A stretch of 64,000 nucleotides of DNA from Clostridium niameyense. Its GTDB lineage: Bacteria; Bacillota; Clostridia; Clostridiales; Clostridiaceae. Shown in pieces: positions 1-64,000 of this stretch. Numbering within the stretch: the first letter of the stretch is position 1; every line of letters begins with the position of its first letter. The notes beneath the pieces are model-generated. The model searched no databases and had not been told where the DNA came from. It saw only the letters and a list, made by a program, of their open reading frames with translations. The stretch lies in contig NZ_LN849007.1 of the NCBI RefSeq assembly GCF_001243045.1, positions 276,989 through 340,988 of the forward strand, given 5' to 3'. The position numbers and the translations under genes are program-made.

Positions 1-60
1 TGGTAGAGCGCCAGATTGTGGTTCTGGTTGTCAAGGGTTCGAATCCCTTTACTCACCCCA
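1..60 (+). tRNA. tRNA-His (GTG), 5' truncated by the window
   Basis: The window opens inside the D arm. The anticodon loop ttgtggt gives GTG (His), and the T arm with ggttcgaatcc and a 3' CCA at 58-60 follow. The discriminator base is C, as expected for tRNA-His, whose C73 pairs with G-1. The 5' acceptor strand lies outside the window. Confidence 0.93.
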
Positions 61-63
61 TGT

Positions 64-138
64 TGGGATGTCGCCAAGCGGTAAGGCATAGCACTTTGAC
101 TGCTACATGCGTAGGTTCGAATCCTGCCATCCCAGCCA
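64..138 (+). tRNA. tRNA-Gln (TTG)
   Basis: The acceptor tgggatg pairs with catccca, followed by G and an encoded CCA. The anticodon loop ctttgac reads TTG, decoding CAA/CAG. Only three bases separate it from tRNA-His, so the cluster is transcribed and processed as one precursor. Confidence 0.95.
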
Positions 139-143
139 TATAT

Positions 144-219
144 GATCTACTAGCTCAGTCGGTAGAGCACATGACTTTTAATCATGGTGTCCGGGGTTCG
201 ATTCCCCGGTAGATCACCA
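144..219 (+). tRNA. tRNA-Lys (TTT)
   Basis: The acceptor gatctac pairs with gtagatc, followed by A and an encoded CCA. The anticodon loop cttttaa reads TTT (Lys). The D arm and the T arm (ggttcgattcc) are canonical. Confidence 0.95.
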
Positions 220-229
220 ATTTAATTAT

Positions 230-313
230 GCAGGTGTGGCGGAATTGGCAGACGCACTAGACTTAGGATCTAGCGCCTTTGGCATGGGGGTTCGACTCCC
301 TTCACCTGCACCA
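230..313 (+). tRNA. tRNA-Leu (TAG)
   Basis: This is a class II tRNA of 84 nt with a long variable arm. The acceptor gcaggtg pairs with cacctgc and CCA is encoded. The anticodon loop cttagga reads TAG (Leu, CTN codons). Confidence 0.95.
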
Positions 314-333
314 TTTTAAAAAGAATAAATTAT

Positions 334-408
334 GCGGGAGTGGCTCAGTGGTAGAGCGTCACCTTGCCAAGGTGAACGTCGCGAGTTCGAATCTCGTCTT
401 CCGCTCCA
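334..408 (+). tRNA. tRNA-Gly (GCC)
   Basis: The acceptor gcgggag pairs with cttccgc with one G-T pair, followed by T and CCA. The anticodon loop ttgccaa reads GCC, decoding GGC/GGT. Confidence 0.95.
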
Positions 409-419
409 ATTAATTACAT

Positions 420-493
420 GCGGGTGTAACTCAATGGTAGAGTGCTAGCCTTCCAAGCTAGTTACGAGGGTTCGATTCCCTTCACCCGCTCCA
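420..493 (+). tRNA. tRNA-Gly (TCC)
   Basis: The acceptor gcgggtg pairs with cacccgc, followed by T and CCA. The anticodon loop cttccaa reads TCC, decoding GGA/GGG. It is the second glycine isoacceptor in the cluster. Confidence 0.95.
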
Positions 494-516
494 TTTTTAT
501 GTTTAAAATTAATTTA

Positions 517-593
517 GCACCTATAGCTCAGCTGGATAGAGTTACGGACTTCGAATCCGGAGGTGGCAGGTTCGAATCCTGCTAGGTGCACCA
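517..593 (+). tRNA. tRNA-Arg (TCG)
   Basis: The acceptor gcaccta pairs with taggtgc, followed by A and CCA. The anticodon loop cttcgaa reads TCG (Arg, CGA). It is the last tRNA of the cluster, ahead of a strong terminator. Confidence 0.92.
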
Positions 594-633
594 TAGTTTT
601 TTAAAGTGTTTCGTACAGGGTTAATAGAAAAGA

Positions 634-676
634 AGAGGTCTTATAGAATATTATTCTATAAGACCTCTTTTTTATT
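634..676 (+). terminator. Terminator of the tRNA cluster
   Basis: The long inverted repeat agaggtcttatagaat / attctataagacctct has a very short loop and runs straight into a T tract. This is a classic intrinsic terminator about 40 nt after tRNA-Arg. The remaining 677-845 is AT-rich promoter DNA for the next gene, without a promoter I can call firmly. Confidence 0.9.
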
Positions 677-845
677 ATAGAGGAGAAGAGTATTTTTGAA
701 CGAGTTTTAACATTATTAGTACAAGTTCTATAAAAAAGTATTATAATACTACACTATAATCATAAATTTTTAAAATAACTTCTACTGTTTAGGTGTGTTA
801 AAATAAAAATAAAGCATTTAATTATTAATTATGGAGGGTAAGTAT

Positions 846-2105
846 ATGGGGGATTATAGAAAACTTTGGACAGATTTAGGAGTTAATTTAGAAAAGCATG
901 ATCAATTATGCGCAGTGTTACCAGAACTTTATGGTGCTACATATTTAAATCAAGAAAATAGACCTGAGGGAATGAATTACTTTAATTTTGTAGTTTCAGA
1001 AGTGCATGGACTTAGAATTCAAGAATTAGATGAAAAAAGAAAAAAAGGTGAAAAAGTTATAGGTACATTTTGTGTATTTGTACCAGAAGAAGTTATATTA
1101 GCAGCTAAAGCTACAAGTGTTGGATTATGTGCAGGTTCACAATTTTGGATAGAGGATGGAGAAAAGGTTTTACCTAGAAATCTTTGTCCTTTAATAAAAG
1201 CATTTATGGGAGCTAAAATAGGTGGTACCTGTCCTTATTTTCAATCTTGTGATATGGTTGTAGGAGAAACTACTTGTGATGGTAAGAAAAAGGCTTGGGA
1301 AGTATTAGAAAAGTATATACCAGTACATATAATGGATCTTCCTCAAATGAAGAGAGACAGAGATTATAAGAGATGGGAAGAAGAGATAAAAAATTTAGTA
1401 AGAAAAATTGAGGAATTAACTGGAAATAAAATAACAGTTGAATCTTTAAAAGAAGGTATAAAAATTACTAATGGAAAAAGAAAGGCGTTAAAAAGATTAT
1501 ATGATTTAAGAAAAAATAAACCATCACCAATAAGTGGATTAGATTGTCTTTTAATAACTCAAATAGCTTTCTATGATGATTCAAAGAGATTTACTGAAAA
1601 GGTAAACGAATTATGCGATGAGTTAGAAGAAAGAGTTAAAACTTCAAAAAAAAGTGAGAAAAAGAGAATATTAATTACAGGAACACCAATGGCATTACCT
1701 AACTGGAAGTTACATTCAATAATAGAAAGTTTAAATGCTGAAATAGTAGTTGAAGAAACATGTACAGGCACTAGATATTTTGAAAATGAAGTATCAGATA
1801 AGGGAGGTACTTTAGAAGAGTTAATTCACAATATGGGTGCAAGATATTTAAATATTAATTGTGCATGCTTTACGCCAAATACAGAGAGAATAGATGATGT
1901 TATAGAGTATGCAAAGGAATACGATGTAGATGGTGTTATTGATACAAACTTATCTTTCTGTCACACATATGCTTTAGAACATAGAGATGTAGAGAGAAGA
2001 TTAAAAGAAAAAAATATTCCAGTAATGCATATTGAAACTGATTATTCAACAGAAGATTCAGGACAAATAAAAACTAGAGTTGAAGCATTCCTTGAAATGA
2101 TATAA
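846..2105 (+). CDS. Double-cubane-cluster anaerobic reductase (2-hydroxyacyl-CoA dehydratase D family)
   Basis: This is an HgdB/DCCP-type protein of about 419 residues. Cysteines suited to Fe-S cluster ligation occur in GLCAGSQFW, NLCPLIKAF, GGTCPYFQSCD and, near the C-terminus, NCACFTPN and SFCHTYALEH. The C-terminus carries the family signature SGQIKTRVEAFLEMI. The characterised double-cubane-cluster proteins reduce small substrates at an unusual Fe-S cluster and receive electrons from an ATP-driven activator; the physiological substrate is unknown. The downstream DUF3343 and ASKHA genes match that arrangement. I place the start at 846, because ggaggg at 833-838 is the ribosome site and the ATG at 831 overlaps it. 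A true acyl-CoA dehydratase is less likely, since there is no second subunit or CoA-transferase. Confidence 0.85.
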   Translation: MGDYRKLWTDLGVNLEKHDQLCAVLPELYGATYLNQENRPEGMNYFNFVVSEVHGLRIQELDEKRKKGEKVIGTFCVFVPEEVILAAKATSVGLCAGSQFWIEDGEKVLPRNLCPLIKAFMGAKIGGTCPYFQSCDMVVGETTCDGKKKAWEVLEKYIPVHIMDLPQMKRDRDYKRWEEEIKNLVRKIEELTGNKITVESLKEGIKITNGKRKALKRLYDLRKNKPSPISGLDCLLITQIAFYDDSKRFTEKVNELCDELEERVKTSKKSEKKRILITGTPMALPNWKLHSIIESLNAEIVVEETCTGTRYFENEVSDKGGTLEELIHNMGARYLNINCACFTPNTERIDDVIEYAKEYDVDGVIDTNLSFCHTYALEHRDVERRLKEKNIPVMHIETDYSTEDSGQIKTRVEAFLEMI

Positions 2106-2116
2106 ATATATTAATT

Positions 2117-2152
2117 TTAGTCCTCATTCTTAAGAGTGGGGACTAAATTTTA
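2117..2152 (+). terminator. Hairpin between the reductase and the DUF3343 gene
   Basis: The arms ttagtcc and ggactaa, with further partial pairing inside, are followed by attttaat. The T run is short, so this may be a leaky terminator or processing site that lowers expression of the two downstream genes relative to the reductase. Confidence 0.5.
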
Positions 2153-2183
2153 ATGGATTTTAAATATAAAAAGGAGTATTCTT

Positions 2184-2438
2184 ATGGAAGAAATAAAATA
2201 TTATGTATTATTTCCTTCACATACAGAAGGAATGAAGTTAAATAATTTATTAAAAAGAGATAATATAAAACACACTATTGTTCCTACACCAAGAGAATTA
2301 TCGAAGTCTTGTGGTATATGCATAATGTACAATAAGGAAGATGAAAAAAGAATAATGGAAATAGTAGAAAATAATAATGTAAAAAATTTAGGTTTTCAAT
2401 CTTTAGCTAAAAAAGTCAGAAAAAATTATTATATATAG
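2184..2438 (+). CDS. DUF3343 domain protein, likely accessory to the reductase
   Basis: This 84-residue soluble protein reads like DUF3343, with YYVLFPSHTEGMKLNNLL near the start and KSCGICIMYN in the middle. The conserved CGI segment follows the PTPRELS motif. Proteins of this family recur next to activator/HgdB-like genes and selenium or Fe-S genes, but I know of no assigned function. The ribosome site aaggag lies at 2171-2176. Its position between the reductase and its activator suggests a role in cluster handling or electron transfer; this is inference. Confidence 0.75.
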   Translation: MEEIKYYVLFPSHTEGMKLNNLLKRDNIKHTIVPTPRELSKSCGICIMYNKEDEKRIMEIVENNNVKNLGFQSLAKKVRKNYYI

Positions 2439-2454
2439 TAAGAGGTGGGAGTGT

Positions 2455-3213
2455 ATGTTTTATATTGGTATAGATATAGGTTCTACAGCTAGTAAAGTAT
2501 GTGTGTTTGAAGATAATATATTAAAGGAAATCTTTGTAGCACCTACCGGTTGGAGTAGTGTAAAAACAGCACAAGATATAGCAAAAAAATTGGGTAACTT
2601 AGGAATAAGTAAAGATGAAAGTAAAATAGTTGCAACTGGGTATGGTAGAGTTTCAGTACCTTATGCTGATAAAACCATAACAGAAATAACCTGCCACGGA
2701 AAAGGTGCATATTATTTATTTCACGAGGATTGTACTGTAATAGATATAGGTGGACAAGATACTAAAGTTATTACAGTAGAAGAGGGTAATATAACTAATT
2801 TTAGTATGAATGATAAATGTGCTGCAGGTACTGGTAGATTTTTAGAACTTATGGCAAACACACTGGGGCTTAATATTGATGATATGTGTGCTTTAGCTCA
2901 AAAGGGTGGAGGAGTTAATATAACCTCTATGTGCACAGTATTTGCAGAGTCTGAAGTTATAAGTTTAATAGGTAGTGGAAAAAATAGAGAGGATATAGCT
3001 TTTGGAGTATTGGAATCTATAACAACAAAAGTAAAATCTTTATGTCAAAAACATTCAGAGGGGAAAAATTATTTTTTAACTGGTGGATTGAGTGATAATA
3101 AATACATAGTAGAAAAGTTATCTGAAAAACTACAATCACAAGTAAAATCCAATGACCTTGGAAGATATGCAGGTGCAATAGGTGCTGCTCTAATGGCAAA
3201 AAATTTAAAATAA
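2455..3213 (+). CDS. ATP-dependent activator (acyl-CoA dehydratase activase / DCCP reductase)
   Basis: This is an ASKHA-fold activator of the BadF/BcrA/HgdC family, 252 residues. The phosphate-1 motif GIDIGSTASK is at residues 4-13, the phosphate-2 motif is VIDIGGQDTK, and the two cysteines that hold the homodimer-bridging 4Fe-4S cluster are in DKCAAGTGRF and SMCTVFAESE. The adenosine motif and C-terminal helix GAIGAALMAKNL close the fold. It hydrolyses ATP to drive a low-potential electron into its partner, here most likely the double-cubane protein. The start ATG follows gaggtgggag. Length is normal for a stand-alone activator. Confidence 0.9.
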   Translation: MFYIGIDIGSTASKVCVFEDNILKEIFVAPTGWSSVKTAQDIAKKLGNLGISKDESKIVATGYGRVSVPYADKTITEITCHGKGAYYLFHEDCTVIDIGGQDTKVITVEEGNITNFSMNDKCAAGTGRFLELMANTLGLNIDDMCALAQKGGGVNITSMCTVFAESEVISLIGSGKNREDIAFGVLESITTKVKSLCQKHSEGKNYFLTGGLSDNKYIVEKLSEKLQSQVKSNDLGRYAGAIGAALMAKNLK

Positions 3214-3216
3214 GTA

Positions 3217-3245
3217 TTGACCATAAATATATTCTATGATATTAT
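3217..3245 (+). promoter_or_regulatory. Promoter of the pyr operon
   Basis: TTGACC at 3217-3222 and TATTAT at 3240-3245 are separated by exactly 17 bases. The promoter starts four bases after the activator stop codon and fires into the PyrR leader. Confidence 0.8.
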
Positions 3246-3269
3246 TCTTATTAAGAAAAAAATACCTTT

Positions 3270-3398
3270 AATTCTGGTCCAGAGAGGCTGGGAAGGAAAA
3301 TAGATAACTTAGTAATAGTATGACTATATTTATCATAGCTATAGTTATATTACATAGAGTATAATTCTGCCTTCCCTTAAAGGGAAGGCATTTTTTAT
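3270..3398 (+). promoter_or_regulatory. PyrR-dependent attenuator leader of pyrB
   Basis: The conserved PyrR-binding core gtccagagaggct lies at 3277-3289. The adjacent gggaagg (3290-3296) can pair with ccttccc (3370-3376), which forms the 5' arm of the terminator gccttccctt / agggaaggc ending in a T run at 3391-3396. These are the parts of a PyrR antiterminator, anti-antiterminator and terminator system. When PyrR is bound with UMP it stabilises the upstream hairpin and allows termination. pyrR itself is not in this window. Confidence 0.87.
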
Positions 3399-3441
3399 AC
3401 CTTTAAATTTAATCCAGTGAGATTAAAAAGGAGGAATATAA

Positions 3442-4365
3442 ATGTTAAAAGGAAGACATTTATTAGACCCAATGGATTTTACACTAGAGGAGTTAGAAGA
3501 AATATTTTCTTTAGCACAGGATATAGCTAAAGAACCAGAAAAATTTGCTCACTTATGTGATGGTAAGATTTTAGCAACATTGTTTTATGAACCAAGCACA
3601 AGGACAAGATTTAGTTTTGAAGCAGCTATGCTTAGATTAGGTGGAAGAGTTATAGGATTTTCAGAACCTAATTCAAGTTCTGTAGCTAAAGGTGAAAGTG
3701 TAGCAGATACTATAAGAACAATAGGTTGTTATGCAGATATAGCAGCCATGAGACATCCCAAAGAAGGAGCTCCTAGAATAGCTTCAATGTATTCACCAAT
3801 ACCAGTTATAAATGCTGGAGATGGAAGTCATCAACATCCAACTCAAACTTTAACAGATCTTTTAACCATTAAATCCCTTAAAGGTAACCTGTCTAATTTA
3901 ACTATAGGTTGTTGTGGAGATTTAAAATTTGGTAGAACTGTACATTCATTAGTAAAAGCCTTATCAAGGTATGAAAATAATAAATTCATATTTATGTCTC
4001 CAAGTGAACTAAAAATTACAGATTATATCAGAAAAGAAATATTAGAAAAAAATAATATAGAGTTTAAAGAACTGTCAAACATGGAAGAAGCAATGAAAGA
4101 AATAGATATACTTTATATGACTAGAGTTCAAAGAGAGAGATTTTTTAATGAAGATGATTATATAAGATTAAAAGATAGTTATATATTAGATGAAGAAAAA
4201 ATGAAATATGCAAAGAATGATATGATAGTGCTTCATCCCTTACCAAGAGTAAATGAGATTGCCTATGATATAGATAATGATCCAAGAGGATGTTACTTTA
4301 AACAGGCCAAGTATGGTATGTATGTAAGAATGGCATTAATGGCTAAATTATTGGGGGTGAAATAA
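3442..4365 (+). CDS. pyrB: Aspartate carbamoyltransferase catalytic subunit
   Basis: It condenses carbamoyl phosphate with L-aspartate, the first committed step of pyrimidine synthesis. The carbamoyl-phosphate loop [13 protein letters not shown] is near residues 48-60, [12 protein letters not shown] forms the domain hinge region, and the C-terminal VLHPLPRV motif binds both substrates. At 307 residues it has the normal length. The ATG follows aaggagg. Its stop overlaps the pyrI start by one base (TAATG), so the two subunits are translationally coupled. Control is by the PyrR leader upstream. Confidence 0.97.
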
Positions 4366-4802
4366 TGTTAACTATAAATAGTATAAGAAATGGAATAGTA
4401 ATAGATCATATACAAGCTGGACATGGAATGAAAATATTTAATTACTTAGGATTAAATAATGTAGATTACAGAGTTGCTCTTATAATGAATGCAGAAAGCG
4501 AAAAACTAGGTAAAAAGGATATAATAAAAATTGAAAATACTATGAATATAGATTACACGATTTTAGGATTTATAGATCCTACAATTACTATAGATATTAT
4601 AAAAGATGAAAAAATAATGGAAAAAATAAAATTGAAATTACCAGACACAATACAAAATGTAATAAAATGCAAGAATCCTAGATGTGTAACTTCTACAGAA
4701 AAATATATACCTCATGAATTTTATCTAGTAAATAGAGAAAATGGAGAATATAGATGCAGATATTGTGATGAGATATATTCCGGAGGAGAATTAACTAGAT
4801 AG
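4365..4802 (+). CDS. pyrI: Aspartate carbamoyltransferase regulatory subunit
   Basis: This is the nucleotide-binding regulatory chain of ATCase, 145 residues. The N-terminal allosteric domain begins [15 protein letters not shown]. The C-terminal zinc domain has the four expected cysteines in KCKNPRC and RCRYC. It lets CTP and ATP tune the catalytic trimer. The overlap with pyrB supports equal synthesis of both chains. B. subtilis lacks PyrI; its presence here with a PyrR leader means both transcriptional and allosteric control. Confidence 0.96.
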
Positions 4803-4818
4803 TTTTAGGGGTGATTAA

Positions 4819-6012
4819 ATGGAAGATTTATTAATAAAAAATGTTAAGGTTATAGATTGGAGTCAAAATTTTACTGGGGATGTTTATATAAAAGATGGAA
4901 AGATAGAAGAAATAGGAAAGAACCTAAATAAAAATTGTTTCATAATAGAAGGAAGAGGACGAACTCTTCTTCCTTCTTTTATAGATATGCATGCTCATTT
5001 TAGAGATCCAGGATTTACTTATAAAGAGGATATAGAGACCGGAAGTAGAGCTGCTGCAAGAGGCGGATATACTATGGTAAACTTAATGGCAAATACAAAT
5101 CCAATTTGCAGTTCTATTAAGGAATTAAATTATGTGTTAAATAAATCCAAAGATTTAGATATTATAGACATTCATCAAACAGCATCTATTACAAAAAATT
5201 TCAATGGTGAGGATATTGATCATCTAGATACTTTAGATAATATAAAAGTAATATCAGAAGATGGTAGAGATGTAATGGATAGTAGTGTACTTATGAGTGC
5301 CATGTTTAAAGCAAAAGAAAAAAATATTATAGTAATGTGTCACTCGGAAAATCATGATGTATCAAATATAGATAGCAGATTATCAGAAAATTTGATGACC
5401 TGGAGGAATATAACTTTAAGTCAATTTACTGGTTGCAAGGTTCATATTGCTCATGTAAGTACTAAAGAATCCATGAAATATATAATGGATTTTAAGGATA
5501 AAGGAATAAAAGTAACCTGTGAAGTAACTCCTCATCATATAGCAATGACGGAGGATGTTCAGTATAAAGTTAATCCACCTCTTAGAAAAAAAGAAGATGT
5601 AGAATTTTTGATAAAGTCTATAAAAGATGGATTTGTAGATTGCATAGCTACAGATCATGCACCTCATACGTCAGAAGATAAGATAAAAGGAAGTCCAGGT
5701 ATATCAGGAATAGAAACGGCTTTTTCTGTATGTTATACAACCTTAGTTAGAGAAAATAATATAAGCTTAAATAAATTGTCACAATTAATGTCTAAGAACC
5801 CCGCTGATTTATTGGGGGTAAATAAAGGAGAAATAAAAATAGGTACAGAAGCGGATTTAGTATTAGTAGATACTGAAGAAAAATATTATATAAATGTAGA
5901 AGAATTTTGCTCTAAGGGAAAAAATACACCATTAGATGGTGAAATAGTTTATGGAAAAGTAAAAGTTACAATTAGAAGTGGAAAAGTTATTTATAAGGAT
6001 ATTGATATGTAA
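4819..6012 (+). CDS. pyrC: Dihydroorotase
   Basis: This amidohydrolase cyclises N-carbamoyl-aspartate to dihydroorotate. The metal-binding motif DMHAHFRDPG is near residue 56, the histidine segments VMCHSEN, HIAHVST and CEVTPHH follow, and the catalytic ATDHAPH motif is near residue 275. The 397-residue length fits class I dihydroorotases. It lies 16 bases after pyrI with a ggggtga ribosome site. Confidence 0.96.
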   Translation: MEDLLIKNVKVIDWSQNFTGDVYIKDGKIEEIGKNLNKNCFIIEGRGRTLLPSFIDMHAHFRDPGFTYKEDIETGSRAAARGGYTMVNLMANTNPICSSIKELNYVLNKSKDLDIIDIHQTASITKNFNGEDIDHLDTLDNIKVISEDGRDVMDSSVLMSAMFKAKEKNIIVMCHSENHDVSNIDSRLSENLMTWRNITLSQFTGCKVHIAHVSTKESMKYIMDFKDKGIKVTCEVTPHHIAMTEDVQYKVNPPLRKKEDVEFLIKSIKDGFVDCIATDHAPHTSEDKIKGSPGISGIETAFSVCYTTLVRENNISLNKLSQLMSKNPADLLGVNKGEIKIGTEADLVLVDTEEKYYINVEEFCSKGKNTPLDGEIVYGKVKVTIRSGKVIYKDIDM

Positions 6013-6027
6013 GAAGGGACTGATTTA

Positions 6028-6876
6028 GTGATTATAGATAAATTATATGAAGCGGTAGAAGAAAAGGGAAATGTTTGTGTGGGGTTAGATACGGATTTAA
6101 GCTATATACCTAAAAGCTTTTTAAAAGGATGTAATTCAAATGAAGAAGCTTTATTTAAGTTTAATCAAAGAATAATAGATGCAACTTTCGATGTATCAGC
6201 TTGTTATAAGGTTCAAATAGCTTATTATGAAGCCTTGGGGATAAAAGGATTAGTTGCGTATAGAAATACGTTAGAATATATAAGAAAAAAAGGAGCTTTA
6301 GCTATAGCAGATATAAAAAGAGGAGATATATCAAATACTGCTAAAATGTATGCTAAAGCTCACTTTACAGGGGATTTTGAAAGTGATTTTATAACACTAA
6401 ATCCATATATGGGTATGGATACATTAAATCCTTATGAGGATTATATAAAGAATAAAGAAAAAGGAGTATTTATTCTTTTAAGGACTTCTAATGAGGGGAG
6501 GTCAGATATTCAATATTTACCCTTAAAAAGTGATAAAAAAGTTTATGATATAGTAGGAGAAAAGTTAGAACAAGTGGGTAATAAATACGTAGGCAAATGT
6601 GGATATAGCTCTATAGGGGCAGTAGTAGGTTGTACTTGTGAAGATGGAGATATGATAAGTAAATTAAAAAACACATTTTTATTAATACCAGGTTATGGTG
6701 CTCAAGGTGGAGATAGTGCTACGGCTAAATCTTATTTAAAAAATGGGAATGGAGGAGTAGTTAATTCTTCTAGAGGAATATTGCTTGCCTATAAAAAATA
6801 TGATGAGAACGGGAGAAATTTTGAGGAGTATTCTAGAAAAGAAGTTATAAATATGAGAGATAACCTTAGAGCATAA
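6028..6876 (+). CDS. pyrF: Orotidine 5'-phosphate decarboxylase
   Basis: It converts OMP to UMP. It belongs to the longer, type 2 subfamily (282 residues), with CVGLDTDLS near the N-terminus, the catalytic segment IADIKRGDI, and the phosphate-binding PGYGAQGG and GVVNSSRGIL loops. The start is GTG, preceded by agaaggga. It is collinear with the other pyr genes. Confidence 0.96.
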   Translation: MIIDKLYEAVEEKGNVCVGLDTDLSYIPKSFLKGCNSNEEALFKFNQRIIDATFDVSACYKVQIAYYEALGIKGLVAYRNTLEYIRKKGALAIADIKRGDISNTAKMYAKAHFTGDFESDFITLNPYMGMDTLNPYEDYIKNKEKGVFILLRTSNEGRSDIQYLPLKSDKKVYDIVGEKLEQVGNKYVGKCGYSSIGAVVGCTCEDGDMISKLKNTFLLIPGYGAQGGDSATAKSYLKNGNGGVVNSSRGILLAYKKYDENGRNFEEYSRKEVINMRDNLRA

Positions 6877-6899
6877 ACTATTTCTAGGAGGGGTTTAAA

Positions 6900-7646
6900 A
6901 TAGGAGCTAAATATTTAAATGGAATAGTTATTTCAAATAAAGAAATATCAAAAGATATATTTAAAATTATAATTGAAGGAAATTTTAAAGGTAAGCCAGG
7001 ACAGTTTTATATGTTAAGAGCTTGGGAGGATGAACCTTTGTTAGGAAGACCCATAAGTGTACACGGAATAAATGAGAATAATATAGAGTTTTTATATAGG
7101 ACCCAGGGAAGAGGCACTAAAATTTTAAGTAAGTTAGAAAGTGGTAATAATATAGATCTTATGGGACCTTTAGGAAATGGATTTGATGTAGATAATATTA
7201 AGGGTAATGTAGCTATAGTATGCGGAGGAATAGGTATAGCACCTATGAAATATGTGGCAGAGAGTTTGAAGAATTGTAATGTGGATTTTTATGCAGGGTT
7301 TAAAGAAGAAGTTTATTTATTAGATTCCATAAAATCTAACGTATCAAATCTAATAGTAACTACCAATAGTGGAAAGTTAGGTTATAAGGGGTATATAACA
7401 GATAAATTAAAACCGGAAAATTATGATGTAGTTTTATGTTGTGGTCCAGAAATTATGATGGAAAAGGTTATAAAAATGTGTAGGAATGAAAATATACCCT
7501 CCTATATTTCCATGGAAAAGAAAATGGCATGTGGGGTAGGAGCATGTCTTGTATGTACCTGTAAAACTAAATTGGGAAATAAAAGAACTTGTAAGGATGG
7601 ACCGGTTTTTAAGGGAGAAGATATTATTTTAAGGAGAGACATATAA
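6900..7646 (+). CDS. pyrK: Dihydroorotate dehydrogenase B electron-transfer subunit, probable ATA start
   Basis: PyrK carries FAD and a 2Fe-2S cluster and passes electrons between PyrD and NAD. GRPISVH is the flavin motif, CGGIGIAPM the NAD-binding motif, and [12 protein letters not shown] plus RTCKDGP supply the four cluster cysteines. The first ATG in frame is 7011, but the preceding 37 codons ([14 protein letters not shown] onward to KPGQFY) encode the expected N-terminal strands of the FAD domain. A ggaggggt ribosome site sits at 6887-6894, seven or so bases before an ATA codon at 6900. I therefore call ATA as the start, giving 248 residues, the usual PyrK length. A single-base change or error from ATG is the alternative. 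Confidence 0.88.
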
Positions 7647-8545
7647 TGTTATCAGTTAATTTATGTGGTTTAGATTTAAAAAATCCTATAATAGCAGCTT
7701 CAGGAACTTTTGGATTTGGCCAAGAGTATAATGAGTTTTATGATATATCAGAATTAGGGGCAATTTGTACAAAAGGTCTTACTTTAAATTCTAAAGAAGG
7801 AAATGATGGTATAAGAATACATGAAACATCATCAGGAATAATGAATAGTGTAGGACTTCAAAATCCAGGAGTTGATAAATTTATAAAAGAAGAACTTCCT
7901 AATATGGAAAAGATGGATACAACTATAATAGCTAATGTGGGGGGAAGTTCTATAGATGAATACATAAAAGCTATTAATAAATTAAATAACACAAATGTTG
8001 ATATGATCGAGCTAAATATATCCTGTCCTAATGTTAAAGAGGGTGGAATGGCTTTTGGAATAAAATCTGATGTAGCTTATGAGGTAGTAAAAAGGGCCAA
8101 GGAAGTATGTGATAAACCTCTTATAGTTAAGTTATCTCCTAATGCGGAAAATATAATTGATATGGCTTATAAATGTGAAATGGCAGGAGCAGATGCCATT
8201 TCTTTAGTAAATACATTTAAGGCAATGGCTATAGATATAAAGACACAAAAGTCAGTATTTAAAAATATAACTGCAGGACTTTCGGGACCATGTATAAAAC
8301 CTATAGCCTTAAGAATGGTGTATGAGGTATGTAAAAACGTAAAAGTACCTGTTATAGGTATAGGGGGAATAACATCATATAAAGATGTATTAGAATTTAT
8401 AATGGTAGGGGCTACAGCTGTACAAATAGGAACTGGTAATTTTATAATGCCAACTATAGGAATAGAAGTTATAAATGATCTAAAAAATTATATGTATAAA
8501 GAGAATATAAAAGATTTAAATGAAATCAGAGGAATAGTTAAATAA
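7646..8545 (+). CDS. pyrD: Dihydroorotate dehydrogenase B catalytic subunit
   Basis: This FMN enzyme oxidises dihydroorotate to orotate as a PyrD2K2 complex with the upstream gene. [10 protein letters not shown] is the FMN-binding start, [13 protein letters not shown] carries the active-site cysteine characteristic of class 1B, and [11 protein letters not shown] plus QIGTGNF bind the phosphate. The start codon shares one base with the pyrK stop (TAATG), giving tight coupling. At 299 residues it is full length. Confidence 0.96.
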
Positions 8546-8574
8546 ATCATTAATGCGAAAAAGGTGGGGTTATT

Positions 8575-9150
8575 ATGAATAATATAAATGTTTTAGATAT
8601 GTTAAAAGAGGTTGGAGCTCTTATGGATGGACATTTCTTATTATCTTCAGGAAAACATAGTAATAGGTATTGTCAATGTGCAAGACTTCTTCAATATCCT
8701 GATAAATCAGAAAAAGTTATTAGTGTAATAAAAGATAAATTACATGAGGTTGATTTTGATATAATAGTAGGACCAGCTATGGGAGGCGTTATAGTGTCTT
8801 ATGAATTAGCAAGACAAACTCACAAACCAGGTATATTTGCAGAAAGAAAAGAAGGAAATATGTGCATAAGACGCGGATTTGAAATAAAAAAAGGAGATAA
8901 AGTAATAATATCGGAAGATGTAGTAACCACGGGCAAATCTTTTATGGAAGTAGCTAAAATAATAGAAGATATAGGAGCAGAAATAGTGGGTGTAGCTTGT
9001 ATAGTAGATAGAAGAGCAGATGATATTAAATTAAAATATCCTTTGTATAGTGCTTGTAAGTTAAAAGTAGAAACTTTTGATGAAAAAGATTGTTCTTTGT
9101 GTAAAAAGGGTATAGCTTTTGTTAAACCAGGTAGTAGAAGTAGTAGATAA
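8575..9150 (+). CDS. pyrE: Orotate phosphoribosyltransferase
   Basis: It makes OMP from orotate and PRPP. The type I phosphoribosyltransferase motif [13 protein letters not shown] is near residue 112, and [15 protein letters not shown] forms the phosphate loop. The N-terminal [15 protein letters not shown] resembles the longer OPRT subgroup seen in Clostridia. At 191 residues it is complete. It is the last gene of the operon, before a hairpin. Confidence 0.95.
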
Positions 9151-9162
9151 AATTTAGGAATA

Positions 9163-9220
9163 AATAACTTATGATTATGGATTGATAAATTATTGTTACC
9201 ATAGTTATAAGTTATTTTTA
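9163..9220 (+). terminator. Terminator of the pyr operon
   Basis: The arms aataacttat (9163-9172) and ataagttatt (9207-9216) are extended by further pairing toward the loop and followed by ttta. The DNA from 9221 to 9395 is extremely AT-rich and holds nothing else I can name. Confidence 0.7.
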
Positions 9221-9395
9221 ATATAATGATAAATTTTTAAATATATAGTAAATAAAAATTAAAAATTAATTAAATATTTATATAAATAGTTATTAATTTT
9301 TATTATTTTGAGTTATAATAAATGTGAATAACTATTATAATATTTAATATTTTATTATAAGCTATATGTTAATATACACTTTAGGAGGAATTATT

Positions 9396-10202
9396 GTGGC
9401 AAAACCAAGTATATTTAGCAAGGACTATGAAAGAAAAATGAAAAAGAGAAAAAGAAGAAAATTTATAGGCATTATTGCTATAGTTTTATTAGGGATATTT
9501 TTAATGTTTAATAGTACTAATTTATCTAATAAACTAAAGGCTAAGCTTAATGAAATAAAAAATGAAACTAAGGCTGAGGAAAAGATGCAAGCAGAGGAAA
9601 AAAATAAACAAGCCTCTAAGGAAAAACCTAAAAAAGATGCCACAGTAAAGAAAGAAGAAGCACCAATACAAGACAAAAATGTAGAAGTAGAATTGGAAAG
9701 TGGAGTTAAGATTAAAATTATATACACTGAAGACGATAAGAAAAATAAAGTAATAAAGAATGTAGATGTTAATAATAATAAATTAACATATGATATTAAT
9801 TCAAATAAAAGTGCTCTAACTGTATGTAATACTAATACACAAAATATGTTTGTAGTAGATGTTAATGGAAATAAACAAGATATAACAAATAAACAATATG
9901 TATCAACTACAGGGCAAAATTTTGCTAAAGATGCAATATTAAGCTCTAACCAAGGATACATCTGGAGTATTGATCCTAAATTTATAGATAATAATAATAT
10001 AGCGTATATTTCTCAATTGCCATGGTTTAATAAAACAACAAAGTATATATGGATATATAATATGGAAAATAAAAATCATATATATGTTGAAAGTGGGTCT
10101 GGAGAAAATATTAAATTTGATAAACTTACAGATAAAGGGCTTACAGTAATAGTAGATGGAAAAACAATATATTTAAAACCTGATGGGAGCATAACTCAAT
10201 AA
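9396..10202 (+). CDS. Membrane-anchored protein of unknown function
   Basis: I do not recognise a family. The 268-residue protein starts at a GTG (9396), eight bases after aggagg; the ATG at 9366 has no ribosome site. A basic stretch KMKKRKRRKF is followed by one membrane helix (about residues 23-38, IIAIVLLGIFLMF). A charged Glu/Lys/Ala-rich linker (about 45-95) looks like a coiled coil or spacer, and a mainly beta C-terminal domain repeats short strands with YISQLPWF and YIWIYNMENKN. The topology suggests a positive-inside anchor with an extracellular domain. It stands alone between two terminators. Confidence 0.8.
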   Translation: MAKPSIFSKDYERKMKKRKRRKFIGIIAIVLLGIFLMFNSTNLSNKLKAKLNEIKNETKAEEKMQAEEKNKQASKEKPKKDATVKKEEAPIQDKNVEVELESGVKIKIIYTEDDKKNKVIKNVDVNNNKLTYDINSNKSALTVCNTNTQNMFVVDVNGNKQDITNKQYVSTTGQNFAKDAILSSNQGYIWSIDPKFIDNNNIAYISQLPWFNKTTKYIWIYNMENKNHIYVESGSGENIKFDKLTDKGLTVIVDGKTIYLKPDGSITQ

Positions 10203-10220
10203 TTAATATAAAAATTTATG

Positions 10221-10268
10221 TCCACACCTAAGTAATTAATAAAATTTTGGTGTGGATATGTTTATTTT
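10221..10268 (+). terminator. Terminator between the membrane protein and the isomerase gene
   Basis: The arms tccacacc (10221-10228) and ggtgtgga (10249-10256) with an AT-rich loop are followed by tatgtttatttt. Confidence 0.65.
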
Positions 10269-10280
10269 AAGGAGGAAAAA

Positions 10281-11060
10281 ATGGAAATAGGATTATCTTC
10301 AGCTTGTTTTTATCCTACTGGCGTAGAAGAAAGTATAGGGTTAATGAAAAATATAGGTTTTAATACTGGAGAAGTATTTTTAAATACATATAGTGAATAT
10401 GAGAGGGAATTTATAAATAAACTTGTAGAAGAAAAAAACAAGAATAATTTCTTTATAAATTCAGTACATGCTTTTTCTGGAGTGTTTGAACCTTATTTAT
10501 TTGATAAATATAAGAGGCGTCAAAGGGATATGATTAAAACATTTAAAAAGGTTTGTAAAGCGGCTAATTTATTAGGGGCTAATTACTATACCTTTCATGG
10601 AATGAAAATAAATAATTTATCCAATTTAGATATAAGATACATTGTTGATGTATATAACGAATTATCATATATTGCAGGTGAAAATAATATAAAAATAGCT
10701 CAAGAAAATGTGGCTTGGTGTATGTCTTCTAATCTAAATTTTCTTAAAATATTAAGAGAAGAATGTAGAAATTCTATATATTATACATTAGATATTAAAC
10801 AAGCGTATAAAGTAATGCAGGATCCTATAAATTATATTGATGTGATGGGAGAAAAGATAGTTAATGTACATATAAATGATAAAGATAATAAGAATATATG
10901 TTTATTACCAGGACAAGGGGATATAGATTATAAAAAAATATCTTGTAAATTAAAGGAAATAGGGTATAATAATATTTATACTATCGAAGTCTATAGAGAA
11001 AACTATTCTTCTTATGAGGAATTAACAAAATCTAAAGATTTTTTAATAAATAATCTATAA
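10281..11060 (+). CDS. Sugar phosphate isomerase/epimerase-like TIM barrel protein
   Basis: This 259-residue protein resembles the xylose isomerase-like / AP endonuclease 2 superfamily. Metal-ligand positions are suggested by NSVHAFSG, YTFHGMK, AQENVAW, YTLDIKQAY, NVHINDKD and the C-terminal TIEVYRE. The order of His, Glu, Asp, His and Glu residues on successive barrel strands fits this fold. The substrate cannot be read from the sequence. It has its own ribosome site (aaggagg) and no metabolic partner next to it. Confidence 0.8.
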   Translation: MEIGLSSACFYPTGVEESIGLMKNIGFNTGEVFLNTYSEYEREFINKLVEEKNKNNFFINSVHAFSGVFEPYLFDKYKRRQRDMIKTFKKVCKAANLLGANYYTFHGMKINNLSNLDIRYIVDVYNELSYIAGENNIKIAQENVAWCMSSNLNFLKILREECRNSIYYTLDIKQAYKVMQDPINYIDVMGEKIVNVHINDKDNKNICLLPGQGDIDYKKISCKLKEIGYNNIYTIEVYRENYSSYEELTKSKDFLINNL

Positions 11061-11202
11061 CAATGAAAAACATTGTAAAAACACACTAATATGATATATA
11101 ATAATTATTACGGTATAAAATTAGATAAGTTAACTAGTTTATATAGTTAAAATGCTGTAATGAGTATTAATACTATAAAATCTATGTTATAATGATATGG
11201 TT

Positions 11203-11216
11203 AAAATGATCATTTT
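11203..11216. promoter_or_regulatory. 14-bp palindrome in the tig leader
   Basis: aaaatgatcatttt is a perfect palindrome between a candidate -10 (tataat, 11188-11193) and the tig ribosome site (aggagga, about 11224-11230). It could be an operator. It does not match the CtsR heat-shock consensus. Confidence 0.35.
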
Positions 11217-11240
11217 GAATGATTAGGAGGAATAGGTATA

Positions 11241-12533
11241 ATGAACGTTAAAATGGAAAATACAGAAAAAAATATTGTAAAATTAGAAATAACAGTTGAA
11301 AGCAAAAAATTTGATGAAGCTGTTAAAAAATCTTATGCAAAAAATGCTAAGAAATTTAATATACCAGGATTTAGAAAAGGTAAAGCACCTATGAGTATAG
11401 TAAAAAAATATTATGGAGAAGGTATGCTTTACGAAGATGCTATAAATTTCTGTTGTGAAGATACATATCCTAAAGCTATAGAAGAAAATAACATAAAACC
11501 AGTAGATTATCCAAATATAGATGTAGTTCAAATAGGTGAAGGAAAAGATTTCATATATACAGCAGAAGTTACAGTTCTTCCAGAAGTAGAATTAGGAGAA
11601 TACAAAGGTGTAGAAGTTAAAAAGGTAAGCTACAAAGTAGAAGATGAACAAATAGAAAATGAATTAAAATCAATGCAAGAAAAAAATGCAAGAATTGAAG
11701 CAAAAGAAGAAGGAAAAGTAGAAAAAGGAAACCTAGTTGTAATGGACTTTAAAGGATTCGTAGATGGAGAAGCTTTTGAAGGTGGAGAAGCTGCAGATTA
11801 TGAGTTAGAAATTGGATCAGGTACATTTATAGATAACTTTGAAGATCAATTAGTAGGAATGGAAAAGGGAGCATCAAAAGATGTTGTAGTAACATTCCCA
11901 AAAGAATATGGAAGAGAAGACTTAAATGGAAAAGAAGCAAAATTTGAAGTAACAATTAAGGAAATTAAAGTTAAAGAACTTCCAGCTCTTGATGATGAAT
12001 TTGCAAAAGAAGTATCTGAATTTGATACATTAGATGAATTAAAAGCAGATATGAGAAAGAAAATGGAAGAACAAAATGCAGAAAAAGCAAAAAGAGAATA
12101 TGAAGAAGCAGTAATAAATACTGTTTCAGAAAATGCTACAATAGATATACCACAAGTTATGATTGAAAAAGAAATAGATAATATGTTAAGAGATTTAGAG
12201 ATGAGATTAAAATATCAAGGATTAGATCTTAAATCATACTATCAATTCACTAATAGTTCAGAAGAAAAAGTTAGAGAATATATGAAGGAAACAGCTCAAA
12301 AGAGAGTAGTAACTGATTTAGTAATACAAAAGATAGCTAAGGTTGAAGATATAAAAGCTACAGAAGAAGAATTAAAAGAAAGAGCAAGTGAATTAGCAAA
12401 ACAATATGGAGACAAAGATGTAGAAAAGACAGCAGATTTAATATTAAAAGCTCAAAAATCATATTTAGAAATAGATGTGGTTAATGAAAAAGTTGTAAAA
12501 TTCTTAGTAGAAAATAGCAAAGAAATTGCATAA
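11241..12533 (+). CDS. tig: Trigger factor
   Basis: This ribosome-bound chaperone and peptidyl-prolyl isomerase has 430 residues. The ribosome-docking signature [12 protein letters not shown] is near residues 38-49, the FKBP-type domain includes [19 protein letters not shown], and a long helical C-terminal arm domain ends the chain. The start ATG follows aggagga. It opens the protein quality-control run tig-clpP-clpX-lonB-lonA, the usual clostridial order. Confidence 0.97.
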
Positions 12534-12561
12534 ATGATGAATAAATAGTAAATAATAATAT

Positions 12562-12596
12562 AGTTGCCAGATTGTATCTGGCAACTAAGTTTTAAT
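12562..12596 (+). terminator. Terminator after tig
   Basis: The arms agttgccag (12562-12570) and ctggcaact (12578-12586) with a short loop are followed by aagttttaat. The T run is modest, so read-through into clpP is possible. Confidence 0.65.
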
Positions 12597-12637
12597 AAAA
12601 CAATTTATTCTATTGTTCTATAAAGGAGGAGAGTATT

Positions 12638-13222
12638 ATGAGTTTAGTTCCTGTAGTTGTTGAACAAACCAATAGGGGAGAAAGATCTTATGATATTTAT
12701 TCTAGACTTTTAAAGGATAGAATAATTATGCTTAGTGAGGAAGTGAATGATACAACTGCTAGTTTAGTTGTAGCACAATTATTATTTTTAGAAGCAGATG
12801 ATCCTGATAAAGATATTTTCTTATATATCAATAGTCCAGGAGGTTCTATTACTTCAGGTATGGCTATATATGATACAATGCAATATATAAAGCCAGATGT
12901 ATCTACTATATGTGTTGGAATGGCAGCTTCAATGGGAGCTTTTCTATTAGCCGCAGGAGCAAAAGGAAAAAGATTTGCTTTGCCTAATAGTGAAATAATG
13001 ATACACCAACCATTAGGTGGTTTTAAAGGTCAGGCTACAGATATAGGAATTCACGCAGATAGAATATTAAGGATAAAGAAGAGCTTAAATACTATATTAA
13101 GTGAAAGAACAGGAAAACCATTAGAACAAATAGAAAGAGATACAGAAAGAGATCATTTTTTAAGTGCACAAGAGGCTAAAGATTACGGATTAATAGATGA
13201 AGTTATAGATAAAAAAAAATAA
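12638..13222 (+). CDS. clpP: ATP-dependent Clp protease proteolytic subunit
   Basis: This serine peptidase forms the ClpP tetradecamer. The catalytic serine lies in [11 protein letters not shown], the histidine in [10 protein letters not shown], and the aspartate in the later [11 protein letters not shown] region. INSPGGSI is the handle/strand motif. At 194 residues it is full length. It sits 19 bases before clpX, its unfoldase partner, so they form an operon. Confidence 0.97.
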
Positions 13223-13241
13223 CCTTTAGTGAGGTGTAGAA

Positions 13242-14531
13242 ATGTCTAAATTAGATGATAAAAAACAACTTAAATGTTCATTTTGTGGTAAAACACAAGA
13301 TCAAGTAAGAAGATTAATAGCAGGACCTGGGGTTTATATTTGTGATGAATGTATTGATCTTTGTTCTGAAATAATAAATGATGAATTAGAAGATGATATA
13401 CAAGTTGATTTAAGTTCATTACCTAAACCTATTGAAATAAAAAGTTATCTTGACCAATATGTAATAGGTCAAGAATCAGCTAAAAAAGCCTTATCTGTTG
13501 CAGTTTACAATCATTATAAAAGAATAAATTCTAATATTACTGACAATGATGTAGAACTACAAAAAAGCAATATCCTTCTCTTAGGTCCAACAGGATCGGG
13601 TAAGACACTACTTGCTCAAACTTTAGCAAAATTCTTAAATGTTCCATTTGCTATAGCTGATGCGACAACACTTACTGAGGCTGGATACGTAGGGGAAGAT
13701 GTAGAAAATATACTCTTAAAACTTATACAGAATGCAGATTATGATGTAGAAAGAGCAGAAAAGGGTATAGTATATATAGATGAAATAGATAAAATTGCTA
13801 GAAAGTCTGAAAATCCTTCTATTACTAGAGATGTATCTGGAGAAGGTGTACAACAAGCTTTACTTAAGATTCTTGAAGGGACAGTTGCATCTGTTCCACC
13901 ACAAGGTGGAAGAAAACATCCTCATCAAGAATTTATACAAATAAATACTAGTAATATATTATTTATTTGTGGCGGAGCTTTTGATGGAGTAGATAAAATA
14001 ATAGAAAGAAGAACAAGAACTAGTTCTTTAGGATTTGGTGCAGAGATACAATCTAAAAAAGAAAAAGATATAGGCGAATTATTAAAGGAAATAATGCCTG
14101 AAGATTTATTGAAATTTGGTTTAATACCAGAATTTATAGGAAGATTACCAATAGTAGTTACATTAGAAAAATTAGATAGAGAAGCTTTAATGAAAATATT
14201 AACAGAACCTAAAAATTCTCTTGTAAAACAATACAAGAAATTATTTGAACTAGATGATGTAGAGTTAGATTTTCAAGAAGAAGCATTAAAGGCTATAGCT
14301 GATGAATCTATAAATAGAAATACAGGAGCTAGAGGTCTTAGATCTATAATTGAAGATGTAATGAGAGATATAATGTTTGACGTACCTTCTGAAGAAAGTA
14401 TATCTAAAGTTATAGTAAATGAGAATTGCGTGAAAACTAAGGAACCAATTTTAGTTGAGGCTGAGAATGGAAAAAGGGTTCCTATGAAAGTAAAAAAAAC
14501 TAAAAAGAGAAAAGATTCAGAAACAGCATAA
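13242..14531 (+). CDS. clpX: ATP-dependent Clp protease ATP-binding subunit ClpX
   Basis: This AAA+ unfoldase feeds ClpP. The N-terminal zinc-binding domain has CSFCGK and ICDECIDLC. Walker A is GPTGSGKT, Walker [11 protein letters not shown], and the ClpP-docking loop carries the IGF-type LGFGAE segment. At 429 residues it is normal. The ribosome site is gaggtg. A strong terminator follows. Confidence 0.97.
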
Positions 14532-14569
14532 AAGTACACCAAGAGTTTTATCTTGGTGTACTTTTTTTA
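14532..14569 (+). terminator. Terminator after clpX
   Basis: The arms aagtacaccaaga and tcttggtgtactt with a gtttta loop are followed by an uninterrupted T tract. Confidence 0.9.
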
Positions 14570-14643
14570 CTTTCTTATTTGAATATATAAATATAAATAA
14601 GCGCATAATAATAGAGAAATATTTTAAATAAGGGGGTAAAGCC

Positions 14644-16326
14644 ATGACAAATACATTATTATTAGTTGAGATATTTGTAACTTTAATCATGGGAATATAC
14701 TTTTTTTCTGCTTTAAAAAATCAAAAAAACAGTAAAACAATAGTAAAAAAGGAGAGTAGAAAAGAAGTTGATAGATTAAAAAAAATGAGAGAAACAGTGC
14801 TTACAGAGCCTCTTACTGAAAAAAGTAGACCAGGTTCTTTCGAGGAAATAATAGGTCAGCAAAATGGGATAAAAGCATTAGAAGCGGCAATATGTAGTCC
14901 AAATCCACAACATGTAATAATATATGGACCACCAGGAACAGGAAAAACTGCTGCAGCTAGATTAGTGTTAGAATATGCAAAGAAAAATAATAATTGTCCT
15001 TTTGATGAAAATTCAAAATTTATAGAAATAGATGCTACAACTATAAGGTGTGATGAAAGAGGAATAGCAGATCCATTAATAGGTTCTGTACATGATCCTA
15101 TATATCAAGGGGCTGGTTCTTTAGGATTAGCAGGAGTACCTCAGCCTAAACCAGGGGCTGTTACAAAAGCTCATGGTGGTATATTATTTATAGATGAAAT
15201 TGGAGAAATGCATCCATCAGAAATGAATAAGCTACTTAAAGTGTTAGAAGATAGAAAGGTATTTTTAGATAGTGCTTATTACAATTCATCAGATAATAAT
15301 ATTCCTGATTATGTTAGAGATATTTTTGATAATGGATTACCTGCTGATTTTAGGCTTATAGGAGCCACCACAAGAAGCCCCGATGAAATAACTCCTGCAT
15401 TAAGATCAAGATGTGTAGAAGTATTTTTTAGGGCGCTTATGCCGGAGGAAATAAAAAAGATTGCCTTGAATTGTGTTAAAAAGATAAACTATAAAATAGA
15501 AAATGAGGCTGCAGAATTAGTATCTAAGTATTGTAATAATGGAAGGGAAATTGTGAATTTAATACAATTGGCAGCGGGATTAGCTTTAAATGATAATAGA
15601 GACACTATATCTAGTGAAGATATTGGATGGATATTAGAAAATGGTCAATATACCCCTAAGATAATGAAAAAAATACCTACTAAACCCAAGGTAGGGTATG
15701 TTAACGGATTAGCTGTTTATGGGGCAAATATGGGAATGCTTATGGAGATAGAAGTTACAGCTATTAAAAGCAACTTAAAAAAAGGTACCGTAAGTGTTAC
15801 AGGAGTTATAGAGCAAGAAGAAATTAAAAGTTCTAATAGGAAAATGATTAGAAAAAGTACTGCTTGGTGTTCTGTAAAAAATGTAATAACAGTTATGAAG
15901 AATATATTTGGATTAGAATGTAATGAATATGATATACATATTAACTTTCCAGGAGGGGTACCGGTAGATGGACCTTCTGCAGGTATAAGTATTACTACTG
16001 CAGTTTATAGTGCTATTACAGATAAAAAAGTAGATAATAAAGTTGCTATGACTGGAGAAATATCTATACATGGAGAAGTACGACCAGTAGGAGGGGTAAG
16101 TGCTAAGGTGGAAGCTGGAATAAAAGCAGGAGCAAAGAAAATCATAATACCTAAAGAGAACTGGCAAGATAAATTTAAAAATATTCCAAATGTAAAAATT
16201 ATACCTGTGAGTTATATACAAGAAGTTATAGATAATGCAATACTTCATAATAAAAAAACAGAATCTTCATTAAATATTGATAGCTCAAAAGTTAATGTTT
16301 TATCTGCAGAATCTATTCAAAATTAA
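14644..16326 (+). CDS. lonB: ATP-dependent protease LonB
   Basis: This is a Lon-family protease lacking the large N-terminal substrate domain and carrying an N-terminal membrane helix (about residues 4-24, LLLVEIFVTLIMGIYFF). Walker A is YGPPGTGKTA, Walker B is GGILFIDEIGEMH, and the C-terminal Ser-Lys protease domain has VPVDGPSAGISI (Ser) and VGGVSAKVEAG (Lys). In Bacillus the homologue is made in the forespore; a similar sporulation role here is an inference from the family. It lies directly upstream of lonA but lonA has its own promoter. Confidence 0.95.
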   Translation: MTNTLLLVEIFVTLIMGIYFFSALKNQKNSKTIVKKESRKEVDRLKKMRETVLTEPLTEKSRPGSFEEIIGQQNGIKALEAAICSPNPQHVIIYGPPGTGKTAAARLVLEYAKKNNNCPFDENSKFIEIDATTIRCDERGIADPLIGSVHDPIYQGAGSLGLAGVPQPKPGAVTKAHGGILFIDEIGEMHPSEMNKLLKVLEDRKVFLDSAYYNSSDNNIPDYVRDIFDNGLPADFRLIGATTRSPDEITPALRSRCVEVFFRALMPEEIKKIALNCVKKINYKIENEAAELVSKYCNNGREIVNLIQLAAGLALNDNRDTISSEDIGWILENGQYTPKIMKKIPTKPKVGYVNGLAVYGANMGMLMEIEVTAIKSNLKKGTVSVTGVIEQEEIKSSNRKMIRKSTAWCSVKNVITVMKNIFGLECNEYDIHINFPGGVPVDGPSAGISITTAVYSAITDKKVDNKVAMTGEISIHGEVRPVGGVSAKVEAGIKAGAKKIIIPKENWQDKFKNIPNVKIIPVSYIQEVIDNAILHNKKTESSLNIDSSKVNVLSAESIQN

Positions 16327-16360
16327 TTTAAATTTAATAAAAAATTATAAGATTAATTAT

Positions 16361-16389
16361 TTGAAAAAAAACGATTTTATAGGTATAAT
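16361..16389 (+). promoter_or_regulatory. Promoter of lonA
   Basis: TTGAAA (16361-16366) and TATAAT (16384-16389) are separated by 17 bases. This shows lonA can be expressed without lonB. Confidence 0.75.
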
Positions 16390-16439
16390 ATACTAGTCTA
16401 ATTATATATAAACTAAATTTATTGAAACGAGGGAGATAT

Positions 16440-18758
16440 ATGAAAGAAAATATAGAAGTTCTTCCTTTAATTCCACTAAGGGGTATAACTGTATTTCCAC
16501 ATATGGTTTTACACTTTGATGTAGGCAGAGAAAAATCAATTCTTGCTTTAGAAGAAGCTATGATAAACAATCAGAGAATTTTTTTATCTGGACAAAAGGA
16601 GGCTAAAACAGAAGAACCTATAGAAGAGGATATATATACTATAGGAACTGTTTGTAATATAAAACAAATATTAAAGTTACCTGGAAATACTATGAGAGTA
16701 TTAGTAGAAGGTGAAACTAGAGGTAAGATAAGTAACTATATAGATAAAGAACACTTTTTCAAAGTAGAAGTAGAGGTAATTTATGATACTGAAGGTGAAA
16801 CTAGTGATGATGCTAAAATACAGGCATTATCAAGATTAGTAAAAGATAGTTTTCATGAGTATATAAAGTTATCTGGAAATACTTCAACAGAAGTATTGGT
16901 AGATTTAGATGATATTAAATCTCCAGGAAGATTAGCAGATGTTATAAGTTCATATTTAAATATTAATCAAGATAAAAAACAAGAACTTATAGATATTTGT
17001 GATTCTTTAAAAAGAATAGAAAAAATATTGGAATTAATGAATGAAGAGATAGATATATTAAAATTAGAGAGAAAAATAGGAATTAAAATTAAAAATAAAA
17101 TAGATAAATTACAAAAAGAATATTATTTAAGAGAACAGATAAAGACTATTCAAGAAGAATTAGGGGAAGAGGACGAAAATAAAAAAGAAATAGAAAGTTA
17201 TAAGAATAAAATAAGCAAGGCTAAATTGCCTAAGGAGGTAAAGGATAAGGCATTATATGAACTGGAAAGATTAAAAAATACTTCTAATTATTCATCAGAA
17301 AGCGGAGTTATAAGGACTTATTTAGATTGGATTTTAGAATTACCTTGGAATAAACAAACAAAAGATAACTTAGACATAAAAAAGGTTAGGGATGTTTTAG
17401 ATAAAGAACATTATGGATTAAAAGATGTGAAGGATAGAATAATAGAATATTTAGCGGTAAAGAAAGTAAGTAAGTCACTAAAAGGACCTATATTATGTTT
17501 ATTTGGTCCTCCAGGAGTTGGAAAAACTTCTATTGCAAAATCTATAGCTAATTCTTTAAATAGAAATTTTGTGAGGATGTCTTTAGGTGGAGTAAGAGAT
17601 GAAGCAGAAATAAGAGGCCATAGAAAAACATATATAGGGGCTATGCCAGGAAGAATAATATATGGTATGAAACAAGCTAAATCTAAGAATCCATTATTTT
17701 TGTTAGATGAAATAGATAAAATGAGTAACGATTTTAGAGGAGATCCAGCGGATGCTTTACTTGAAGTTTTAGATGCAGAGCAAAATAATGCTTTTAGAGA
17801 TCACTATCTAGAATTAGATTTTGATTTATCAAATGTTTTATTTATAACTACAGCTAATGATTTAAATACTATACCTAGACCTCTTTTAGATAGAATGGAA
17901 ATTATAGAAGTATCAGGGTATACTTCAGAGGAAAAGTTTAACATAGCAAAGAATCATTTAATTCCTAAAAAATTAAAAGAACACAATATTAAGCAAAATG
18001 ATATTACTTTTTCTAATGGATCTATATACCACATTATAGATAGTTATACTAGAGAATCTGGTGTTAGAACTCTAGAGAGAAAGATTAGTTCAATTATAAG
18101 AAAATCTATTACACAAATGTTAGAAAAAGGAAATAAGTCCATAAATATAACCATAAATCATGTGAGAAAATATTTAGGACCGGAAATATTTTCATATGAA
18201 AAGGTTGATGAAGAAGATAAGGTCGGAGTAGTAACTGGACTTGCTTGGACTGCTTATGGTGGAGATACACTACCTATAGAAGTCTCTGTAATGAAAGGAA
18301 CAGGAAAGTTAGAATTAACAGGACAATTAGGGGATGTAATGAGGGAGTCAGGAAGAGCAGCTTATAGTTATGTAAGAGCCAATTCAGACAAATATAATAT
18401 AGAACCTAATTTTTATAAAGAAAAGGATATTCATATACATGTACCAGAAGGAGCAGTTCCTAAAGATGGACCTTCTGCAGGAGTAACCATGATTACAGCA
18501 TTGGTTTCAGCATTATCTAATAGAAAGGTTAAACATAATGTAGCCATGACAGGTGAAATAACTTTAACTGGAAGGGTGCTTCCAATTGGAGGATTAAAAG
18601 AAAAATCTTTAGCTGCTCATCGAGCTGGAGTAGATACAATAATTATACCTAAAGATAATGAAAAAGATTTAACAAAAATACCTAAGACTATTAAAAATAA
18701 AATTAACTTTATTGTGGCAAATAAAGTTGAAGATGTTTTAAAAAACGCATTAATATAG
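16440..18758 (+). CDS. lon: ATP-dependent protease La (LonA)
   Basis: This is a soluble AAA+ protease of 772 residues. The N-terminal LON substrate domain begins [16 protein letters not shown], a coiled-coil follows, Walker A is [14 protein letters not shown], Walker [11 protein letters not shown], and the protease dyad lies in [11 protein letters not shown] (Ser) and [14 protein letters not shown] (Lys). The ATG at 16440 is preceded by gaggga at the right distance; the ATG at 16422 overlaps that region and adds only MKRGRY. It is followed 24 bases later by engB. Confidence 0.96.
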
Positions 18759-18782
18759 ATATTAGTAATGGAGATGTAAGTT

Positions 18783-19361
18783 ATGGAAATAAAAAAAGCT
18801 GAGTTTATAATATCAGCAGTAAAAAGACATCAATATCCTACAGATGATAGACCGGAAATTGCATTTGTAGGCAGATCAAATGTAGGAAAATCTTCTTTAA
18901 TAAATTCCTTAACTAATAGAAGAAAGTTAGTTAAGGTTAGTGGTACTCCAGGTAAGACTAGACAAATTAACTTTTTTTTAATAAATGAAAATATGTATTT
19001 TGTAGATTTACCTGGATACGGTTATGCTAAGGTTTCTAAAAAAGAAAAGGAAAACTGGGGATATATAATGGAACAATATTTAGTAAATAGAGAACCTCTG
19101 AAAAGGATAGTTCTTTTGGTAGATAGTAGGCATAAACCTACTAGGGATGACATAGATATGTATAACTGGATAAAATATTATAATTATGAGGTTATGGTAG
19201 TAGGAACTAAATTAGATAAGCTTAAAAGAAATGAAATAAATAAAAATAAGAAGATTATAAGAGATACTTTAAAAATGGACAAAGATGAAGAATTATTATT
19301 CTTCTCATCTCTTACTAAAGAGGGAAAAGAGCAAGTTTTAAATAGTGTACTATGTTATTAA
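18783..19361 (+). CDS. engB: Ribosome biogenesis GTP-binding protein YsxC/EngB
   Basis: This small essential-type GTPase acts in large-subunit assembly. G1 is [15 protein letters not shown]3 [11 protein letters not shown]4 GTKLDKLK, and the G5-like FSSLTKEGK follows. At 192 residues it is normal. It lies immediately after lonA, as in many Firmicutes. Confidence 0.96.
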
Positions 19362-19381
19362 TTGGGAAGAGGATTTAACTT

Positions 19382-20122
19382 ATGAATATAACTAATGGAA
19401 TAAAAAATATATTAGTTTATTTAATCGTATATTTACCTCCTATTATATTGTTTTTAAAGTTGAGAAATAAAAAATCAAACATATTTTTTAAAATTATTAT
19501 ATCTATTTTATATATTGTTTTATCAATATTTACTCAGAATTTACTTCCATTTATCTTTACAGTTATAGATATAATATATTTAAGAAAAAATTATTTTGAG
19601 GGTAATTATTTTGGTGAAAATATGTTTTGTAATGATTATCTCCATTATAAATTTAATGGAGATGATTTTAACTTAGTTAAAGCTATTAAATATTCTATTT
19701 TTTCATTATTTTCAAGTATTATTATAATGCTTATTTTTCAATTATTATTTTCTATGCTTAAACTAAAGTTAAAACAACAAGAAGTGGTTACATGGATGTA
19801 TAATATGCCATTAAATAAATTTTTAATTGTAATACCTGTAGCGGTTATATTTGCTCCGCTAGTAGAAGAGTTTATATTTAGATGGCTTATATTTGAAAAA
19901 ATATTTAAGAGTAGATTAGGGATAATACTAGCTGCAGTATTTAGCAGTGTACTCTTTGGAGTAATACATTATAATTTAAGAGCTTTTCCTATACTTATAT
20001 GGATGGGAATATTTAATTGTTATCTTATTCATAAGAAGGGGTTTTGGTATTCAGTATTTAATCATTTTATGTTTAATTTTACTAATATATCTATAATGTT
20101 TTTGGATAAGTTTATGACTTAA
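19382..20122 (+). CDS. CPBP family intramembrane glutamic protease
   Basis: This 246-residue protein has about six to seven hydrophobic helices. The CPBP (Abi) motifs are visible: VEEFIFRWLIF (EExxxR) near residue 163, FGVIHYNLR, and a C-terminal NHFMFN. Members cleave or process membrane-linked substrates such as prenylated proteins; the target here is unknown. It follows engB by 20 bases and ends the operon before a terminator. Confidence 0.88.
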   Translation: MNITNGIKNILVYLIVYLPPIILFLKLRNKKSNIFFKIIISILYIVLSIFTQNLLPFIFTVIDIIYLRKNYFEGNYFGENMFCNDYLHYKFNGDDFNLVKAIKYSIFSLFSSIIIMLIFQLLFSMLKLKLKQQEVVTWMYNMPLNKFLIVIPVAVIFAPLVEEFIFRWLIFEKIFKSRLGIILAAVFSSVLFGVIHYNLRAFPILIWMGIFNCYLIHKKGFWYSVFNHFMFNFTNISIMFLDKFMT

Positions 20123-20151
20123 GCAAGATTTTTAATCTTGCTTTTATTTTT
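20123..20151 (+). terminator. Terminator after the CPBP protease
   Basis: gcaagatt and aatcttgc with a 3-base loop are followed by a long T tract. Confidence 0.9.
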
Positions 20152-20229
20152 TTTGTGTCAAAAAACATTTAATAGAATACTATATATTAAGACAAAAGAT
20201 AACAAGTTAATTTGAGAGGAGGATGTAAA

Positions 20230-20679
20230 GTGGATTTTAATAATATAGCTAGTTTAATGAGTGGTTTTTCTAATGAAAAAGGTGGAGGAATGCCTGGATA
20301 TCCACCAATGTACGGCTGGGGCGGAGGCTGCAGTTGGATTATAATATTAATAATATTATTCTGTTGTTGTGGTGGAAGAGGAGGATTTGGAGGTTTCGGT
20401 TGCGACAATAATTGTTGTTGTGACCCATGTTGTTGCTGTTGTTACAGGAAGAAACGTCACCATAGAAGACATCATCGTCATTATTGCTGTGACCCATGTT
20501 GTTGCTGCGATCCTTGCTATGATGATTGCGGTAATAGCTCTTCTTGTGATTGCTCATGCTTAATCATAATCTTATTAATAGTATGTTGTTTCTGTAAACA
20601 ACAACCTTGCTATTTTCCACCAATGCCAAGAGCTGCTGGTTCAAATGTTGTAAATGTGGAAGCAAGAGATGAAAATTAA
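20230..20679 (+). CDS. Cys-rich, YjcZ-like small protein, probably spore-related
   Basis: The 149-residue protein starts at GTG, eight bases after ggagg. It has about 28 cysteines (near 19%). The order is: a short N-terminal region, the Gly/Tyr/Pro segment GGGMPGYPPMYGWGGGC, a hydrophobic stretch WIIILIILF, Cys blocks (CCCDPCCCCC) split by a His/Arg-rich linker (KKRHHRRHHRHY), and a second hydrophobic stretch. The GWGGGCSWIIILIILF part recalls the tiny YjcZ sporulation proteins of Bacillus. High Cys and His suggest cross-linking or metal binding in a spore layer. Function is inferred only. Confidence 0.75.
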   Translation: MDFNNIASLMSGFSNEKGGGMPGYPPMYGWGGGCSWIIILIILFCCCGGRGGFGGFGCDNNCCCDPCCCCCYRKKRHHRRHHRHYCCDPCCCCDPCYDDCGNSSSCDCSCLIIILLIVCCFCKQQPCYFPPMPRAAGSNVVNVEARDEN

Positions 20680-20719
20680 TATACAATAAAAACCAAAGCC
20701 CACGAAAGGGGGGTTTAAC

Positions 20720-20923
20720 ATGTCGAAATGTAAATGTAGATGTAAAAGAAGAAAAAGAAGATCTGGCAATGGTTTAATAATATTAATATTAATATTACTA
20801 CAATTTGGTGGTTGTTGCCGATGTAGTGGACAGAATCAAAGCTTTTGCGGAGTAGACAATAGTATACTATTTATAATAGCATTATATTATCTAAGCTGCT
20901 GTGGAGATTTCTTGTTATATTGA
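20720..20923 (+). CDS. Small Cys-rich membrane-like protein
   Basis: This 67-residue protein has a basic Cys-containing N-terminus (SKCKCRCKRRKRRSG), a hydrophobic segment LIILILILLQF, a Cys cluster GGCCRC and a second hydrophobic segment. A gggggg ribosome site lies at 20707-20714. It shares the Cys-plus-hydrophobic-block plan of its upstream neighbour and is only 40 bases from it, so the two are probably co-transcribed. I know no function. Confidence 0.7.
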   Translation: MSKCKCRCKRRKRRSGNGLIILILILLQFGGCCRCSGQNQSFCGVDNSILFIIALYYLSCCGDFLLY

Positions 20924-20972
20924 TAAGTGGGGGCTTTAAGCCCTCCTTATTATTAATATGTGGGGGTGTATT

Positions 20973-21362
20973 ATGTCTAAACATAAAAGGAAACGTAGAG
21001 ATAAATATGAAAATAGGTATAGAGATAATCCCAATATTAATGGATTACAAGATTTATTAAATAATGTTGATAAAGATCAAGTTTATAATATACTAAATTC
21101 TTTAAATAATATGAGTAATAATAATTCGCAACAACAAAATGATGATGAATATGACGACTACGATTCTTATTATAATAATGATTTTAATCCTAATAATTAT
21201 AATGAAAATAATAATTTTAATCCTAATAATCTTAAAAATGCTAATGGGGATTATACATTACAATTTTTAAATTCTTTAAGACCTATTATACATCCAAGTA
21301 AATCAGGATTATTAAATAAAATAATACAAATATATACATTAAGTAAATTAATGAAATTTTAA
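20973..21362 (+). CDS. Asn-rich low-complexity protein
   Basis: This 129-residue protein starts at the ATG at 20973 after gggggtg; the ATG at 20958 lies ahead of that site. The N-terminus is very basic (SKHKRKRRDK), the middle (about 50-92) is Asn/Asp/Tyr-rich with two copies of NNFNPNN-like text, and the C-terminus is an ordinary helix-forming stretch LLNKIIQIYTLSKLMKF. No family recognised. Its place after two Cys-rich genes suggests a coat or exosporium component. Confidence 0.7.
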   Translation: MSKHKRKRRDKYENRYRDNPNINGLQDLLNNVDKDQVYNILNSLNNMSNNNSQQQNDDEYDDYDSYYNNDFNPNNYNENNNFNPNNLKNANGDYTLQFLNSLRPIIHPSKSGLLNKIIQIYTLSKLMKF

Positions 21363-21374
21363 AATGTATAATTT

Positions 21375-21404
21375 ATAGAAAGATATAATCTTTCTATTTT
21401 TTTT
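21375..21404 (+). terminator. Terminator after the Asn-rich gene
   Basis: atagaaagat and atctttctat with a 3-base loop are followed by eight T. It separates the convergent bactofilin gene. Confidence 0.85.
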
Positions 21405-21819
21405 AATGATGTTTAATTATAGAGTTTACTACATTATTCTTTGAAACAATATCAATTTTATCGTATAAATTATTTTTTATATTCATAGAGCAAAATCCAT
21501 TTATACAGGATCCCTTCATTATTATAATATTTTTTATAGATAGATTACCTTCTATATTACTACAAGATTGCAGTATTAATAAATTATTGCATGTGATATT
21601 TCCTTTAACTTTTCCATTTATTATTGCATTATTAGAATATATGTTACCATGACAGCATCCTGATTCAGATAAGATTACTTTATTTTTTGAATAAATATTT
21701 CCCCTTACAAAACCATTAATTTTAATTATTTTATTGGATTTTAAATTTCCATGTATAGAGCAGTTTTTTGATATAAAGGTTTCGCTTGAATTTTTAAGTA
21801 GTTTTTTCATATTAAACAT
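21403..21819 (-). CDS. Bactofilin (polymer-forming cytoskeletal protein)
   Basis: The 138-residue protein consists of the right-handed beta-helix repeats typical of bactofilins: TFISKNCSIHGNLKS, then KINGFVRGNIYSK, AIINGKVKGNIT and NIEGNLSIKN, each ending in a G-x-I/L strand turn. Bactofilins polymerise without nucleotide on the inner membrane or scaffold wall and spore structures. The start ATG follows gggggg on the minus strand. It is divergent from nothing and convergent with the Asn-rich gene; a spore-morphogenesis role is possible from context only. Confidence 0.85.
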   Translation of the reverse strand: MFNMKKLLKNSSETFISKNCSIHGNLKSNKIIKINGFVRGNIYSKNKVILSESGCCHGNIYSNNAIINGKVKGNITCNNLLILQSCSNIEGNLSIKNIIIMKGSCINGFCSMNIKNNLYDKIDIVSKNNVVNSIIKHH

Positions 21820-22059
21820 TAGTACCCCCCTAATTTAAGCATTATCGTTATTATAATTATATATATGATTAATAATTAATATAATGTTACAATATTATAT
21901 TAATATTCATGTTATACCAAAATTTTATATGGTTATTATGATATAAGATAAAAGAATAATAAAGGGAAATAAGTAAAGTTTTTAAGATTTCGTATTTAGT
22001 AAAAATGTTAATTATGTTTAAGTATATAGAAATTACAATAGGTTAATTTGAGGGGAAAC

Positions 22060-22220
22060 ATAACAAATAACTAACTTAGATGGTAATATAGTATTTAAGG
22101 TTTATGTAGATGAATTGGGGGATATAAAAATCCATTTTAGGGTTTCTATGAGATACCGAAGTTATATCTTCAGATAAGTTAAGATATGAAACAGTAAAAG
22201 ATATAAAAGGTTTAAATTAA
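22060..22220 (+). pseudogene. Remnant of a small gene with a frameshift and lost start
   Basis: After a good ribosome site (gagggga, 22050-22056) the reading starts ata aca aat aac (TNN), then a 4-base duplication of taac breaks the frame. Downstream, LDGNIVFKVYVDELGDIKIHF is open in one frame, and after a further shift near 22140-22152 DTEVISSDKLRYETVKDI is open in another and ends at a TAA at 22218. Joined, these give one compact protein of about 50 residues. The upstream stretch 21820-22059 is AT-rich with nothing I can name. Confidence 0.5.
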
Positions 22221-22290
22221 AATTATAATTTATAAAAAAAATTACTAATTACTGAATATTTTTATAAAATAGGGAAATCATATAAATGTA

Positions 22291-22385
22291 GCTCGGAGAT
22301 AAAATCTCCCTGATAAGCATCGAATAATATCGATGCAAGAACCCCCCATCCCCCTTGGGACCGTTATTTTCGGTCCCTTTTATTT
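22291..22385 (+). ncRNA. Candidate C-rich small RNA with intrinsic terminator
   Basis: Three hairpins follow each other: ggagat/atctcc (22295-22309), gcatcga/tcgatgc (22317-22336) and the terminator gggaccg/cggtccc (22357-22377) with a T-rich tail. Between the last two is an unpaired accccccatccccctt (22341-22356), very unusual in this AT-rich DNA and complementary to G-rich ribosome sites. No ORF fits. A plausible -10 (catataaat, 22279-22287) would start the RNA near 22294. It may instead only be a terminator region for the convergent gene. Confidence 0.5.
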
Positions 22386-22386
22386 T

Positions 22387-23325
22387 TTAATTTAAATTTA
22401 TAGAATATATTTTAAATTTATAAGGATCATTCTCATCTTTTTTATTATACATTAATAATAAATCTATATTATAATTTTTAACATTATTATCATTATTCTT
22501 ACAACTTCCTTTAAAATTTAGTGACCATTTAATTTCAAGTGTATCACCTTTATCGTTATTTTTTATATCCTTAAAGGAGGCATCTTCAAATGTATATATA
22601 TTATTATCTTTTACTAAATTTCCTATAACTGCTACATCTCTATTATCTATACTTGGCATAAATATATCTTTAGGCTTATCTTCTTCTCCTTCAGGCAAGC
22701 TTTTTATATAATTTATAAAAGATAAGACAGTATTACTTCCCATAAATCCTTCTTCAAAATTATAATTAAATCTTTGTAATTTATCTTCCATAAATATAAA
22801 TGAATCAAAGCATATAGTATTATCTGCTATATTTCCACATATAACTTTTGGAGTTTTATTATTATTATAATCCATGAATCCTAGAATATTATTGTTAGAT
22901 ACATGTATATTTTTAAATTTTTTGTCTTGCCAATGATATATATATTGTACAGGCATATTATATTGAGAACATTGAATAAATATTTCTGGTGTTTTATCCC
23001 TATTTATATCTACAAATCTAACATTGATAGGCCAATATCCATTATACATTCCTAAAAAATTTTCATTATCTTTGTTTTTTAAAGTAAATTTATCTTTTTT
23101 ACTTTTTATAGTTACCATATATTTATTATCCACATTGTTGATATTCATGGTATCTTCTTTTCCGTCACCGGTTAAATCCTTTTGTATAGTTTTATTTGGT
23201 GTTAATAAATTAAATGTAGTTATATTTTTATGTTTTATAGTGGTAGTTAGTGCTGTTGTTGTTAATATTATAAGTATTAAAGAAAAAATTAATTTTTTTC
23301 TTAGAAAAATTACCCTTATTTTCAT
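22387..23325 (-). CDS. Secreted or membrane-anchored FG-GAP/VCBS-like protein
   Basis: The 312-residue protein begins with a basic N-terminus and a hydrophobic helix (FSLILIILTTTALTT), so it is exported or anchored. Two calcium-loop-like segments, KDLTGDGKEDT and FVDINRDKTPEIF, and the later GFMDYNNNKTPKV are typical of FG-GAP/VCBS blades. No catalytic signature is seen. I place the start at the ATG at 23325, six bases after gaggtg; the upstream in-frame GTG is inside that ribosome site. Function unknown. Confidence 0.75.
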   Translation of the reverse strand: MKIRVIFLRKKLIFSLILIILTTTALTTTIKHKNITTFNLLTPNKTIQKDLTGDGKEDTMNINNVDNKYMVTIKSKKDKFTLKNKDNENFLGMYNGYWPINVRFVDINRDKTPEIFIQCSQYNMPVQYIYHWQDKKFKNIHVSNNNILGFMDYNNNKTPKVICGNIADNTICFDSFIFMEDKLQRFNYNFEEGFMGSNTVLSFINYIKSLPEGEEDKPKDIFMPSIDNRDVAVIGNLVKDNNIYTFEDASFKDIKNNDKGDTLEIKWSLNFKGSCKNNDNNVKNYNIDLLLMYNKKDENDPYKFKIYSINLN

Positions 23326-23420
23326 ATACTTCACCTCTAATTAATTATATGAAGGTATTATATATTTAATTAATTTGTATAAAATAAAATTAAGAAATTA
23401 TTTATAGGAGGTGAGTATTA

Positions 23421-24662
23421 TTGAAATTTAAAAGATATATTTCTATTATTTTAATACTTATATTTATGTTTAGTTTTTCTAGTTGTAAAAAACAAGAAAA
23501 AAATAATTCTAAAAAAGAATTAAATATTTATATAGATATAAAAGATAATAATTCTTTAAATGTATTAAAGATGATATTAGATGATTATAAAAAGAATAAT
23601 CCTGATTTAAAATTAAATGTAAGTAACGCCTTTGCAGGAAAGGTTGAAGAAAATTTATCAAAGCAAGAGGATATAGATATAATATTTACTTCTAGAAATA
23701 AAATGATAAAGTTATCTGAAAAAGGTTTATTAGATAATATGGATTTTAATTATGAAAAATACAAATTAAATGAAAACTATTATAATATAGTAAATGGGTA
23801 TGGTAGATTTAAGGATAAATATTATGGTATTCCTTTAATTCCTTATACAGTAGAATTTTTATATAATGAAAAAGCACTTAAGGATTTAGGAATAGAAGAG
23901 CCTAAAAACATAATGGATGTTAAGGAGGTATTTACTAAATTAAATACATCTTCTAAAAAAATTCCAGTTATGCTTCCAGAGGATTTAGATATTAATACTT
24001 TAATGTTTTCAATAATAGCTAATAATAAAGTAAATGCTATGGAGTTAGAAAATATTTACAATAAGGAAAAAGAAAAATATTTACAGCTAGATAATATGCA
24101 AGAAGTTTTTAAAATAATTAATGAAAGTGTTAAATCTAATGCTATAAATAAGAACAGTTTTGAGGTAGGAAATGAGGTTACAATAAATAAATTTAATGAT
24201 GGAGAGATACCATTTTTAATAGCTACATCTTATTATAATTCTAAATTTAAAAGTCCTAATATAAAATCAATAAAAAATCTATATGATATAGATAAATTTA
24301 ATAATTACACACCCGTATTAGTAAATTGTATTATGACTATTTCATCTAAGAGTACTAATCAAAAGGAAGTTTATAGGTTTCTAAAATTTATATTAGATGA
24401 TAAGACATCTAATAAAATTTTAGAAAAAGGTTTATTGTCAAATAATAAAAAAATAAATGATTCTAAACAAAAACAGTTGTCAGAAATAAATAAAAATACT
24501 TTAAAAAGTATAAAAAAATCCAATGAGAATAGTATATTTTTTGTATATAATATAGATGATAAATTCAAGAGTTTAATATCAAGTAAAGTAGATGAAATAT
24601 TATCAGGTAAATACACTGGAAATGAGTGGAGAGATATTGTAGATGATTTTTCAAATAAATAG
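23421..24662 (+). CDS. Extracellular solute-binding lipoprotein (family 1), orphan
   Basis: The 413-residue protein starts at TTG after aggaggtga. A lipoprotein signal peptide with the lipobox FSFSSC ends at Cys22. The mature part has the family 1 plan, including YGIPLIPYTVEFLYNEKALKD, typical of sugar-binding ABC proteins, and the C-terminal VDEILSGKYTGNEW. No permease or ATPase gene is next to it, so it either works with a transporter elsewhere or has a sensing role. It ends against a bidirectional hairpin shared with perR. Confidence 0.87.
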   Translation: MKFKRYISIILILIFMFSFSSCKKQEKNNSKKELNIYIDIKDNNSLNVLKMILDDYKKNNPDLKLNVSNAFAGKVEENLSKQEDIDIIFTSRNKMIKLSEKGLLDNMDFNYEKYKLNENYYNIVNGYGRFKDKYYGIPLIPYTVEFLYNEKALKDLGIEEPKNIMDVKEVFTKLNTSSKKIPVMLPEDLDINTLMFSIIANNKVNAMELENIYNKEKEKYLQLDNMQEVFKIINESVKSNAINKNSFEVGNEVTINKFNDGEIPFLIATSYYNSKFKSPNIKSIKNLYDIDKFNNYTPVLVNCIMTISSKSTNQKEVYRFLKFILDDKTSNKILEKGLLSNNKKINDSKQKQLSEINKNTLKSIKKSNENSIFFVYNIDDKFKSLISSKVDEILSGKYTGNEWRDIVDDFSNK

Positions 24663-24703
24663 CACTTAAATTAATTTAAAATTAATTTAAGTGCTTAATA
24701 ATT
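24661..24703. terminator. Bidirectional terminator between the lipoprotein gene and perR
   Basis: The inverted repeat agcacttaaattaattt, with its complement ending at 24695, serves both converging genes. Confidence 0.7.
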
Positions 24704-24704
24704 A

Positions 24705-25127
24705 CTATTCCTTAGAATTATTTTTGCAATCACTACAAATACCATAAAAATAAATTTTATTTGAAAGTATATCATAGTCTGTATAATCTTGTGCTTTGTT
24801 ATTTAAATTATCAAATAAAATTCCTTCTATGTCATCTACTTTACCACAATTAATGCATTGTATATGAGGATGTGAAGCAATATTAGCATCATATCTAAAA
24901 TTACCTTCACCTACATTTAGTTCTTGTACTAAATTTACCTCTACTAATGTTTTGAGTGCTTTATAAACTGTTGCTAAACTCATAGTAGGATAATTAGGTT
25001 GCAAAGCTTTATATATGATCTCCGCAGAAGGATGAGCCTTAGTAGATTGAAGGTACTTATATACTGCTATACGTTGAGGAGTAAGTTTTAAATTTTTTTC
25101 TCTAAAAGTACTAGTTATAGTATTCAT
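24705..25127 (-). CDS. perR: Peroxide-responsive repressor PerR
   Basis: This 140-residue Fur-family regulator has the winged helix LATVYKALKTLVE. The structural zinc site is CINCGK and CSDC. The residues that distinguish PerR from Fur are present by alignment with B. subtilis PerR: His in KAHPSAE, Asp in RYDANIA, both His in SHPHIQC, and Asp in GKVDDIEG. Iron-catalysed oxidation of those His residues releases DNA. A PerR-type box occurs in the rubrerythrin promoter in this window. Confidence 0.88.
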   Translation of the reverse strand: MNTITSTFREKNLKLTPQRIAVYKYLQSTKAHPSAEIIYKALQPNYPTMSLATVYKALKTLVEVNLVQELNVGEGNFRYDANIASHPHIQCINCGKVDDIEGILFDNLNNKAQDYTDYDILSNKIYFYGICSDCKNNSKE

Positions 25128-25165
25128 TATTCACCATCCTTTACAAACTAATTAACTATAATATT

Positions 25166-25194
25166 ATATTATAATAAAAATATTTATCTGTCAA
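25166..25194 (-). promoter_or_regulatory. Promoter of perR
   Basis: On the minus strand TTGACA (25194-25189) and TAATAT (25171-25166) are separated by 17 bases. An AT-rich palindrome (tataatattata) overlaps the -10 region and could allow self-control, but it is a poor match to the 7-1-7 PerR box. Confidence 0.65.
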
Positions 25195-25313
25195 AAATTA
25201 TTATTTTCAAATAAATACTATAAATAATTAAAAACAACACTATAGTATTTTACCACACTTTTTAATTAAGGTTTAGAAAATATTATAAAATTATAAAGGA
25301 GGGGTAAAATATA

Positions 25314-25928
25314 ATGACTAAAATATTAACAGAAGGAATTATGTCAGCTTTAGCAATAATAGTAGGAGCTATAATTGGAGGAATTTGGAGTTCTTGTATA
25401 ACTAAAAAAGCTACATTAAAGAATGAAGAAATTCAAAAGAGTATATTGAGAGAAAATAGAAAAGATGATAGAAGATATAATATTATAAAAATAAAAGAAA
25501 GTGCAGCAATTATAAGGCTGGATTTATGTACAGCTATATTTCAAAGTATAAGAAGTATAAAAGGTATAAAAGATAATGAGGAATATTATCCTTCGTACAT
25601 ACCTATAAACAAAAATTATTCCAGAGATATAGCTATATTAACAACTCAATTTGATTTAAAGGAGATAAGTTATATTAGTCAATTATATGGAAGAATAGAA
25701 AAAATAAATCATGATGTGAAAAATTTAAATTATAATGATATGTATGAATGGAAAAATATACTTATTGATTATGAACTTTTATTGAAAAAAATATATAATA
25801 ACAATTTTAATGAAATATTAAAATTAGATATTGATAGATGTTCTTATAAAGATTTAATAGATAATTCTTTTATAAAGGAAGGATATAAAAAGGTTCTTTT
25901 AAAATTAGAAATTATTATAGATAAATAA
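25314..25928 (+). CDS. Single-pass membrane protein, unknown
   Basis: The 204-residue protein has one N-terminal membrane helix (about residues 8-28, GIMSALAIIVGAIIGGIW), then a mostly helical, charged cytoplasmic-type domain starting with the heptad-like KNEEIQKSILRENRKDDRR. No family recognised. The start ATG follows aaggaggggt. It is monocistronic and ends in an AT-rich hairpin. Confidence 0.75.
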   Translation: MTKILTEGIMSALAIIVGAIIGGIWSSCITKKATLKNEEIQKSILRENRKDDRRYNIIKIKESAAIIRLDLCTAIFQSIRSIKGIKDNEEYYPSYIPINKNYSRDIAILTTQFDLKEISYISQLYGRIEKINHDVKNLNYNDMYEWKNILIDYELLLKKIYNNNFNEILKLDIDRCSYKDLIDNSFIKEGYKKVLLKLEIIIDK

Positions 25929-25980
25929 TAAGATAGTTTTATTATATGATTTTTAATCTATAAAATAAGTAATTAAAAAA

Positions 25981-26023
25981 TAGGTATATTAAAATATAAT
26001 AAATAAATTTTAATATACCTATT
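25981..26023 (+). terminator. Hairpin after the membrane protein gene
   Basis: A 15-base repeat taggtatattaaaat (25981-25995) and its complement (26007-26021) form a long AT-rich stem without a clear T run. The rest of 25929-26227 is AT-rich; ttgaca at 26052-26057 is a likely -35 for the next gene. Confidence 0.55.
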
Positions 26024-26227
26024 AAATATAAAGTAAATGATTAAAAAACTATTGACAATATAAACAAACTGTTACAATATATTAAATTTATGGTAAATAT
26101 TATCATAAAATTATTGAAGTAAATTGACTTTAATCTATACTTATATATAATGATTATATTTAACTTATATTTTATATGAAAATCTTATTATTAAATTTTA
26201 CATATTTTATAGATTGGAGGAATTGTT

Positions 26228-26785
26228 ATGGGTAAGTTTTTACTTGAAGGCAGTGTTAGAAATGAGAAGGCTAAAAAATGTAGAAGGTTAGATTTTGTGC
26301 CAGGAATAATATATGGTTCAGAGATTAAAGAAGCAATACCAGTTAAGTTTGATAAACCTGATTTTATAAAATATATAAATAAATATGGATCCAGTTCAAG
26401 TTTATGGATAAGAGTTGGTAATGAAGAGGAATATGTATTAATGAAACAAATACAAAGAGATATTGTAACTAATGAAATAATTCATGTGGACATGCAGGCG
26501 GTTTCAAAAAATGAAGTTATAAAACATATTATACCATTAGTTTTTAATGGAAGGGAACAACTTGAGCATAAAGGCTATCTATTACAAACTTTTAATACAG
26601 AAATTGAATTAGTAGGAAAGGTTGGCGCACTTCCAGAAGTTATAAATATAGATGTATCTGATAAAAAACCAGGAGATACTATAAGTATATCTGATATAAA
26701 ATTAGATAATGAAATTAGGGTAAATAATGAACTAAATGAAGTAGTTGCAACTATTTCATACAATTCTAATAATAAAGCTATATAA
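26228..26785 (+). CDS. Ribosomal protein L25, general stress (CTC) type
   Basis: The 185-residue protein has the N-terminal 5S RNA-binding L25 domain (LEGSVRNEKAKKCRRLDFVPGI begins it) and the longer C-terminal beta domain of the CTC form (PLVFNGREQLEHKGYLLQ and NIDVSDKKPGDTISI). It binds 5S rRNA in the central protuberance. The start ATG follows ggaggaa. Clostridia often hold more than one L25 paralogue, so this may not be the only copy. Confidence 0.87.
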   Translation: MGKFLLEGSVRNEKAKKCRRLDFVPGIIYGSEIKEAIPVKFDKPDFIKYINKYGSSSSLWIRVGNEEEYVLMKQIQRDIVTNEIIHVDMQAVSKNEVIKHIIPLVFNGREQLEHKGYLLQTFNTEIELVGKVGALPEVINIDVSDKKPGDTISISDIKLDNEIRVNNELNEVVATISYNSNNKAI

Positions 26786-26933
26786 ATGTAGAAATATTAT
26801 AATTCTATACTATAAAAGTAATTATAATAAACTCTTTAATTTATTTTGTGAAATATTATTTATGTTTTATATAAATGATTCGTAAAATAAATTAGAGAGT
26901 TTATTTATTTTAAATAAAGATGGGGGGAAGTTT

Positions 26934-27185
26934 ATGAAATATAAAATAGGACAAAAAATAAAATTCACTAATAGTTTCACTATCAACGCATCTAAGGGAA
27001 AAAAATTCAGGGTGTGTCCTGGCGATGAAGCTATGATAGTAAGGAAAATAGACAATACTATAGCGGAAGTAGTTTACACAAAAGGTCAAGCTAAAGGGAT
27101 GAGTCAAAACCTAGATATAGAAGTAGATGATGAACTGGATGAGGATGGAATAGCAAAAAAAATAATGCAAGAATTGTATAAATAA
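26934..27185 (+). CDS. Small protein, SH3/KOW-like, unknown
   Basis: The 83-residue acidic protein is preceded by a strong gggggaag ribosome site. The N-terminal 60 residues look like a small beta barrel (KYKIGQKIKFTNSF, RVCPGDEAMIVRKID, AEVVYTKGQAKG), and the C-terminus is an acidic helix. No family recognised. The overall pattern suggests an RNA- or protein-binding SH3-like barrel, which is a guess. Confidence 0.7.
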   Translation: MKYKIGQKIKFTNSFTINASKGKKFRVCPGDEAMIVRKIDNTIAEVVYTKGQAKGMSQNLDIEVDDELDEDGIAKKIMQELYK

Positions 27186-27187
27186 AG

Positions 27188-27220
27188 ATAGTCTGATAAT
27201 TTACAGACTATTTTTTTTAT
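27188..27220 (+). terminator. Terminator after the small SH3-like gene
   Basis: atagtctg (27188-27195) and cagactat (27204-27211) are followed by eight T. Confidence 0.9.
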
Positions 27221-27306
27221 AAATATTATATTTAAAGGAGGTTAATTAACTTATATGTAGAAAATTAACATATAAAAAAATATTATCTAATAAATTAAAA
27301 AAATAC

Positions 27307-27335
27307 TTGATAATTTATAATAATTATTATATAAT
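27307..27335 (+). promoter_or_regulatory. Promoter of reverse rubrerythrin with an embedded PerR-type box
   Basis: TTGATA (27307-27312) and TATAAT (27330-27335) are 17 bases apart. The spacer holds ttataataattatta (27315-27329), which matches the Bacillus PerR consensus TTATAATNATTATAA at all but one position. The box fills the spacer, so a bound repressor would block RNA polymerase directly. Confidence 0.8.
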
Positions 27336-27399
27336 AGTAATTGTTCAAGGGAATTAAATTTTTTAATATAAATATTTATTTAAGAGGAGGAATTTTAAT

Positions 27400-27945
27400 A
27401 TGAAAAAATTTGTATGTTTAATATGTGGATATATTCATGAAGGAGAGGAAGCTCCAGCAAAATGCCCTCAATGTGGAGCACCAAAGGAAAAATTCTCAGA
27501 AAAAGTAGAAGGAGAAATGACTTGGGCAGATGAGCATAAAGTAGGTATAGCAAAAGATATAGATAAGGAAGTTATGGAAGGATTAAGAGCTAATTTTACA
27601 GGCGAGTGTACTGAGGTTGGAATGTACTTAGCTATGAGTCGTCAAGCTGATAGAGAGGGATTCCCAGAGATTGCAGAAGCCTATAAGAGAATAGCTTTTG
27701 AAGAAGCAGAACATGCTGCTAAATTTGCAGAATTGCTTGGTGAAGTTGTAACAGATAGTACAAAGAAAAATTTACAAATGAGAGTAGATGCAGAACATGG
27801 TGCATGTCAAGGTAAGAAGGATTTAGCAACATTAGCTAAAAAATTAAATTATGATGCTATACATGATACAGTTCATGAAATGGCTAAAGATGAAGCAAGA
27901 CATGGATCAGCTTTTAGAGGACTATTAAACAGATACTTTAAATAA
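27400..27945 (+). CDS. Reverse rubrerythrin (NADH-linked peroxidase component)
   Basis: The 181-residue protein has an N-terminal rubredoxin-type Fe site ([12 protein letters not shown] and [11 protein letters not shown]), followed by a four-helix diiron domain with the carboxylate motifs [29 protein letters not shown] and DEARHGSAF. This domain order is the reverse of classical rubrerythrin and matches the C. acetobutylicum peroxidase proteins that are derepressed when PerR is lost. It reduces hydrogen peroxide and possibly oxygen using electrons from NADH-rubredoxin oxidoreductase. It is monocistronic. Confidence 0.93.
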
Positions 27946-27973
27946 AATTATATATAATATTTATAATTATAAA

Positions 27974-28016
27974 GATAAACACTATTAAAAATAATTTAAT
28001 AGTGTTTATCTTTTTG
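27974..28016 (+). terminator. Terminator after reverse rubrerythrin
   Basis: A 16-base perfect stem (27974-27989 with 27995-28010) and a 5-base loop are followed by tttttgtttt. Confidence 0.92.
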
Positions 28017-28138
28017 TTTTAAGCTATGCATCATAAATTTTATAATTTAATAAATCGTAAGAAAAGGGTGTATATTATTGAAAATAATACGAAAATAAAC
28101 TTATATGGTAATTTAACCTATATAGAGGGGGCGGTATT

Positions 28139-30145
28139 TTGAAGAGTATAAAAACTAAACTTACATTAATCATTTCTATGTTATGCATATTTAGTGTTGT
28201 TTTATGTTCATCATTAACATATTATTTTTCTTATAATACTGTAATGAACGAATCATCTCAAAAAATAAGTATGGCATCTGAAAAGTATGGTGATATTATA
28301 GAAGGGTGGTTAAAAGCTAAGGCAAAACTTATTGATTCTATGGTAGTAGATCTTGAATTTAATGATAAATATGATGACAAAATTGTATATGATTATTTTC
28401 AATCTCAGTTAAAGTCAAATAAAGATATAGTAGGTATGTATATTGGTTTTCAAGATAAAAAATTTATATCTGGTAATGGGTGGGTAGCTACAGAAGATTA
28501 TGATTGCACTCAAAGAGATTGGTATAAGGAAGCCACTCAAAAGGATAGGGTTATATATTCATCACCTTATATAGATAAAAAATTTAATACATTAGTTATA
28601 ACCATAGCTAAGCCTGTTAAGAAGGATGGCAAAATTATAGGTGTTGTAGGTATGGATGTAGTGGTGGATTATTTAACAAAATTAATTAAAAAAGCTACTC
28701 CGGTGAAAAACAGTTATGGATTTTTATTAGACAAAAATAATAATTTTATTGTTCATCCAAATAAAAGTTTCCAACCTACAAGTGAAAAGTCTTACAATAT
28801 GGAGAAGGTTTTAAATGGAAAGCTTAAAAAGGTAGTTAAATTAAACTCAAAAGGCGGAAATGTTGAAAGATTAAATGATTATGATAATATAGAAAAGATT
28901 TTTACACGGGTTATAATACCTTCTAGTAATTGGTCAGTAGGTTTTGTTATACCTGTTAGTGAATTTAAAAAACCGTTAAATAAGATTATAATATCATTTA
29001 TTGTTGTTTGCATAATATCATTAATAATTTCTATAATAGCTTCACTAAGATCTAGCAGTAGGATCTCTAAACCAATTTTAAAAACAGCAGATATTATAAA
29101 CAAAACAAAGGAATTAGATTTAAGCTATAATAATAACTATGAAGATATAATAAATAATAATGATGAGATTGGGTTAATGGCCAAGGCCACACTAGATTTA
29201 AGGGAAAAACTTAGAAATATTGTAGAAAGTTTAAAACAATCTTCGGAAAATGTTTTAAATAATTCAAAAGGATTAGATATGTCAACTGGGGAAATGCTTA
29301 GATTTATAGAAACAATATCAGAAACAGTAGATGGACTTGCTAAGGGTTCTGTAGATCAAGCTAAAAATGCTGAAAATGGGGCAGAAAAATTAAATAGTTT
29401 AGCAGATGAAATCAAAGTTACTAATAATAGTGCAAATCTAGTAGAAAAATATTCATTACAAACTAAGAAAGCGAGTGAAATAGGTATACTTTCTATAGAG
29501 AATACTATAAATAAATTTTACAAAAGTAATGAAGTAAATGAAAAGCTGAGTAATAATGTTAACTTATTAGCTGATAGATCTGGTTCTGTTGGAGAAATAG
29601 TAAATTCTATAGAAGCGATAGCAGAACAAACTAATTTATTAGCATTAAATGCAGCTATAGAAGCTGCAAGAGCAGGAGAAGCAGGAAGAGGATTTGCAGT
29701 AGTAGCTGAGGAAATAAGAAAATTATCAGAAGAAACATCTTTATCTACAAAAGAAATATCAAGCATAGTAGAAGAGATACAATCAGAAATAAATAATACA
29801 AAAGAAAATATGGATTTATCTGAAAAAGTTGTAGAAGAAGTAAATGAAGCTATGGGAAGTTCTAAAAAAGCATTTGATGATATAACAAAATCTATAAGAG
29901 AGATATTAGAACAAATAAGATTATTAGTAAACAATGTATCCAAGGTTGATAATGATAAAGAGCAAGTATTATATTCTATACAAGAAATGTCTGCCATAGC
30001 TGAAGAATCTGCAGCATCTACAGAGGAAGTAAGCGCTTCAGTACAAGAGCAGACTACCTCTATGGAGAATATATCTCAAGCTGCAGAAGAACTAAAAGAT
30101 GTAACCATTAAATTAGATAAACTAATAAATAATTTTAAGATCTAA
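28139..30145 (+). CDS. Methyl-accepting chemotaxis protein with Cache sensor
   Basis: The 668-residue receptor starts at TTG after gaggggg. Two membrane helices (about residues 7-27 and 281-300) flank an extracellular dCache-type domain with the marker [19 protein letters not shown] and the later [16 protein letters not shown]-like linker follows, then the signalling hairpin with the universally conserved tip [19 protein letters not shown]. No C-terminal CheR pentapeptide is present. It senses a small organic ligand; which one cannot be read. It is monocistronic. Confidence 0.94.
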
Positions 30146-30158
30146 TTTGTAATATAAA

Positions 30159-30192
30159 AAGGAGTGTTATGTTTAAGGCACTTCTTTTTTTA
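30159..30192 (+). terminator. Terminator after the chemoreceptor gene
   Basis: aaggagtg and cacttctt pair with one G-T, followed by a T tract. It probably also serves the convergent phosphodiesterase gene. Confidence 0.7.
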
Positions 30193-30955
30193 TAGGCTTA
30201 ATTAATTTATATATTAAATTAAAAGGATATCTTTTTAATTTATTTAAATATTGAGGGGTATTAGTTATTATTCCATCAATATTATTTTTATATAGGTACC
30301 ACATTTCAGATGGATTATCTATTGTAAAAGCGAATATTTGCATATCATTTTTATGAATATCCTCTATATATTTTTTGGAAAGAAGTTTTACATAATTTAA
30401 ATCTGCACATAATACGTTTCCATTTAAATTTTTTAATAATTTTATAGGTTCATCTTGTAAAAAGAAAAATAATAATCCAGTCTTTATATTACTATTTAAA
30501 TTTTTAACTTTTAATATAGATTTAGGATTAAAGGAGGTTATTAATGAGTGATTTTCATAGTTATAATTAGCTATTATGTCTAAAACCTTTTTTTCTATAT
30601 TAGGGTGGGATTGTTTGATTTCTATATCTAATAAAATATTATGTTTAATAACTAAATCCATTACTTCTTCTAAAGTAGGTATAGTTGTATTCTTAAATTT
30701 TTCGGAGAAGTAGCTACCTGCATCTAATTTTTTTAATTCTTTTAATGTAAAATTTTTTACAAGACCTGAACCGTTTGTGGTTCTATTTAAACTATCATCA
30801 TGTATTACTACTACTTTTTCATCTTTAGTGAGATGAACGTCTAACTCTATTCCATTGCATTTTAATTCAATAGCTTTTTTAAAAGCTGGTATTGTATTTT
30901 CTGGAGCTAAGGAACTAGCACCTCTATGAGCTATGTTTAAAGGAAATTTTCTCAT
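30173..30955 (-). CDS. Glycerophosphodiester phosphodiesterase
   Basis: This TIM-barrel enzyme of 260 residues hydrolyses glycerophosphodiesters to glycerol-3-phosphate and an alcohol. The catalytic signature is complete: AHRGASSLAPENTI (His, Arg), GIELDVHLTKDE (metal Glu and Asp) and VIHDDSLNRTTNGSG (general acid His). There is no signal peptide, so it acts in the cytoplasm. The ATG at 30955 lies after gaggtg; the in-frame GTG upstream is inside that ribosome site. Confidence 0.92.
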   Translation of the reverse strand: MRKFPLNIAHRGASSLAPENTIPAFKKAIELKCNGIELDVHLTKDEKVVVIHDDSLNRTTNGSGLVKNFTLKELKKLDAGSYFSEKFKNTTIPTLEEVMDLVIKHNILLDIEIKQSHPNIEKKVLDIIANYNYENHSLITSFNPKSILKVKNLNSNIKTGLLFFFLQDEPIKLLKNLNGNVLCADLNYVKLLSKKYIEDIHKNDMQIFAFTIDNPSEMWYLYKNNIDGIITNTPQYLNKLKRYPFNLIYKLIKPIKKEVP

Positions 30956-31054
30956 ATAACACCTCACACAGAATTATTTATTACTATATTATTATATTTT
31001 GAATTTGTACATTAAATTACTATAAACATAATATAAAGTAAGAGGTGGTTTCTT

Positions 31055-31420
31055 ATGAATAATAATTTTACAATAGATAAAATAAAAAATTCTATAGAAA
31101 AGGGTGGTAATGTTTTTAAGAAGAAATCTCAAAATCTATTGGAAATATCAAAGATGTCTGTTAAAATAAATTCTTTAGAAAATAATATGAATGAATATTA
31201 TAAAAGAATAGGAAAAAAAGTGTATAAAAATTTTAAAGATGGAGAGAAAATAGATAAGAATTACATTAAATATTGTAAAAAAATAGAAAAACTGAAAAGT
31301 GAAATATATTCATTAAGGGAGGAAGTGTTAAAAAATAAAGATAGGAAATTATGTAAGGTTTGTAATGAAGAAATAGAGAAAGATTCAGAGTTTTGTAGTT
31401 ATTGTGGTAGTAAACAATAA
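31055..31420 (+). CDS. Coiled-coil zinc-ribbon protein
   Basis: The 121-residue protein has a helical, Lys/Glu-rich coiled coil (about residues 25-98) and a C-terminal zinc ribbon with two CxxC pairs: CKVCNEEIEK and FCSYCGSKQ. The ribosome site is agaggtgg. Similar small proteins are common in Clostridia without known function. Its acidic ribbon suggests protein rather than DNA binding; this is a guess. Confidence 0.8.
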   Translation: MNNNFTIDKIKNSIEKGGNVFKKKSQNLLEISKMSVKINSLENNMNEYYKRIGKKVYKNFKDGEKIDKNYIKYCKKIEKLKSEIYSLREEVLKNKDRKLCKVCNEEIEKDSEFCSYCGSKQ

Positions 31421-31514
31421 AATAATAGTAATTTACAAATTAATTATAGTAATTATAATTCAATAGAGGTATAATTTTATACAGTTATAATTAATTATAG
31501 GATAAGGTGATAAT

Positions 31515-32276
31515 ATGAATCCAGTAGCATTTTATATAGGAAATTTTGCTATTAGATGGTATGGAATAATAATATCTATAGGAGCAGTTCTAGGAGTACT
31601 TTTAGCCTCTAACAGTTGTAATGTTAGAAATGTTAGTTATGATAAATTTATAGATCTTGTTTTAGTAGTATTTCCTTTAGCGGTTATAGGAGCTAGATTA
31701 TATTATGTGATTTTTGAGTTCGATAGTTATAGAGATAATCTCATAAATATACTTAATATAAGACAGGGTGGATTAGCTATCCATGGAGGAATAATATTTG
31801 GAGTTTTAGCAGCATATATATACTTAAAACATATAAAAGAAAGATTTTTTAAATATGCCGATATTACTGCTCCTTCAATTATATTAGGTCAAGCCATTGG
31901 AAGATGGGGTAACTTTTTTAATGGAGAAGCTCATGGAGGCCCTGTTAGCTATGAATTCATAAGTAAGTTTCCTAAATTCATTCAAAATGGAATGCTTATA
32001 GATGGAACCTACTATCATCCTACTTTTTTATATGAATCTATATGGAATTTTATGGTTCTTATTATTCTTCTTGTTTTGCTAAGGAAAACAGATAAAGAAG
32101 GAATAGTTTTTATGGCATATATAGGTTTGTATTCTGTAGGAAGATTTTTTATTGAGGGATTAAGAACAGATAGTTTATATTTTAGAAATATAAGAATGGC
32201 ACAATTAGTAAGTGTGGTTTGTATAATAATATCAATAATATCAATTTTGGTATTAGCTAAAAGAAAAACAAATTAA
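31515..32276 (+). CDS. lgt: Prolipoprotein diacylglyceryl transferase
   Basis: This membrane enzyme moves diacylglycerol from phosphatidylglycerol to the lipobox cysteine. The signature [13 protein letters not shown] is near residue 130, HGGIIFG and the early [11 protein letters not shown] are also conserved, and seven membrane helices can be counted. At 253 residues it is normal. Lipoproteins such as the one at 23421 depend on it. Confidence 0.96.
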
Positions 32277-32381
32277 AATATTTTTTATGTGTTATTAAAT
32301 CAAAATATTTTTATATAATTTGTATATTTATTTATATATGAGGAAAACCATATATAAAGATATTTTTATGGAGGTTTAATT

Positions 32382-32540
32382 ATGGCACATAAGAATAATA
32401 AAAATAGTAAAAACAATAAAAAGGCATCACAAAAAACTAAAAAGGAATTGGCGGAAATGAAAATAGAAACTGCTAATGAGATAGGAACTGCTAATGAATC
32501 TAAAAAATTAGGGAAAAATAAAAAAAGAGTAAATAAATAA
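32382..32540 (+). CDS. Small basic protein with a SASP-like motif
   Basis: This is a 52-residue ORF with a clear ggagg ribosome site at 32370-32374. It is Lys/Asn-rich (first 20 residues nearly all K, N, S, Q) and contains KKELAEMKIETANEIG, which resembles the first conserved helix of alpha/beta-type small acid-soluble spore proteins (LxxMKxEIAxEIG). The second SASP half is missing, so it may be a minor basic spore protein. Its own terminator follows at 32597. Confidence 0.68.
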   Translation: MAHKNNKNSKNNKKASQKTKKELAEMKIETANEIGTANESKKLGKNKKRVNK

Positions 32541-32596
32541 TTTAAGAGTATGGAGCATAAATTTTTAATCTAATTTTAAAATAACTATATAATTTA

Positions 32597-32632
32597 TAAA
32601 GGTAATATAATTTGAATATTACCTTTATTTTT
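32597..32632 (+). terminator. Terminator between the SASP-like gene and the YhaM-like gene
   Basis: The 12-base stem taaaggtaatat / atattaccttta (32597-32608, 32616-32627) is followed by tttttc. Because an ATG at 32634 touches this tail, the next gene more likely starts at 32670. Confidence 0.85.
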
Positions 32633-32669
32633 CATGAGTTTTAAAATATTGAAAGGCAAGGTAGGGTTT

Positions 32670-33566
32670 ATGAAAGAATGTTATGTGCAGGATATGAGTT
32701 TCGGAAATATGATAGAATCTAAATTTATGGTGTTTAAAAAGTTATATAAACAAGGTAATACTTTAGTAGCATTTATTGGAGATAAGACTGGTGATTTTAA
32801 AGTAAGCATTGAGGATGAGGAAAGTATTTTAGAAAAAGGTAGTGTTATAAATTGTAAATTTGTTTTTAATAACTTATCTGAGATAATTGAATTTAAAAAA
32901 GTTCATGATTTTAATTTAGAGGATTATTTACCTTCTATAGATCGACCTATAGAAGAAATAATGGAGGAAATAAAAGATATATCAAAAGAAGAATTTAAGA
33001 GTGATGAATGTATAGCATTAAATAATTATTTTTTTAATGACGAAGAATTTCTAAAACAATTTAAGCAGGGTATAGGTGGAGTGAGTCAACATCATAATTA
33101 TATAGGTGGATTAGCTGAACATACATTAAATGTAATGTATATAGCGAAGACATTAAGCTATAGATATAATGCTAATAATAAGGAAATAGCTATATTAGCA
33201 GCTAAACTTCATGATATAGGTAAGGTTTATGAATTAGATAGTAATGGACCATTTTCTTATACCTTAATGGGAGAAATGGAAGGTCATATAGTCATAGGAG
33301 TAGAAATGCTTAATAAGGCTTTTGACTTTAATGAAAAGTTGTATAGTGAGGATTTTAAACAAAGAATGAAAGCATGTATAATTCAACATCATGGGAAAGT
33401 TGAATATGGATCACCTAGGCCACCAAAATTAGAAGAAGCATATATAGTTCACTACGCTGATTATATAGATGCAAATATGAATAAAATAAACATAGTAAAA
33501 AAGGGTGTAGAAAAAAATACTTGGTCTCAATATGATAGAAGAATAGAAGGTAGATTATATATATAA
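32670..33566 (+). CDS. YhaM-like 3'-5' exoribonuclease (OB fold plus HD domain)
   Basis: The 298-residue protein has an N-terminal OB-fold (VAFIGDKTGDFKVSI region) and a metal-dependent HD domain: HHNYIGGLAEHTLNV, then AAKLHDIGKVYEL, IVIGVEML and the later IQHHGKVEYGSP. This is the plan of YhaM, a Mn-dependent 3'-5' nuclease acting on RNA and single-stranded DNA. The ATG at 32670 follows aggtaggg and is preferred over the one at 32634, which would abut the terminator. Confidence 0.87.
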   Translation: MKECYVQDMSFGNMIESKFMVFKKLYKQGNTLVAFIGDKTGDFKVSIEDEESILEKGSVINCKFVFNNLSEIIEFKKVHDFNLEDYLPSIDRPIEEIMEEIKDISKEEFKSDECIALNNYFFNDEEFLKQFKQGIGGVSQHHNYIGGLAEHTLNVMYIAKTLSYRYNANNKEIAILAAKLHDIGKVYELDSNGPFSYTLMGEMEGHIVIGVEMLNKAFDFNEKLYSEDFKQRMKACIIQHHGKVEYGSPRPPKLEEAYIVHYADYIDANMNKINIVKKGVEKNTWSQYDRRIEGRLYI

Positions 33567-33616
33567 CATAGTGTAAAATTCATAATGACACAAAATATAA
33601 AAATCAAATCAAATTA

Positions 33617-33629
33617 AATGTTCGTATTT
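33617..33629 (-). promoter_or_regulatory. Candidate PurR box upstream of the purine permease
   Basis: Read on the minus strand, aaatacgaacatt matches the Bacillus PurBox AWWWCCGAACWWT at 12 of 13 positions. It lies just upstream of the -35 element. A single box is weaker than the usual inverted pair. Confidence 0.45.
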
Positions 33630-33633
33630 TCTA

Positions 33634-33662
33634 TTGACTTTAGAATATGTATTTGATACTAT
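33634..33662 (+). promoter_or_regulatory. Promoter of the purine permease gene
   Basis: TTGACT (33634-33639) and TACTAT (33657-33662) are separated by 17 bases. Confidence 0.75.
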
Positions 33663-33703
33663 TTATTAGTGTCGAAAAACAACAAAATTAGAGGGTGAAA
33701 TAC

Positions 33704-34996
33704 ATGGAAAATTATTTTAAGTTAAAAGAAAATAGAACAAATGTTAAAACTGAAGTTTTAGCAGGTATAACTACATTTATGACTATGGCCTATATACTTG
33801 TAGTAAATCCAAGTATATTATCTCAAGCAGGTATGGATTTTGGAGCAGTTTTTACAGCTACAGCTCTTTCAGCGTTTGTAGCTACTATGCTAATGGGAGT
33901 GTATGCTAAATTACCCTTCGCTCAAGCTCCAGGTATGGGGTTAAATGCATTTTTTGCTTTTACAATAGTAAAACAAATGGGATATAGCTGGGAATTTGCA
34001 TTAACTGCTGTATTTTTAGAAGGAATAATATTTATTTTATTAACAGCTTTTAATGTTCGTGAAGCAATAGTAAATTCTATACCAAGCAATATAAAAAAAT
34101 CAATATCAGTGGGTATAGGTCTTCTTATAGCTTTTATAGGACTTGATAATGCTCAAATAATAGTTCATCCTAAAGATGGAGGAACTATAGTAGCACTAGG
34201 AAATATAACTAGTGGATGTGCACTACTTGCAATTATAGGTATACTTATTACAGGAATCTTATTAGCTAAAAACGTGAGGGGATCTCTTTTAATAGGAATA
34301 GTAGCCACTACTATAATAGGAATTCCAATGGGCATAACAAAAGTTCCTCAAGCTTTTATTAGCATGCCACCTTCTATAAATCCTATATTTTTAAAATTTG
34401 AGTGGCATAATATATTTACTCCTAATATGCTTATAGCATTATTTACATTACTATTTATGGATATGTTTGATACTGTAGGAACATTAGTAGGTGTTGCTAC
34501 TAAGGCTAATATGATAGATAAAGACGGAAATGTACCAAGAGCTAAGCAGGCATTATTTTCAGATGCGATAGGAACTACATTAGGAGCTTGTTTAGGAACT
34601 AGTACTGTTAGTACTTTTGTAGAAAGTGCATCAGGAGTAGCAGAAGGTGGTAGAACAGGTTTAACAGCAGTATCTACAGCAGTTATGTTTTTTATAGCAT
34701 TATTCTTATCACCACTTTTCATAATGATACCTGCACCAGCTACAGCCCCATCTTTAGTATTAGTTGGATTATTTATGATGTCACCAATTAAAGAGATAGA
34801 ATTGGAAGATTATACTGAGGCTATACCAGCATTTTTAACTATAATCATGATGCCATTATCTTATAGCATATCTGATGGTATAGTATTTGGAGTAGTATCT
34901 TATATAATTATAAAGGTTTTAACAGGTAAGATTAAAGATGTAAGTTTAACTACATTTATTGTAGGAATATTATTTGTATTAAAGTTTTTTATATAA
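33704..34996 (+). CDS. NCS2-type hypoxanthine/guanine (AzgA/PbuG-like) permease
   Basis: The 430-residue transporter has about twelve to fourteen hydrophobic helices. The AzgA-subfamily signatures are clear: TFMTMAYILVVNP near the N-terminus, PGMGLNAFFAF, FMDMFDTVGTLVG and the GTSTVSTFVESASGVAEGG region. It imports purine bases with protons. The ATG at 33704 is six bases after gagggtg; the in-frame GTG at 33695 lies in that site. No purine riboswitch core is visible in its leader, but a PurR-type box is. Confidence 0.92.
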   Translation: MENYFKLKENRTNVKTEVLAGITTFMTMAYILVVNPSILSQAGMDFGAVFTATALSAFVATMLMGVYAKLPFAQAPGMGLNAFFAFTIVKQMGYSWEFALTAVFLEGIIFILLTAFNVREAIVNSIPSNIKKSISVGIGLLIAFIGLDNAQIIVHPKDGGTIVALGNITSGCALLAIIGILITGILLAKNVRGSLLIGIVATTIIGIPMGITKVPQAFISMPPSINPIFLKFEWHNIFTPNMLIALFTLLFMDMFDTVGTLVGVATKANMIDKDGNVPRAKQALFSDAIGTTLGACLGTSTVSTFVESASGVAEGGRTGLTAVSTAVMFFIALFLSPLFIMIPAPATAPSLVLVGLFMMSPIKEIELEDYTEAIPAFLTIIMMPLSYSISDGIVFGVVSYIIIKVLTGKIKDVSLTTFIVGILFVLKFFI

Positions 34997-35052
34997 TATA
35001 AAAATTACTTTTTATTAAAATGTAAGTATTATAAATGTGAAAATAAAAAATA

Positions 35053-35090
35053 AGGGTAAATAGAGAAATTTCTATTTATCCTTTTTTTTA
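35053..35090 (+). terminator. Terminator after the purine permease gene
   Basis: A 12-base stem (35053-35064 with 35071-35082) ends in eight T. The rest of 34997-35343 is AT-rich upstream DNA; a tataat is present near 35250 but I see no matching -35 at a good distance. Confidence 0.88.
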
Positions 35091-35343
35091 TAGAAGTTTG
35101 AGATTTTAATGTTTAAACAAAGTATTTTATCATAAAATAATGAAATTAAGTTAATTATTTTCAATAATATGATAATAAAAAAGTTGTAGAATTATGGACT
35201 AAATTATGGAATTATATATTATAGTAGTTTTTTATCTTCAGTAAATATGATATAATAATTACTTAATTGATATAAACATAAATTTAATAGATGAAGCATA
35301 TACTAAATTCTATATTTATAACTAAGTTATAGGAGGGGATAAG

Positions 35344-36327
35344 TTGAATAGAAGAGTGTTATCGTTTATTGTAATGCTTACAATAACTTTAGGGGTAAGC
35401 AGTAATGCTTTAGCTGTATCAAATGAATTAGAGAAAACTAGAGCTCAAAAGAAAGAAGTACAACTAAAAGTTGAAAATATGGATAAAGAAATTGACAGAG
35501 TAATAAATAAAATTAATGAAAATAAACAACTTATGAATAAAATGAACCAACAGATTAAGGATACAGAAAATAAATTAAATGAAACACAAAATAATGTAAA
35601 AGGCAAAGAAGAGTTATTTGGAAAAAGAGTTAGAGCTATGTATATAGATGGGGAATATAGTTATCTACATATAATATTAGATTCTAAAAATTTAAGTGAT
35701 TTTGTCACTAGAGTAGATACAGTTTCAAGAATAATGAAATTTGATAAAAATGTTATTGCTAAGTTAAAGGCAGAAAAAGAAGCTGTAGAAAAGCAAAAAG
35801 AAAACTTAGTCAATGAGAACAATAATTTAGCATCTTTAAAGAAGAAAAATGAGGATACCTTACTAGCTGTAAATAGAAAGGTATCAGAAGAAAAGAGAGT
35901 ACTTAGTAAAATAACGGAAAAGGAAAACCAATTAGTAGCTAGTGAAGAAGAAAAAAATAGAAAAGCTAAAGAAATTGCAGCTAATAATGTTAAAAGTGTT
36001 CCTAAAGGGGAACCCTTATCTCGTGGAGGATCGCAACCTATTTCTAGCTCAAAGGTTTTAGTAATGGAAGCTACTGCTTATTCAGGTGATAGTATTACTG
36101 CAGGTGGACATAAACCGGTGAGAAATCCTAATGGATATAGTACTATAGCGGTAGATCCTAGGGTAATACCTTTTGGAACTAAGGTTTACGTTGAAGGTTA
36201 TGGATACGCTATAGCTGACGATATTGGAGGACGTATTAAAGGTAACATAATAGATGTATTTTTAACATCAGAAGCAGAATGTAATAGTTGGGGAAGAAGA
36301 AATGTCAAAGTTCATATTCTAGGTTAG
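35344..36327 (+). CDS. Secreted coiled-coil 3D-domain cell-wall protein
   Basis: The 327-residue protein starts at TTG after aggagggg. A signal peptide (cleavage near SSNALA, residues 19-24) precedes a long coiled coil (about 25-205) of the type seen in YvcE/CwlO peptidoglycan proteins. The C-terminal 3D domain has EATAYSGDS, YSTIAVDPRVIPFGTKVYVE, AIADDIGGRIKGN and the closing aspartate-containing IIDVFL. The three conserved aspartates suggest lytic transglycosylase-like activity on cell wall. It probably aids germination or wall remodelling. Confidence 0.9.
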   Translation: MNRRVLSFIVMLTITLGVSSNALAVSNELEKTRAQKKEVQLKVENMDKEIDRVINKINENKQLMNKMNQQIKDTENKLNETQNNVKGKEELFGKRVRAMYIDGEYSYLHIILDSKNLSDFVTRVDTVSRIMKFDKNVIAKLKAEKEAVEKQKENLVNENNNLASLKKKNEDTLLAVNRKVSEEKRVLSKITEKENQLVASEEEKNRKAKEIAANNVKSVPKGEPLSRGGSQPISSSKVLVMEATAYSGDSITAGGHKPVRNPNGYSTIAVDPRVIPFGTKVYVEGYGYAIADDIGGRIKGNIIDVFLTSEAECNSWGRRNVKVHILG

Positions 36328-36344
36328 AAAATATTTAATATTAT

Positions 36345-36404
36345 AAAATCACATCCTATAGAATAGTTGAGTAGAAACATCTAATCTATAGGATGTGATT
36401 TTTA
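36345..36404. terminator. Bidirectional terminator between the 3D protein and the activator operon
   Basis: The arms aaatcacatcctatag and ctataggatgtgattt flank a 24-base loop, with an A run on one side and a T run on the other, so it can end both convergent transcripts. Confidence 0.85.
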
Positions 36405-36415
36405 ATATGTTTTAT

Positions 36416-37390
36416 TTATAATGAGGATTTATTATAAGAATAATTTTCGGTCCATTTTCCACATCTATCACCGAAAGAACCAATTATATCATTACCATCT
36501 AGAATCCTAACAATTTCACATTCATTACCACATCCACTACATTCAAAACTCTTTGATATAAATTTTGAATTTGATATGTTAAAACCTCTAAAATTAGTTT
36601 TACATTTAGTTCTTTCAATTTTATTTTTAGCCATAAGGGCTGCACCTATAGCACCCATAATTTTATGATTTTTAGGGACAATTATATCACAATTAAGGGC
36701 TTCTTCAAAGGAAGATTTAATTCCCTTATTAGCAGCAACACCACCTTGAAAAAATATTTTAGGTAGAATTTCTTTTCCTTTAGCAACGTTATTTAAATAA
36801 TTTCTCACTAAAGCATCACAAAGACCTTTAATTATATTTGATTGACTATAACCTAATTGCTGCTTATGAATCATATCAGATTCAGCGAATACAGCACATC
36901 TTCCAGCAATTCTTACCTGAGTATCAGCTTTGAGGGCTAAATTTCCAAAGTTTTCTATAGGTATACTTAATCTTTCCGCCTGTCTATCTATAAAAGAGCC
37001 AGTGCCAGCGGCACATACTGTATTCATAGCAAAGTCTGTTACTATACCGTTTCTTAATATGATTATTTTAGAATCTTGTCCGCCTATTTCTAATATGGTT
37101 TTTACATTTTTGTCCAAATTAAGAGAAGCTACTGCATGAGCGGTTATTTCATTTTTTACTATGTCTGCTCCAACTAAAAAGGAACCTATTACTCTACCAC
37201 TTCCAGTAGTTCCTACTGCTTTTATTTGTTTATCGTCATATTTTTCACCAAGAATTCTAAAACCTTCTTGAATAGTTTTTATAGGATCTCCTTTAGTTCT
37301 TAAATATAAGGAATCAATAACATTCATTTGACTATCTGTAATTACAATGTCTGTACTTACAGAACCAACATCAACTCCCATATAATACAT
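36416..37390 (-). CDS. ASKHA activator subunit of a split activator/dehydratase-like system (COG1924)
   Basis: This 324-residue ATPase has GVDVGSVSTDIVI (phosphate-1), ILEIGGQDSKIIIL (phosphate-2), and both cluster cysteines in TVCAAGTGSF and GRCAVFAESDM. Unlike the activator at 2455, it has a C-terminal extension rich in cysteine, ECSGCGNECEI and GDRCGKW, probably a second metal site. The ATG at 37390 has aaggaga upstream. It overlaps the preceding gene by 20 bases. It probably drives electrons into the two upstream-encoded HgdB-like subunits. The substrate is unknown. Confidence 0.88.
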   Translation of the reverse strand: MYYMGVDVGSVSTDIVITDSQMNVIDSLYLRTKGDPIKTIQEGFRILGEKYDDKQIKAVGTTGSGRVIGSFLVGADIVKNEITAHAVASLNLDKNVKTILEIGGQDSKIIILRNGIVTDFAMNTVCAAGTGSFIDRQAERLSIPIENFGNLALKADTQVRIAGRCAVFAESDMIHKQQLGYSQSNIIKGLCDALVRNYLNNVAKGKEILPKIFFQGGVAANKGIKSSFEEALNCDIIVPKNHKIMGAIGAALMAKNKIERTKCKTNFRGFNISNSKFISKSFECSGCGNECEIVRILDGNDIIGSFGDRCGKWTENYSYNKSSL

Positions 37391-38468
37391 TATCTCGTCT
37401 CCTTTCAAGTAAATCAATAAAAGCTTCTATCCTAGTTATATACCCAGCTTCACCAGTCATTTCATCTACGACTAGACTCATTATTGGTATATCTTCATTG
37501 TTAGATATAGTAGGAAGTATGGATTTTGAAACTATCTCTGGCATACAACCTAGTGGGAAAATTTGAATAATGCCATCAAAACCTTCTTTTTTTGCAAGCA
37601 TAGCCTCGCCAATACATTCCCTACCATGTCCTCCTATATAAAGAGGTAAATATTTTCTTGAAGCTTTACGTATATTTAAAGAGTTAAGTTTTAAGGGAGA
37701 TAAAGCAGCATTTTTTACCCACCAACTAGGATAAAGTCCTTTTTTTGTACTTACACCTAAATTCATAAGTTTATCTTCTATATACAAATTAGAGAAAGGC
37801 TCCATTATTGTATAAATTTCTCCTATTATGGCTATTTTTATAGGATTCTTATTTTTATCTATAGGAACATTATTTAGTTTATTTTTGTAATTCCTTAATA
37901 AATTAAGCATTTCCGATGGTGAGTTACATTTAAAAGCTTCAGTTTTACAACTATAGAGGATATCTTTACATTCTCCTTTATTTATTTCATATCCAGCCTT
38001 AAATCTAGCTACTTTTTCTATATCATCTATAAAATTTATTACCTTTAAACCATATATTAAAGATTTAAATTTTTCTTTTGAAGTTTTGGTACTTTCATTA
38101 GAAATTATAGATATTCTATTTAGAAATTCTTTAGTTCCTATAGATTTAGGATAATCAATAACTATAAAATTTAGATTATATCCTAATCTTTTTAATATTT
38201 TCATTTGTAGTTCACAGTATTCACCAAATCTACAGGGACCACAACTACCAGGAATAACTATAGTGTCAGCACCTTTTTTTATAGCTCCAATATAGTTTCC
38301 TATCATAATTTTAAAAGGTAGACAAATTTCTTCTGGTGAATAGAGAGAACCTATCTCTAAAGCTTTTTTGTTACTTAATTTAGGCATTACATAATCTATA
38401 CCTAAAGCATCAAAAGTAACTTTAGCGGCATAACAACTATTACCAAAGTGTGGAAAAGTAATCTTCAA
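37371..38468 (-). CDS. HgdB-like subunit (COG3581 type) of the split system
   Basis: The 365-residue protein begins KITFPHFGNSCYAAK and contains SPEEICLPFKIMIGNYIG, a GSCGPCRFGEYC cysteine cluster, a further YSCKTEAFKC pair and PLGCMPE near the C-terminus, and ends MTGEAGYITRIEAFIDLLE. The C-terminal signature is shared with the double-cubane protein (SGQIKTRVEAF) and the next subunit, so all are HgdB-fold relatives. Stand-alone and fused versions of this domain are known only by COG number. It starts four bases from the end of the 38472 gene. A role in Fe-S-dependent radical or reductive chemistry is inferred. Confidence 0.82.
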   Translation of the reverse strand: MKITFPHFGNSCYAAKVTFDALGIDYVMPKLSNKKALEIGSLYSPEEICLPFKIMIGNYIGAIKKGADTIVIPGSCGPCRFGEYCELQMKILKRLGYNLNFIVIDYPKSIGTKEFLNRISIISNESTKTSKEKFKSLIYGLKVINFIDDIEKVARFKAGYEINKGECKDILYSCKTEAFKCNSPSEMLNLLRNYKNKLNNVPIDKNKNPIKIAIIGEIYTIMEPFSNLYIEDKLMNLGVSTKKGLYPSWWVKNAALSPLKLNSLNIRKASRKYLPLYIGGHGRECIGEAMLAKKEGFDGIIQIFPLGCMPEIVSKSILPTISNNEDIPIMSLVVDEMTGEAGYITRIEAFIDLLERRRDNVLYGS

Positions 38469-38471
38469 GTT

Positions 38472-39365
38472 CTAACTACATCTCCTTTCTAGCATATCTG
38501 CAAAAGCTTCTAGCCTAGTATAAAATCCAGCCTCTCCAGTTTGCTCATCAATTTTTAATACTAAAATAGGGAAGTCTTTTAATTCATCTTTTATGAGCTC
38601 TATAACAATAGAATCTATACCACAAGCGAAGGAAGAAATATAAATTATACCTTGTACTTTATTAGTTTTTGCCAAATAAGTAGCTGAGCCATACGAATTT
38701 TTTGCAAATGTCCAAAAAGGTTTTTTAAATAATTTATCAATTTGTTTATTTATATCTTCTTCTTGTACATATTCTTCTGTTATAACGCCTACACCTAATT
38801 TATCTAATTTTTTAATTATATCTAAGTTTGTATATTTATCATAAATATTATAAGGATGGCCTAATAAAGCTATATTTATATTTTTATTTAATTTTTTTAT
38901 ACCAGTAAATGTATTTTGCTGCTTTTTTATTGCTATATTTAACGCTTTATTTATTTTATAAAGGTTTTTAGTTACTTTTAATCCAGATTTTATAGCCCAT
39001 TTTTTTAGTTCTTTTATAGAAGTAGCATATATAGGATAGGTTATACATTTTGGCATATCAGGTATGCTGTACTTAATCATTTCTGGTAAACCACAAAATT
39101 TGGGACATATATATTTATTTTTTTCCAATTGCATTATACGTGGAATCAACAAAATATCACATTTATCTTTAATATCCATAACATGACCATGAAATATTTT
39201 AACAGGTAAACAGGCATCATCTACAGAAAGTTTTACACCTTTGTTTAAAATATCTTTATTGGTATCTTCAGATGTTATGATTTCACAACCCAATTCCTCG
39301 AAAAAACTTTTTAAAAAAACATTATATTTATAATATAAAAGCCCTTTTGGTATTCCAACTATCAT
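38472..39365 (-). CDS. DUF2229/COG3580 subunit of the split system
   Basis: The 297-residue protein opens IVGIPKGLLYYKYNVF and has the DUF2229 marks VDDACLPVKIFHGHV and KNKYICPKFCGLPE, plus ISSFACGIDS. It ends EQTGEAGFYTRLEAFADMLE, nearly the same tail as its neighbour, so the pair look like diverged halves of a heterodimer comparable to HgdA/HgdB. First gene of the minus-strand operon (38472-36416). Upstream DNA to 40103 is about 740 bases with no gene I can support. Confidence 0.82.
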   Translation of the reverse strand: MIVGIPKGLLYYKYNVFLKSFFEELGCEIITSEDTNKDILNKGVKLSVDDACLPVKIFHGHVMDIKDKCDILLIPRIMQLEKNKYICPKFCGLPEMIKYSIPDMPKCITYPIYATSIKELKKWAIKSGLKVTKNLYKINKALNIAIKKQQNTFTGIKKLNKNINIALLGHPYNIYDKYTNLDIIKKLDKLGVGVITEEYVQEEDINKQIDKLFKKPFWTFAKNSYGSATYLAKTNKVQGIIYISSFACGIDSIVIELIKDELKDFPILVLKIDEQTGEAGFYTRLEAFADMLERRCS

Positions 39366-40103
39366 AGAACATTCTCCTTAAAAAATATATTCATTAGTAA
39401 TTATTTACCAATAAATAAAAACTATTCACTAAATGATTTTATTTTACAGATAATATTGTTTTTATAAAAAATGAATTTAGTATGAAATTATATGGAGAAC
39501 ATGAAACTTGTATGAGGAGCAATATATTACAAAAAATCTTAAATAAAGTGATAGTAAATCTAAAATTATAGTGAAAGAAGTATCAAAGAAAAATGGATAT
39601 TTAGGAGAAGAGCAATAAAAATTATATATCATAAGGGTCATAAAAATAAAAAGATGATTTTAAATCTTCAATAAAAATATAGTTTAATGTTAATAAAATC
39701 GGATATTTAAAGTATTTATATAGAATAATTACTATAAATACTTATTATTTTCACCATAATGAAATAAAGTTTAATAATTATCAAAAAAGTGCTAGACTTT
39801 AATATACATATATACTATAATGACAATAGAGATATTAATAATATTTTAACAATGATAAGGTATTCTAATTATATGAATATTAAAGATTTTAGTCTTTTAT
39901 GTTGATATTTGTAGATTTGCTTTTGAGGAAAATTTATCAGTAGCATAAAATTCATAATAATGAAATATAATTAGATATAACTTAACACAAGAATAACCCC
40001 TTATATCTGAATATTTAAAATTTCAATTATTTAATTAATTTTCTGTTATATATTTACGTGATATAATGGAAAAGTAAAAATATGTAGAATGAGGGGATTA
40101 CTT
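39366..40103. other. Long gene-free AT-rich interval
   Basis: I read all frames and see only short open stretches without ribosome sites. It must hold the divergent promoters of the split activator operon and the regulator gene; a tataat at 40062-40067 is a likely -10 for the latter, but its -35 is poor. Confidence 0.6.
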
Positions 40104-40664
40104 ATGATAAATGATATAGGTAAGAAGATAAAAAAATTAAGAACCAACAAAAAATTAACATTAAAAGAATTAAGTGAGCAAACAGATTTATCTATAGGAT
40201 TTTTATCTCAGCTAGAAAGAGGATTAACAACAGTAGCTATAGACTCTTTAAGCAAAATTGCTAAACAATTAGGTGTAGATTTAACATATTTCTTTGAGGC
40301 TCCTAAAAAGAGTAAAAAAATTTTATTAAGAAGCTATGAAAAGGAAATATTTCAAGTAGAAAATAATAGATTTATTAAGTATAACTTAAGTAATAATCTA
40401 GAAGATAAAAGTTTTCTACCAAGATTAATAGAAATATTACCTTCACGTAATAATGAAAATCTTATTTCATATCAGCATGAAGGTGAAGAATTTGTTTATG
40501 TTTTAGAGGGCATACTTACTTTAATATTGGGAGAAGATGAAAAAGAACTATATCCTGGCGATAGTGCTCATTATGATTCAAGTGTAAAACATAATTGGGC
40601 TAATTATACAAGTAAACCAGTTAGATTATTAACAGTTAATACACCTAATATTTTCAAGGAGTAG
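40104..40664 (+). CDS. XRE-family regulator with C-terminal cupin, probable regulator of the hydroxyproline genes
   Basis: The 186-residue protein has an N-terminal HTH (KKIKKLRTNKKLTLKELSEQ through SIGFLSQLERGL) and a C-terminal cupin with HEGEEFVYVLEGIL, YPGDSAHYDSS and KHNWANY. Cupin regulators of this build bind small metabolites. It starts at 40104, eight bases after gagggg. It sits 35 bases ahead of the HypD activase on the same strand, so a hydroxyproline- or proline-responsive role is likely, by position. Confidence 0.85.
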   Translation: MINDIGKKIKKLRTNKKLTLKELSEQTDLSIGFLSQLERGLTTVAIDSLSKIAKQLGVDLTYFFEAPKKSKKILLRSYEKEIFQVENNRFIKYNLSNNLEDKSFLPRLIEILPSRNNENLISYQHEGEEFVYVLEGILTLILGEDEKELYPGDSAHYDSSVKHNWANYTSKPVRLLTVNTPNIFKE

Positions 40665-40698
40665 TAAAGTTAAGAAACCTAAATAGGGGGATGATTTT

Positions 40699-41601
40699 AT
40701 GAGTAAAGGGACTGTTATAAATATACAAAAATATTCTGTACATGATGGTCCGGGGATACGTACAACAGTATTTTTTAAAGGATGTCCTTTAAGTTGTTGG
40801 TGGTGTCATAATCCAGAGAGTCAAAGGAAAGAACACGAAATTATGTTTTTTAAAGAAAGATGTACAGGATGTGGGGTTTGTGTTAAAAGGTGTCCACAAA
40901 ATGCCATAGAAATAAAAGATAACTATCCAGTGGTAAACAAGGATAAGTGTAACTTATGTGGAAAATGTACGGATTTTTGTCCTAGCAATGCTAGACAATA
41001 TGTAGGAAAAGATATGACAGAAAATGAAATTTTTAAAGAAATAATGAAAGACGAAATATTTTATGAAGAATCTGGTGGAGGGGTAACCTTCTCTGGAGGA
41101 GAACCAATGCTTCAAGCAGAGCTTATAAATGAAGTGTTAAACCAATGCAGGATAAAAGGAGTACATACAACGATAGATACTAGTGGATATGTATCTTGGG
41201 ATAAATTTGACAAAATAAGAGATAAAGTAGATCTATTCTTATATGATTTAAAGCTTATGGATAATGAAAGACATAAAAAATATATAGGAGTAGATAATAA
41301 AATAATATTAGAAAATCTTAAAAAGCTTTCAGATAATGGCCATAATATATATATTCGTATGCCAATAATTGTAGGGGTAAACGATGATGATGAAAATATA
41401 GATAAAGCTATTGAATTTATATCTAAGTTAAATATAATTCATGTAAACTTATTACCATATCATAAGATGGGAATGGACAAGTATAAAAGAATTAATATGA
41501 AGTATAAACTTTCAGGTGATGAAAAACCATCTGATGAAAAAATGAATGAGATAGCTAATAAATTTAAAAAAGCTGCTATAAAAGTAAAAATAGGGGGTTA
41601 A
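40699..41601 (+). CDS. HypD-activating radical SAM enzyme
   Basis: The 300-residue glycyl-radical activase has the radical-SAM motif FFKGCPLSCWWCHNPES near residue 26-42, an inserted ferredoxin-like domain with two Cys4 sets (CTGCGVCVKRCP and CNLCGKCTDFCP), and the SAM-binding FSGGEPML. It installs the glycyl radical on the partner enzyme. It ends seven bases before hypD, its obvious substrate. The ribosome site is aggggg. Confidence 0.94.
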   Translation: MSKGTVINIQKYSVHDGPGIRTTVFFKGCPLSCWWCHNPESQRKEHEIMFFKERCTGCGVCVKRCPQNAIEIKDNYPVVNKDKCNLCGKCTDFCPSNARQYVGKDMTENEIFKEIMKDEIFYEESGGGVTFSGGEPMLQAELINEVLNQCRIKGVHTTIDTSGYVSWDKFDKIRDKVDLFLYDLKLMDNERHKKYIGVDNKIILENLKKLSDNGHNIYIRMPIIVGVNDDDENIDKAIEFISKLNIIHVNLLPYHKMGMDKYKRINMKYKLSGDEKPSDEKMNEIANKFKKAAIKVKIGG

Positions 41602-41607
41602 GTTATT

Positions 41608-43971
41608 ATGATGACTGAAAGAGTAAAAAAATTAAGAGAGCAAAGTTTGAATGCTGTACCACGTATTTCAATGGAAAGAACTCAGATTGTTACTGATGTT
41701 TACAAAAAATATGAAGGAACAGTATCAATTCCAGTATTAAGAGCCTTAGTTTTAAAGGAGTTGCTTGAAAGAAAAACTCTTTGCATTAATGATGGAGAAC
41801 TTATAGTAGGAGAGAGAGGGGAAGCTCCAGCAGCTACACCAACTTATCCAGAATTATGTTGTCATACTATTGAAGATTTTGATATTATGGACAAACGTGA
41901 TAAAATATCTTTTAAAACTACTGATGGAGATAAAAAAATACAAGAAGAATTAATTATTCCTTTCTGGGAAAGAAGATCCATGAGACATAAAATTTTAAGC
42001 AAAATGACACCAGAATGGAAAACATGTTACGAATTAGGTATATTCACTGAATTTATGGAACAAAGAGGCCCTGGACATACTGCAGGTGGAGATAAATACT
42101 ATAAAAAAGGATTCTTAGATATAAAAAAAGATATAGAGGAAGCTATAGCTAAATTAGATTATTTAAATGATGATGAAGCATTAGATAAAAAAGAACAGTT
42201 AGATGCTATGAATATAGCTTGTGACGCTATAATAATTTATGGAAAGCGTTATTCAGAATATGCAGCTAAATTAGCAAAGGAAGAAAAAGATCCGCAAAGA
42301 AAAAAAGAATTAATGGAAATATCAGAAGTTTGCGCTTGGGTACCAGCTCATGCACCAAGAACATTTAGAGAAGCATTACAAATGTATTGGTTTGTTCACT
42401 TATGTGTAATTTCTGAATTAAATCCTTGGGATGCATTTAATCCAGGAAGACTAGATCAACATTTATATCCTTTCTATAAAAAGGAAACAGAATCAGGTAC
42501 TTTAGATAGAGAACAAGCAAGAGAATTATTACAATGCTTCTGGGTTAAATTTAATAATCAACCGGCTCCACCAAAAGTTGGTATAACACTAAAAGAAAGT
42601 GGAACTTATACTGATTTTGCAAATATAAATAGTGGTGGAATGAAAGCTGATGGCTCAGATGGAGTTAATGATGTAAGCTATTTAGTACTTGAAGTAATAG
42701 ATGAAATGAGATTACTACAACCAAGTTCTAACGTACAAATAAGTAAAAAGACACCACAAAAGTTCTTAAAGAAAGCTTGTGAAATTATAAGAAAAGGTTG
42801 GGGTCAACCATCAATATTTAATGCAGATTCTGTAGTTCAAGAATTAGTTAGGGCAGGAAAATCTATAGAAGATGCTAGATGCGGAGGAACTAGTGGTTGT
42901 GTTGAAGCTGGTGCCTTTGGTAAAGAAGCTTATATATTAACAGGATATATGAATTTACCAAAGATATTAGAAGTTACATTACTAAATGGTGTAGACTCTC
43001 AAACTGGTAAACAAATAGGATTAAAAACAGGAGATATAACTACATTAAAAACTTATGATGATATATTTGAAGCATTTAAAAAACAACTTAAATATTTTAT
43101 TGATATAAAAGTAAATGGTAACAGAGTTATAGAAAGAATGTACGCAACATTAATGCCAGTTCCATTTCTATCAGTTATTACAGATGATTGTGTTACTAAA
43201 GGAAAAGATTATAATGCAGGTGGAGCTAGATATAATACAAGCTATATACAAGGTGTTGGTATAGGAACAATTACAGATAGTTTATCTGCAATTAAATATC
43301 AAGTATTTGATAAAAAGAATATAACAATGGAAGAATTAATGGAGGCCTTAAAGAATAACTTTGAAGGACACGAAGATATTCTTAATTTAGTTAAAAATAA
43401 GACTCCTAAGTATGGTAATGATGATGACTATGCTGATGAAATAATGCAACAGGTATTTAATGCTTACTATAATGAAGTAAATGGAAGACCAAACGGTAGA
43501 GGTGGTTCTTATAGAATAGATATGCTTCCAACTACATGCCATGTTTATTTTGGATCAGTTATAAATGCTACTCCAGATGGAAGAAAGGCTAATGTACCAG
43601 TATCAGAAGGTATTTCTCCATCAAAGGGAGGAGATATAAATGGACCAACAGCAGTTGTAAAATCAGCAGCTAAAATGGATCATTTAAGAACAGGTGGTAC
43701 TTTATTAAATCAAAAATTTACTCCATCTGTAGTTCAAGGAGAAGCTGGATTAGATGGAATGACAAACTTAGTAAGAGCTTATTTTAGAATGGATGGACAT
43801 CATATTCAATTTAATGTTGTAAGCAAAGATTTATTATTAAAAGCACAACAAAATCCAGATGAATATAAAGATCTTATAGTTCGTGTTGCTGGATATAGTG
43901 ATTACTTTAATAATTTAGATAGAGTATTACAAAATGAAATTATAGAAAGAACAGAACAAACTGGTTTCTAA
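41608..43971 (+). CDS. hypD: trans-4-hydroxy-L-proline dehydratase (glycyl radical enzyme)
   Basis: The 787-residue enzyme removes water from trans-4-hydroxyproline to give pyrroline-5-carboxylate. GGTSGCVEAG carries the thiyl cysteine (Cys431) and the base glutamate, RVAGYSDYFNN the radical Gly762, and the N-terminal EFMEQRGPGHT is shared with the characterised C. difficile enzyme, which I recall as matching closely along its length. The Cys-Val-Glu-Ala-Gly local sequence (rather than Glu-Thr-Gly) is a mild variation. With activase before and proC after, it forms the full hydroxyproline-to-proline route that feeds Stickland fermentation. Confidence 0.95.
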   Translation: MMTERVKKLREQSLNAVPRISMERTQIVTDVYKKYEGTVSIPVLRALVLKELLERKTLCINDGELIVGERGEAPAATPTYPELCCHTIEDFDIMDKRDKISFKTTDGDKKIQEELIIPFWERRSMRHKILSKMTPEWKTCYELGIFTEFMEQRGPGHTAGGDKYYKKGFLDIKKDIEEAIAKLDYLNDDEALDKKEQLDAMNIACDAIIIYGKRYSEYAAKLAKEEKDPQRKKELMEISEVCAWVPAHAPRTFREALQMYWFVHLCVISELNPWDAFNPGRLDQHLYPFYKKETESGTLDREQARELLQCFWVKFNNQPAPPKVGITLKESGTYTDFANINSGGMKADGSDGVNDVSYLVLEVIDEMRLLQPSSNVQISKKTPQKFLKKACEIIRKGWGQPSIFNADSVVQELVRAGKSIEDARCGGTSGCVEAGAFGKEAYILTGYMNLPKILEVTLLNGVDSQTGKQIGLKTGDITTLKTYDDIFEAFKKQLKYFIDIKVNGNRVIERMYATLMPVPFLSVITDDCVTKGKDYNAGGARYNTSYIQGVGIGTITDSLSAIKYQVFDKKNITMEELMEALKNNFEGHEDILNLVKNKTPKYGNDDDYADEIMQQVFNAYYNEVNGRPNGRGGSYRIDMLPTTCHVYFGSVINATPDGRKANVPVSEGISPSKGGDINGPTAVVKSAAKMDHLRTGGTLLNQKFTPSVVQGEAGLDGMTNLVRAYFRMDGHHIQFNVVSKDLLLKAQQNPDEYKDLIVRVAGYSDYFNNLDRVLQNEIIERTEQTGF

Positions 43972-44015
43972 AAAATAAAATTAGTATTTATATAAAAAAA
44001 GTGTGCAATAATTGT

Positions 44016-44057
44016 CTTAGGTAGTAAAAGTGTAGTAATGCATATTTACTACCTAAG
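44016..44057 (+). repeat. 13-bp perfect hairpin between hypD and proC
   Basis: cttaggtagtaaa (44016-44028) and its exact complement (44045-44057) enclose a 16-base loop. There is no T tract afterwards, so it may protect or process the mRNA rather than terminate it. Confidence 0.65.
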
Positions 44058-44086
44058 AAATTAATTATATTTGGGAGGTTATATTA

Positions 44087-44893
44087 ATGAATAAAGTAAT
44101 AGGTTTTATTGGTGCAGGAAACATGGGCCAAGCTATGGTTGGAGGAATAGTTAATGCAAAATTAGTTACTCCAGAGAACATAATTATAGGTGATTTAAGT
44201 GAAAAAAATCTAGAAAAGGCTAAGGAAAAATTTGGAGTAAAAATTACAACAGATAATAATGAAGTAGCTAAAATAGCAGATATATTAGTCTTATCTGTTA
44301 AACCTAATTTATATCCTATAGTTATAAAGGGAATAAAAGACCAAGTAAAAGATGACGTAATAATAGTTACTATAGCAGCTGGAAAGGCTTTAGAAGATAC
44401 AGAGGCTACTTTTGGAAAGAGAATAAAGATAGTTAGAGTTATGCCAAATACTCCAGCATTAGTAGGTGAAGGTATGGCAGCTATTTGTCCTAATGATTTA
44501 GTTTCTAAAGAAGAAGCAGAAGAAGTTATTAGTATGTTTGAAAGTTTTGGAAAGGCTGAAATAGTTCCAGAAAAATTAATGGATGCTGTAACATCAGTAA
44601 GTGGATCATCACCTGCTTATGTATATATGTTTATAGAAGCTATGGCTGATGCAGCTGTATTAGATGGAATGCCAAGAGATAAAGCATATAAATTTGCAGC
44701 TCAAGCAGTATTAGGTTCAGCAAAGATGGTTTTAGAAACTGGAATGCATCCAGGAGCTTTAAAAGATATGGTTTGTTCACCAGCAGGAACAACTATAGAA
44801 GCTGTGGCAACTCTTGAAGAAGAAGGATTTAGAAGTGCTGTTATTAAAGCTATGAGAAGTTGTACAAGAAAATCTCAAGAAATGTCTAAATAG
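44087..44893 (+). CDS. proC: Pyrroline-5-carboxylate reductase
   Basis: The 268-residue enzyme reduces P5C to proline with NAD(P)H. The N-terminal Rossmann motif is IGFIGAGNMGQAM; VMPNTPALVGEGMAA, SVSGSSPAYVYMFIEAMAD and the C-terminal VCSPAGTTIEA are family signatures. Placed directly after hypD, it removes the product of the dehydratase. The ribosome site is ggaggt. Confidence 0.96.
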   Translation: MNKVIGFIGAGNMGQAMVGGIVNAKLVTPENIIIGDLSEKNLEKAKEKFGVKITTDNNEVAKIADILVLSVKPNLYPIVIKGIKDQVKDDVIIVTIAAGKALEDTEATFGKRIKIVRVMPNTPALVGEGMAAICPNDLVSKEEAEEVISMFESFGKAEIVPEKLMDAVTSVSGSSPAYVYMFIEAMADAAVLDGMPRDKAYKFAAQAVLGSAKMVLETGMHPGALKDMVCSPAGTTIEAVATLEEEGFRSAVIKAMRSCTRKSQEMSK

Positions 44894-44910
44894 TTTTTAA
44901 TATATATTTT

Positions 44911-44940
44911 TAGCATTCTACTTTTATTAAGTAGAATGCT
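44911..44940 (+). terminator. Hairpin after proC
   Basis: tagcattctactt pairs with aagtagaatgct. No T tract follows on this strand, so termination is uncertain. Confidence 0.5.
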
Positions 44941-45030
44941 GAAAATGTATTTATAGGTAAACTACATACATAAATGAAATGTGAAATTAATAGTCAGAAA
45001 ATTGAAGAAATTGAAATAAAGAGGTGCAAT

Positions 45031-45309
45031 ATGAAAGTAAATGATTATTTTGATGGAAAAGTAAAGTCAGTTGCATTTGAAAACAATGAAGGAGTGGCAA
45101 CTATGGGGCTTATGGATATAGGAGAATATGAATTTTCTACATCTAAGCAAGAAACTATGACTGTAGTTAGTGGAAAAATTGTTGCTAAATTGCCAGGAGA
45201 GGATAGTTGGAAGGAATTTAATAAGGGTGAAACTTTTATAGTAGAAGCTAATAAAAAGTTTAATGTAAAAATTGAAGAACAAACAGCTTACACATGTTTT
45301 TATAAATAA
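45031..45309 (+). CDS. ppnP: Pyrimidine/purine nucleoside phosphorylase
   Basis: The 92-residue cupin-like protein matches PpnP (DUF1255): KVNDYFDGKVKSVAF at the start, ATMGLMDIGEYEF, METVVSGKI-type strand TVVSGKIVAKLPGED and EANKKFNVKI. It splits ribonucleosides to base and ribose-1-phosphate. The start at 45031 follows agaggtg, giving the usual length; the ATG at 44974 has no ribosome site. Confidence 0.92.
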   Translation: MKVNDYFDGKVKSVAFENNEGVATMGLMDIGEYEFSTSKQETMTVVSGKIVAKLPGEDSWKEFNKGETFIVEANKKFNVKIEEQTAYTCFYK

Positions 45310-45341
45310 TTAAAATTAAGGACAAAAGAGGAGGGGTACAA

Positions 45342-46223
45342 ATGATGGTAACTGCTATATGGGTTGCATTAATAATTTTAGCAATATGGTTTGGATTTGT
45401 ATTATTTAGGGACTTTATTAAGAATAAAGATAACTTAGAAAATGTATCTTGGGTAAAAACTGCAGTAATCGGATTTATAGTTAACTTTTTTGATGTACTA
45501 GGTATAGGAGCTTTTGCACCACAAACGGCTTTATTAAAGTTAACAAAACAAACAGAAGATAGAATATTACCGGGAACATTAAATGCAGCAAATACAATTC
45601 CAGTTTTGATAGAAGCTATAATATTTATTAAGATTATAGAAGTTGGTTCAGTTACTTTAATAGCTATGTTACTTGCAGCAGCAATAGGAGCTGTTATAGG
45701 TGCAGGAATAGTGTCAAAACTTCCAGAAAAGGTTATACAAATTACTATGGGAGTAGCTTTATTAATAACAGCTTATTTTATGCTTGCAGGTCAATTACAT
45801 TGGATGCCAGGTGGGGGAGATGCTATAGCGTTAACAGGATCAAAATTAATTATAGCAGTAGTAGTAAACTTTATATTAGGAGCGTTAATGACAGCAGGAA
45901 TAGGATTATATGCTCCTTGTATGGCTTTAGTTTATATGCTTGGAATGTCTCCAAAGGTTGCCTTCCCTATAATGATGGGTTCATGTGCATTTTTAATGCC
46001 ACCTGCATCAGTTAAGTTTGTTAAGGAAGGAGCTTATAATAGAAAAGCTAGTGTATCAATGTGTATAGCAGGAACAGTAGGGGTTTTAATAGCTGCATTT
46101 TTAGTAAAATCATTACCAATGGATATATTACGTTGGTTAGTTATAGCTGTAGTAATATATACTTCTTTAGTGATGTTAAAATCTGCAGTAAAAAATAAAA
46201 AAACTGAAAATTTAGTAGCTTAG
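45342..46223 (+). CDS. TauE/SafE-type sulfite exporter family permease
   Basis: The 293-residue membrane protein has about eight helices in two similar halves: VIGFIVNFFDVLGIGAFAP and the later VVNFILGALMTAGIGLYAP, the inverted repeat of the TauE/SafE family. These proteins move small anions such as sulfite or sulfoacetate, and many are unassigned. The gene is 32 bases after ppnP with a gagggg site. Whether it belongs functionally with the hydroxyproline cluster is open. Confidence 0.87.
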   Translation: MMVTAIWVALIILAIWFGFVLFRDFIKNKDNLENVSWVKTAVIGFIVNFFDVLGIGAFAPQTALLKLTKQTEDRILPGTLNAANTIPVLIEAIIFIKIIEVGSVTLIAMLLAAAIGAVIGAGIVSKLPEKVIQITMGVALLITAYFMLAGQLHWMPGGGDAIALTGSKLIIAVVVNFILGALMTAGIGLYAPCMALVYMLGMSPKVAFPIMMGSCAFLMPPASVKFVKEGAYNRKASVSMCIAGTVGVLIAAFLVKSLPMDILRWLVIAVVIYTSLVMLKSAVKNKKTENLVA

Positions 46224-46232
46224 TATGTAATT

Positions 46233-46262
46233 AAAGGGGGAGTAATACTTCCCCTTTTTATT
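46233..46262 (+). terminator. Terminator after the TauE-type permease gene
   Basis: aaaggggg agt / actt cccctt pair as an 11-base stem with an aat loop followed by T residues. Confidence 0.88.
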
Positions 46263-46289
46263 TATAGTAATTTTTAATGGGTAATAATT

Positions 46290-46583
46290 TTATATGCCTT
46301 TTATATTATAAATAGGAAATGTAAAAAGTATTCCTTTGCCTGGATGATTAAGTTTACCTGATCTTACTACAGTATTTATTATAGTTTCACAAATTCCATC
46401 TTCACATATTATTAATATAATTTCTTTAGAAGATTCTATATGAAAGTCAAAGTATTTTTTAATTTCTTCTTCTCCAGTACCTCTACCATAAAATATTGTA
46501 GCACCTTTGGCTCCTACACTTTTAGCATCATTAACTATTTTAGAGGCCTTTCCTCTTTCTACAATAGTAACTATGCATATCAA
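46290..46583 (-). CDS. PII-like protein
   Basis: The 97-residue protein resembles the PII fold with early IVERGKASKIVNDAKSVGAK, the glycine-rich GATIFYGRGTGEEE in place of a GlnB-type T-loop, and C-terminal SGKLNHPGKGILFTFPI. Classical PII uridylylation tyrosine is not obvious. It begins 15 bases after the DUF1538 gene on the same strand, a pairing seen often, so it most likely controls that membrane protein in response to a nucleotide. Confidence 0.82.
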   Translation of the reverse strand: MICIVTIVERGKASKIVNDAKSVGAKGATIFYGRGTGEEEIKKYFDFHIESSKEIILIICEDGICETIINTVVRSGKLNHPGKGILFTFPIYNIKGI

Positions 46584-46597
46584 GGGTAAAACCTCCT

Positions 46598-47296
46598 TTA
46601 TTTTGTGATTATACCTAATAATAATACAAATATAATAGGACCAATAGAAGTAAGTCCAACTATACCAAAAGCATTTAAAAGGGGATCGGAATTTTCAATA
46701 ACTTTGGATAAACCTAGAGCTATGGTGAGATTTAAAGGTATATTTACAGGTCCTGTTGTAGAACTTGCACAATCTATAGCTATTCCGATTATTTCTTCAG
46801 GAGCTAAAAATAATAATATTGTTGAAATTATAAAAAGGGGAATAACAATTTTAGAAGTTTTAATATTAAATAATATTTTACATATGCCTATGGATAATCC
46901 TGTACCAAATCCACAAGCTACTGTATACATAAGAAAATTTTTAGAAATTGATCCTATAGAAATTTCATCTACTTCCATTGCTAAAGCAGTTAAGGCTGGC
47001 TCTACAAGAGTTGTACAAAATCCAATTCCGAATACTAGTAATATAATAAACCATTTATTTTTTAGTAATATTAAATTTCTACCAACGGATTCTCCAAGTG
47101 GTAATAGAAAAAGATTTGTTCCTTCTATAAACAAGAATAAACCTAAAGTACTTAGTATAACCCCTAATGTAAAAGTTTTTATATTTTTCATTGGTTTTTT
47201 AAATATGAATAGTTGAATGAAGAGCATGAGTGTAGTTATAGGTAAGATATTTTTAAAGGTATTCCATAATCCTTTAAAAATATAAGAAAGTTTCAT
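46598..47296 (-). CDS. DUF1538 membrane protein
   Basis: The 232-residue protein has six or seven membrane helices. The family marks are FLFIEGTNLFLLPLGE, TTLVEPALTALAMEVDEI and DCASSTTGPVNIPLNLTIALG. Many genomes carry two such genes beside a PII gene; only one is here. Transport function is suspected, but the substrate is unknown. It opens with an ATG after ggagggattca. A long reading frame on the opposite strand is only a shadow of it. Confidence 0.82.
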   Translation of the reverse strand: MKLSYIFKGLWNTFKNILPITTLMLFIQLFIFKKPMKNIKTFTLGVILSTLGLFLFIEGTNLFLLPLGESVGRNLILLKNKWFIILLVFGIGFCTTLVEPALTALAMEVDEISIGSISKNFLMYTVACGFGTGLSIGICKILFNIKTSKIVIPLFIISTILLFLAPEEIIGIAIDCASSTTGPVNIPLNLTIALGLSKVIENSDPLLNAFGIVGLTSIGPIIFVLLLGIITK

Positions 47297-47365
47297 TGAA
47301 TCCCTCCTATATACACTTTATATTGTATCATATTAAGAGAAATAACCAAAATTTGAGATACCAAC

Positions 47366-47412
47366 TTATAAATAATTTTAACTTTCAAATGGAAAGTTAA
47401 AATTATTTATAA
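47366..47412. repeat. 21-bp perfect inverted repeat with 5-base loop
   Basis: 47366-47386 is the exact complement of 47392-47412. It lies between the DUF1538 start and the crcB stop, both minus strand. No T run follows it on either strand, unlike the ordinary terminators here. Confidence 0.85.
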
Positions 47413-47477
47413 TATTGGTTTCCTATTACATTAGAAGTGCATTTATCTTCATCTATATTGTTATCAAAGTTGTGATG

Positions 47478-47852
47478 TTATCTTATATGTAAGATAGATT
47501 TTCCTAATATAATGCCTAAAAAACTTAAGAATAAATTTAAACATGTGTTTAAGCAGGCTAAAGTATAATTTCTACTAGTAAAAAAGCTTACAGTTTCATA
47601 ACTAAAAGTAGAAAAAGTTGTAAGTCCACCCATAATACCTGTGGTAAGAAATAACCTCAAATCAGGAGAAATTAAAGTTGTTGTTGAGTTTATTTCCATT
47701 ATTAAACCAAAAAATAATCCACCAAGTATATTTACAATTAATGTACCATAGGGAAATTGAGTACCAAAAAATTTTTGAAAGTTTATAGTTATAAGATATC
47801 TTAAAGAAGCTCCTAGAAATCCTCCAATTCCAACATAAAATAGTCTTTGCAT
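47478..47852 (-). CDS. crcB: Fluoride exporter CrcB/Fluc
   Basis: The 124-residue channel has four membrane helices. The pore signatures are GGFLGASLRYLI, GTLIVNILGG (with the conserved Asn) and GIMGGLTTFSTFSYET (Na-binding and Phe-box region). It works as an antiparallel dimer that releases fluoride. It is a single gene here, so presumably a homodimer, unless a second copy is elsewhere. The fluoride riboswitch directly upstream settles its role. Confidence 0.93.
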   Translation of the reverse strand: MQRLFYVGIGGFLGASLRYLITINFQKFFGTQFPYGTLIVNILGGLFFGLIMEINSTTTLISPDLRLFLTTGIMGGLTTFSTFSYETVSFFTSRNYTLACLNTCLNLFLSFLGIILGKSILHIR

Positions 47853-47874
47853 TTGTGATTCCTCCTACAAAAGT

Positions 47875-47951
47875 TAAAAAACTCCTACTTTAAACAAATT
47901 ATAAAGTAGGAGTTATTAGCGTAAAGCATTTAAAGGTGAACTCCATCACCT
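47875..47951 (-). promoter_or_regulatory. Fluoride riboswitch of crcB
   Basis: On the minus strand the leader reads aggtgatggagttcacctt (47951 on), then aaatgcttta, cgctaataactcct, and a hairpin actcctactt / aagtaggagt with a T run. This matches, segment by segment, the crcB motif: the ggNgatgg-gttcNcc stem, the gctaatNactcct pseudoknot and a terminator overlapping it. Fluoride binding should favour the aptamer and read-through. Confidence 0.93.
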
Positions 47952-48146
47952 AATATATATTATACTACAATTATTAATAATAAGTTACTTTAAAAAAACA
48001 TATGTTGGGTTTATTAGTTAATCTATAGTATTTATTAATATTTTAAAGCTTTTTTATTATATAATTAATGATTTTAATTTTATTAGAATTTGTAAATAAA
48101 TCTTAATTGTGAAATGAATTTAGAAAGGAGTTAAGTATGAATAATA

Positions 48147-48842
48147 TTATTCTATAAGTTGTACTCCTAATTGTTTATAAAAAGAGGAATTTATAGTATC
48201 ACAAATATAGAGATTATTATCTTTTTGAAACTTATGTACTATCATTCTCATATTTTCTCCATAAATTCCATCAGGGTTACCATTATAGTAGCCCTTCTGC
48301 TTTAGTAGTCTTTGAACTTCATAAACATCAGAACCAGTCATACCAGGTCGTATAGGTCTTAAATATTCTCCAAAGTTTCCAAAAGGACCACCCCATATTA
48401 TCACAGTAGTTCCGTAGGGAATAATATCATACAATTCAATAACATCTTTATTATTCATACGAATGCACCCATGAGAGGCTCTATGTCCTATTGAATTAGG
48501 TCTATTAGTTCCGTGAATACCATAAGTACCCCAAGGAACATTTAGTCCCATCCATCGTCCACCAAAGCCAGATCCCCAAGTACCTTTGTTTATTATTTTC
48601 CAAGTTCCTATAGGAGAAGGTGTAGAAACTTTTCCACTGGCTATATTATAGCTTTTTACTATAATACTGTTTTTAAATACATCTAATCTGTTAGAAGTTA
48701 AATCTATAAAAATTGCAATATTTTTATTATTACTAGAATTATTTTTTGTATTAATATCTTTTTTATATCCTATATATATTAAAACTATTTCTATAGCAAG
48801 TATAAAAATTAAAATAAATAATATTTTTTTAAATTTAGACAT
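48147..48842 (-). CDS. L,D-transpeptidase with peptidoglycan-binding domain
   Basis: The 231-residue protein has an N-terminal membrane anchor (FILIFILAIEIVLIYIG), a YkuD catalytic domain with YGIHGTNRP and the active-site SHGCIRMNNKD, and a C-terminal PG_binding_1 domain with MTGSDVYEVQRLLKQKGYY. It forms 3-3 cross-links or anchors wall protein. It is monocistronic, with a gggggatttt ribosome site. The DNA 47953-48146 beyond the riboswitch has nothing else I can name. Confidence 0.92.
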   Translation of the reverse strand: MSKFKKILFILIFILAIEIVLIYIGYKKDINTKNNSSNNKNIAIFIDLTSNRLDVFKNSIIVKSYNIASGKVSTPSPIGTWKIINKGTWGSGFGGRWMGLNVPWGTYGIHGTNRPNSIGHRASHGCIRMNNKDVIELYDIIPYGTTVIIWGGPFGNFGEYLRPIRPGMTGSDVYEVQRLLKQKGYYNGNPDGIYGENMRMIVHKFQKDNNLYICDTINSSFYKQLGVQLIE

Positions 48843-49066
48843 GAAAATCCCCCCTCTTATGATAGTAGTATATGCACTGGTATGAGATAAGATAATTATA
48901 AAAAACTAAAAATTATTCTAAAAATTTTTTAAAATTTTTAAATATAATTTTATAATTATTTAAAGGTTCAATTTTTCAATTTTAATAGGAAGAAAAGATT
49001 ACTTATATCTAATATTATATAGAAGATATATTATATATAATAAGAAGTGAAAGGATTGAATGTGAT

Positions 49067-51193
49067 ATGGAACTCAATAAGGATTGTATTCAAATATTAC
49101 AGTACTTAGTAGAAAAAAATGATTTTGTAAAGATAAGCGAAATAGCTAAAAAATATAAGGTAACTAATAGAGCTATAAGATACAAAATAGATAAGATAGA
49201 ACAGTTTTTAATAAAAAATAATTTTGGATATTTAAATAGAAAGTATAGAAAAGGAATAAGAGTACCAAAGGATGAAAATTTAAAGATTTATTTAAATAAA
49301 TTTATAGGAGAATATACTCCATATAAATATGTTTATTCAAAAGAAGAAAGACATTTACATATGTTACTTAAATTACTTCAATGTAATACTCCAATAAAAA
49401 TGAGATTTTTTGAAAAGAAATTATGTGTATCTAAAAATACTCTGCTAAAAGAATTAGATTCAATTGATGAGTGGCTAAAGAAAAGAAATTTAACTTTAGT
49501 GAGAAAACCTAAAATAGGAATGATTGTAGAAGGAAGTGAAATAGATAAACGTAACGCTGTTGTAAAAATAATATCTCAATCAACATCATCAGAAGATTTA
49601 TTGAATTATGTTTCTAGAAAGTCAATTCAATCAAAAATAAATAATTTGCAATTTGATACATTGTTTTCTGATATAGATATAGATTTTATAGATAGTCTAA
49701 TAAGAAGAGCAGAGATAGAATTAAAAAGAGAATTTAGTGATGAAGCCTATGGAGGATTAATTACACATTTATCAATAATGATAAAGAGAGTACAACTTAA
49801 TAAAGATATATATTTACCTAATTTTAATGAAAATATAGTTAAGGAAACAAAAGAATATCAAGTTTCTAGAAGCATTATTGAAAATATAGAAAGGCATTAT
49901 AATATTAAAATACCAGAATGTGAAATAAGCTATATAGTCATACATTTATTAGGTGCAAAAGTTTTAAAGAATATCTCTAAGGGACAAAGTAAGTATAACG
50001 ATAGCGAACTTAAAAAAGTAGTTAATTTAATGACAGAATATGTAGAGATGGCTTATGAAATTAAATTTGAAAAAGAAAAAAACGGTTTAATAGAGGGGTT
50101 AATACTTCATTTAAGACCGAGTATATATAGAATAAAATACGGATCAAGTCTTATAAATCCATTATTTCATAAAATAAAAACTAAATATAGTGAGTTATTT
50201 AAGATAGTTAAAGCAGCTAGCAAATACTTAGAAGAGTTTATAGGTTCACCATTAAGTGAACATGAGATTTCATATATAGTTTTACATTATGGTGCGGCGT
50301 TGAGGCTCTATGAACAAAGGAAAAGTAAAAAAGCTAAGGTGATTATTGTTTGTGGAACAGGTATTGGTACATCAAAGATGATAGCTGCAAGTATTTTTCA
50401 AAAATTTCAAGTAGAAATTATAGGAACATATGCTAGTAGAAATATTAATAAAAATATATTAAAGACTTGTGATTATATAATTAGTACTATAGATATACCT
50501 AATCTTGAAAAAGATGATTATATCAAAATTAGTCCACTTTTAAGTGAAAAGGACTTCTTAATTTTAAATAAATATTTATTATCGATAGTTAAAAAAACTA
50601 ATTCTAGTAATGAAATTGAAAAGACAAATAAAATTATTAATATAATAAAAAAGTATGGAGATATAAAAGACGAAGAACAATTAAAATATGAAATAATGTA
50701 TGAGTTAAAAAGAAAAAATGAGAAATTTCCAGAAGAAAAAAGAGAAATTTCATTATCAGAACTTTTAAGAAAAGAAACTATAGAAGTAAAATTAAATTGT
50801 AAAGATTGGGAAGATGTTATTTTAAATGCTACTAGGCCTTTAGAAAAAAAGAATTATATAACCTATAAGTATACTGAAGAAATAATAAAAAATTTAAAAA
50901 AATTAGGTCCTTATATGGTCATTGCACCGGGAGTTTGTTTAGCTCATGCTAATTTGCCAGAAGAAATTAACCATACATCTATGAGTTTTATTAATTTGAA
51001 GTATCCCATTAAATTTCATAGCAAATTTAATGATCCAGTGAAAATTGTACTAACTTTTGCAACTAAAGATAAAGAGTCACATATATATGCTCTTTCTCAA
51101 TTTATGGATATAATAAATAATTCCAATGAATTGCAAAAACTTATGAATGCTTCATCTAAGGATGAGGTATTAAAGATAATAAATAAATATTAA
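49067..51193 (+). CDS. PRD-containing PTS-controlled transcription activator (MtlR/LicR type)
   Basis: The 708-residue regulator has two N-terminal HTH segments (KISEIAKKYKVTNRAIRYKI and KLCVSKNTLLKELDSI), two PRD domains with conserved His (ITHLSIMIK, IVIHLLGAK, ILHLRPSI, IVLHYGAALR), an EIIB-like domain with VIIVCGTGIGTSKM, and a C-terminal EIIA domain with PGVCLAHANLP. Phosphorylation at PRD and EII sites tells it whether the PTS sugar is present. It heads the transketolase operon and almost surely regulates the PTS cluster downstream. The start has a distant gaaagga site. Confidence 0.92.
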   Translation: MELNKDCIQILQYLVEKNDFVKISEIAKKYKVTNRAIRYKIDKIEQFLIKNNFGYLNRKYRKGIRVPKDENLKIYLNKFIGEYTPYKYVYSKEERHLHMLLKLLQCNTPIKMRFFEKKLCVSKNTLLKELDSIDEWLKKRNLTLVRKPKIGMIVEGSEIDKRNAVVKIISQSTSSEDLLNYVSRKSIQSKINNLQFDTLFSDIDIDFIDSLIRRAEIELKREFSDEAYGGLITHLSIMIKRVQLNKDIYLPNFNENIVKETKEYQVSRSIIENIERHYNIKIPECEISYIVIHLLGAKVLKNISKGQSKYNDSELKKVVNLMTEYVEMAYEIKFEKEKNGLIEGLILHLRPSIYRIKYGSSLINPLFHKIKTKYSELFKIVKAASKYLEEFIGSPLSEHEISYIVLHYGAALRLYEQRKSKKAKVIIVCGTGIGTSKMIAASIFQKFQVEIIGTYASRNINKNILKTCDYIISTIDIPNLEKDDYIKISPLLSEKDFLILNKYLLSIVKKTNSSNEIEKTNKIINIIKKYGDIKDEEQLKYEIMYELKRKNEKFPEEKREISLSELLRKETIEVKLNCKDWEDVILNATRPLEKKNYITYKYTEEIIKNLKKLGPYMVIAPGVCLAHANLPEEINHTSMSFINLKYPIKFHSKFNDPVKIVLTFATKDKESHIYALSQFMDIINNSNELQKLMNASSKDEVLKIINKY

Positions 51194-51213
51194 TAGGAAT
51201 GGGGGAAAATATT

Positions 51214-52032
51214 ATGAGGATAGAGGAAGAAAAGTTTTTAATTAAAAAATGTAAAAAAATAAGAAGATTATTAGTAGAGGAAATAAATAGTGTAGGAAAA
51301 GGGCATTATGGTGGTAGCTTATCAATAGTTGAAGTTCTAATACTTTTATATAATAAAGAAATGAATATAGATCCTTTGAATTCTAAAAAAGAGGGCAGAG
51401 ATAGATTGGTACTATCTAAAGGGCATGCAGGTCCAGCATTATATGCAGTTTTAGCAGATAAAGGATATATAAAAGAAAAAGAACTTCTTACTTTAAATAA
51501 AGAAAATACCCTTCTTCCAAGTCATTGTGATATGAATAGAACTAATGGGGTAGATATGACAACTGGGTCTTTAGGACAAGGTATCAGTTGTGCTGTTGGA
51601 ATGGCTAAGGCATCAAAAATAAAAAAGGATAATGCTTATATTTATTGTATAGTTGGAGACGGAGAATGTAATGAAGGACAAGTTTGGGAAGCAGCACTTT
51701 CAGCAGCACATTTTGGACTTGATAATTTAATTACTTTTGTGGATTATAATAAATTTCAACTAGATGGAAAGATAGAAGATATTATGAATATGCATCCAAT
51801 GGATGATAAATGGAAATCCTTTGGATGGCACGTTATATCAGTAGATGGCCATAATTTAAAAGATATACATAGTGCAATAGAAGAAGGTAAAAAACATGAA
51901 AAGCCAGTAGCAATTATTTTAGAGACTAAAAAAGGAAAAGGAGTTTCAGTAGTTGAAAGAGCAGGACATAAATGTCATAGTATGGGTTTAACTGAAGAGG
52001 AATATAAGAATTCAATAGAGGAATTAAGCTAG
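51214..52032 (+). CDS. Transketolase, N-terminal subunit
   Basis: The 272-residue protein is the thiamine-pyrophosphate-binding half of a split transketolase: GKGHYGGSLSIVEVL, LSKGHAGPALYAV, and the TPP motif VGDGECNEGQVWEAA ending in the FVDYNKFQLDG segment. It works with the next gene. The start is 51214 since gggggaa before it serves as the ribosome site and the ATG at 51199 overlaps it. Confidence 0.95.
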   Translation: MRIEEEKFLIKKCKKIRRLLVEEINSVGKGHYGGSLSIVEVLILLYNKEMNIDPLNSKKEGRDRLVLSKGHAGPALYAVLADKGYIKEKELLTLNKENTLLPSHCDMNRTNGVDMTTGSLGQGISCAVGMAKASKIKKDNAYIYCIVGDGECNEGQVWEAALSAAHFGLDNLITFVDYNKFQLDGKIEDIMNMHPMDDKWKSFGWHVISVDGHNLKDIHSAIEEGKKHEKPVAIILETKKGKGVSVVERAGHKCHSMGLTEEEYKNSIEELS

Positions 52033-52045
52033 GGGGATTTTTGTT

Positions 52046-52972
52046 ATGGAAATGAGAAAAGTATTGTGTGAGGTAATGGAAGAGTTAATGAATAAGCATG
52101 ATAATATTGTGTTTATGGATGGTGATTTAGCGGAAGCTAATGGTACGATGCCTCTTAGGGAGATATTTAAGGAAAGAGCTTTTGATACTGGAATTAGTGA
52201 GCAAAATATGGCATCTATGGCTGCAGGAATGAGTTCTTATGGAATGAATCCATATATATGCACATTTACAGCATTTTCAACTAGAAGAATATGTGATCAA
52301 ATAGCAATTTCAATGTCTTATGCAAAGCAAAATGTAAAAATAATAGGAACAGATGCGGGAATTTCTTCAGAGCTTAATGGAGGAACTCATATGAGCTTTG
52401 AGGATATTGGAGTATTAAGAAGTATACCAGGGGTTACTATTATAGATATTGCAGATGAATTTCAACTAAGAGAAGCTCTATATAAAACTGTAGATTATAA
52501 AGGAGTAGTATATTTAAGAATTCCAAGAAAGCAAGTACCTAAAATATATGATGATAATTATAAATTTAATTTATCTAAAGGAGATATAATTTCTAAAGGA
52601 AGGGATGTAACTATTTTTTCTACAGGGATTATGTGTAAATCTGCTATTGAGGCTTGTGATATTTTAAAGCAAGAAGGAATTAGTGCAGAAGTAATAAACA
52701 TTCATACTATAAAGCCAATAGATGATGAAATAGTCACAAAATCTTTAGAAAAAACTAAAGCGGCAGTAACTTGTGAAAATCATAATATTTTAGGTGGTCT
52801 TTATAGTTCTATTTGTGAAATAGTATGTAGAAACAAACCTGTTCCAATTGAGCCAATTGGAATAGTTGATCATTTTGGGGAAGTAGGAAATATGAAATTT
52901 CTTTCGAAGAAATATAAAATGACTACTGAGGATATAGTATTAGCATGCAAAAAGGTTATAAATAAGAAATAA
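52046..52972 (+). CDS. Transketolase, C-terminal subunit
   Basis: The 308-residue partner carries the pyrimidine-binding domain, with the conserved glutamate in GISEQNMASMAAGMSS, HMSFEDIGVLRSIPG and the C-terminal domain AAVTCENHNILGGLYSS. Together the two subunits move two-carbon ketol units between sugar phosphates in the non-oxidative pentose phosphate pathway. It is 13 bases downstream of the N-terminal subunit. Confidence 0.95.
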   Translation: MEMRKVLCEVMEELMNKHDNIVFMDGDLAEANGTMPLREIFKERAFDTGISEQNMASMAAGMSSYGMNPYICTFTAFSTRRICDQIAISMSYAKQNVKIIGTDAGISSELNGGTHMSFEDIGVLRSIPGVTIIDIADEFQLREALYKTVDYKGVVYLRIPRKQVPKIYDDNYKFNLSKGDIISKGRDVTIFSTGIMCKSAIEACDILKQEGISAEVINIHTIKPIDDEIVTKSLEKTKAAVTCENHNILGGLYSSICEIVCRNKPVPIEPIGIVDHFGEVGNMKFLSKKYKMTTEDIVLACKKVINKK

Positions 52973-52996
52973 TAAAATATTGATGAAAAAGATAAA

Positions 52997-53040
52997 GTAA
53001 TAAATTGCTTTCTGTATAATTTATTACTTTGTTTTTTATT
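52997..53040 (+). terminator. Terminator between the transketolase and PTS genes
   Basis: agtaataaatt and aatttattact flank an 11-base loop and are followed by a T-rich run, so the PTS genes have a separate promoter. Confidence 0.85.
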
Positions 53041-53197
53041 TTTATTTCATAAACAGAGCATATATTTTTTAGTTCAAATTTTCCTTTTTAAATTGAAATA
53101 GAAGGTGTTGTAAACATATTCAAACTACTATAGAAATTATATATAATAAAGATACGTTAAGGAGAAATAATCTAAACTAGAAATGGAAGTGAATTAT

Positions 53198-53650
53198 GTG
53201 ATCGGAGATTTAGTGGTAAAAGATTTTATAAAAGTAAAGCAAAAATGTACAAGTTGGCAAAATGCTATAGAAATGGGAACCCTACTCTTAGAGGAGAAAG
53301 ATATTATTGATAAAAATTATAAGTATGCAATAATTAATAATTTTAAGAAGTTAGGTCCCTATATGGTAATAGCACCTGGAATTGTATTATCACATGCAAG
53401 ACCGGAGGACGGAGTAAATAAAACTGGAATTAGTATAGTTACATTAAAAGAGCCGATAAGTTTTGGAAGTGACCAAAATGATCCTGTAAAATTAATAGTT
53501 ACATTAGCAGCTAAAGATAATACGAGTCATTTAGAATTGCTTTCAAACTTAATGGATATATTTATGAATTCAAATGATTTAAATAAAATATTTGAAGCAG
53601 AGTCAGAAGAGAAAATTTTAGAAGTATTAAAGGAATATAAAGAAAATTAA
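53198..53650 (+). CDS. PTS EIIA component, ascorbate/galactitol type
   Basis: The 150-residue protein accepts phosphate from HPr on the histidine in APGIVLSHARP and passes it to EIIB. It closely resembles the EIIA domain at the end of the PRD regulator, sharing KKLGPYMVIAPG. I place the start at GTG 53198, six bases after ggaagtg, because ATG 53183 has its nearest aaggag about 19 bases away. The alternative adds five residues. First gene of an EIIA-EIIB-EIIC operon. Confidence 0.9.
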   Translation: MIGDLVVKDFIKVKQKCTSWQNAIEMGTLLLEEKDIIDKNYKYAIINNFKKLGPYMVIAPGIVLSHARPEDGVNKTGISIVTLKEPISFGSDQNDPVKLIVTLAAKDNTSHLELLSNLMDIFMNSNDLNKIFEAESEEKILEVLKEYKEN

Positions 53651-53669
53651 ATTTTGGGAGGAATTATTT

Positions 53670-53954
53670 ATGAAAATATTAGTATGTTGTGGAAGTGGAC
53701 TAGGAAGTAGTTTTATGATCGAGATGAACATAAAGAAGGTTATTAATGAGTTAAATCTAAGTGGCATAGAGGTAAATCATTCAGATCTTGCTTCAGCAAA
53801 AGGGATTCAAGCAGATATATATGTTGGTACAAGAGATATAGCTGTAAGATTAGAAGATTTAGGAGGAGAAGTTGTTTCATTGAATAATATGATAGATATT
53901 AATGAATTAAAAGAAAAATTAATAGAAGTATTGAGGAAATTAAATTACATGTAA
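53670..53954 (+). CDS. PTS EIIB component, ascorbate (UlaB) type
   Basis: The 94-residue protein has the phosphocysteine loop ILVCCGSGLGSSFM, followed by the small alpha/beta fold of the UlaB/SgaB family. It takes phosphate from the neighbouring EIIA and gives it to sugar entering through EIIC. The ribosome site is gggagga. Confidence 0.92.
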   Translation: MKILVCCGSGLGSSFMIEMNIKKVINELNLSGIEVNHSDLASAKGIQADIYVGTRDIAVRLEDLGGEVVSLNNMIDINELKEKLIEVLRKLNYM

Positions 53955-54018
53955 TTAAGTATTAGGCTTTTATTGCAGAAAATGATTCAGAATAAAAAGA
54001 AAAAGGGGATGAAATTTT

Positions 54019-55278
54019 ATGTTAAAGTTTTTGTTGGATATATTAAGTACTCCAGCAATATTAGTTGGACTAGTTGCTTTAGTAGGTCTTATATTTCAAA
54101 AAAAATCAACATCTGATTGTGTTACGGGAACAATTAAGACTATAATGGGGTTTTTAGTACTTGGTGGAGGAGCAGAAATTGTTGTTAAAGCTTTGGATTA
54201 CTTTAGTAAGATGTTCCAATATGGATTTGGAATTACTGGAATAGTCCCTAATAATGAGGCTATAGTAGGAATGGCATTAAAAGATTATGGCACTCAAACA
54301 GCATTAATAATGGCTTTAGGTATGTTGATAAATATATTAATAGCTAGATATACAAAGATGAAGTACATATTTTTAACAGGACATCATACATTATATATGT
54401 CTTGTATGTTAGCAGCAATATTAATTGCTGGAGGGGTCAAAGGAACTTCTTTGGTTATAATAGGTTCAGTATTATTAGGATTTATAATGGCTTTAATGCC
54501 AGCTTTGGCTCAGCCAATTATGAGAAAGATAACTGGTGTAGATGATATTGCATTTGGTCACTTTGGAACTTTTGGATATATTATATCAGCATGTGTTGCA
54601 AAAGTTGTAGGTAAGGATTCTAAATCAACAGAAGAAATGAAGTTTCCACAAGGATTAACTTTTTTAAGAGATACATCAGTTGCAATAAGTTTAACTATGT
54701 CAATATTATATTTAATAGTTTCAATAGCAGCAGGACCTACATATGTAGGAAAGTTAAGTGGAGGACAAAATTTTATAGTATTTTCATTAATTCAAGCAAT
54801 TACATTTGCAGGTGGGGTTTATATAATACTTGCGGGAGTAAGATTAATATTAGGTGAAATAGTTCCAGCATTTAGAGGAATAGCTATGAAGTTAGTTCCT
54901 AATGCAAAACCAGCGTTAGATTGTCCAGTAGTATTTCCTTATGCCCCTAACGCAGTTTTAATAGGTTTCTTATCAAGTTTTCTTGGTGGAATAGTTGGAA
55001 TGTTTATATTAATAGCTTTAAAAGCACCAGTTATATTACCAGGGGTTGTGCCTCATTTCTTTTGTGGGGCAACAGCAGGAGTATTTGGAAACGCTGTTGG
55101 AGGGAAAAGAGGAGCTATATTAGGAGCCTTTGTACATGGAATAATAATAACATTTTTACCAGCATTATTACTTCCAACTTTAGGTGGACTTGGATATGTA
55201 GGAACTACATTTAGTGATGCGGATTTTGGAGTAATAGGCACAATACTTGCCAAGATAATATCATTATTTAGATTTTAA
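54019..55278 (+). CDS. PTS EIIC component, UlaA/SgaT type
   Basis: The 419-residue membrane protein has about ten to eleven helices. UlaA-family marks include FLVLGGGAEIVVKALDYF near the N-terminus, YIFLTGHHTLYMSCM and ILAGVRLILGEIVPAFRGIA. Ascorbate is the known substrate in E. coli, but the catabolic genes ulaD, ulaE and ulaF are absent here. Transketolase and a transaldolase take their place, so the true substrate could be another sugar or polyol. Confidence 0.9.
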   Translation: MLKFLLDILSTPAILVGLVALVGLIFQKKSTSDCVTGTIKTIMGFLVLGGGAEIVVKALDYFSKMFQYGFGITGIVPNNEAIVGMALKDYGTQTALIMALGMLINILIARYTKMKYIFLTGHHTLYMSCMLAAILIAGGVKGTSLVIIGSVLLGFIMALMPALAQPIMRKITGVDDIAFGHFGTFGYIISACVAKVVGKDSKSTEEMKFPQGLTFLRDTSVAISLTMSILYLIVSIAAGPTYVGKLSGGQNFIVFSLIQAITFAGGVYIILAGVRLILGEIVPAFRGIAMKLVPNAKPALDCPVVFPYAPNAVLIGFLSSFLGGIVGMFILIALKAPVILPGVVPHFFCGATAGVFGNAVGGKRGAILGAFVHGIIITFLPALLLPTLGGLGYVGTTFSDADFGVIGTILAKIISLFRF

Positions 55279-55307
55279 TATAAGTAAACAGAGAGGAATG
55301 ATTATAA

Positions 55308-55946
55308 ATGAAACTATTTATAGATACAGCCATTGTTGATGAAATCAAAGAAATAAATGATATGGGAATTATTTGTGGAGTAACTACAAATCCTTCTTTA
55401 ATAGTTAAATCGGGACGAGTATTTGAAGAAGTAATACAAGAGATTACAAATATAGTAGACGGACCTATAAGTGCAGAAGTAACAGGAGTTACTTCTGAGG
55501 AAATGGTTGAAGAGGGATTAGAATTATCAAAGCTTCATAAGAATATAGTTATTAAGATTCCTATGACAGAGGAGGGCTTAAAAGCAACAAAGAAATTAAA
55601 ATCAAAAGGAATAGACGTAAATGTAACTTTAATATTTTCAGCTCCTCAAGCCTTACTTGCAGCAAGAGCAGGAGCTAGATATGTAAGTCCATTTTTAGGA
55701 AGATTGGATGATATTGGAATGGATGGAATACATCTTATAGAAGAAATTTCAGAAATGTTTAGTATTCATGGTATAGAAACAGAAATAATAGCAGCAAGCA
55801 TCAGAAATTCTATACACATTACTAGATCTGCAATAGCAGGGGCTGATATAGCTACTGTTCCATACAAAATATTAAAGCAAATGATAAAACATCCATTAAC
55901 TAACGTTGGAATAGAAAAATTTATGAAGGATTGGAATTCAAAATAA
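55308..55946 (+). CDS. Transaldolase / fructose-6-phosphate aldolase-like enzyme
   Basis: The 212-residue class I aldolase has [13 protein letters not shown] near residue 25, the Schiff-base lysine segment [12 protein letters not shown], and [19 protein letters not shown]. It belongs to the short TalC/MipB/FSA group; whether it acts as transaldolase or F6P aldolase cannot be fixed without finer comparison. With the transketolase upstream it would complete the pentose interconversion. It lies 29 bases after the EIIC gene. Confidence 0.92.
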
Positions 55947-55968
55947 TTTAAAAACATAATATTACTCA

Positions 55969-56010
55969 TATATAAAAATATAGGTGTGACCACACCTATA
56001 TTTTTATATA
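55969..56010. terminator. Strong bidirectional terminator
   Basis: A perfect 19-base stem (55969-55987 with 55992-56010), loop gacc, has A-rich and T-rich ends, so it can stop both the transaldolase and flavin reductase transcripts. Confidence 0.92.
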
Positions 56011-56020
56011 CGAATTTATT

Positions 56021-56617
56021 TTACGATTTTTTGTGTTTATGTTTTTTAGATTTCTTTTTTTGTACCGAATATCCAAATTTGCCAATGGATTTTTCAGGAA
56101 GAGGAAAATATTCTCCATGAGAATAACACATTAAATTAGCTTTTTCAAAATGTATTTTTCCTTTTGTATCTATTAGATCTTCATTTACGTTTACACATAA
56201 GATTTCACATAAAAATAAATCATGTGTTCCTAAAGGAATTATATTTTTAACTTTACATTCCAAATTTATGGGACATTCTTCTATATAAGGTACAGTAACT
56301 TCACTAGAATTATGTAATGTAAAGTTACAATTTTTAATTTTATCTTCATTTTTACCAGAACGCACTCCACAATAATCTACTGCTTTTACCATATTTTTAG
56401 AAGGAAGGTTTACTACAAGATTAGAACTTTCCTTTATATATTTATAAGAAAGCCTTTCTGGTCTTATAGCTATGCTAATTATAGGTGGTTTAGTACATGC
56501 CGTTCCTATCCAACCTACAGTAAAAACATTTGTATTATTTTCTTCTTCTTTTGATGTAATTAATGCAATAGGTACTGGGTTTAACATAGCGCTACCTTTA
56601 AATTTTACTTTTGCCAT
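56021..56617 (-). CDS. Flavin reductase-like (FMN-binding) protein
   Basis: The 198-residue protein has the split-barrel flavin reductase fold: LNPVPIALITSKEEE near the start, VFTVGWIGTACTKPPIISIAI and RLSYKYIKESSNLVVNLP. The C-terminus is a striking Lys/His tail (KKKSKKHKHKKS) that is absent from most relatives and might bind metal or membrane. The electron partner is unknown. Confidence 0.88.
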   Translation of the reverse strand: MAKVKFKGSAMLNPVPIALITSKEEENNTNVFTVGWIGTACTKPPIISIAIRPERLSYKYIKESSNLVVNLPSKNMVKAVDYCGVRSGKNEDKIKNCNFTLHNSSEVTVPYIEECPINLECKVKNIIPLGTHDLFLCEILCVNVNEDLIDTKGKIHFEKANLMCYSHGEYFPLPEKSIGKFGYSVQKKKSKKHKHKKS

Positions 56618-56641
56618 AGATTATAAACTCCTTAATTTATA

Positions 56642-57139
56642 TTAATTATCAAAGTAAGATAAAAGTTTTTCATTTTTTTCTATAATAGATAAAAGCAATA
56701 ATCCTAGTATATAACAAGAAATTGCTTCACCAATACCTACCCATAACATAGACAATAATAAAGGTAATCTTAAAGTATACTTTAAAACTAATCCTATTAC
56801 TATAGCGTTTATTATTATAGGTGGAAGAGGAGCAATGAATTTTTTATGTTTTAAATTACTCTTACCTATATAATAAGTTAATATAGCTGCAATTAATGTA
56901 GCTAAGGAACCAAAAATTATATCAATTATACCATTGCCTCCTATTAAATTAGATATTATACATCCAATAAAAACTCCCCATATAGAATATGAAGAAAAGA
57001 AAGGTAATAAAACTAAAGCTTCAGATACCCTTATTTGAAGTTGACCATAACTTATAGGGGCAAGTAGTACGGTTAATGCAGTATAAATTGCCGCTATTAA
57101 CGATGAGAAAACAAGTTTGTAAATTTTTTTATTATACAT
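56642..57139 (-). CDS. queT: QueT-type queuosine precursor transporter
   Basis: The 165-residue membrane protein has five or six helices and the QueT features LVFSSLIAAIYTALTVLLAP, YGQLQIRVSEALVLLPFF and GCIISNLIGGNGIIDIIFG. It is the S component of an energy-coupling-factor importer for preQ0/preQ1 or queuine. The preQ1-I riboswitch directly upstream supports the assignment. The ribosome site ggaggtg lies at the end of the riboswitch. Confidence 0.93.
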   Translation of the reverse strand: MYNKKIYKLVFSSLIAAIYTALTVLLAPISYGQLQIRVSEALVLLPFFSSYSIWGVFIGCIISNLIGGNGIIDIIFGSLATLIAAILTYYIGKSNLKHKKFIAPLPPIIINAIVIGLVLKYTLRLPLLLSMLWVGIGEAISCYILGLLLLSIIEKNEKLLSYFDN

Positions 57140-57144
57140 TTTAA

Positions 57145-57190
57145 CACCTCCATAGTTTTGCTTAAAGACAGGATGGTTTCGAACTGTCTA
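57145..57190 (-). promoter_or_regulatory. preQ1-I riboswitch of queT
   Basis: On the minus strand agacag (57189-57184) pairs with ctgtct across the loop ttcgaaaccatc, and is followed by ttaagcaaaactatggagg. This follows the short class I preQ1 plan (as in Thermoanaerobacter: stem, ucgcaguaac loop, uuaacaaaacaagg tail). The loop acc/ccat can pair with the tail's atgg next to ggagg, so ligand binding should hide the ribosome site and stop translation. Confidence 0.85.
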
Positions 57191-57344
57191 TATTTCAAAA
57201 TAATACCTATATAGTTTAATACTTTTATTTTTTAACGTCAAATGAAATTATCAAGTTTTAAGTATATAATATTGTAGATAGTATGTACATATATGAAGTT
57301 ATAAATTATAATTATGTAAATATAAAAAATAAAGGGGATTATAA

Positions 57345-58574
57345 ATGTTTGATGCTAAAAAAAATGTTCTTGATAATGGAATAAAGTTGATTACTATAAA
57401 AAAGGATACACAGATGATGTCCATTCATATGGGTATAAAAATAGGAGCTATATACGAAGGAAAAAATGAAAAAGGGATTTCTCATTTTATAGAACATATG
57501 CTTTTTAAAGGTACTAGTTCAAGGAATAATGAAGTATTAAATAAAGAGTTAGAAGCTCTAGGTGGAGAGTATAATGCCTATACTGATAATAGTTCTACAG
57601 TATTTAGTATAACAGCTTTAAAAGATGAAGTAGAAAAGTCTATAGAATTGTTATCAGATATGCTTAAAAACTCTATATTAGATGAAAAAGAAATAGAAAA
57701 GGAAAGAGAAGTTATATTAGCGGAAATAAGATCATGTAAAGATGACATAGAGGACTTTAGCTTTAAAAAAACAAATGAAGCAGCATTTAAAGATAGTCCT
57801 TTAAGATATGATATTTTAGGTAATGAAAATACTGTAAAAAGTTTTGATAAAAATGAATTAAAAAACTTTTATGAAAAATATTATGTGCCTAATAATTCAT
57901 ATATAGCTATTGTGTCTCCATTTCCTCATGAATATGTAATAGATCTGGTAAAAAAGTATTTTAAAGAGTGGATTTATAAAGAATTTAATAGAAACACTGT
58001 ATTGGAAGAGTGTAATATTCCAATTAACAAGATATCCTATAGAAAAGATATAGAGCAAAGTACAATAGTTTATTTATTTACTTTTTATGGACTAGATAAG
58101 AAAGAAGAATTAGCCTTAAAAATATTAAGTTATAAATTAGGAGAAAGTTCCAATTCCATACTTTTTAGAGAACTTAGAGAAAAAAGAGGCTTTGCTTATG
58201 ATATATATACAGATTTAGATTTATCAGCACATGTTAAGACCTTTTATATATATACATCTATTTCCAAGGAAAATTTAGATTCCGCTATTGAAGTTATAGA
58301 TGAATGTATTAATAATATAAAAGAAAGAAAAATAAGGTTTGAAAAGGATACTATTGATTTAATGAAAAAAACATTAAAAACAGCTATAGCATTTACATTA
58401 GAAGATGTTACTGATTTAGGAAACTATGCCCTTCACCAGTCTATAGATGGTGAAGATTTGTTTCAATTTTATAAGGACATAGAAGATTTAAACAATATGG
58501 AAAAGGAAGATATTTATAAAATAGCAAGTAAGGTATTAAGAAACCCTACTATACATGTACTTTTAAATAATTAA
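57345..58574 (+). CDS. M16 family zinc peptidase
   Basis: The 409-residue protein has the inverted zinc motif HFIEHMLFKGT (HxxEH), the downstream glutamate in EREVILAEIR, and the C-terminal domain with REKRGFAYDIYTDLD, which is the substrate-binding RxxR/Y region of processing peptidases. It may clear peptides or act in a two-domain homodimer. It is followed by recX after 20 bases with no terminator. Confidence 0.92.
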   Translation: MFDAKKNVLDNGIKLITIKKDTQMMSIHMGIKIGAIYEGKNEKGISHFIEHMLFKGTSSRNNEVLNKELEALGGEYNAYTDNSSTVFSITALKDEVEKSIELLSDMLKNSILDEKEIEKEREVILAEIRSCKDDIEDFSFKKTNEAAFKDSPLRYDILGNENTVKSFDKNELKNFYEKYYVPNNSYIAIVSPFPHEYVIDLVKKYFKEWIYKEFNRNTVLEECNIPINKISYRKDIEQSTIVYLFTFYGLDKKEELALKILSYKLGESSNSILFRELREKRGFAYDIYTDLDLSAHVKTFYIYTSISKENLDSAIEVIDECINNIKERKIRFEKDTIDLMKKTLKTAIAFTLEDVTDLGNYALHQSIDGEDLFQFYKDIEDLNNMEKEDIYKIASKVLRNPTIHVLLNN

Positions 58575-58594
58575 ATTACTTTTGGAGGGTTAAT

Positions 58595-59431
58595 ATGGAT
58601 AAAGTAATAACAAAAATAGAATGGCAAAAAAGAAATAAGGATAGAGTTAATATATATATTAATGAAGAATTTGCCTTTGCTTGTAGTGGAGAATTAATTT
58701 ATTATCATAACTTAAAAAAAGGATTGAAAGTAGATGAGGATAAATTATCCTCTATTATAAAAGAAGATAATTATATGAAATGTAAAAATTATTCTTTAAA
58801 GTTAATAGAGAAAAGCTTAAAAACAGAAAAATATATTGAAGATAAACTTAAAGAAAAAGAATATACAAATGATTGTATAAAAAGAGTTATGGAGTTTTTA
58901 AAAAGTTATAATTTTATAGATGACAGTCGATATGTAGATTTATTTATAAGAGAAAAAATTAATAGTTGTGGAAGAAATAAAATAAGATACTCTTTATTAA
59001 AAAAAGGTATAAAAGAGGAGTTATTGAATAGTAAAATAAGTGATATTGATATAGATAAAGAAGAAGTAGTAGCATATAAATTAGCTTACAAAAAGTATGA
59101 TATAATATCTAAAAGAGAAAAAAATCTTATGAAAATATATAAAAAAATATGGGACTATCTAATATATAGAGGTTATACCTTAAGTGTAATAGAAAATGTA
59201 GTAAATAAATTAAAAAAGAATAATATAAGTTTAGTAGAAAATAAAAGAGAAGAAAGAAAGTATAATATTGATGAAATATATAACATTGCAACAAGAAGGT
59301 ATAATATTATAATAAAGTCTGAAAGAGATGAACAAAAAATATATAGAAAACTGTATAATTATCTTTTAAGACGAGGATATGGTTTTGAGGAAGTTAAAAA
59401 AGTCGTAAACAGTGTTATTCATAAAACTTAG
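58595..59431 (+). CDS. recX: RecX regulatory protein
   Basis: The 278-residue protein is made of repeated three-helix bundles: LKTEKYIEDKLKEKEY, then NFIDDSRYVDLFIREK, typical of RecX, which limits RecA filament growth. The C-terminus holds two similar repeats, KIYKKIWDYLIYRGY and KIYRKLYNYLLRRGYG, so it is at the long end of the family, as in other Firmicutes. It is coupled to the M16 gene by 20 bases. Confidence 0.9.
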   Translation: MDKVITKIEWQKRNKDRVNIYINEEFAFACSGELIYYHNLKKGLKVDEDKLSSIIKEDNYMKCKNYSLKLIEKSLKTEKYIEDKLKEKEYTNDCIKRVMEFLKSYNFIDDSRYVDLFIREKINSCGRNKIRYSLLKKGIKEELLNSKISDIDIDKEEVVAYKLAYKKYDIISKREKNLMKIYKKIWDYLIYRGYTLSVIENVVNKLKKNNISLVENKREERKYNIDEIYNIATRRYNIIIKSERDEQKIYRKLYNYLLRRGYGFEEVKKVVNSVIHKT

Positions 59432-59456
59432 GATAAGAATGAGGTTGGTGATGTGA

Positions 59457-60638
59457 ATGAAATATAATCCAATAAATTTAATATTGTTGTTAGTATTTTT
59501 ATTTCCTATATTAAAGGGATTCCTCTATAAATTTTCTTCCAGAGACTTAAAATCAGATATTGAGGAAACTAATAAGACGATAGCTTTTATATTATCCTTA
59601 TTTTTAGGTGTATATTATGGAAGAAAAATATTTATGGATCATAGTAGTGGTTTATATAAAGAAATATATATTAAAATACCAGACAATATAATTAGATATA
59701 TAGATAATAATCAATTTATTATTTATATAGTTATAATACCGTTACTTACATTTATAGTATATAAGATTATAGAAATAATTTTACATGCTATAAATTCTGT
59801 AACAATATATATATTATTGGATAAACTAGAAAAATTATTGAAATCCACCAGTAGTTTATTTAAGAGAATTTTAGGAGCTATATTTAATCTACCTAAGTCT
59901 ATATGTTATGTACTATTGGTTACTTTTACATTAAATATATTTTCTATGTTTGTAAAAAATAATAATTTTAATAGATATCTAGAGATGTCAAAACCTTATA
60001 AAAGCATATGCAAACAGATAATAATACCTATTACTAATTCAAAAATAGCAAGAAAATTACCGAATATAATAGATAATTCTTTTAAAATACAGATAAAAGA
60101 AATACAACCTAAAAATACTGGAAAGAATAGTACAAGTAAAACCCACGGAAGTAAAACTATAGTATATTACAATGGAGTTACTTTAGATGAAGGCGTAAAA
60201 TCCAATAAAACTATAGACACTTTTGCTAGGGGGTTAGCTGCTAAGGAGGCATCTTCTAAAGAAAAGTCTAAAATTATTTATAATTGGGTTGGCAAGAATA
60301 TAGCTTATGATCATAATAAGGCTAGTAGAGTTTTAAATGATGATTTCAATGTAAAATCTGGAGCAATAGCAACTTTTCAGACAAGAAAAGGAATATGTTT
60401 TGATTATGCCTGCTTGTATGTAGCTATGTGTAAGGCTAATGATATAAAGGTAAGATTAGTTACAGGTGAAGGATTTAATGGAGTAAGTTGGGTAAGTCAT
60501 GCATGGAATCAAGTATATGTACCGGAAGAAGGAAGATGGGTTAATGTAGATGCTACATTTTATAATGGTGGAAATTATTTTGATACTAAAAGATTTGAAA
60601 TAGATCATAGGAAGGCTGAGATTATAGGTGAATGGTAA
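59457..60638 (+). CDS. Membrane protein with transglutaminase-like domain
   Basis: The 393-residue protein has several N-terminal membrane helices (about residues 4-20, 40-53, 83-110 and 135-160), then an extracytoplasmic region, and a C-terminal transglutaminase-like fold with the Cys-His-Asp triad in RKGICFDYACLY, SWVSHAWNQVYV and RWVNVDATF. Such proteins cross-link or hydrolyse wall or spore peptides. The ribosome site is gaggttggt. It ends in a shared hairpin. Confidence 0.9.
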   Translation: MKYNPINLILLLVFLFPILKGFLYKFSSRDLKSDIEETNKTIAFILSLFLGVYYGRKIFMDHSSGLYKEIYIKIPDNIIRYIDNNQFIIYIVIIPLLTFIVYKIIEIILHAINSVTIYILLDKLEKLLKSTSSLFKRILGAIFNLPKSICYVLLVTFTLNIFSMFVKNNNFNRYLEMSKPYKSICKQIIIPITNSKIARKLPNIIDNSFKIQIKEIQPKNTGKNSTSKTHGSKTIVYYNGVTLDEGVKSNKTIDTFARGLAAKEASSKEKSKIIYNWVGKNIAYDHNKASRVLNDDFNVKSGAIATFQTRKGICFDYACLYVAMCKANDIKVRLVTGEGFNGVSWVSHAWNQVYVPEEGRWVNVDATFYNGGNYFDTKRFEIDHRKAEIIGEW

Positions 60639-60669
60639 TTAAAGACTAGTTAACTAGTCTTTAATTTTG
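60638..60669. terminator. Bidirectional terminator between the transglutaminase and TPR genes
   Basis: attaaagactagt and actagtctttaat form a perfect palindrome (26 bases with almost no loop) followed by ttttg. It serves converging genes. Confidence 0.8.
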
Positions 60670-61023
60670 TTTTTCGTGTCTTAAGTTTCTGGTGATTATA
60701 TTTATAGCTTTTTCACAATCTAAATCATCATTATTTAAAGACCAAGAAAGATTAAAATAAATTAACGCTTTCTTGTTATTTTTAAGCATAGCATAACAAT
60801 AACCTAAATTAAAAAAATATTTACTATCTTTCTTTTTGTTTATGGCGCTTTTTAACAGAGGAATAGCTTTATTAAATTCTTTTAACTTTATGAAACATAC
60901 AGCAGCATTATATAGGGAGGAAACTTCATTTTCCTCTATTTTAGCAGCTTTTTTATATAAGTCTATAGCTTTTTTATAATCTTTAGTATTATAATAATGG
61001 TTAGCTTTATGAAAGTAACTCAT
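60661..61023 (-). CDS. Small TPR protein
   Basis: The 120-residue protein consists of three tetratricopeptide repeats: KANHYYNTKDYKKAIDLYKK, AAVCFIKLKEFNKAIPLLKS and LGYCYAMLKNNKKALIYFNL. No other domain. It likely binds a partner protein. Upstream DNA (61024-61196) holds no gene I can support. Confidence 0.88.
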   Translation of the reverse strand: MSYFHKANHYYNTKDYKKAIDLYKKAAKIEENEVSSLYNAAVCFIKLKEFNKAIPLLKSAINKKKDSKYFFNLGYCYAMLKNNKKALIYFNLSWSLNNDDLDCEKAINIITRNLRHEKQN

Positions 61024-61196
61024 GATTTTTCCTCCTTATGTTTCTAATACATAATTTATATTAATTTATATTAAAAATATTGTTAATATATTCTTTTATG
61101 CTTTCGTTAATATGATATCCATAAATGTTATTTTTATACAAAAAGCAATAATAAAGAACAGTATATTCTGCATAATACCGTTCTTTATAGATGGCT

Positions 61197-62000
61197 TTAA
61201 TAATTTAATTTTTTGGAAATTTTCTTTTCAAATAATGCTACTCCCTCATACATTAGGTATGCTAGTATAGATAAAATGATTATACTAAACATTACCATAT
61301 CTAATTGAGAAATTTGTCCACCATATATTATTAAAAATCCTAAACCTTCTTTAGCAACTAGAAATTCCCCCATGATAACTCCTACCCAAGATAATCCTAC
61401 ATTTATTTTTAATGATGCAATTAGTGTAGGAATAGTAGCAGGAATTATTAAATGAATTAATATTTGCCATTTATTTGCACCAAGAGTTCTCATAAGCTTA
61501 ATTTTATCTTTATCTACTTCATTAAATCCATTTAAAATGCCTATTATAGTAACTACTATAGATATTAATAAAGCTATTAATATTATGGCATTAGTTCCAT
61601 TGCCTACCCAAAAAATTATAATAGGAGCTAAAGCTACCTTAGGAAGGGCATTTAATACTACTAAATAAGGATCCAATACCTCTGATGCGAAGCTAGACCA
61701 CCATAGTAGTACTGCTATTAAAGCTCCTAACAGTGTTCCAGATAAGAAACCTACTATTGTTTCATAACAGGTAATTCCTATGTGTCTAAAAAGGGTACCT
61801 TCATTATATACTTGTACCATACTTTTCCACATTCTTGAGGGTGTACTTGTTAGGAAAGGATCTATCCAACCCAATCTTCCGGATATTTCCCATAATGCGA
61901 AAAACGCTACTAATATTAATAGTCTAGTAATGGTTATTAGTTCTTTTCTCTTGTTTACTTTTTTTATATATATTTGGTGTTCTTTTTTTTCATCTATCAT
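61197..62000 (-). CDS. ABC transporter permease, NitT/TauT type
   Basis: The 267-residue permease has six helices and the EAA loop DKIKLMRTLGANKWQILIHLIIPATIP-type segment (MRTLGANKWQ). It belongs to the nitrate/sulfonate/thiamine-precursor class. The start is ATG 62000, which overlaps the ATPase stop as ATGA; the longer start at 62021 has no ribosome site. No binding-protein gene lies next to it. Confidence 0.9.
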   Translation of the reverse strand: MIDEKKEHQIYIKKVNKRKELITITRLLILVAFFALWEISGRLGWIDPFLTSTPSRMWKSMVQVYNEGTLFRHIGITCYETIVGFLSGTLLGALIAVLLWWSSFASEVLDPYLVVLNALPKVALAPIIIFWVGNGTNAIILIALLISIVVTIIGILNGFNEVDKDKIKLMRTLGANKWQILIHLIIPATIPTLIASLKINVGLSWVGVIMGEFLVAKEGLGFLIIYGGQISQLDMVMFSIIILSILAYLMYEGVALFEKKISKKLNY

Positions 62001-62758
62001 AATGTATTCAGCTCCTTCCATACATTATTAAAATAAACTCTAAATTCTGGAGCTTCTCTACACTTTAAAGGGGAATCATATTGAGTAGAAAGCTCTATGT
62101 TTATTTCCTTTTTTAGTTTAGCTGGTCTACTGGATAATACTAATACTCTATCGGACATAGCCACGGCTTCTGAAATATCATGGGTTACCATTATGGCTGT
62201 TTTGCCTTCATTTTTTATTATTTTATATATTTCATCACCTATATTTAATCTAGTTTGATAATCAAGAGCAGAAAAAGGCTCATCTAAAAGTAATACTTCA
62301 GGATTTAAGGCCAAGGTTCTAATTAGAGCTACCTTTTGTCTCATTCCTCCAGATAATTCATCAGGATGATGATTTTTAAATTCTGATAAACCATAGTTTT
62401 CTAATAGTTTTTCTATAAATTCTTTGTTTTTATCATTTAATTTGTGTTGTATCTTAAGACCTAAGGTCACGTTGTGCCAAACTGTAAGCCACTGAAAAAG
62501 ATGATCTTTTTGAAACATATATCCTATTTTACGAGAAATAGAATTTTGTTTTTCATCATCTATATAAACTTTACCACTAGATGCAGGTATTAATCCTGCA
62601 ATTATATTTAATAATGTAGATTTTCCACATCCAGAGGGACCTACTATGCTTACAAATTCACCTTCTTTAATAGAAAATGAAATATCTTTTATAGCAGAGG
62701 TTGCCCCTTTTAAAGAATGATAGTTCATATATATATTTTTAACTACTACTTTATTCAC
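61997..62758 (-). CDS. ABC transporter ATP-binding protein, NitT/TauT type
   Basis: The 253-residue ATPase has Walker A VGPSGCGKSTLL, signature HPDELSGGMRQKVAL, Walker B EVLLLDEPFSAL and the switch histidine in VTHDISEA. I place the start at a GTG (62758) eight bases after ggag; the longer ATG 62797 has its ggag only two bases away. It overlaps the permease by four bases, so the two are coupled. Confidence 0.9.
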   Translation of the reverse strand: MNKVVVKNIYMNYHSLKGATSAIKDISFSIKEGEFVSIVGPSGCGKSTLLNIIAGLIPASSGKVYIDDEKQNSISRKIGYMFQKDHLFQWLTVWHNVTLGLKIQHKLNDKNKEFIEKLLENYGLSEFKNHHPDELSGGMRQKVALIRTLALNPEVLLLDEPFSALDYQTRLNIGDEIYKIIKNEGKTAIMVTHDISEAVAMSDRVLVLSSRPAKLKKEINIELSTQYDSPLKCREAPEFRVYFNNVWKELNTL

Positions 62759-63000
62759 TATATCATCTCCTAACGAGTTCAATATAACTTTCTTCATATC
62801 TCCATTTATTATATGAAAAATTATTAATTTGTGTTATAAAATATAGTGCTTTTACTAGGGTTAAGTGGTTATTTATATTACATAATGTTTAGTTGAATAA
62901 TGATAATCGAAAGTATATAATATGCATATATATAATATCCATATATAGAAGAAATAGTATTTATAAATTTTAATATATAATAATGTAAAAGGTGAGTGTT

Positions 63001-64000
63001 ATGAAAAAATTATTTCATATGGGATTAGATGTTGGTTCTACTACAGTTAAAATTATTATATTAGATAAAAATAATAAAATTTTATACGGTATTTATAAGA
63101 GGCATTTTTCTGATATAAAAAGTACTATAATTGGAATAATTAAAGAAGCATTTAATAAGTTTAAGGACATTGATGTAACTCTTATGGTTACAGGATCTGG
63201 AGGACTTTCTGTGTCTAAATGGCTTAAGATACCTTTTATACAAGAAGTGGTGGCTTGTACCAATACCATAAAAAGAATTATACCTCAAACCGATGTAGCT
63301 ATAGAACTAGGCGGGGAAGATGCAAAAATTACTTTTTTTGACGATGGAGTAGATCAAAGAATGAATGGAACGTGTGCAGGTGGAACTGGAGCTTTTATAG
63401 ATCAAATGGCATCACTTTTAAAGACTGATGCAAAAGGATTAAATGAAATGGCTAAGAAATATAATGTTATATATCCAATTGCAGCAAGATGTGGAGTATT
63501 TGCAAAAACTGATATTCAACCTCTCTTAAATGAGGGCGCTGCTAGAGAAGATATTGCAGCTTCTATATTTCAAGCAGTAGTAAATCAAACTATAAGCGGA
63601 CTTTCATGTGGGAAAATAATAAAAGGAAATGTAGCATTTTTAGGAGGTCCTCTTTATTTTTTATCAGAACTTAGAAAAAGATTTATAGAAACATTAAAAT
63701 TAAAAAAAGAAGAAGCTATTTTCCCAGATAATTCTCAATTATTTGTAGCTATGGGAGCAGCTATAGCATCTAAAGAAAAAGCATATACTTTAAGTTTTAA
63801 GTCTTTAGTTGAAAGGTTAGAAGCACTAGAGACGGTTAAAGTTGATAGTGTGGAAATCTTATCACCTCTTTTTAAGGATGATAAGGAATATGAAGAGTTC
63901 AAACATAGACATAATAAGCATAAAGTGAAACAAGGAGATATAAGTCATTATAAAGGTAATTGTTATCTTGGAATAGATGCAGGGTCTACTACTACTAAAG
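63001..64000 (+). CDS. Giant activator/dehydratase-like fusion, 3' end beyond window
   Basis: The reading frame runs open from ATG 63001 (after aaaaggtgag) to the window end, 333 residues. The first ASKHA domain has GLDVGSTTVKIIIL, AIELGGEDAKITFF and the two cluster cysteines in GTCAGGTGAF and ARCGVFAKTDI. At the very end a second ASKHA domain begins, CYLGIDAGSTTTK. Families with this start continue with DUF2229 and HgdB-like parts, about 1400 residues in all. Function unknown; it is the fused form of the proteins encoded at 36416-39365. Confidence 0.88.
   Translation, partial: MKKLFHMGLDVGSTTVKIIILDKNNKILYGIYKRHFSDIKSTIIGIIKEAFNKFKDIDVTLMVTGSGGLSVSKWLKIPFIQEVVACTNTIKRIIPQTDVAIELGGEDAKITFFDDGVDQRMNGTCAGGTGAFIDQMASLLKTDAKGLNEMAKKYNVIYPIAARCGVFAKTDIQPLLNEGAAREDIAASIFQAVVNQTISGLSCGKIIKGNVAFLGGPLYFLSELRKRFIETLKLKKEEAIFPDNSQLFVAMGAAIASKEKAYTLSFKSLVERLEALETVKVDSVEILSPLFKDDKEYEEFKHRHNKHKVKQGDISHYKGNCYLGIDAGSTTTK

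What the first reader, a model, noticed from the sequence alone, without database searches (positions are those of the whole stretch)
36416..39365. Three-gene split activator/dehydratase-like operon with a shared tail motif in both HgdB-like subunits
The operon encodes one ASKHA activator with an extra Cys-rich C-terminus and two HgdB-type subunits. Both subunits end with almost the same motif (TGEAG, then TR-EAF--LLE or MLE), which also recurs in the double-cubane protein (SGQIKTRVEAF). This suggests the pair arose by duplication of one HgdB ancestor and acts as a heterodimer like HgdA/HgdB, yet no CoA-transferase, acyl-CoA dehydrogenase, electron-transfer flavoprotein or hydroxyacid dehydrogenase is nearby, so it is not an obvious fermentation pathway. 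The function is open.
Basis: partly seen in the sequence, partly recalled or inferred. Interest (0 to 1): 0.75.

Follow-up and report, generated by a model that had tools for sequence, protein, structure and literature searches.

The report
Spore-linked, ATP-driven iron-sulfur reductase operon
Three neighbouring genes encode an ATP-powered iron-sulfur electron pump and a two-part enzyme related to bacterial ether-lipid synthases, and genome comparisons indicate that many spore-forming anaerobes use this set while making spores.

Summary
On the minus strand, A (38472-39365), B (37371-38468) and ASKHA activase C (36416-37390) form an operon. A and B are full-length paralogues, each with exactly three invariant cysteines. 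The order A-B-C recurs in 67 of 68 related loci.

The closest family of known function is plasmalogen synthase PlsA/PlsR and glycerol ester reductase Ger, a ~1430-aa fusion of like layout. The operons branch apart from those giants, and the TRxEAF tail of A and B is in none of 19 giants.

The new point is sporulation. In 59 of 149 genomes spoVAD lies within 6 kb upstream of B on the same strand. Split B tracks SpoVAD in the phylum sample (110/131 with, 3/18 without) and in Tissierella's order (64/69 vs 5/51, unlinked); the giants do not. Window-type operons carry a forespore-type promoter motif (30/65 vs 12/903 other genes); the window's own copy is imperfect.

Best reading: a forespore ATP-driven [4Fe-4S] reductase of the PlsA/Ger superfamily. 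Substrate unproven; spore-membrane ester-to-ether conversion is my leading guess.

The parts
38472..39365 (-). A: DUF2229/HGD-D subunit, 297 aa; invariant Cys52, Cys87, Cys248
37371..38468 (-). B: second HGD-like subunit, 365 aa, TTG start; invariant Cys49, Cys79, Cys308
36416..37390 (-). C: ASKHA activase (BcrAD_BadFG), 324 aa from ATG; Cys126 and Cys165 conserved
   Evidence: start judged from alignment (alternative TTG at 37417)
36461..36541 (-). four-cysteine tail of C (residues 284-310, CxxCxxxC-x18-C), conserved in the split family and in PlsA/Ger-type fusions
38481..38549 (-). tail motif of A, DEQTGEAGFYTRLEAFADMLERR
37398..37466 (-). tail motif of B, DEMTGEAGYITRIEAFIDLLERR
39399..39427 (-). 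forespore-type promoter-like site, GAATA-N13-GGTAAATAA, 62 nt before A; the spacer is 1-2 nt shorter than in the relatives, so it fails the strict pattern

Best explanation
The operon is a split relative of the PlsA/Ger branch of the ATP-driven [4Fe-4S] reductase superfamily, adopted by the sporulation programme of anaerobic Bacillota and made in the forespore. C, a homodimeric ASKHA ATPase with a bridging [4Fe-4S] cluster, is reduced by ferredoxin and on ATP hydrolysis passes one low-potential electron at a time to the A-B heterodimer. A and B each hold one three-Cys [4Fe-4S] cluster, and the reduction takes place between them. Shown here: architecture, homology, cysteine pattern, conserved gene order; and, in relatives, spoVA linkage, co-occurrence with SpoVAD and a promoter motif. 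Inferred from homologues: cluster content, ATP-driven electron transfer, heterodimer, forespore expression. Most likely substrate (my estimate 0.35 on its own): acyl esters of forespore or spore inner-membrane lipids, converted to vinyl or alkyl ethers as the homologous PlsA and Ger do.
For: Collinearity with ~1430-aa PlsA/Ger-type fusions, ASKHA-ASKHA+Cys tail-A-B. Three invariant Cys per subunit. spoVAD within 6 kb upstream on the same strand in 59 of 149 genomes, a lower bound because the B list was cut at 150 places; examples of the neighbours confirmed as SpoVAC, SpoVAD, SpoVAE, SpoVAEA, LysA and a SigF-type factor. Co-occurrence with SpoVAD: 110/131 vs 3/18; 64/69 vs 5/51 in the order of Tissierella, with 0 of 63 typed B places within 20 kb of SpoVAD; 71/109 vs 0/7 in the family of G001. 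Giants do not follow SpoVAD: 31/131 vs 13/18; 64/69 vs 45/51. Promoter GHATR-N14/15-GGNAA: 30 of 65 A genes, 12 of 903 other genes, 0 of 22 paralogues outside the spore context.
Against: 38 of 109 SpoVAD+ genomes in the family of G001 lack B and 21 of 131 in the phylum sample, so it is not needed for all sporulation. The window has no spoVA gene among the scanned proteins, and its own promoter site fails the strict pattern. My first, textbook-style patterns were weak or not enriched: sigma-F 4/65 (shuffle mean 1.6, max 5), sigma-G 2/65 (1.3); the enriched pattern was seen in the same data before it was tested. A related paralogue clade lies beside non-spore genes. Identity to the giants is only 22-26% for A and B, so the lipid substrate is a guess. 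Genomes and loci are related: no correction for shared ancestry was made.
Confidence: 0.65

Rival explanations
1. A 2-hydroxyacyl-CoA dehydratase (HgdABC/HadBCI type) for a fermentation substrate: C injects one electron, A-B eliminate water through a ketyl radical.
For: C aligns to the activators of 2-hydroxyglutaryl- and 2-hydroxyisocaproyl-CoA dehydratase; A's C-terminus matches HadC (4e-4) and DCCP (8e-7); three Cys per subunit.
Against: No dehydratase partner genes among 59 scanned window proteins; A and B find no PDB chain as single sequences and only the C-terminal ~65 residues as profiles; distribution follows SpoVAD.
Confidence: 0.1
2. A spore-specific reductase acting on something other than lipid esters, for example a CoA ester or a metallo-protein that needs reductive activation in the forespore.
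For: Same spore evidence as the best explanation; large divergence from the PlsA/Ger-type giants (stem 1.62) and a different tail; C also matches methanogenesis marker 15 (6.6e-35, below that model's cut-off).
Against: No substrate or partner gene was identified; characterised PlsA and Ger act on lipid esters (PMC12838417, PMC11150832, passages).
Confidence: 0.35
3. Spore linkage is incidental: an ordinary vegetative plasmalogen/ether-lipid enzyme that happens to sit in spore-forming lineages.
For: Second split copies lie near NuoG/formate-dehydrogenase-like, selA/selB and Fur-type genes; co-occurrence counts ignore ancestry.
Against: Giants in the same samples do not follow SpoVAD; in Tissierella's order split B and SpoVAD co-occur without detected linkage; forespore-type promoter in window-type loci and none in 22 paralogues.
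Confidence: 0.12

Closest known systems
PlsA/PlsR plasmalogen synthase (C. perfringens CPE1194-1195; single-gene plsA in Enterococcus, Lactococcus, Bifidobacterium; PMC12838417, passages)
   Same: Compared through giants of the same layout: activase with Cys tail, then A, then B; all three Cys of A and the first two of B shared (B's third was not aligned).
   Different: Giants have two activase domains in one chain; 22-26% identity in A and B; no TRxEAF tail, 0 of 19 with their separate B genes; distribution does not follow SpoVAD.
Ger glycerol ester reductase (Thermotoga, Desulfatibacillum)
   Same: PlsA-like enzyme; makes alkyl ethers (PMC11150832, passages).
   Different: Two activation domains (PMC13274423, passages); Ger sequences were not compared directly here.
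Additional PlsA homologues 'lacking' the activation domain in Bacillota (PMC13274423, passages; Table S7 not seen)
   Same: Probably A/B-type genes as described here; the authors call their role unclear.
   Different: In the operons here the activation domain is a separate gene, C. The identification is inferred, not checked against their table.
2-hydroxyacyl-CoA dehydratase HgdABC / HadBCI
   Same: Activase plus two paralogous subunits (three Cys each in those enzymes: recalled); C-terminal TRxEAF-type region.
   Different: A carries a DUF2229 domain; C has a four-Cys tail; no CoA-pathway genes seen.
Double-cubane cluster protein DCCP (present in the window, 831-2105, with an activase at 2455-3213)
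   Same: HGD-D end and tail.
   Different: The window DCCP matches 6eno over nearly its whole length (9e-155); A and B match only at the C-terminus.

Membership tests
PlsA/PlsR/Ger | Activase domain with Cys tail, then A and B domains, in order | tested here: met
   but in separate genes, transcribed A-B-C, and with one activase domain instead of two
PlsA/PlsR/Ger | Phylogenetic placement inside the giants | tested here: not met
   69 split units plus the fusion L141 form one clade (support 1.0, stem 1.62) apart from 19 giants; without L141 support is 0.85; no characterised PlsA or Ger sequence was in the tree
PlsA/PlsR/Ger | Forms vinyl or alkyl ethers from lipid esters | not testable with these tools
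   needs lipid analysis
2-hydroxyacyl-CoA dehydratase | Two HGD-D subunits with three Cys each plus HgdC-type activase | tested here: inconclusive
   three Cys met; B is below the HGD-D cut-off; PDB match only C-terminal
2-hydroxyacyl-CoA dehydratase | Partner genes of a CoA fermentation pathway | tested here: not met
   (59 window proteins); one search shows no conserved neighbour in relatives
Double-cubane cluster protein | Full-length match to DCCP | tested here: not met
   met instead by window 831-2105
Sporulation gene of anaerobic Bacillota | Presence follows sporulation genes | tested here: met
   with SpoVAD as the only marker; not corrected for ancestry; 38/109 SpoVAD+ genomes in one family lack it
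Sporulation gene of anaerobic Bacillota | Forespore-type promoter | tested here: inconclusive
   30/65 window-type loci, but the window's own site has a 13-nt spacer
Sporulation gene of anaerobic Bacillota | Mutant phenotype or sigma-dependent expression | not testable with these tools
   experiment needed

The most novel reading that the evidence does not exclude
An unrecognised part of the sporulation gene set of anaerobic Bacillota: an ATP-driven iron-sulfur reductase, encoded in several lineages between spoVA and lysA, that converts forespore membrane ester lipids to ethers and so builds a spore-specific, hydrolysis-resistant inner membrane. The aerobic model B. subtilis has SpoVAD but no match to its DUF2229 domain (controls).
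Probability: 0.3. Interest if true: 0.9.

Novelty: new variant of a known kind. Interest (0 to 1): 0.72.

Why it matters
Additional PlsA homologues of Bacillota without an activation domain are said to be of unclear role in a 2026 paper (PMC13274423, passages). This work offers an explanation: their activase may be the next gene, and the set belongs to sporulation. If right, many anaerobic spore formers carry an oxygen-sensitive, ATP-driven enzyme in the forespore; the words dehydratase and hydroxyglutaryl do not occur in the main texts of six sporulation papers that I searched by term, though a locus tag could hide there. It gives a direct test of whether spores remodel membrane lipids by reductive ether formation, and of why B. 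subtilis lacks the step.

Tried and rejected
Neighbour conservation in the 68 window-type loci gave nothing strong: apart from A, B and C, and one 16-locus cluster that looks like ABC transporters, no neighbour was shared by more than 8 loci; the spore link appeared only in more distant genomes.

Textbook-style promoter patterns were weak or not enriched: sigma-F 4/65 (shuffle mean 1.6, max 5), sigma-G 2/65 (1.3), sigma-E 1/65 (0.8), sigma-K 0/65 (0.7). The enriched element was then found from over-represented words and by eye in the same data, and tested by spacing, shuffles, other genes and paralogues. The first other-gene control (42/1102) wrongly included the A genes; the corrected figure is 12/903.

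A fermentation dehydratase was considered and ranked low for lack of partners. A link to the neighbouring trans-4-hydroxyproline dehydratase cluster was rejected: a protein similar to that enzyme (28% identity) is in one of 68 related loci, and none has the reductase or the cupin regulator.

Literature: ten searches, judged from listings except the papers named in this report. No listed paper was seen to treat these genes in sporulation; the two papers and the five were not opened, and one search listed 20 of 64. Six sporulation papers were searched by term in the main text only (PMC3789822 also). Supplements could not be read.

Counts: four weak B matches (G012, G030, G127, G128) were dropped before the 2x2 table; the place list was cut at 150. 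In one search, 63 B places (one per genome) of the list were typed for the linkage check; many assemblies are in pieces, so linkage could be missed. Tail counts (110/111, 110/115) held four duplicate loci; removes them. The giant counts and the B list were compared with SpoVAD by hand.

Full report
WHAT IS THERE. Three minus-strand genes, transcribed A (38472-39365), B (37371-38468), C (36416-37390). C is an ASKHA activase that aligns along the activators of 2-hydroxyglutaryl-CoA and 2-hydroxyisocaproyl-CoA dehydratase and keeps Cys126 and Cys165 in 66 of 66 split sequences and 20 of 20 giants. A is DUF2229 with an HGD-D end; B is a weaker match to both. A and B are paralogues over their whole length. 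Each has three invariant cysteines: A 52/87/248 among 24 sequences, B 49/79/308 among 26; in a wider set A's Cys are in 66/66, 66/66 and 65/65, and B's in 69/69 each. This fits one three-Cys [4Fe-4S] cluster per subunit; that the ligands are these Cys is inferred.

THE SHARED TAIL. TGEAG..TRxEAF is the end of the HGD-D domain and lines up with DCCP (6eno, 7yyl) and HadC. TRxEA[FY] is in 106 of 107 split A and 107 of 111 split B; the B misses are L040, L060 and L064, which are broken or cut, and L094. The window's DCCP (831-2105) and the unusual fusion L141 have TRxEAF too, but none of 19 PlsA/Ger-type giants, nor the separate B genes of the three giants that are split in two. So the tail is inherited from the superfamily and marks the split family off from the giants.

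AN OLD OPERON. A protein search with B found 68 loci in Clostridia. A, B and C are recognisable in that order in 67 of 68 (L064 is cut by its contig); some copies are broken or cut; in L027 A and B are one 721-aa frame.

RELATION TO PLASMALOGEN SYNTHASE. Five genomes with the operon were chosen from the 68; five of five also encode DUF2229 in a longer protein: a 1432-1459-aa fusion in four, a 972-aa plus 465-aa frame pair in the fifth. Window C aligns to the second activase domain including the Cys tail, and A and B follow in order. I recalled that this layout is PlsA/PlsR. Passages of PMC12838417 describe plasmalogen synthase as a two-gene or single-gene enzyme of the 2-hydroxyacyl-CoA dehydratase family; passages of PMC9702350 and PMC8788747 describe plsA/plsR as the anaerobic pathway; passages of PMC11150832 and PMC13274423 describe Ger as a PlsA-like ester-to-ether reductase. 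No characterised PlsA or Ger sequence was in my tree; the giants are assigned by layout. PMC13274423 states that the Bacillota genomes it screened hold additional PlsA homologues without activation domain, of unclear role; I infer that these are A/B-type genes. The primary papers (Jackson 2021, Sahonero-Canavesi 2022) were not held. A concatenated tree of 89 units puts 69 split units and the fusion L141 in one clade (support 1.0, stem 1.62) apart from 19 giants; without L141 the support is 0.85.

SPORULATION LINK 1, CONTEXT. NCBIfam confirms SpoVAC, SpoVAD, SpoVAE, SpoVAEA, LysA and a SigF-type sigma factor in examples; the SpoVAF-type gene matched only a germination-protein model below its cut-off. 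In the 149-genome sample 59 genomes have SpoVAD within 6 kb upstream of B on the same strand. In window-type loci the linkage is mostly lost: 6 of 68 have SpoVAD or a SpoVAF-type gene in the fetched region.

SPORULATION LINK 2, CO-OCCURRENCE. Phylum of G001 (149 genomes): split B in 110 of 131 SpoVAD+ and 3 of 18 SpoVAD- (Fisher 2e-8); giants (frame over 900 aa) in 31 of 131 and 13 of 18, the opposite trend. Order of Tissierella (120 genomes): split B in 64 of 69 SpoVAD+ and 5 of 51 SpoVAD- (Fisher 1e-21), with 0 of 63 typed B places within 20 kb of SpoVAD; giants (E at most 1e-60) in 64 of 69 and 45 of 51. Family of G001, C. magnum (116 genomes): 71 of 109 and 0 of 7 (about 0.001, worked by hand); two of the 71 are broken copies. 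Against: 38 SpoVAD+ genomes of that family lack B, so the set is confined to SpoVAD+ genomes there but is not required. The B. subtilis control genome has SpoVAD and no DUF2229 match (controls). Genomes share ancestry and no tree correction was made.

SPORULATION LINK 3, PROMOTER. In the 200 nt before A of 65 window-type genes (the window's included) the pattern GHATR-N-GGNAA peaks at spacers 15 (22 loci) and 14 (10 loci), against shuffle means near 0.5 (spacers 13-17 tested) and 0-2 loci at every other spacer from 8 to 24. With spacers 14-15 it is in 30 of 65, in 12 of 903 other genes of the same loci, in 1 of 16 spoVA-linked A genes and in 0 of 22 paralogues outside the spore context. The loci are related to one another. 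The sigma-F consensus is recalled; PMC3789822 (passages) says that sigma-F and sigma-G promoters are alike and that sigma-F ones keep a G before the -10 element. The window's own site has a 13-nt spacer and fails the strict pattern.

PARALOGUES. Second split operons of 20 genomes were fetched; with others they form a 24-unit clade (support 1.0). Some lie near NuoG/formate-dehydrogenase-like genes, selA/selB or Fur-type regulators (my script label 'HydA' stands for the NuoG-like gene). They may do another job or the same chemistry in growing cells.

MECHANISM. Inferred from the family: C uses ATP to push single low-potential electrons into A-B, where a substrate between two [4Fe-4S] clusters is reduced. 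The closest proteins of known function reduce acyl esters of phospholipids to vinyl or alkyl ethers, so forespore or spore inner-membrane lipids are the leading candidate. The 22-26% identity to the giants and the different tail leave room for another substrate.

VERDICT. It is a spore-linked, three-gene variant of a known enzyme kind, with the substrate open.

Noticed in passing
window 831-2105 and 2455-3213: Double-cubane cluster protein (matches 6eno along residues 8-424, 9e-155) with an ASKHA activase gene next to it.
   Followed up: partly
window 40089-44893: Trans-4-hydroxy-L-proline dehydratase with its activase, a cupin-HTH regulator before it and a pyrroline-5-carboxylate reductase after it; divergent from the operon, not a conserved neighbour.
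   Followed up: yes
   Followed up: no
L141:1765-5811: 1348-aa fusion with two activase domains whose A part keeps TRxEAF and groups with the split family; similar 1290-1347-aa frames in G164, G181, G192 and G226 were not examined.
   Followed up: partly
G300 and G383: B copies interrupted by stops or in two frames, suggesting decay in some Clostridiaceae.
   Followed up: no
L102-L105, L098-L099, L111, L113, L116-L119: Split operons beside NuoG/formate-dehydrogenase-like, selA/selB or Fur-type genes; role unknown.
   Followed up: partly
window 46290-47296: DUF1538 protein (46598-47296) next to a P-II-like protein (46290-46583).
   Followed up: no
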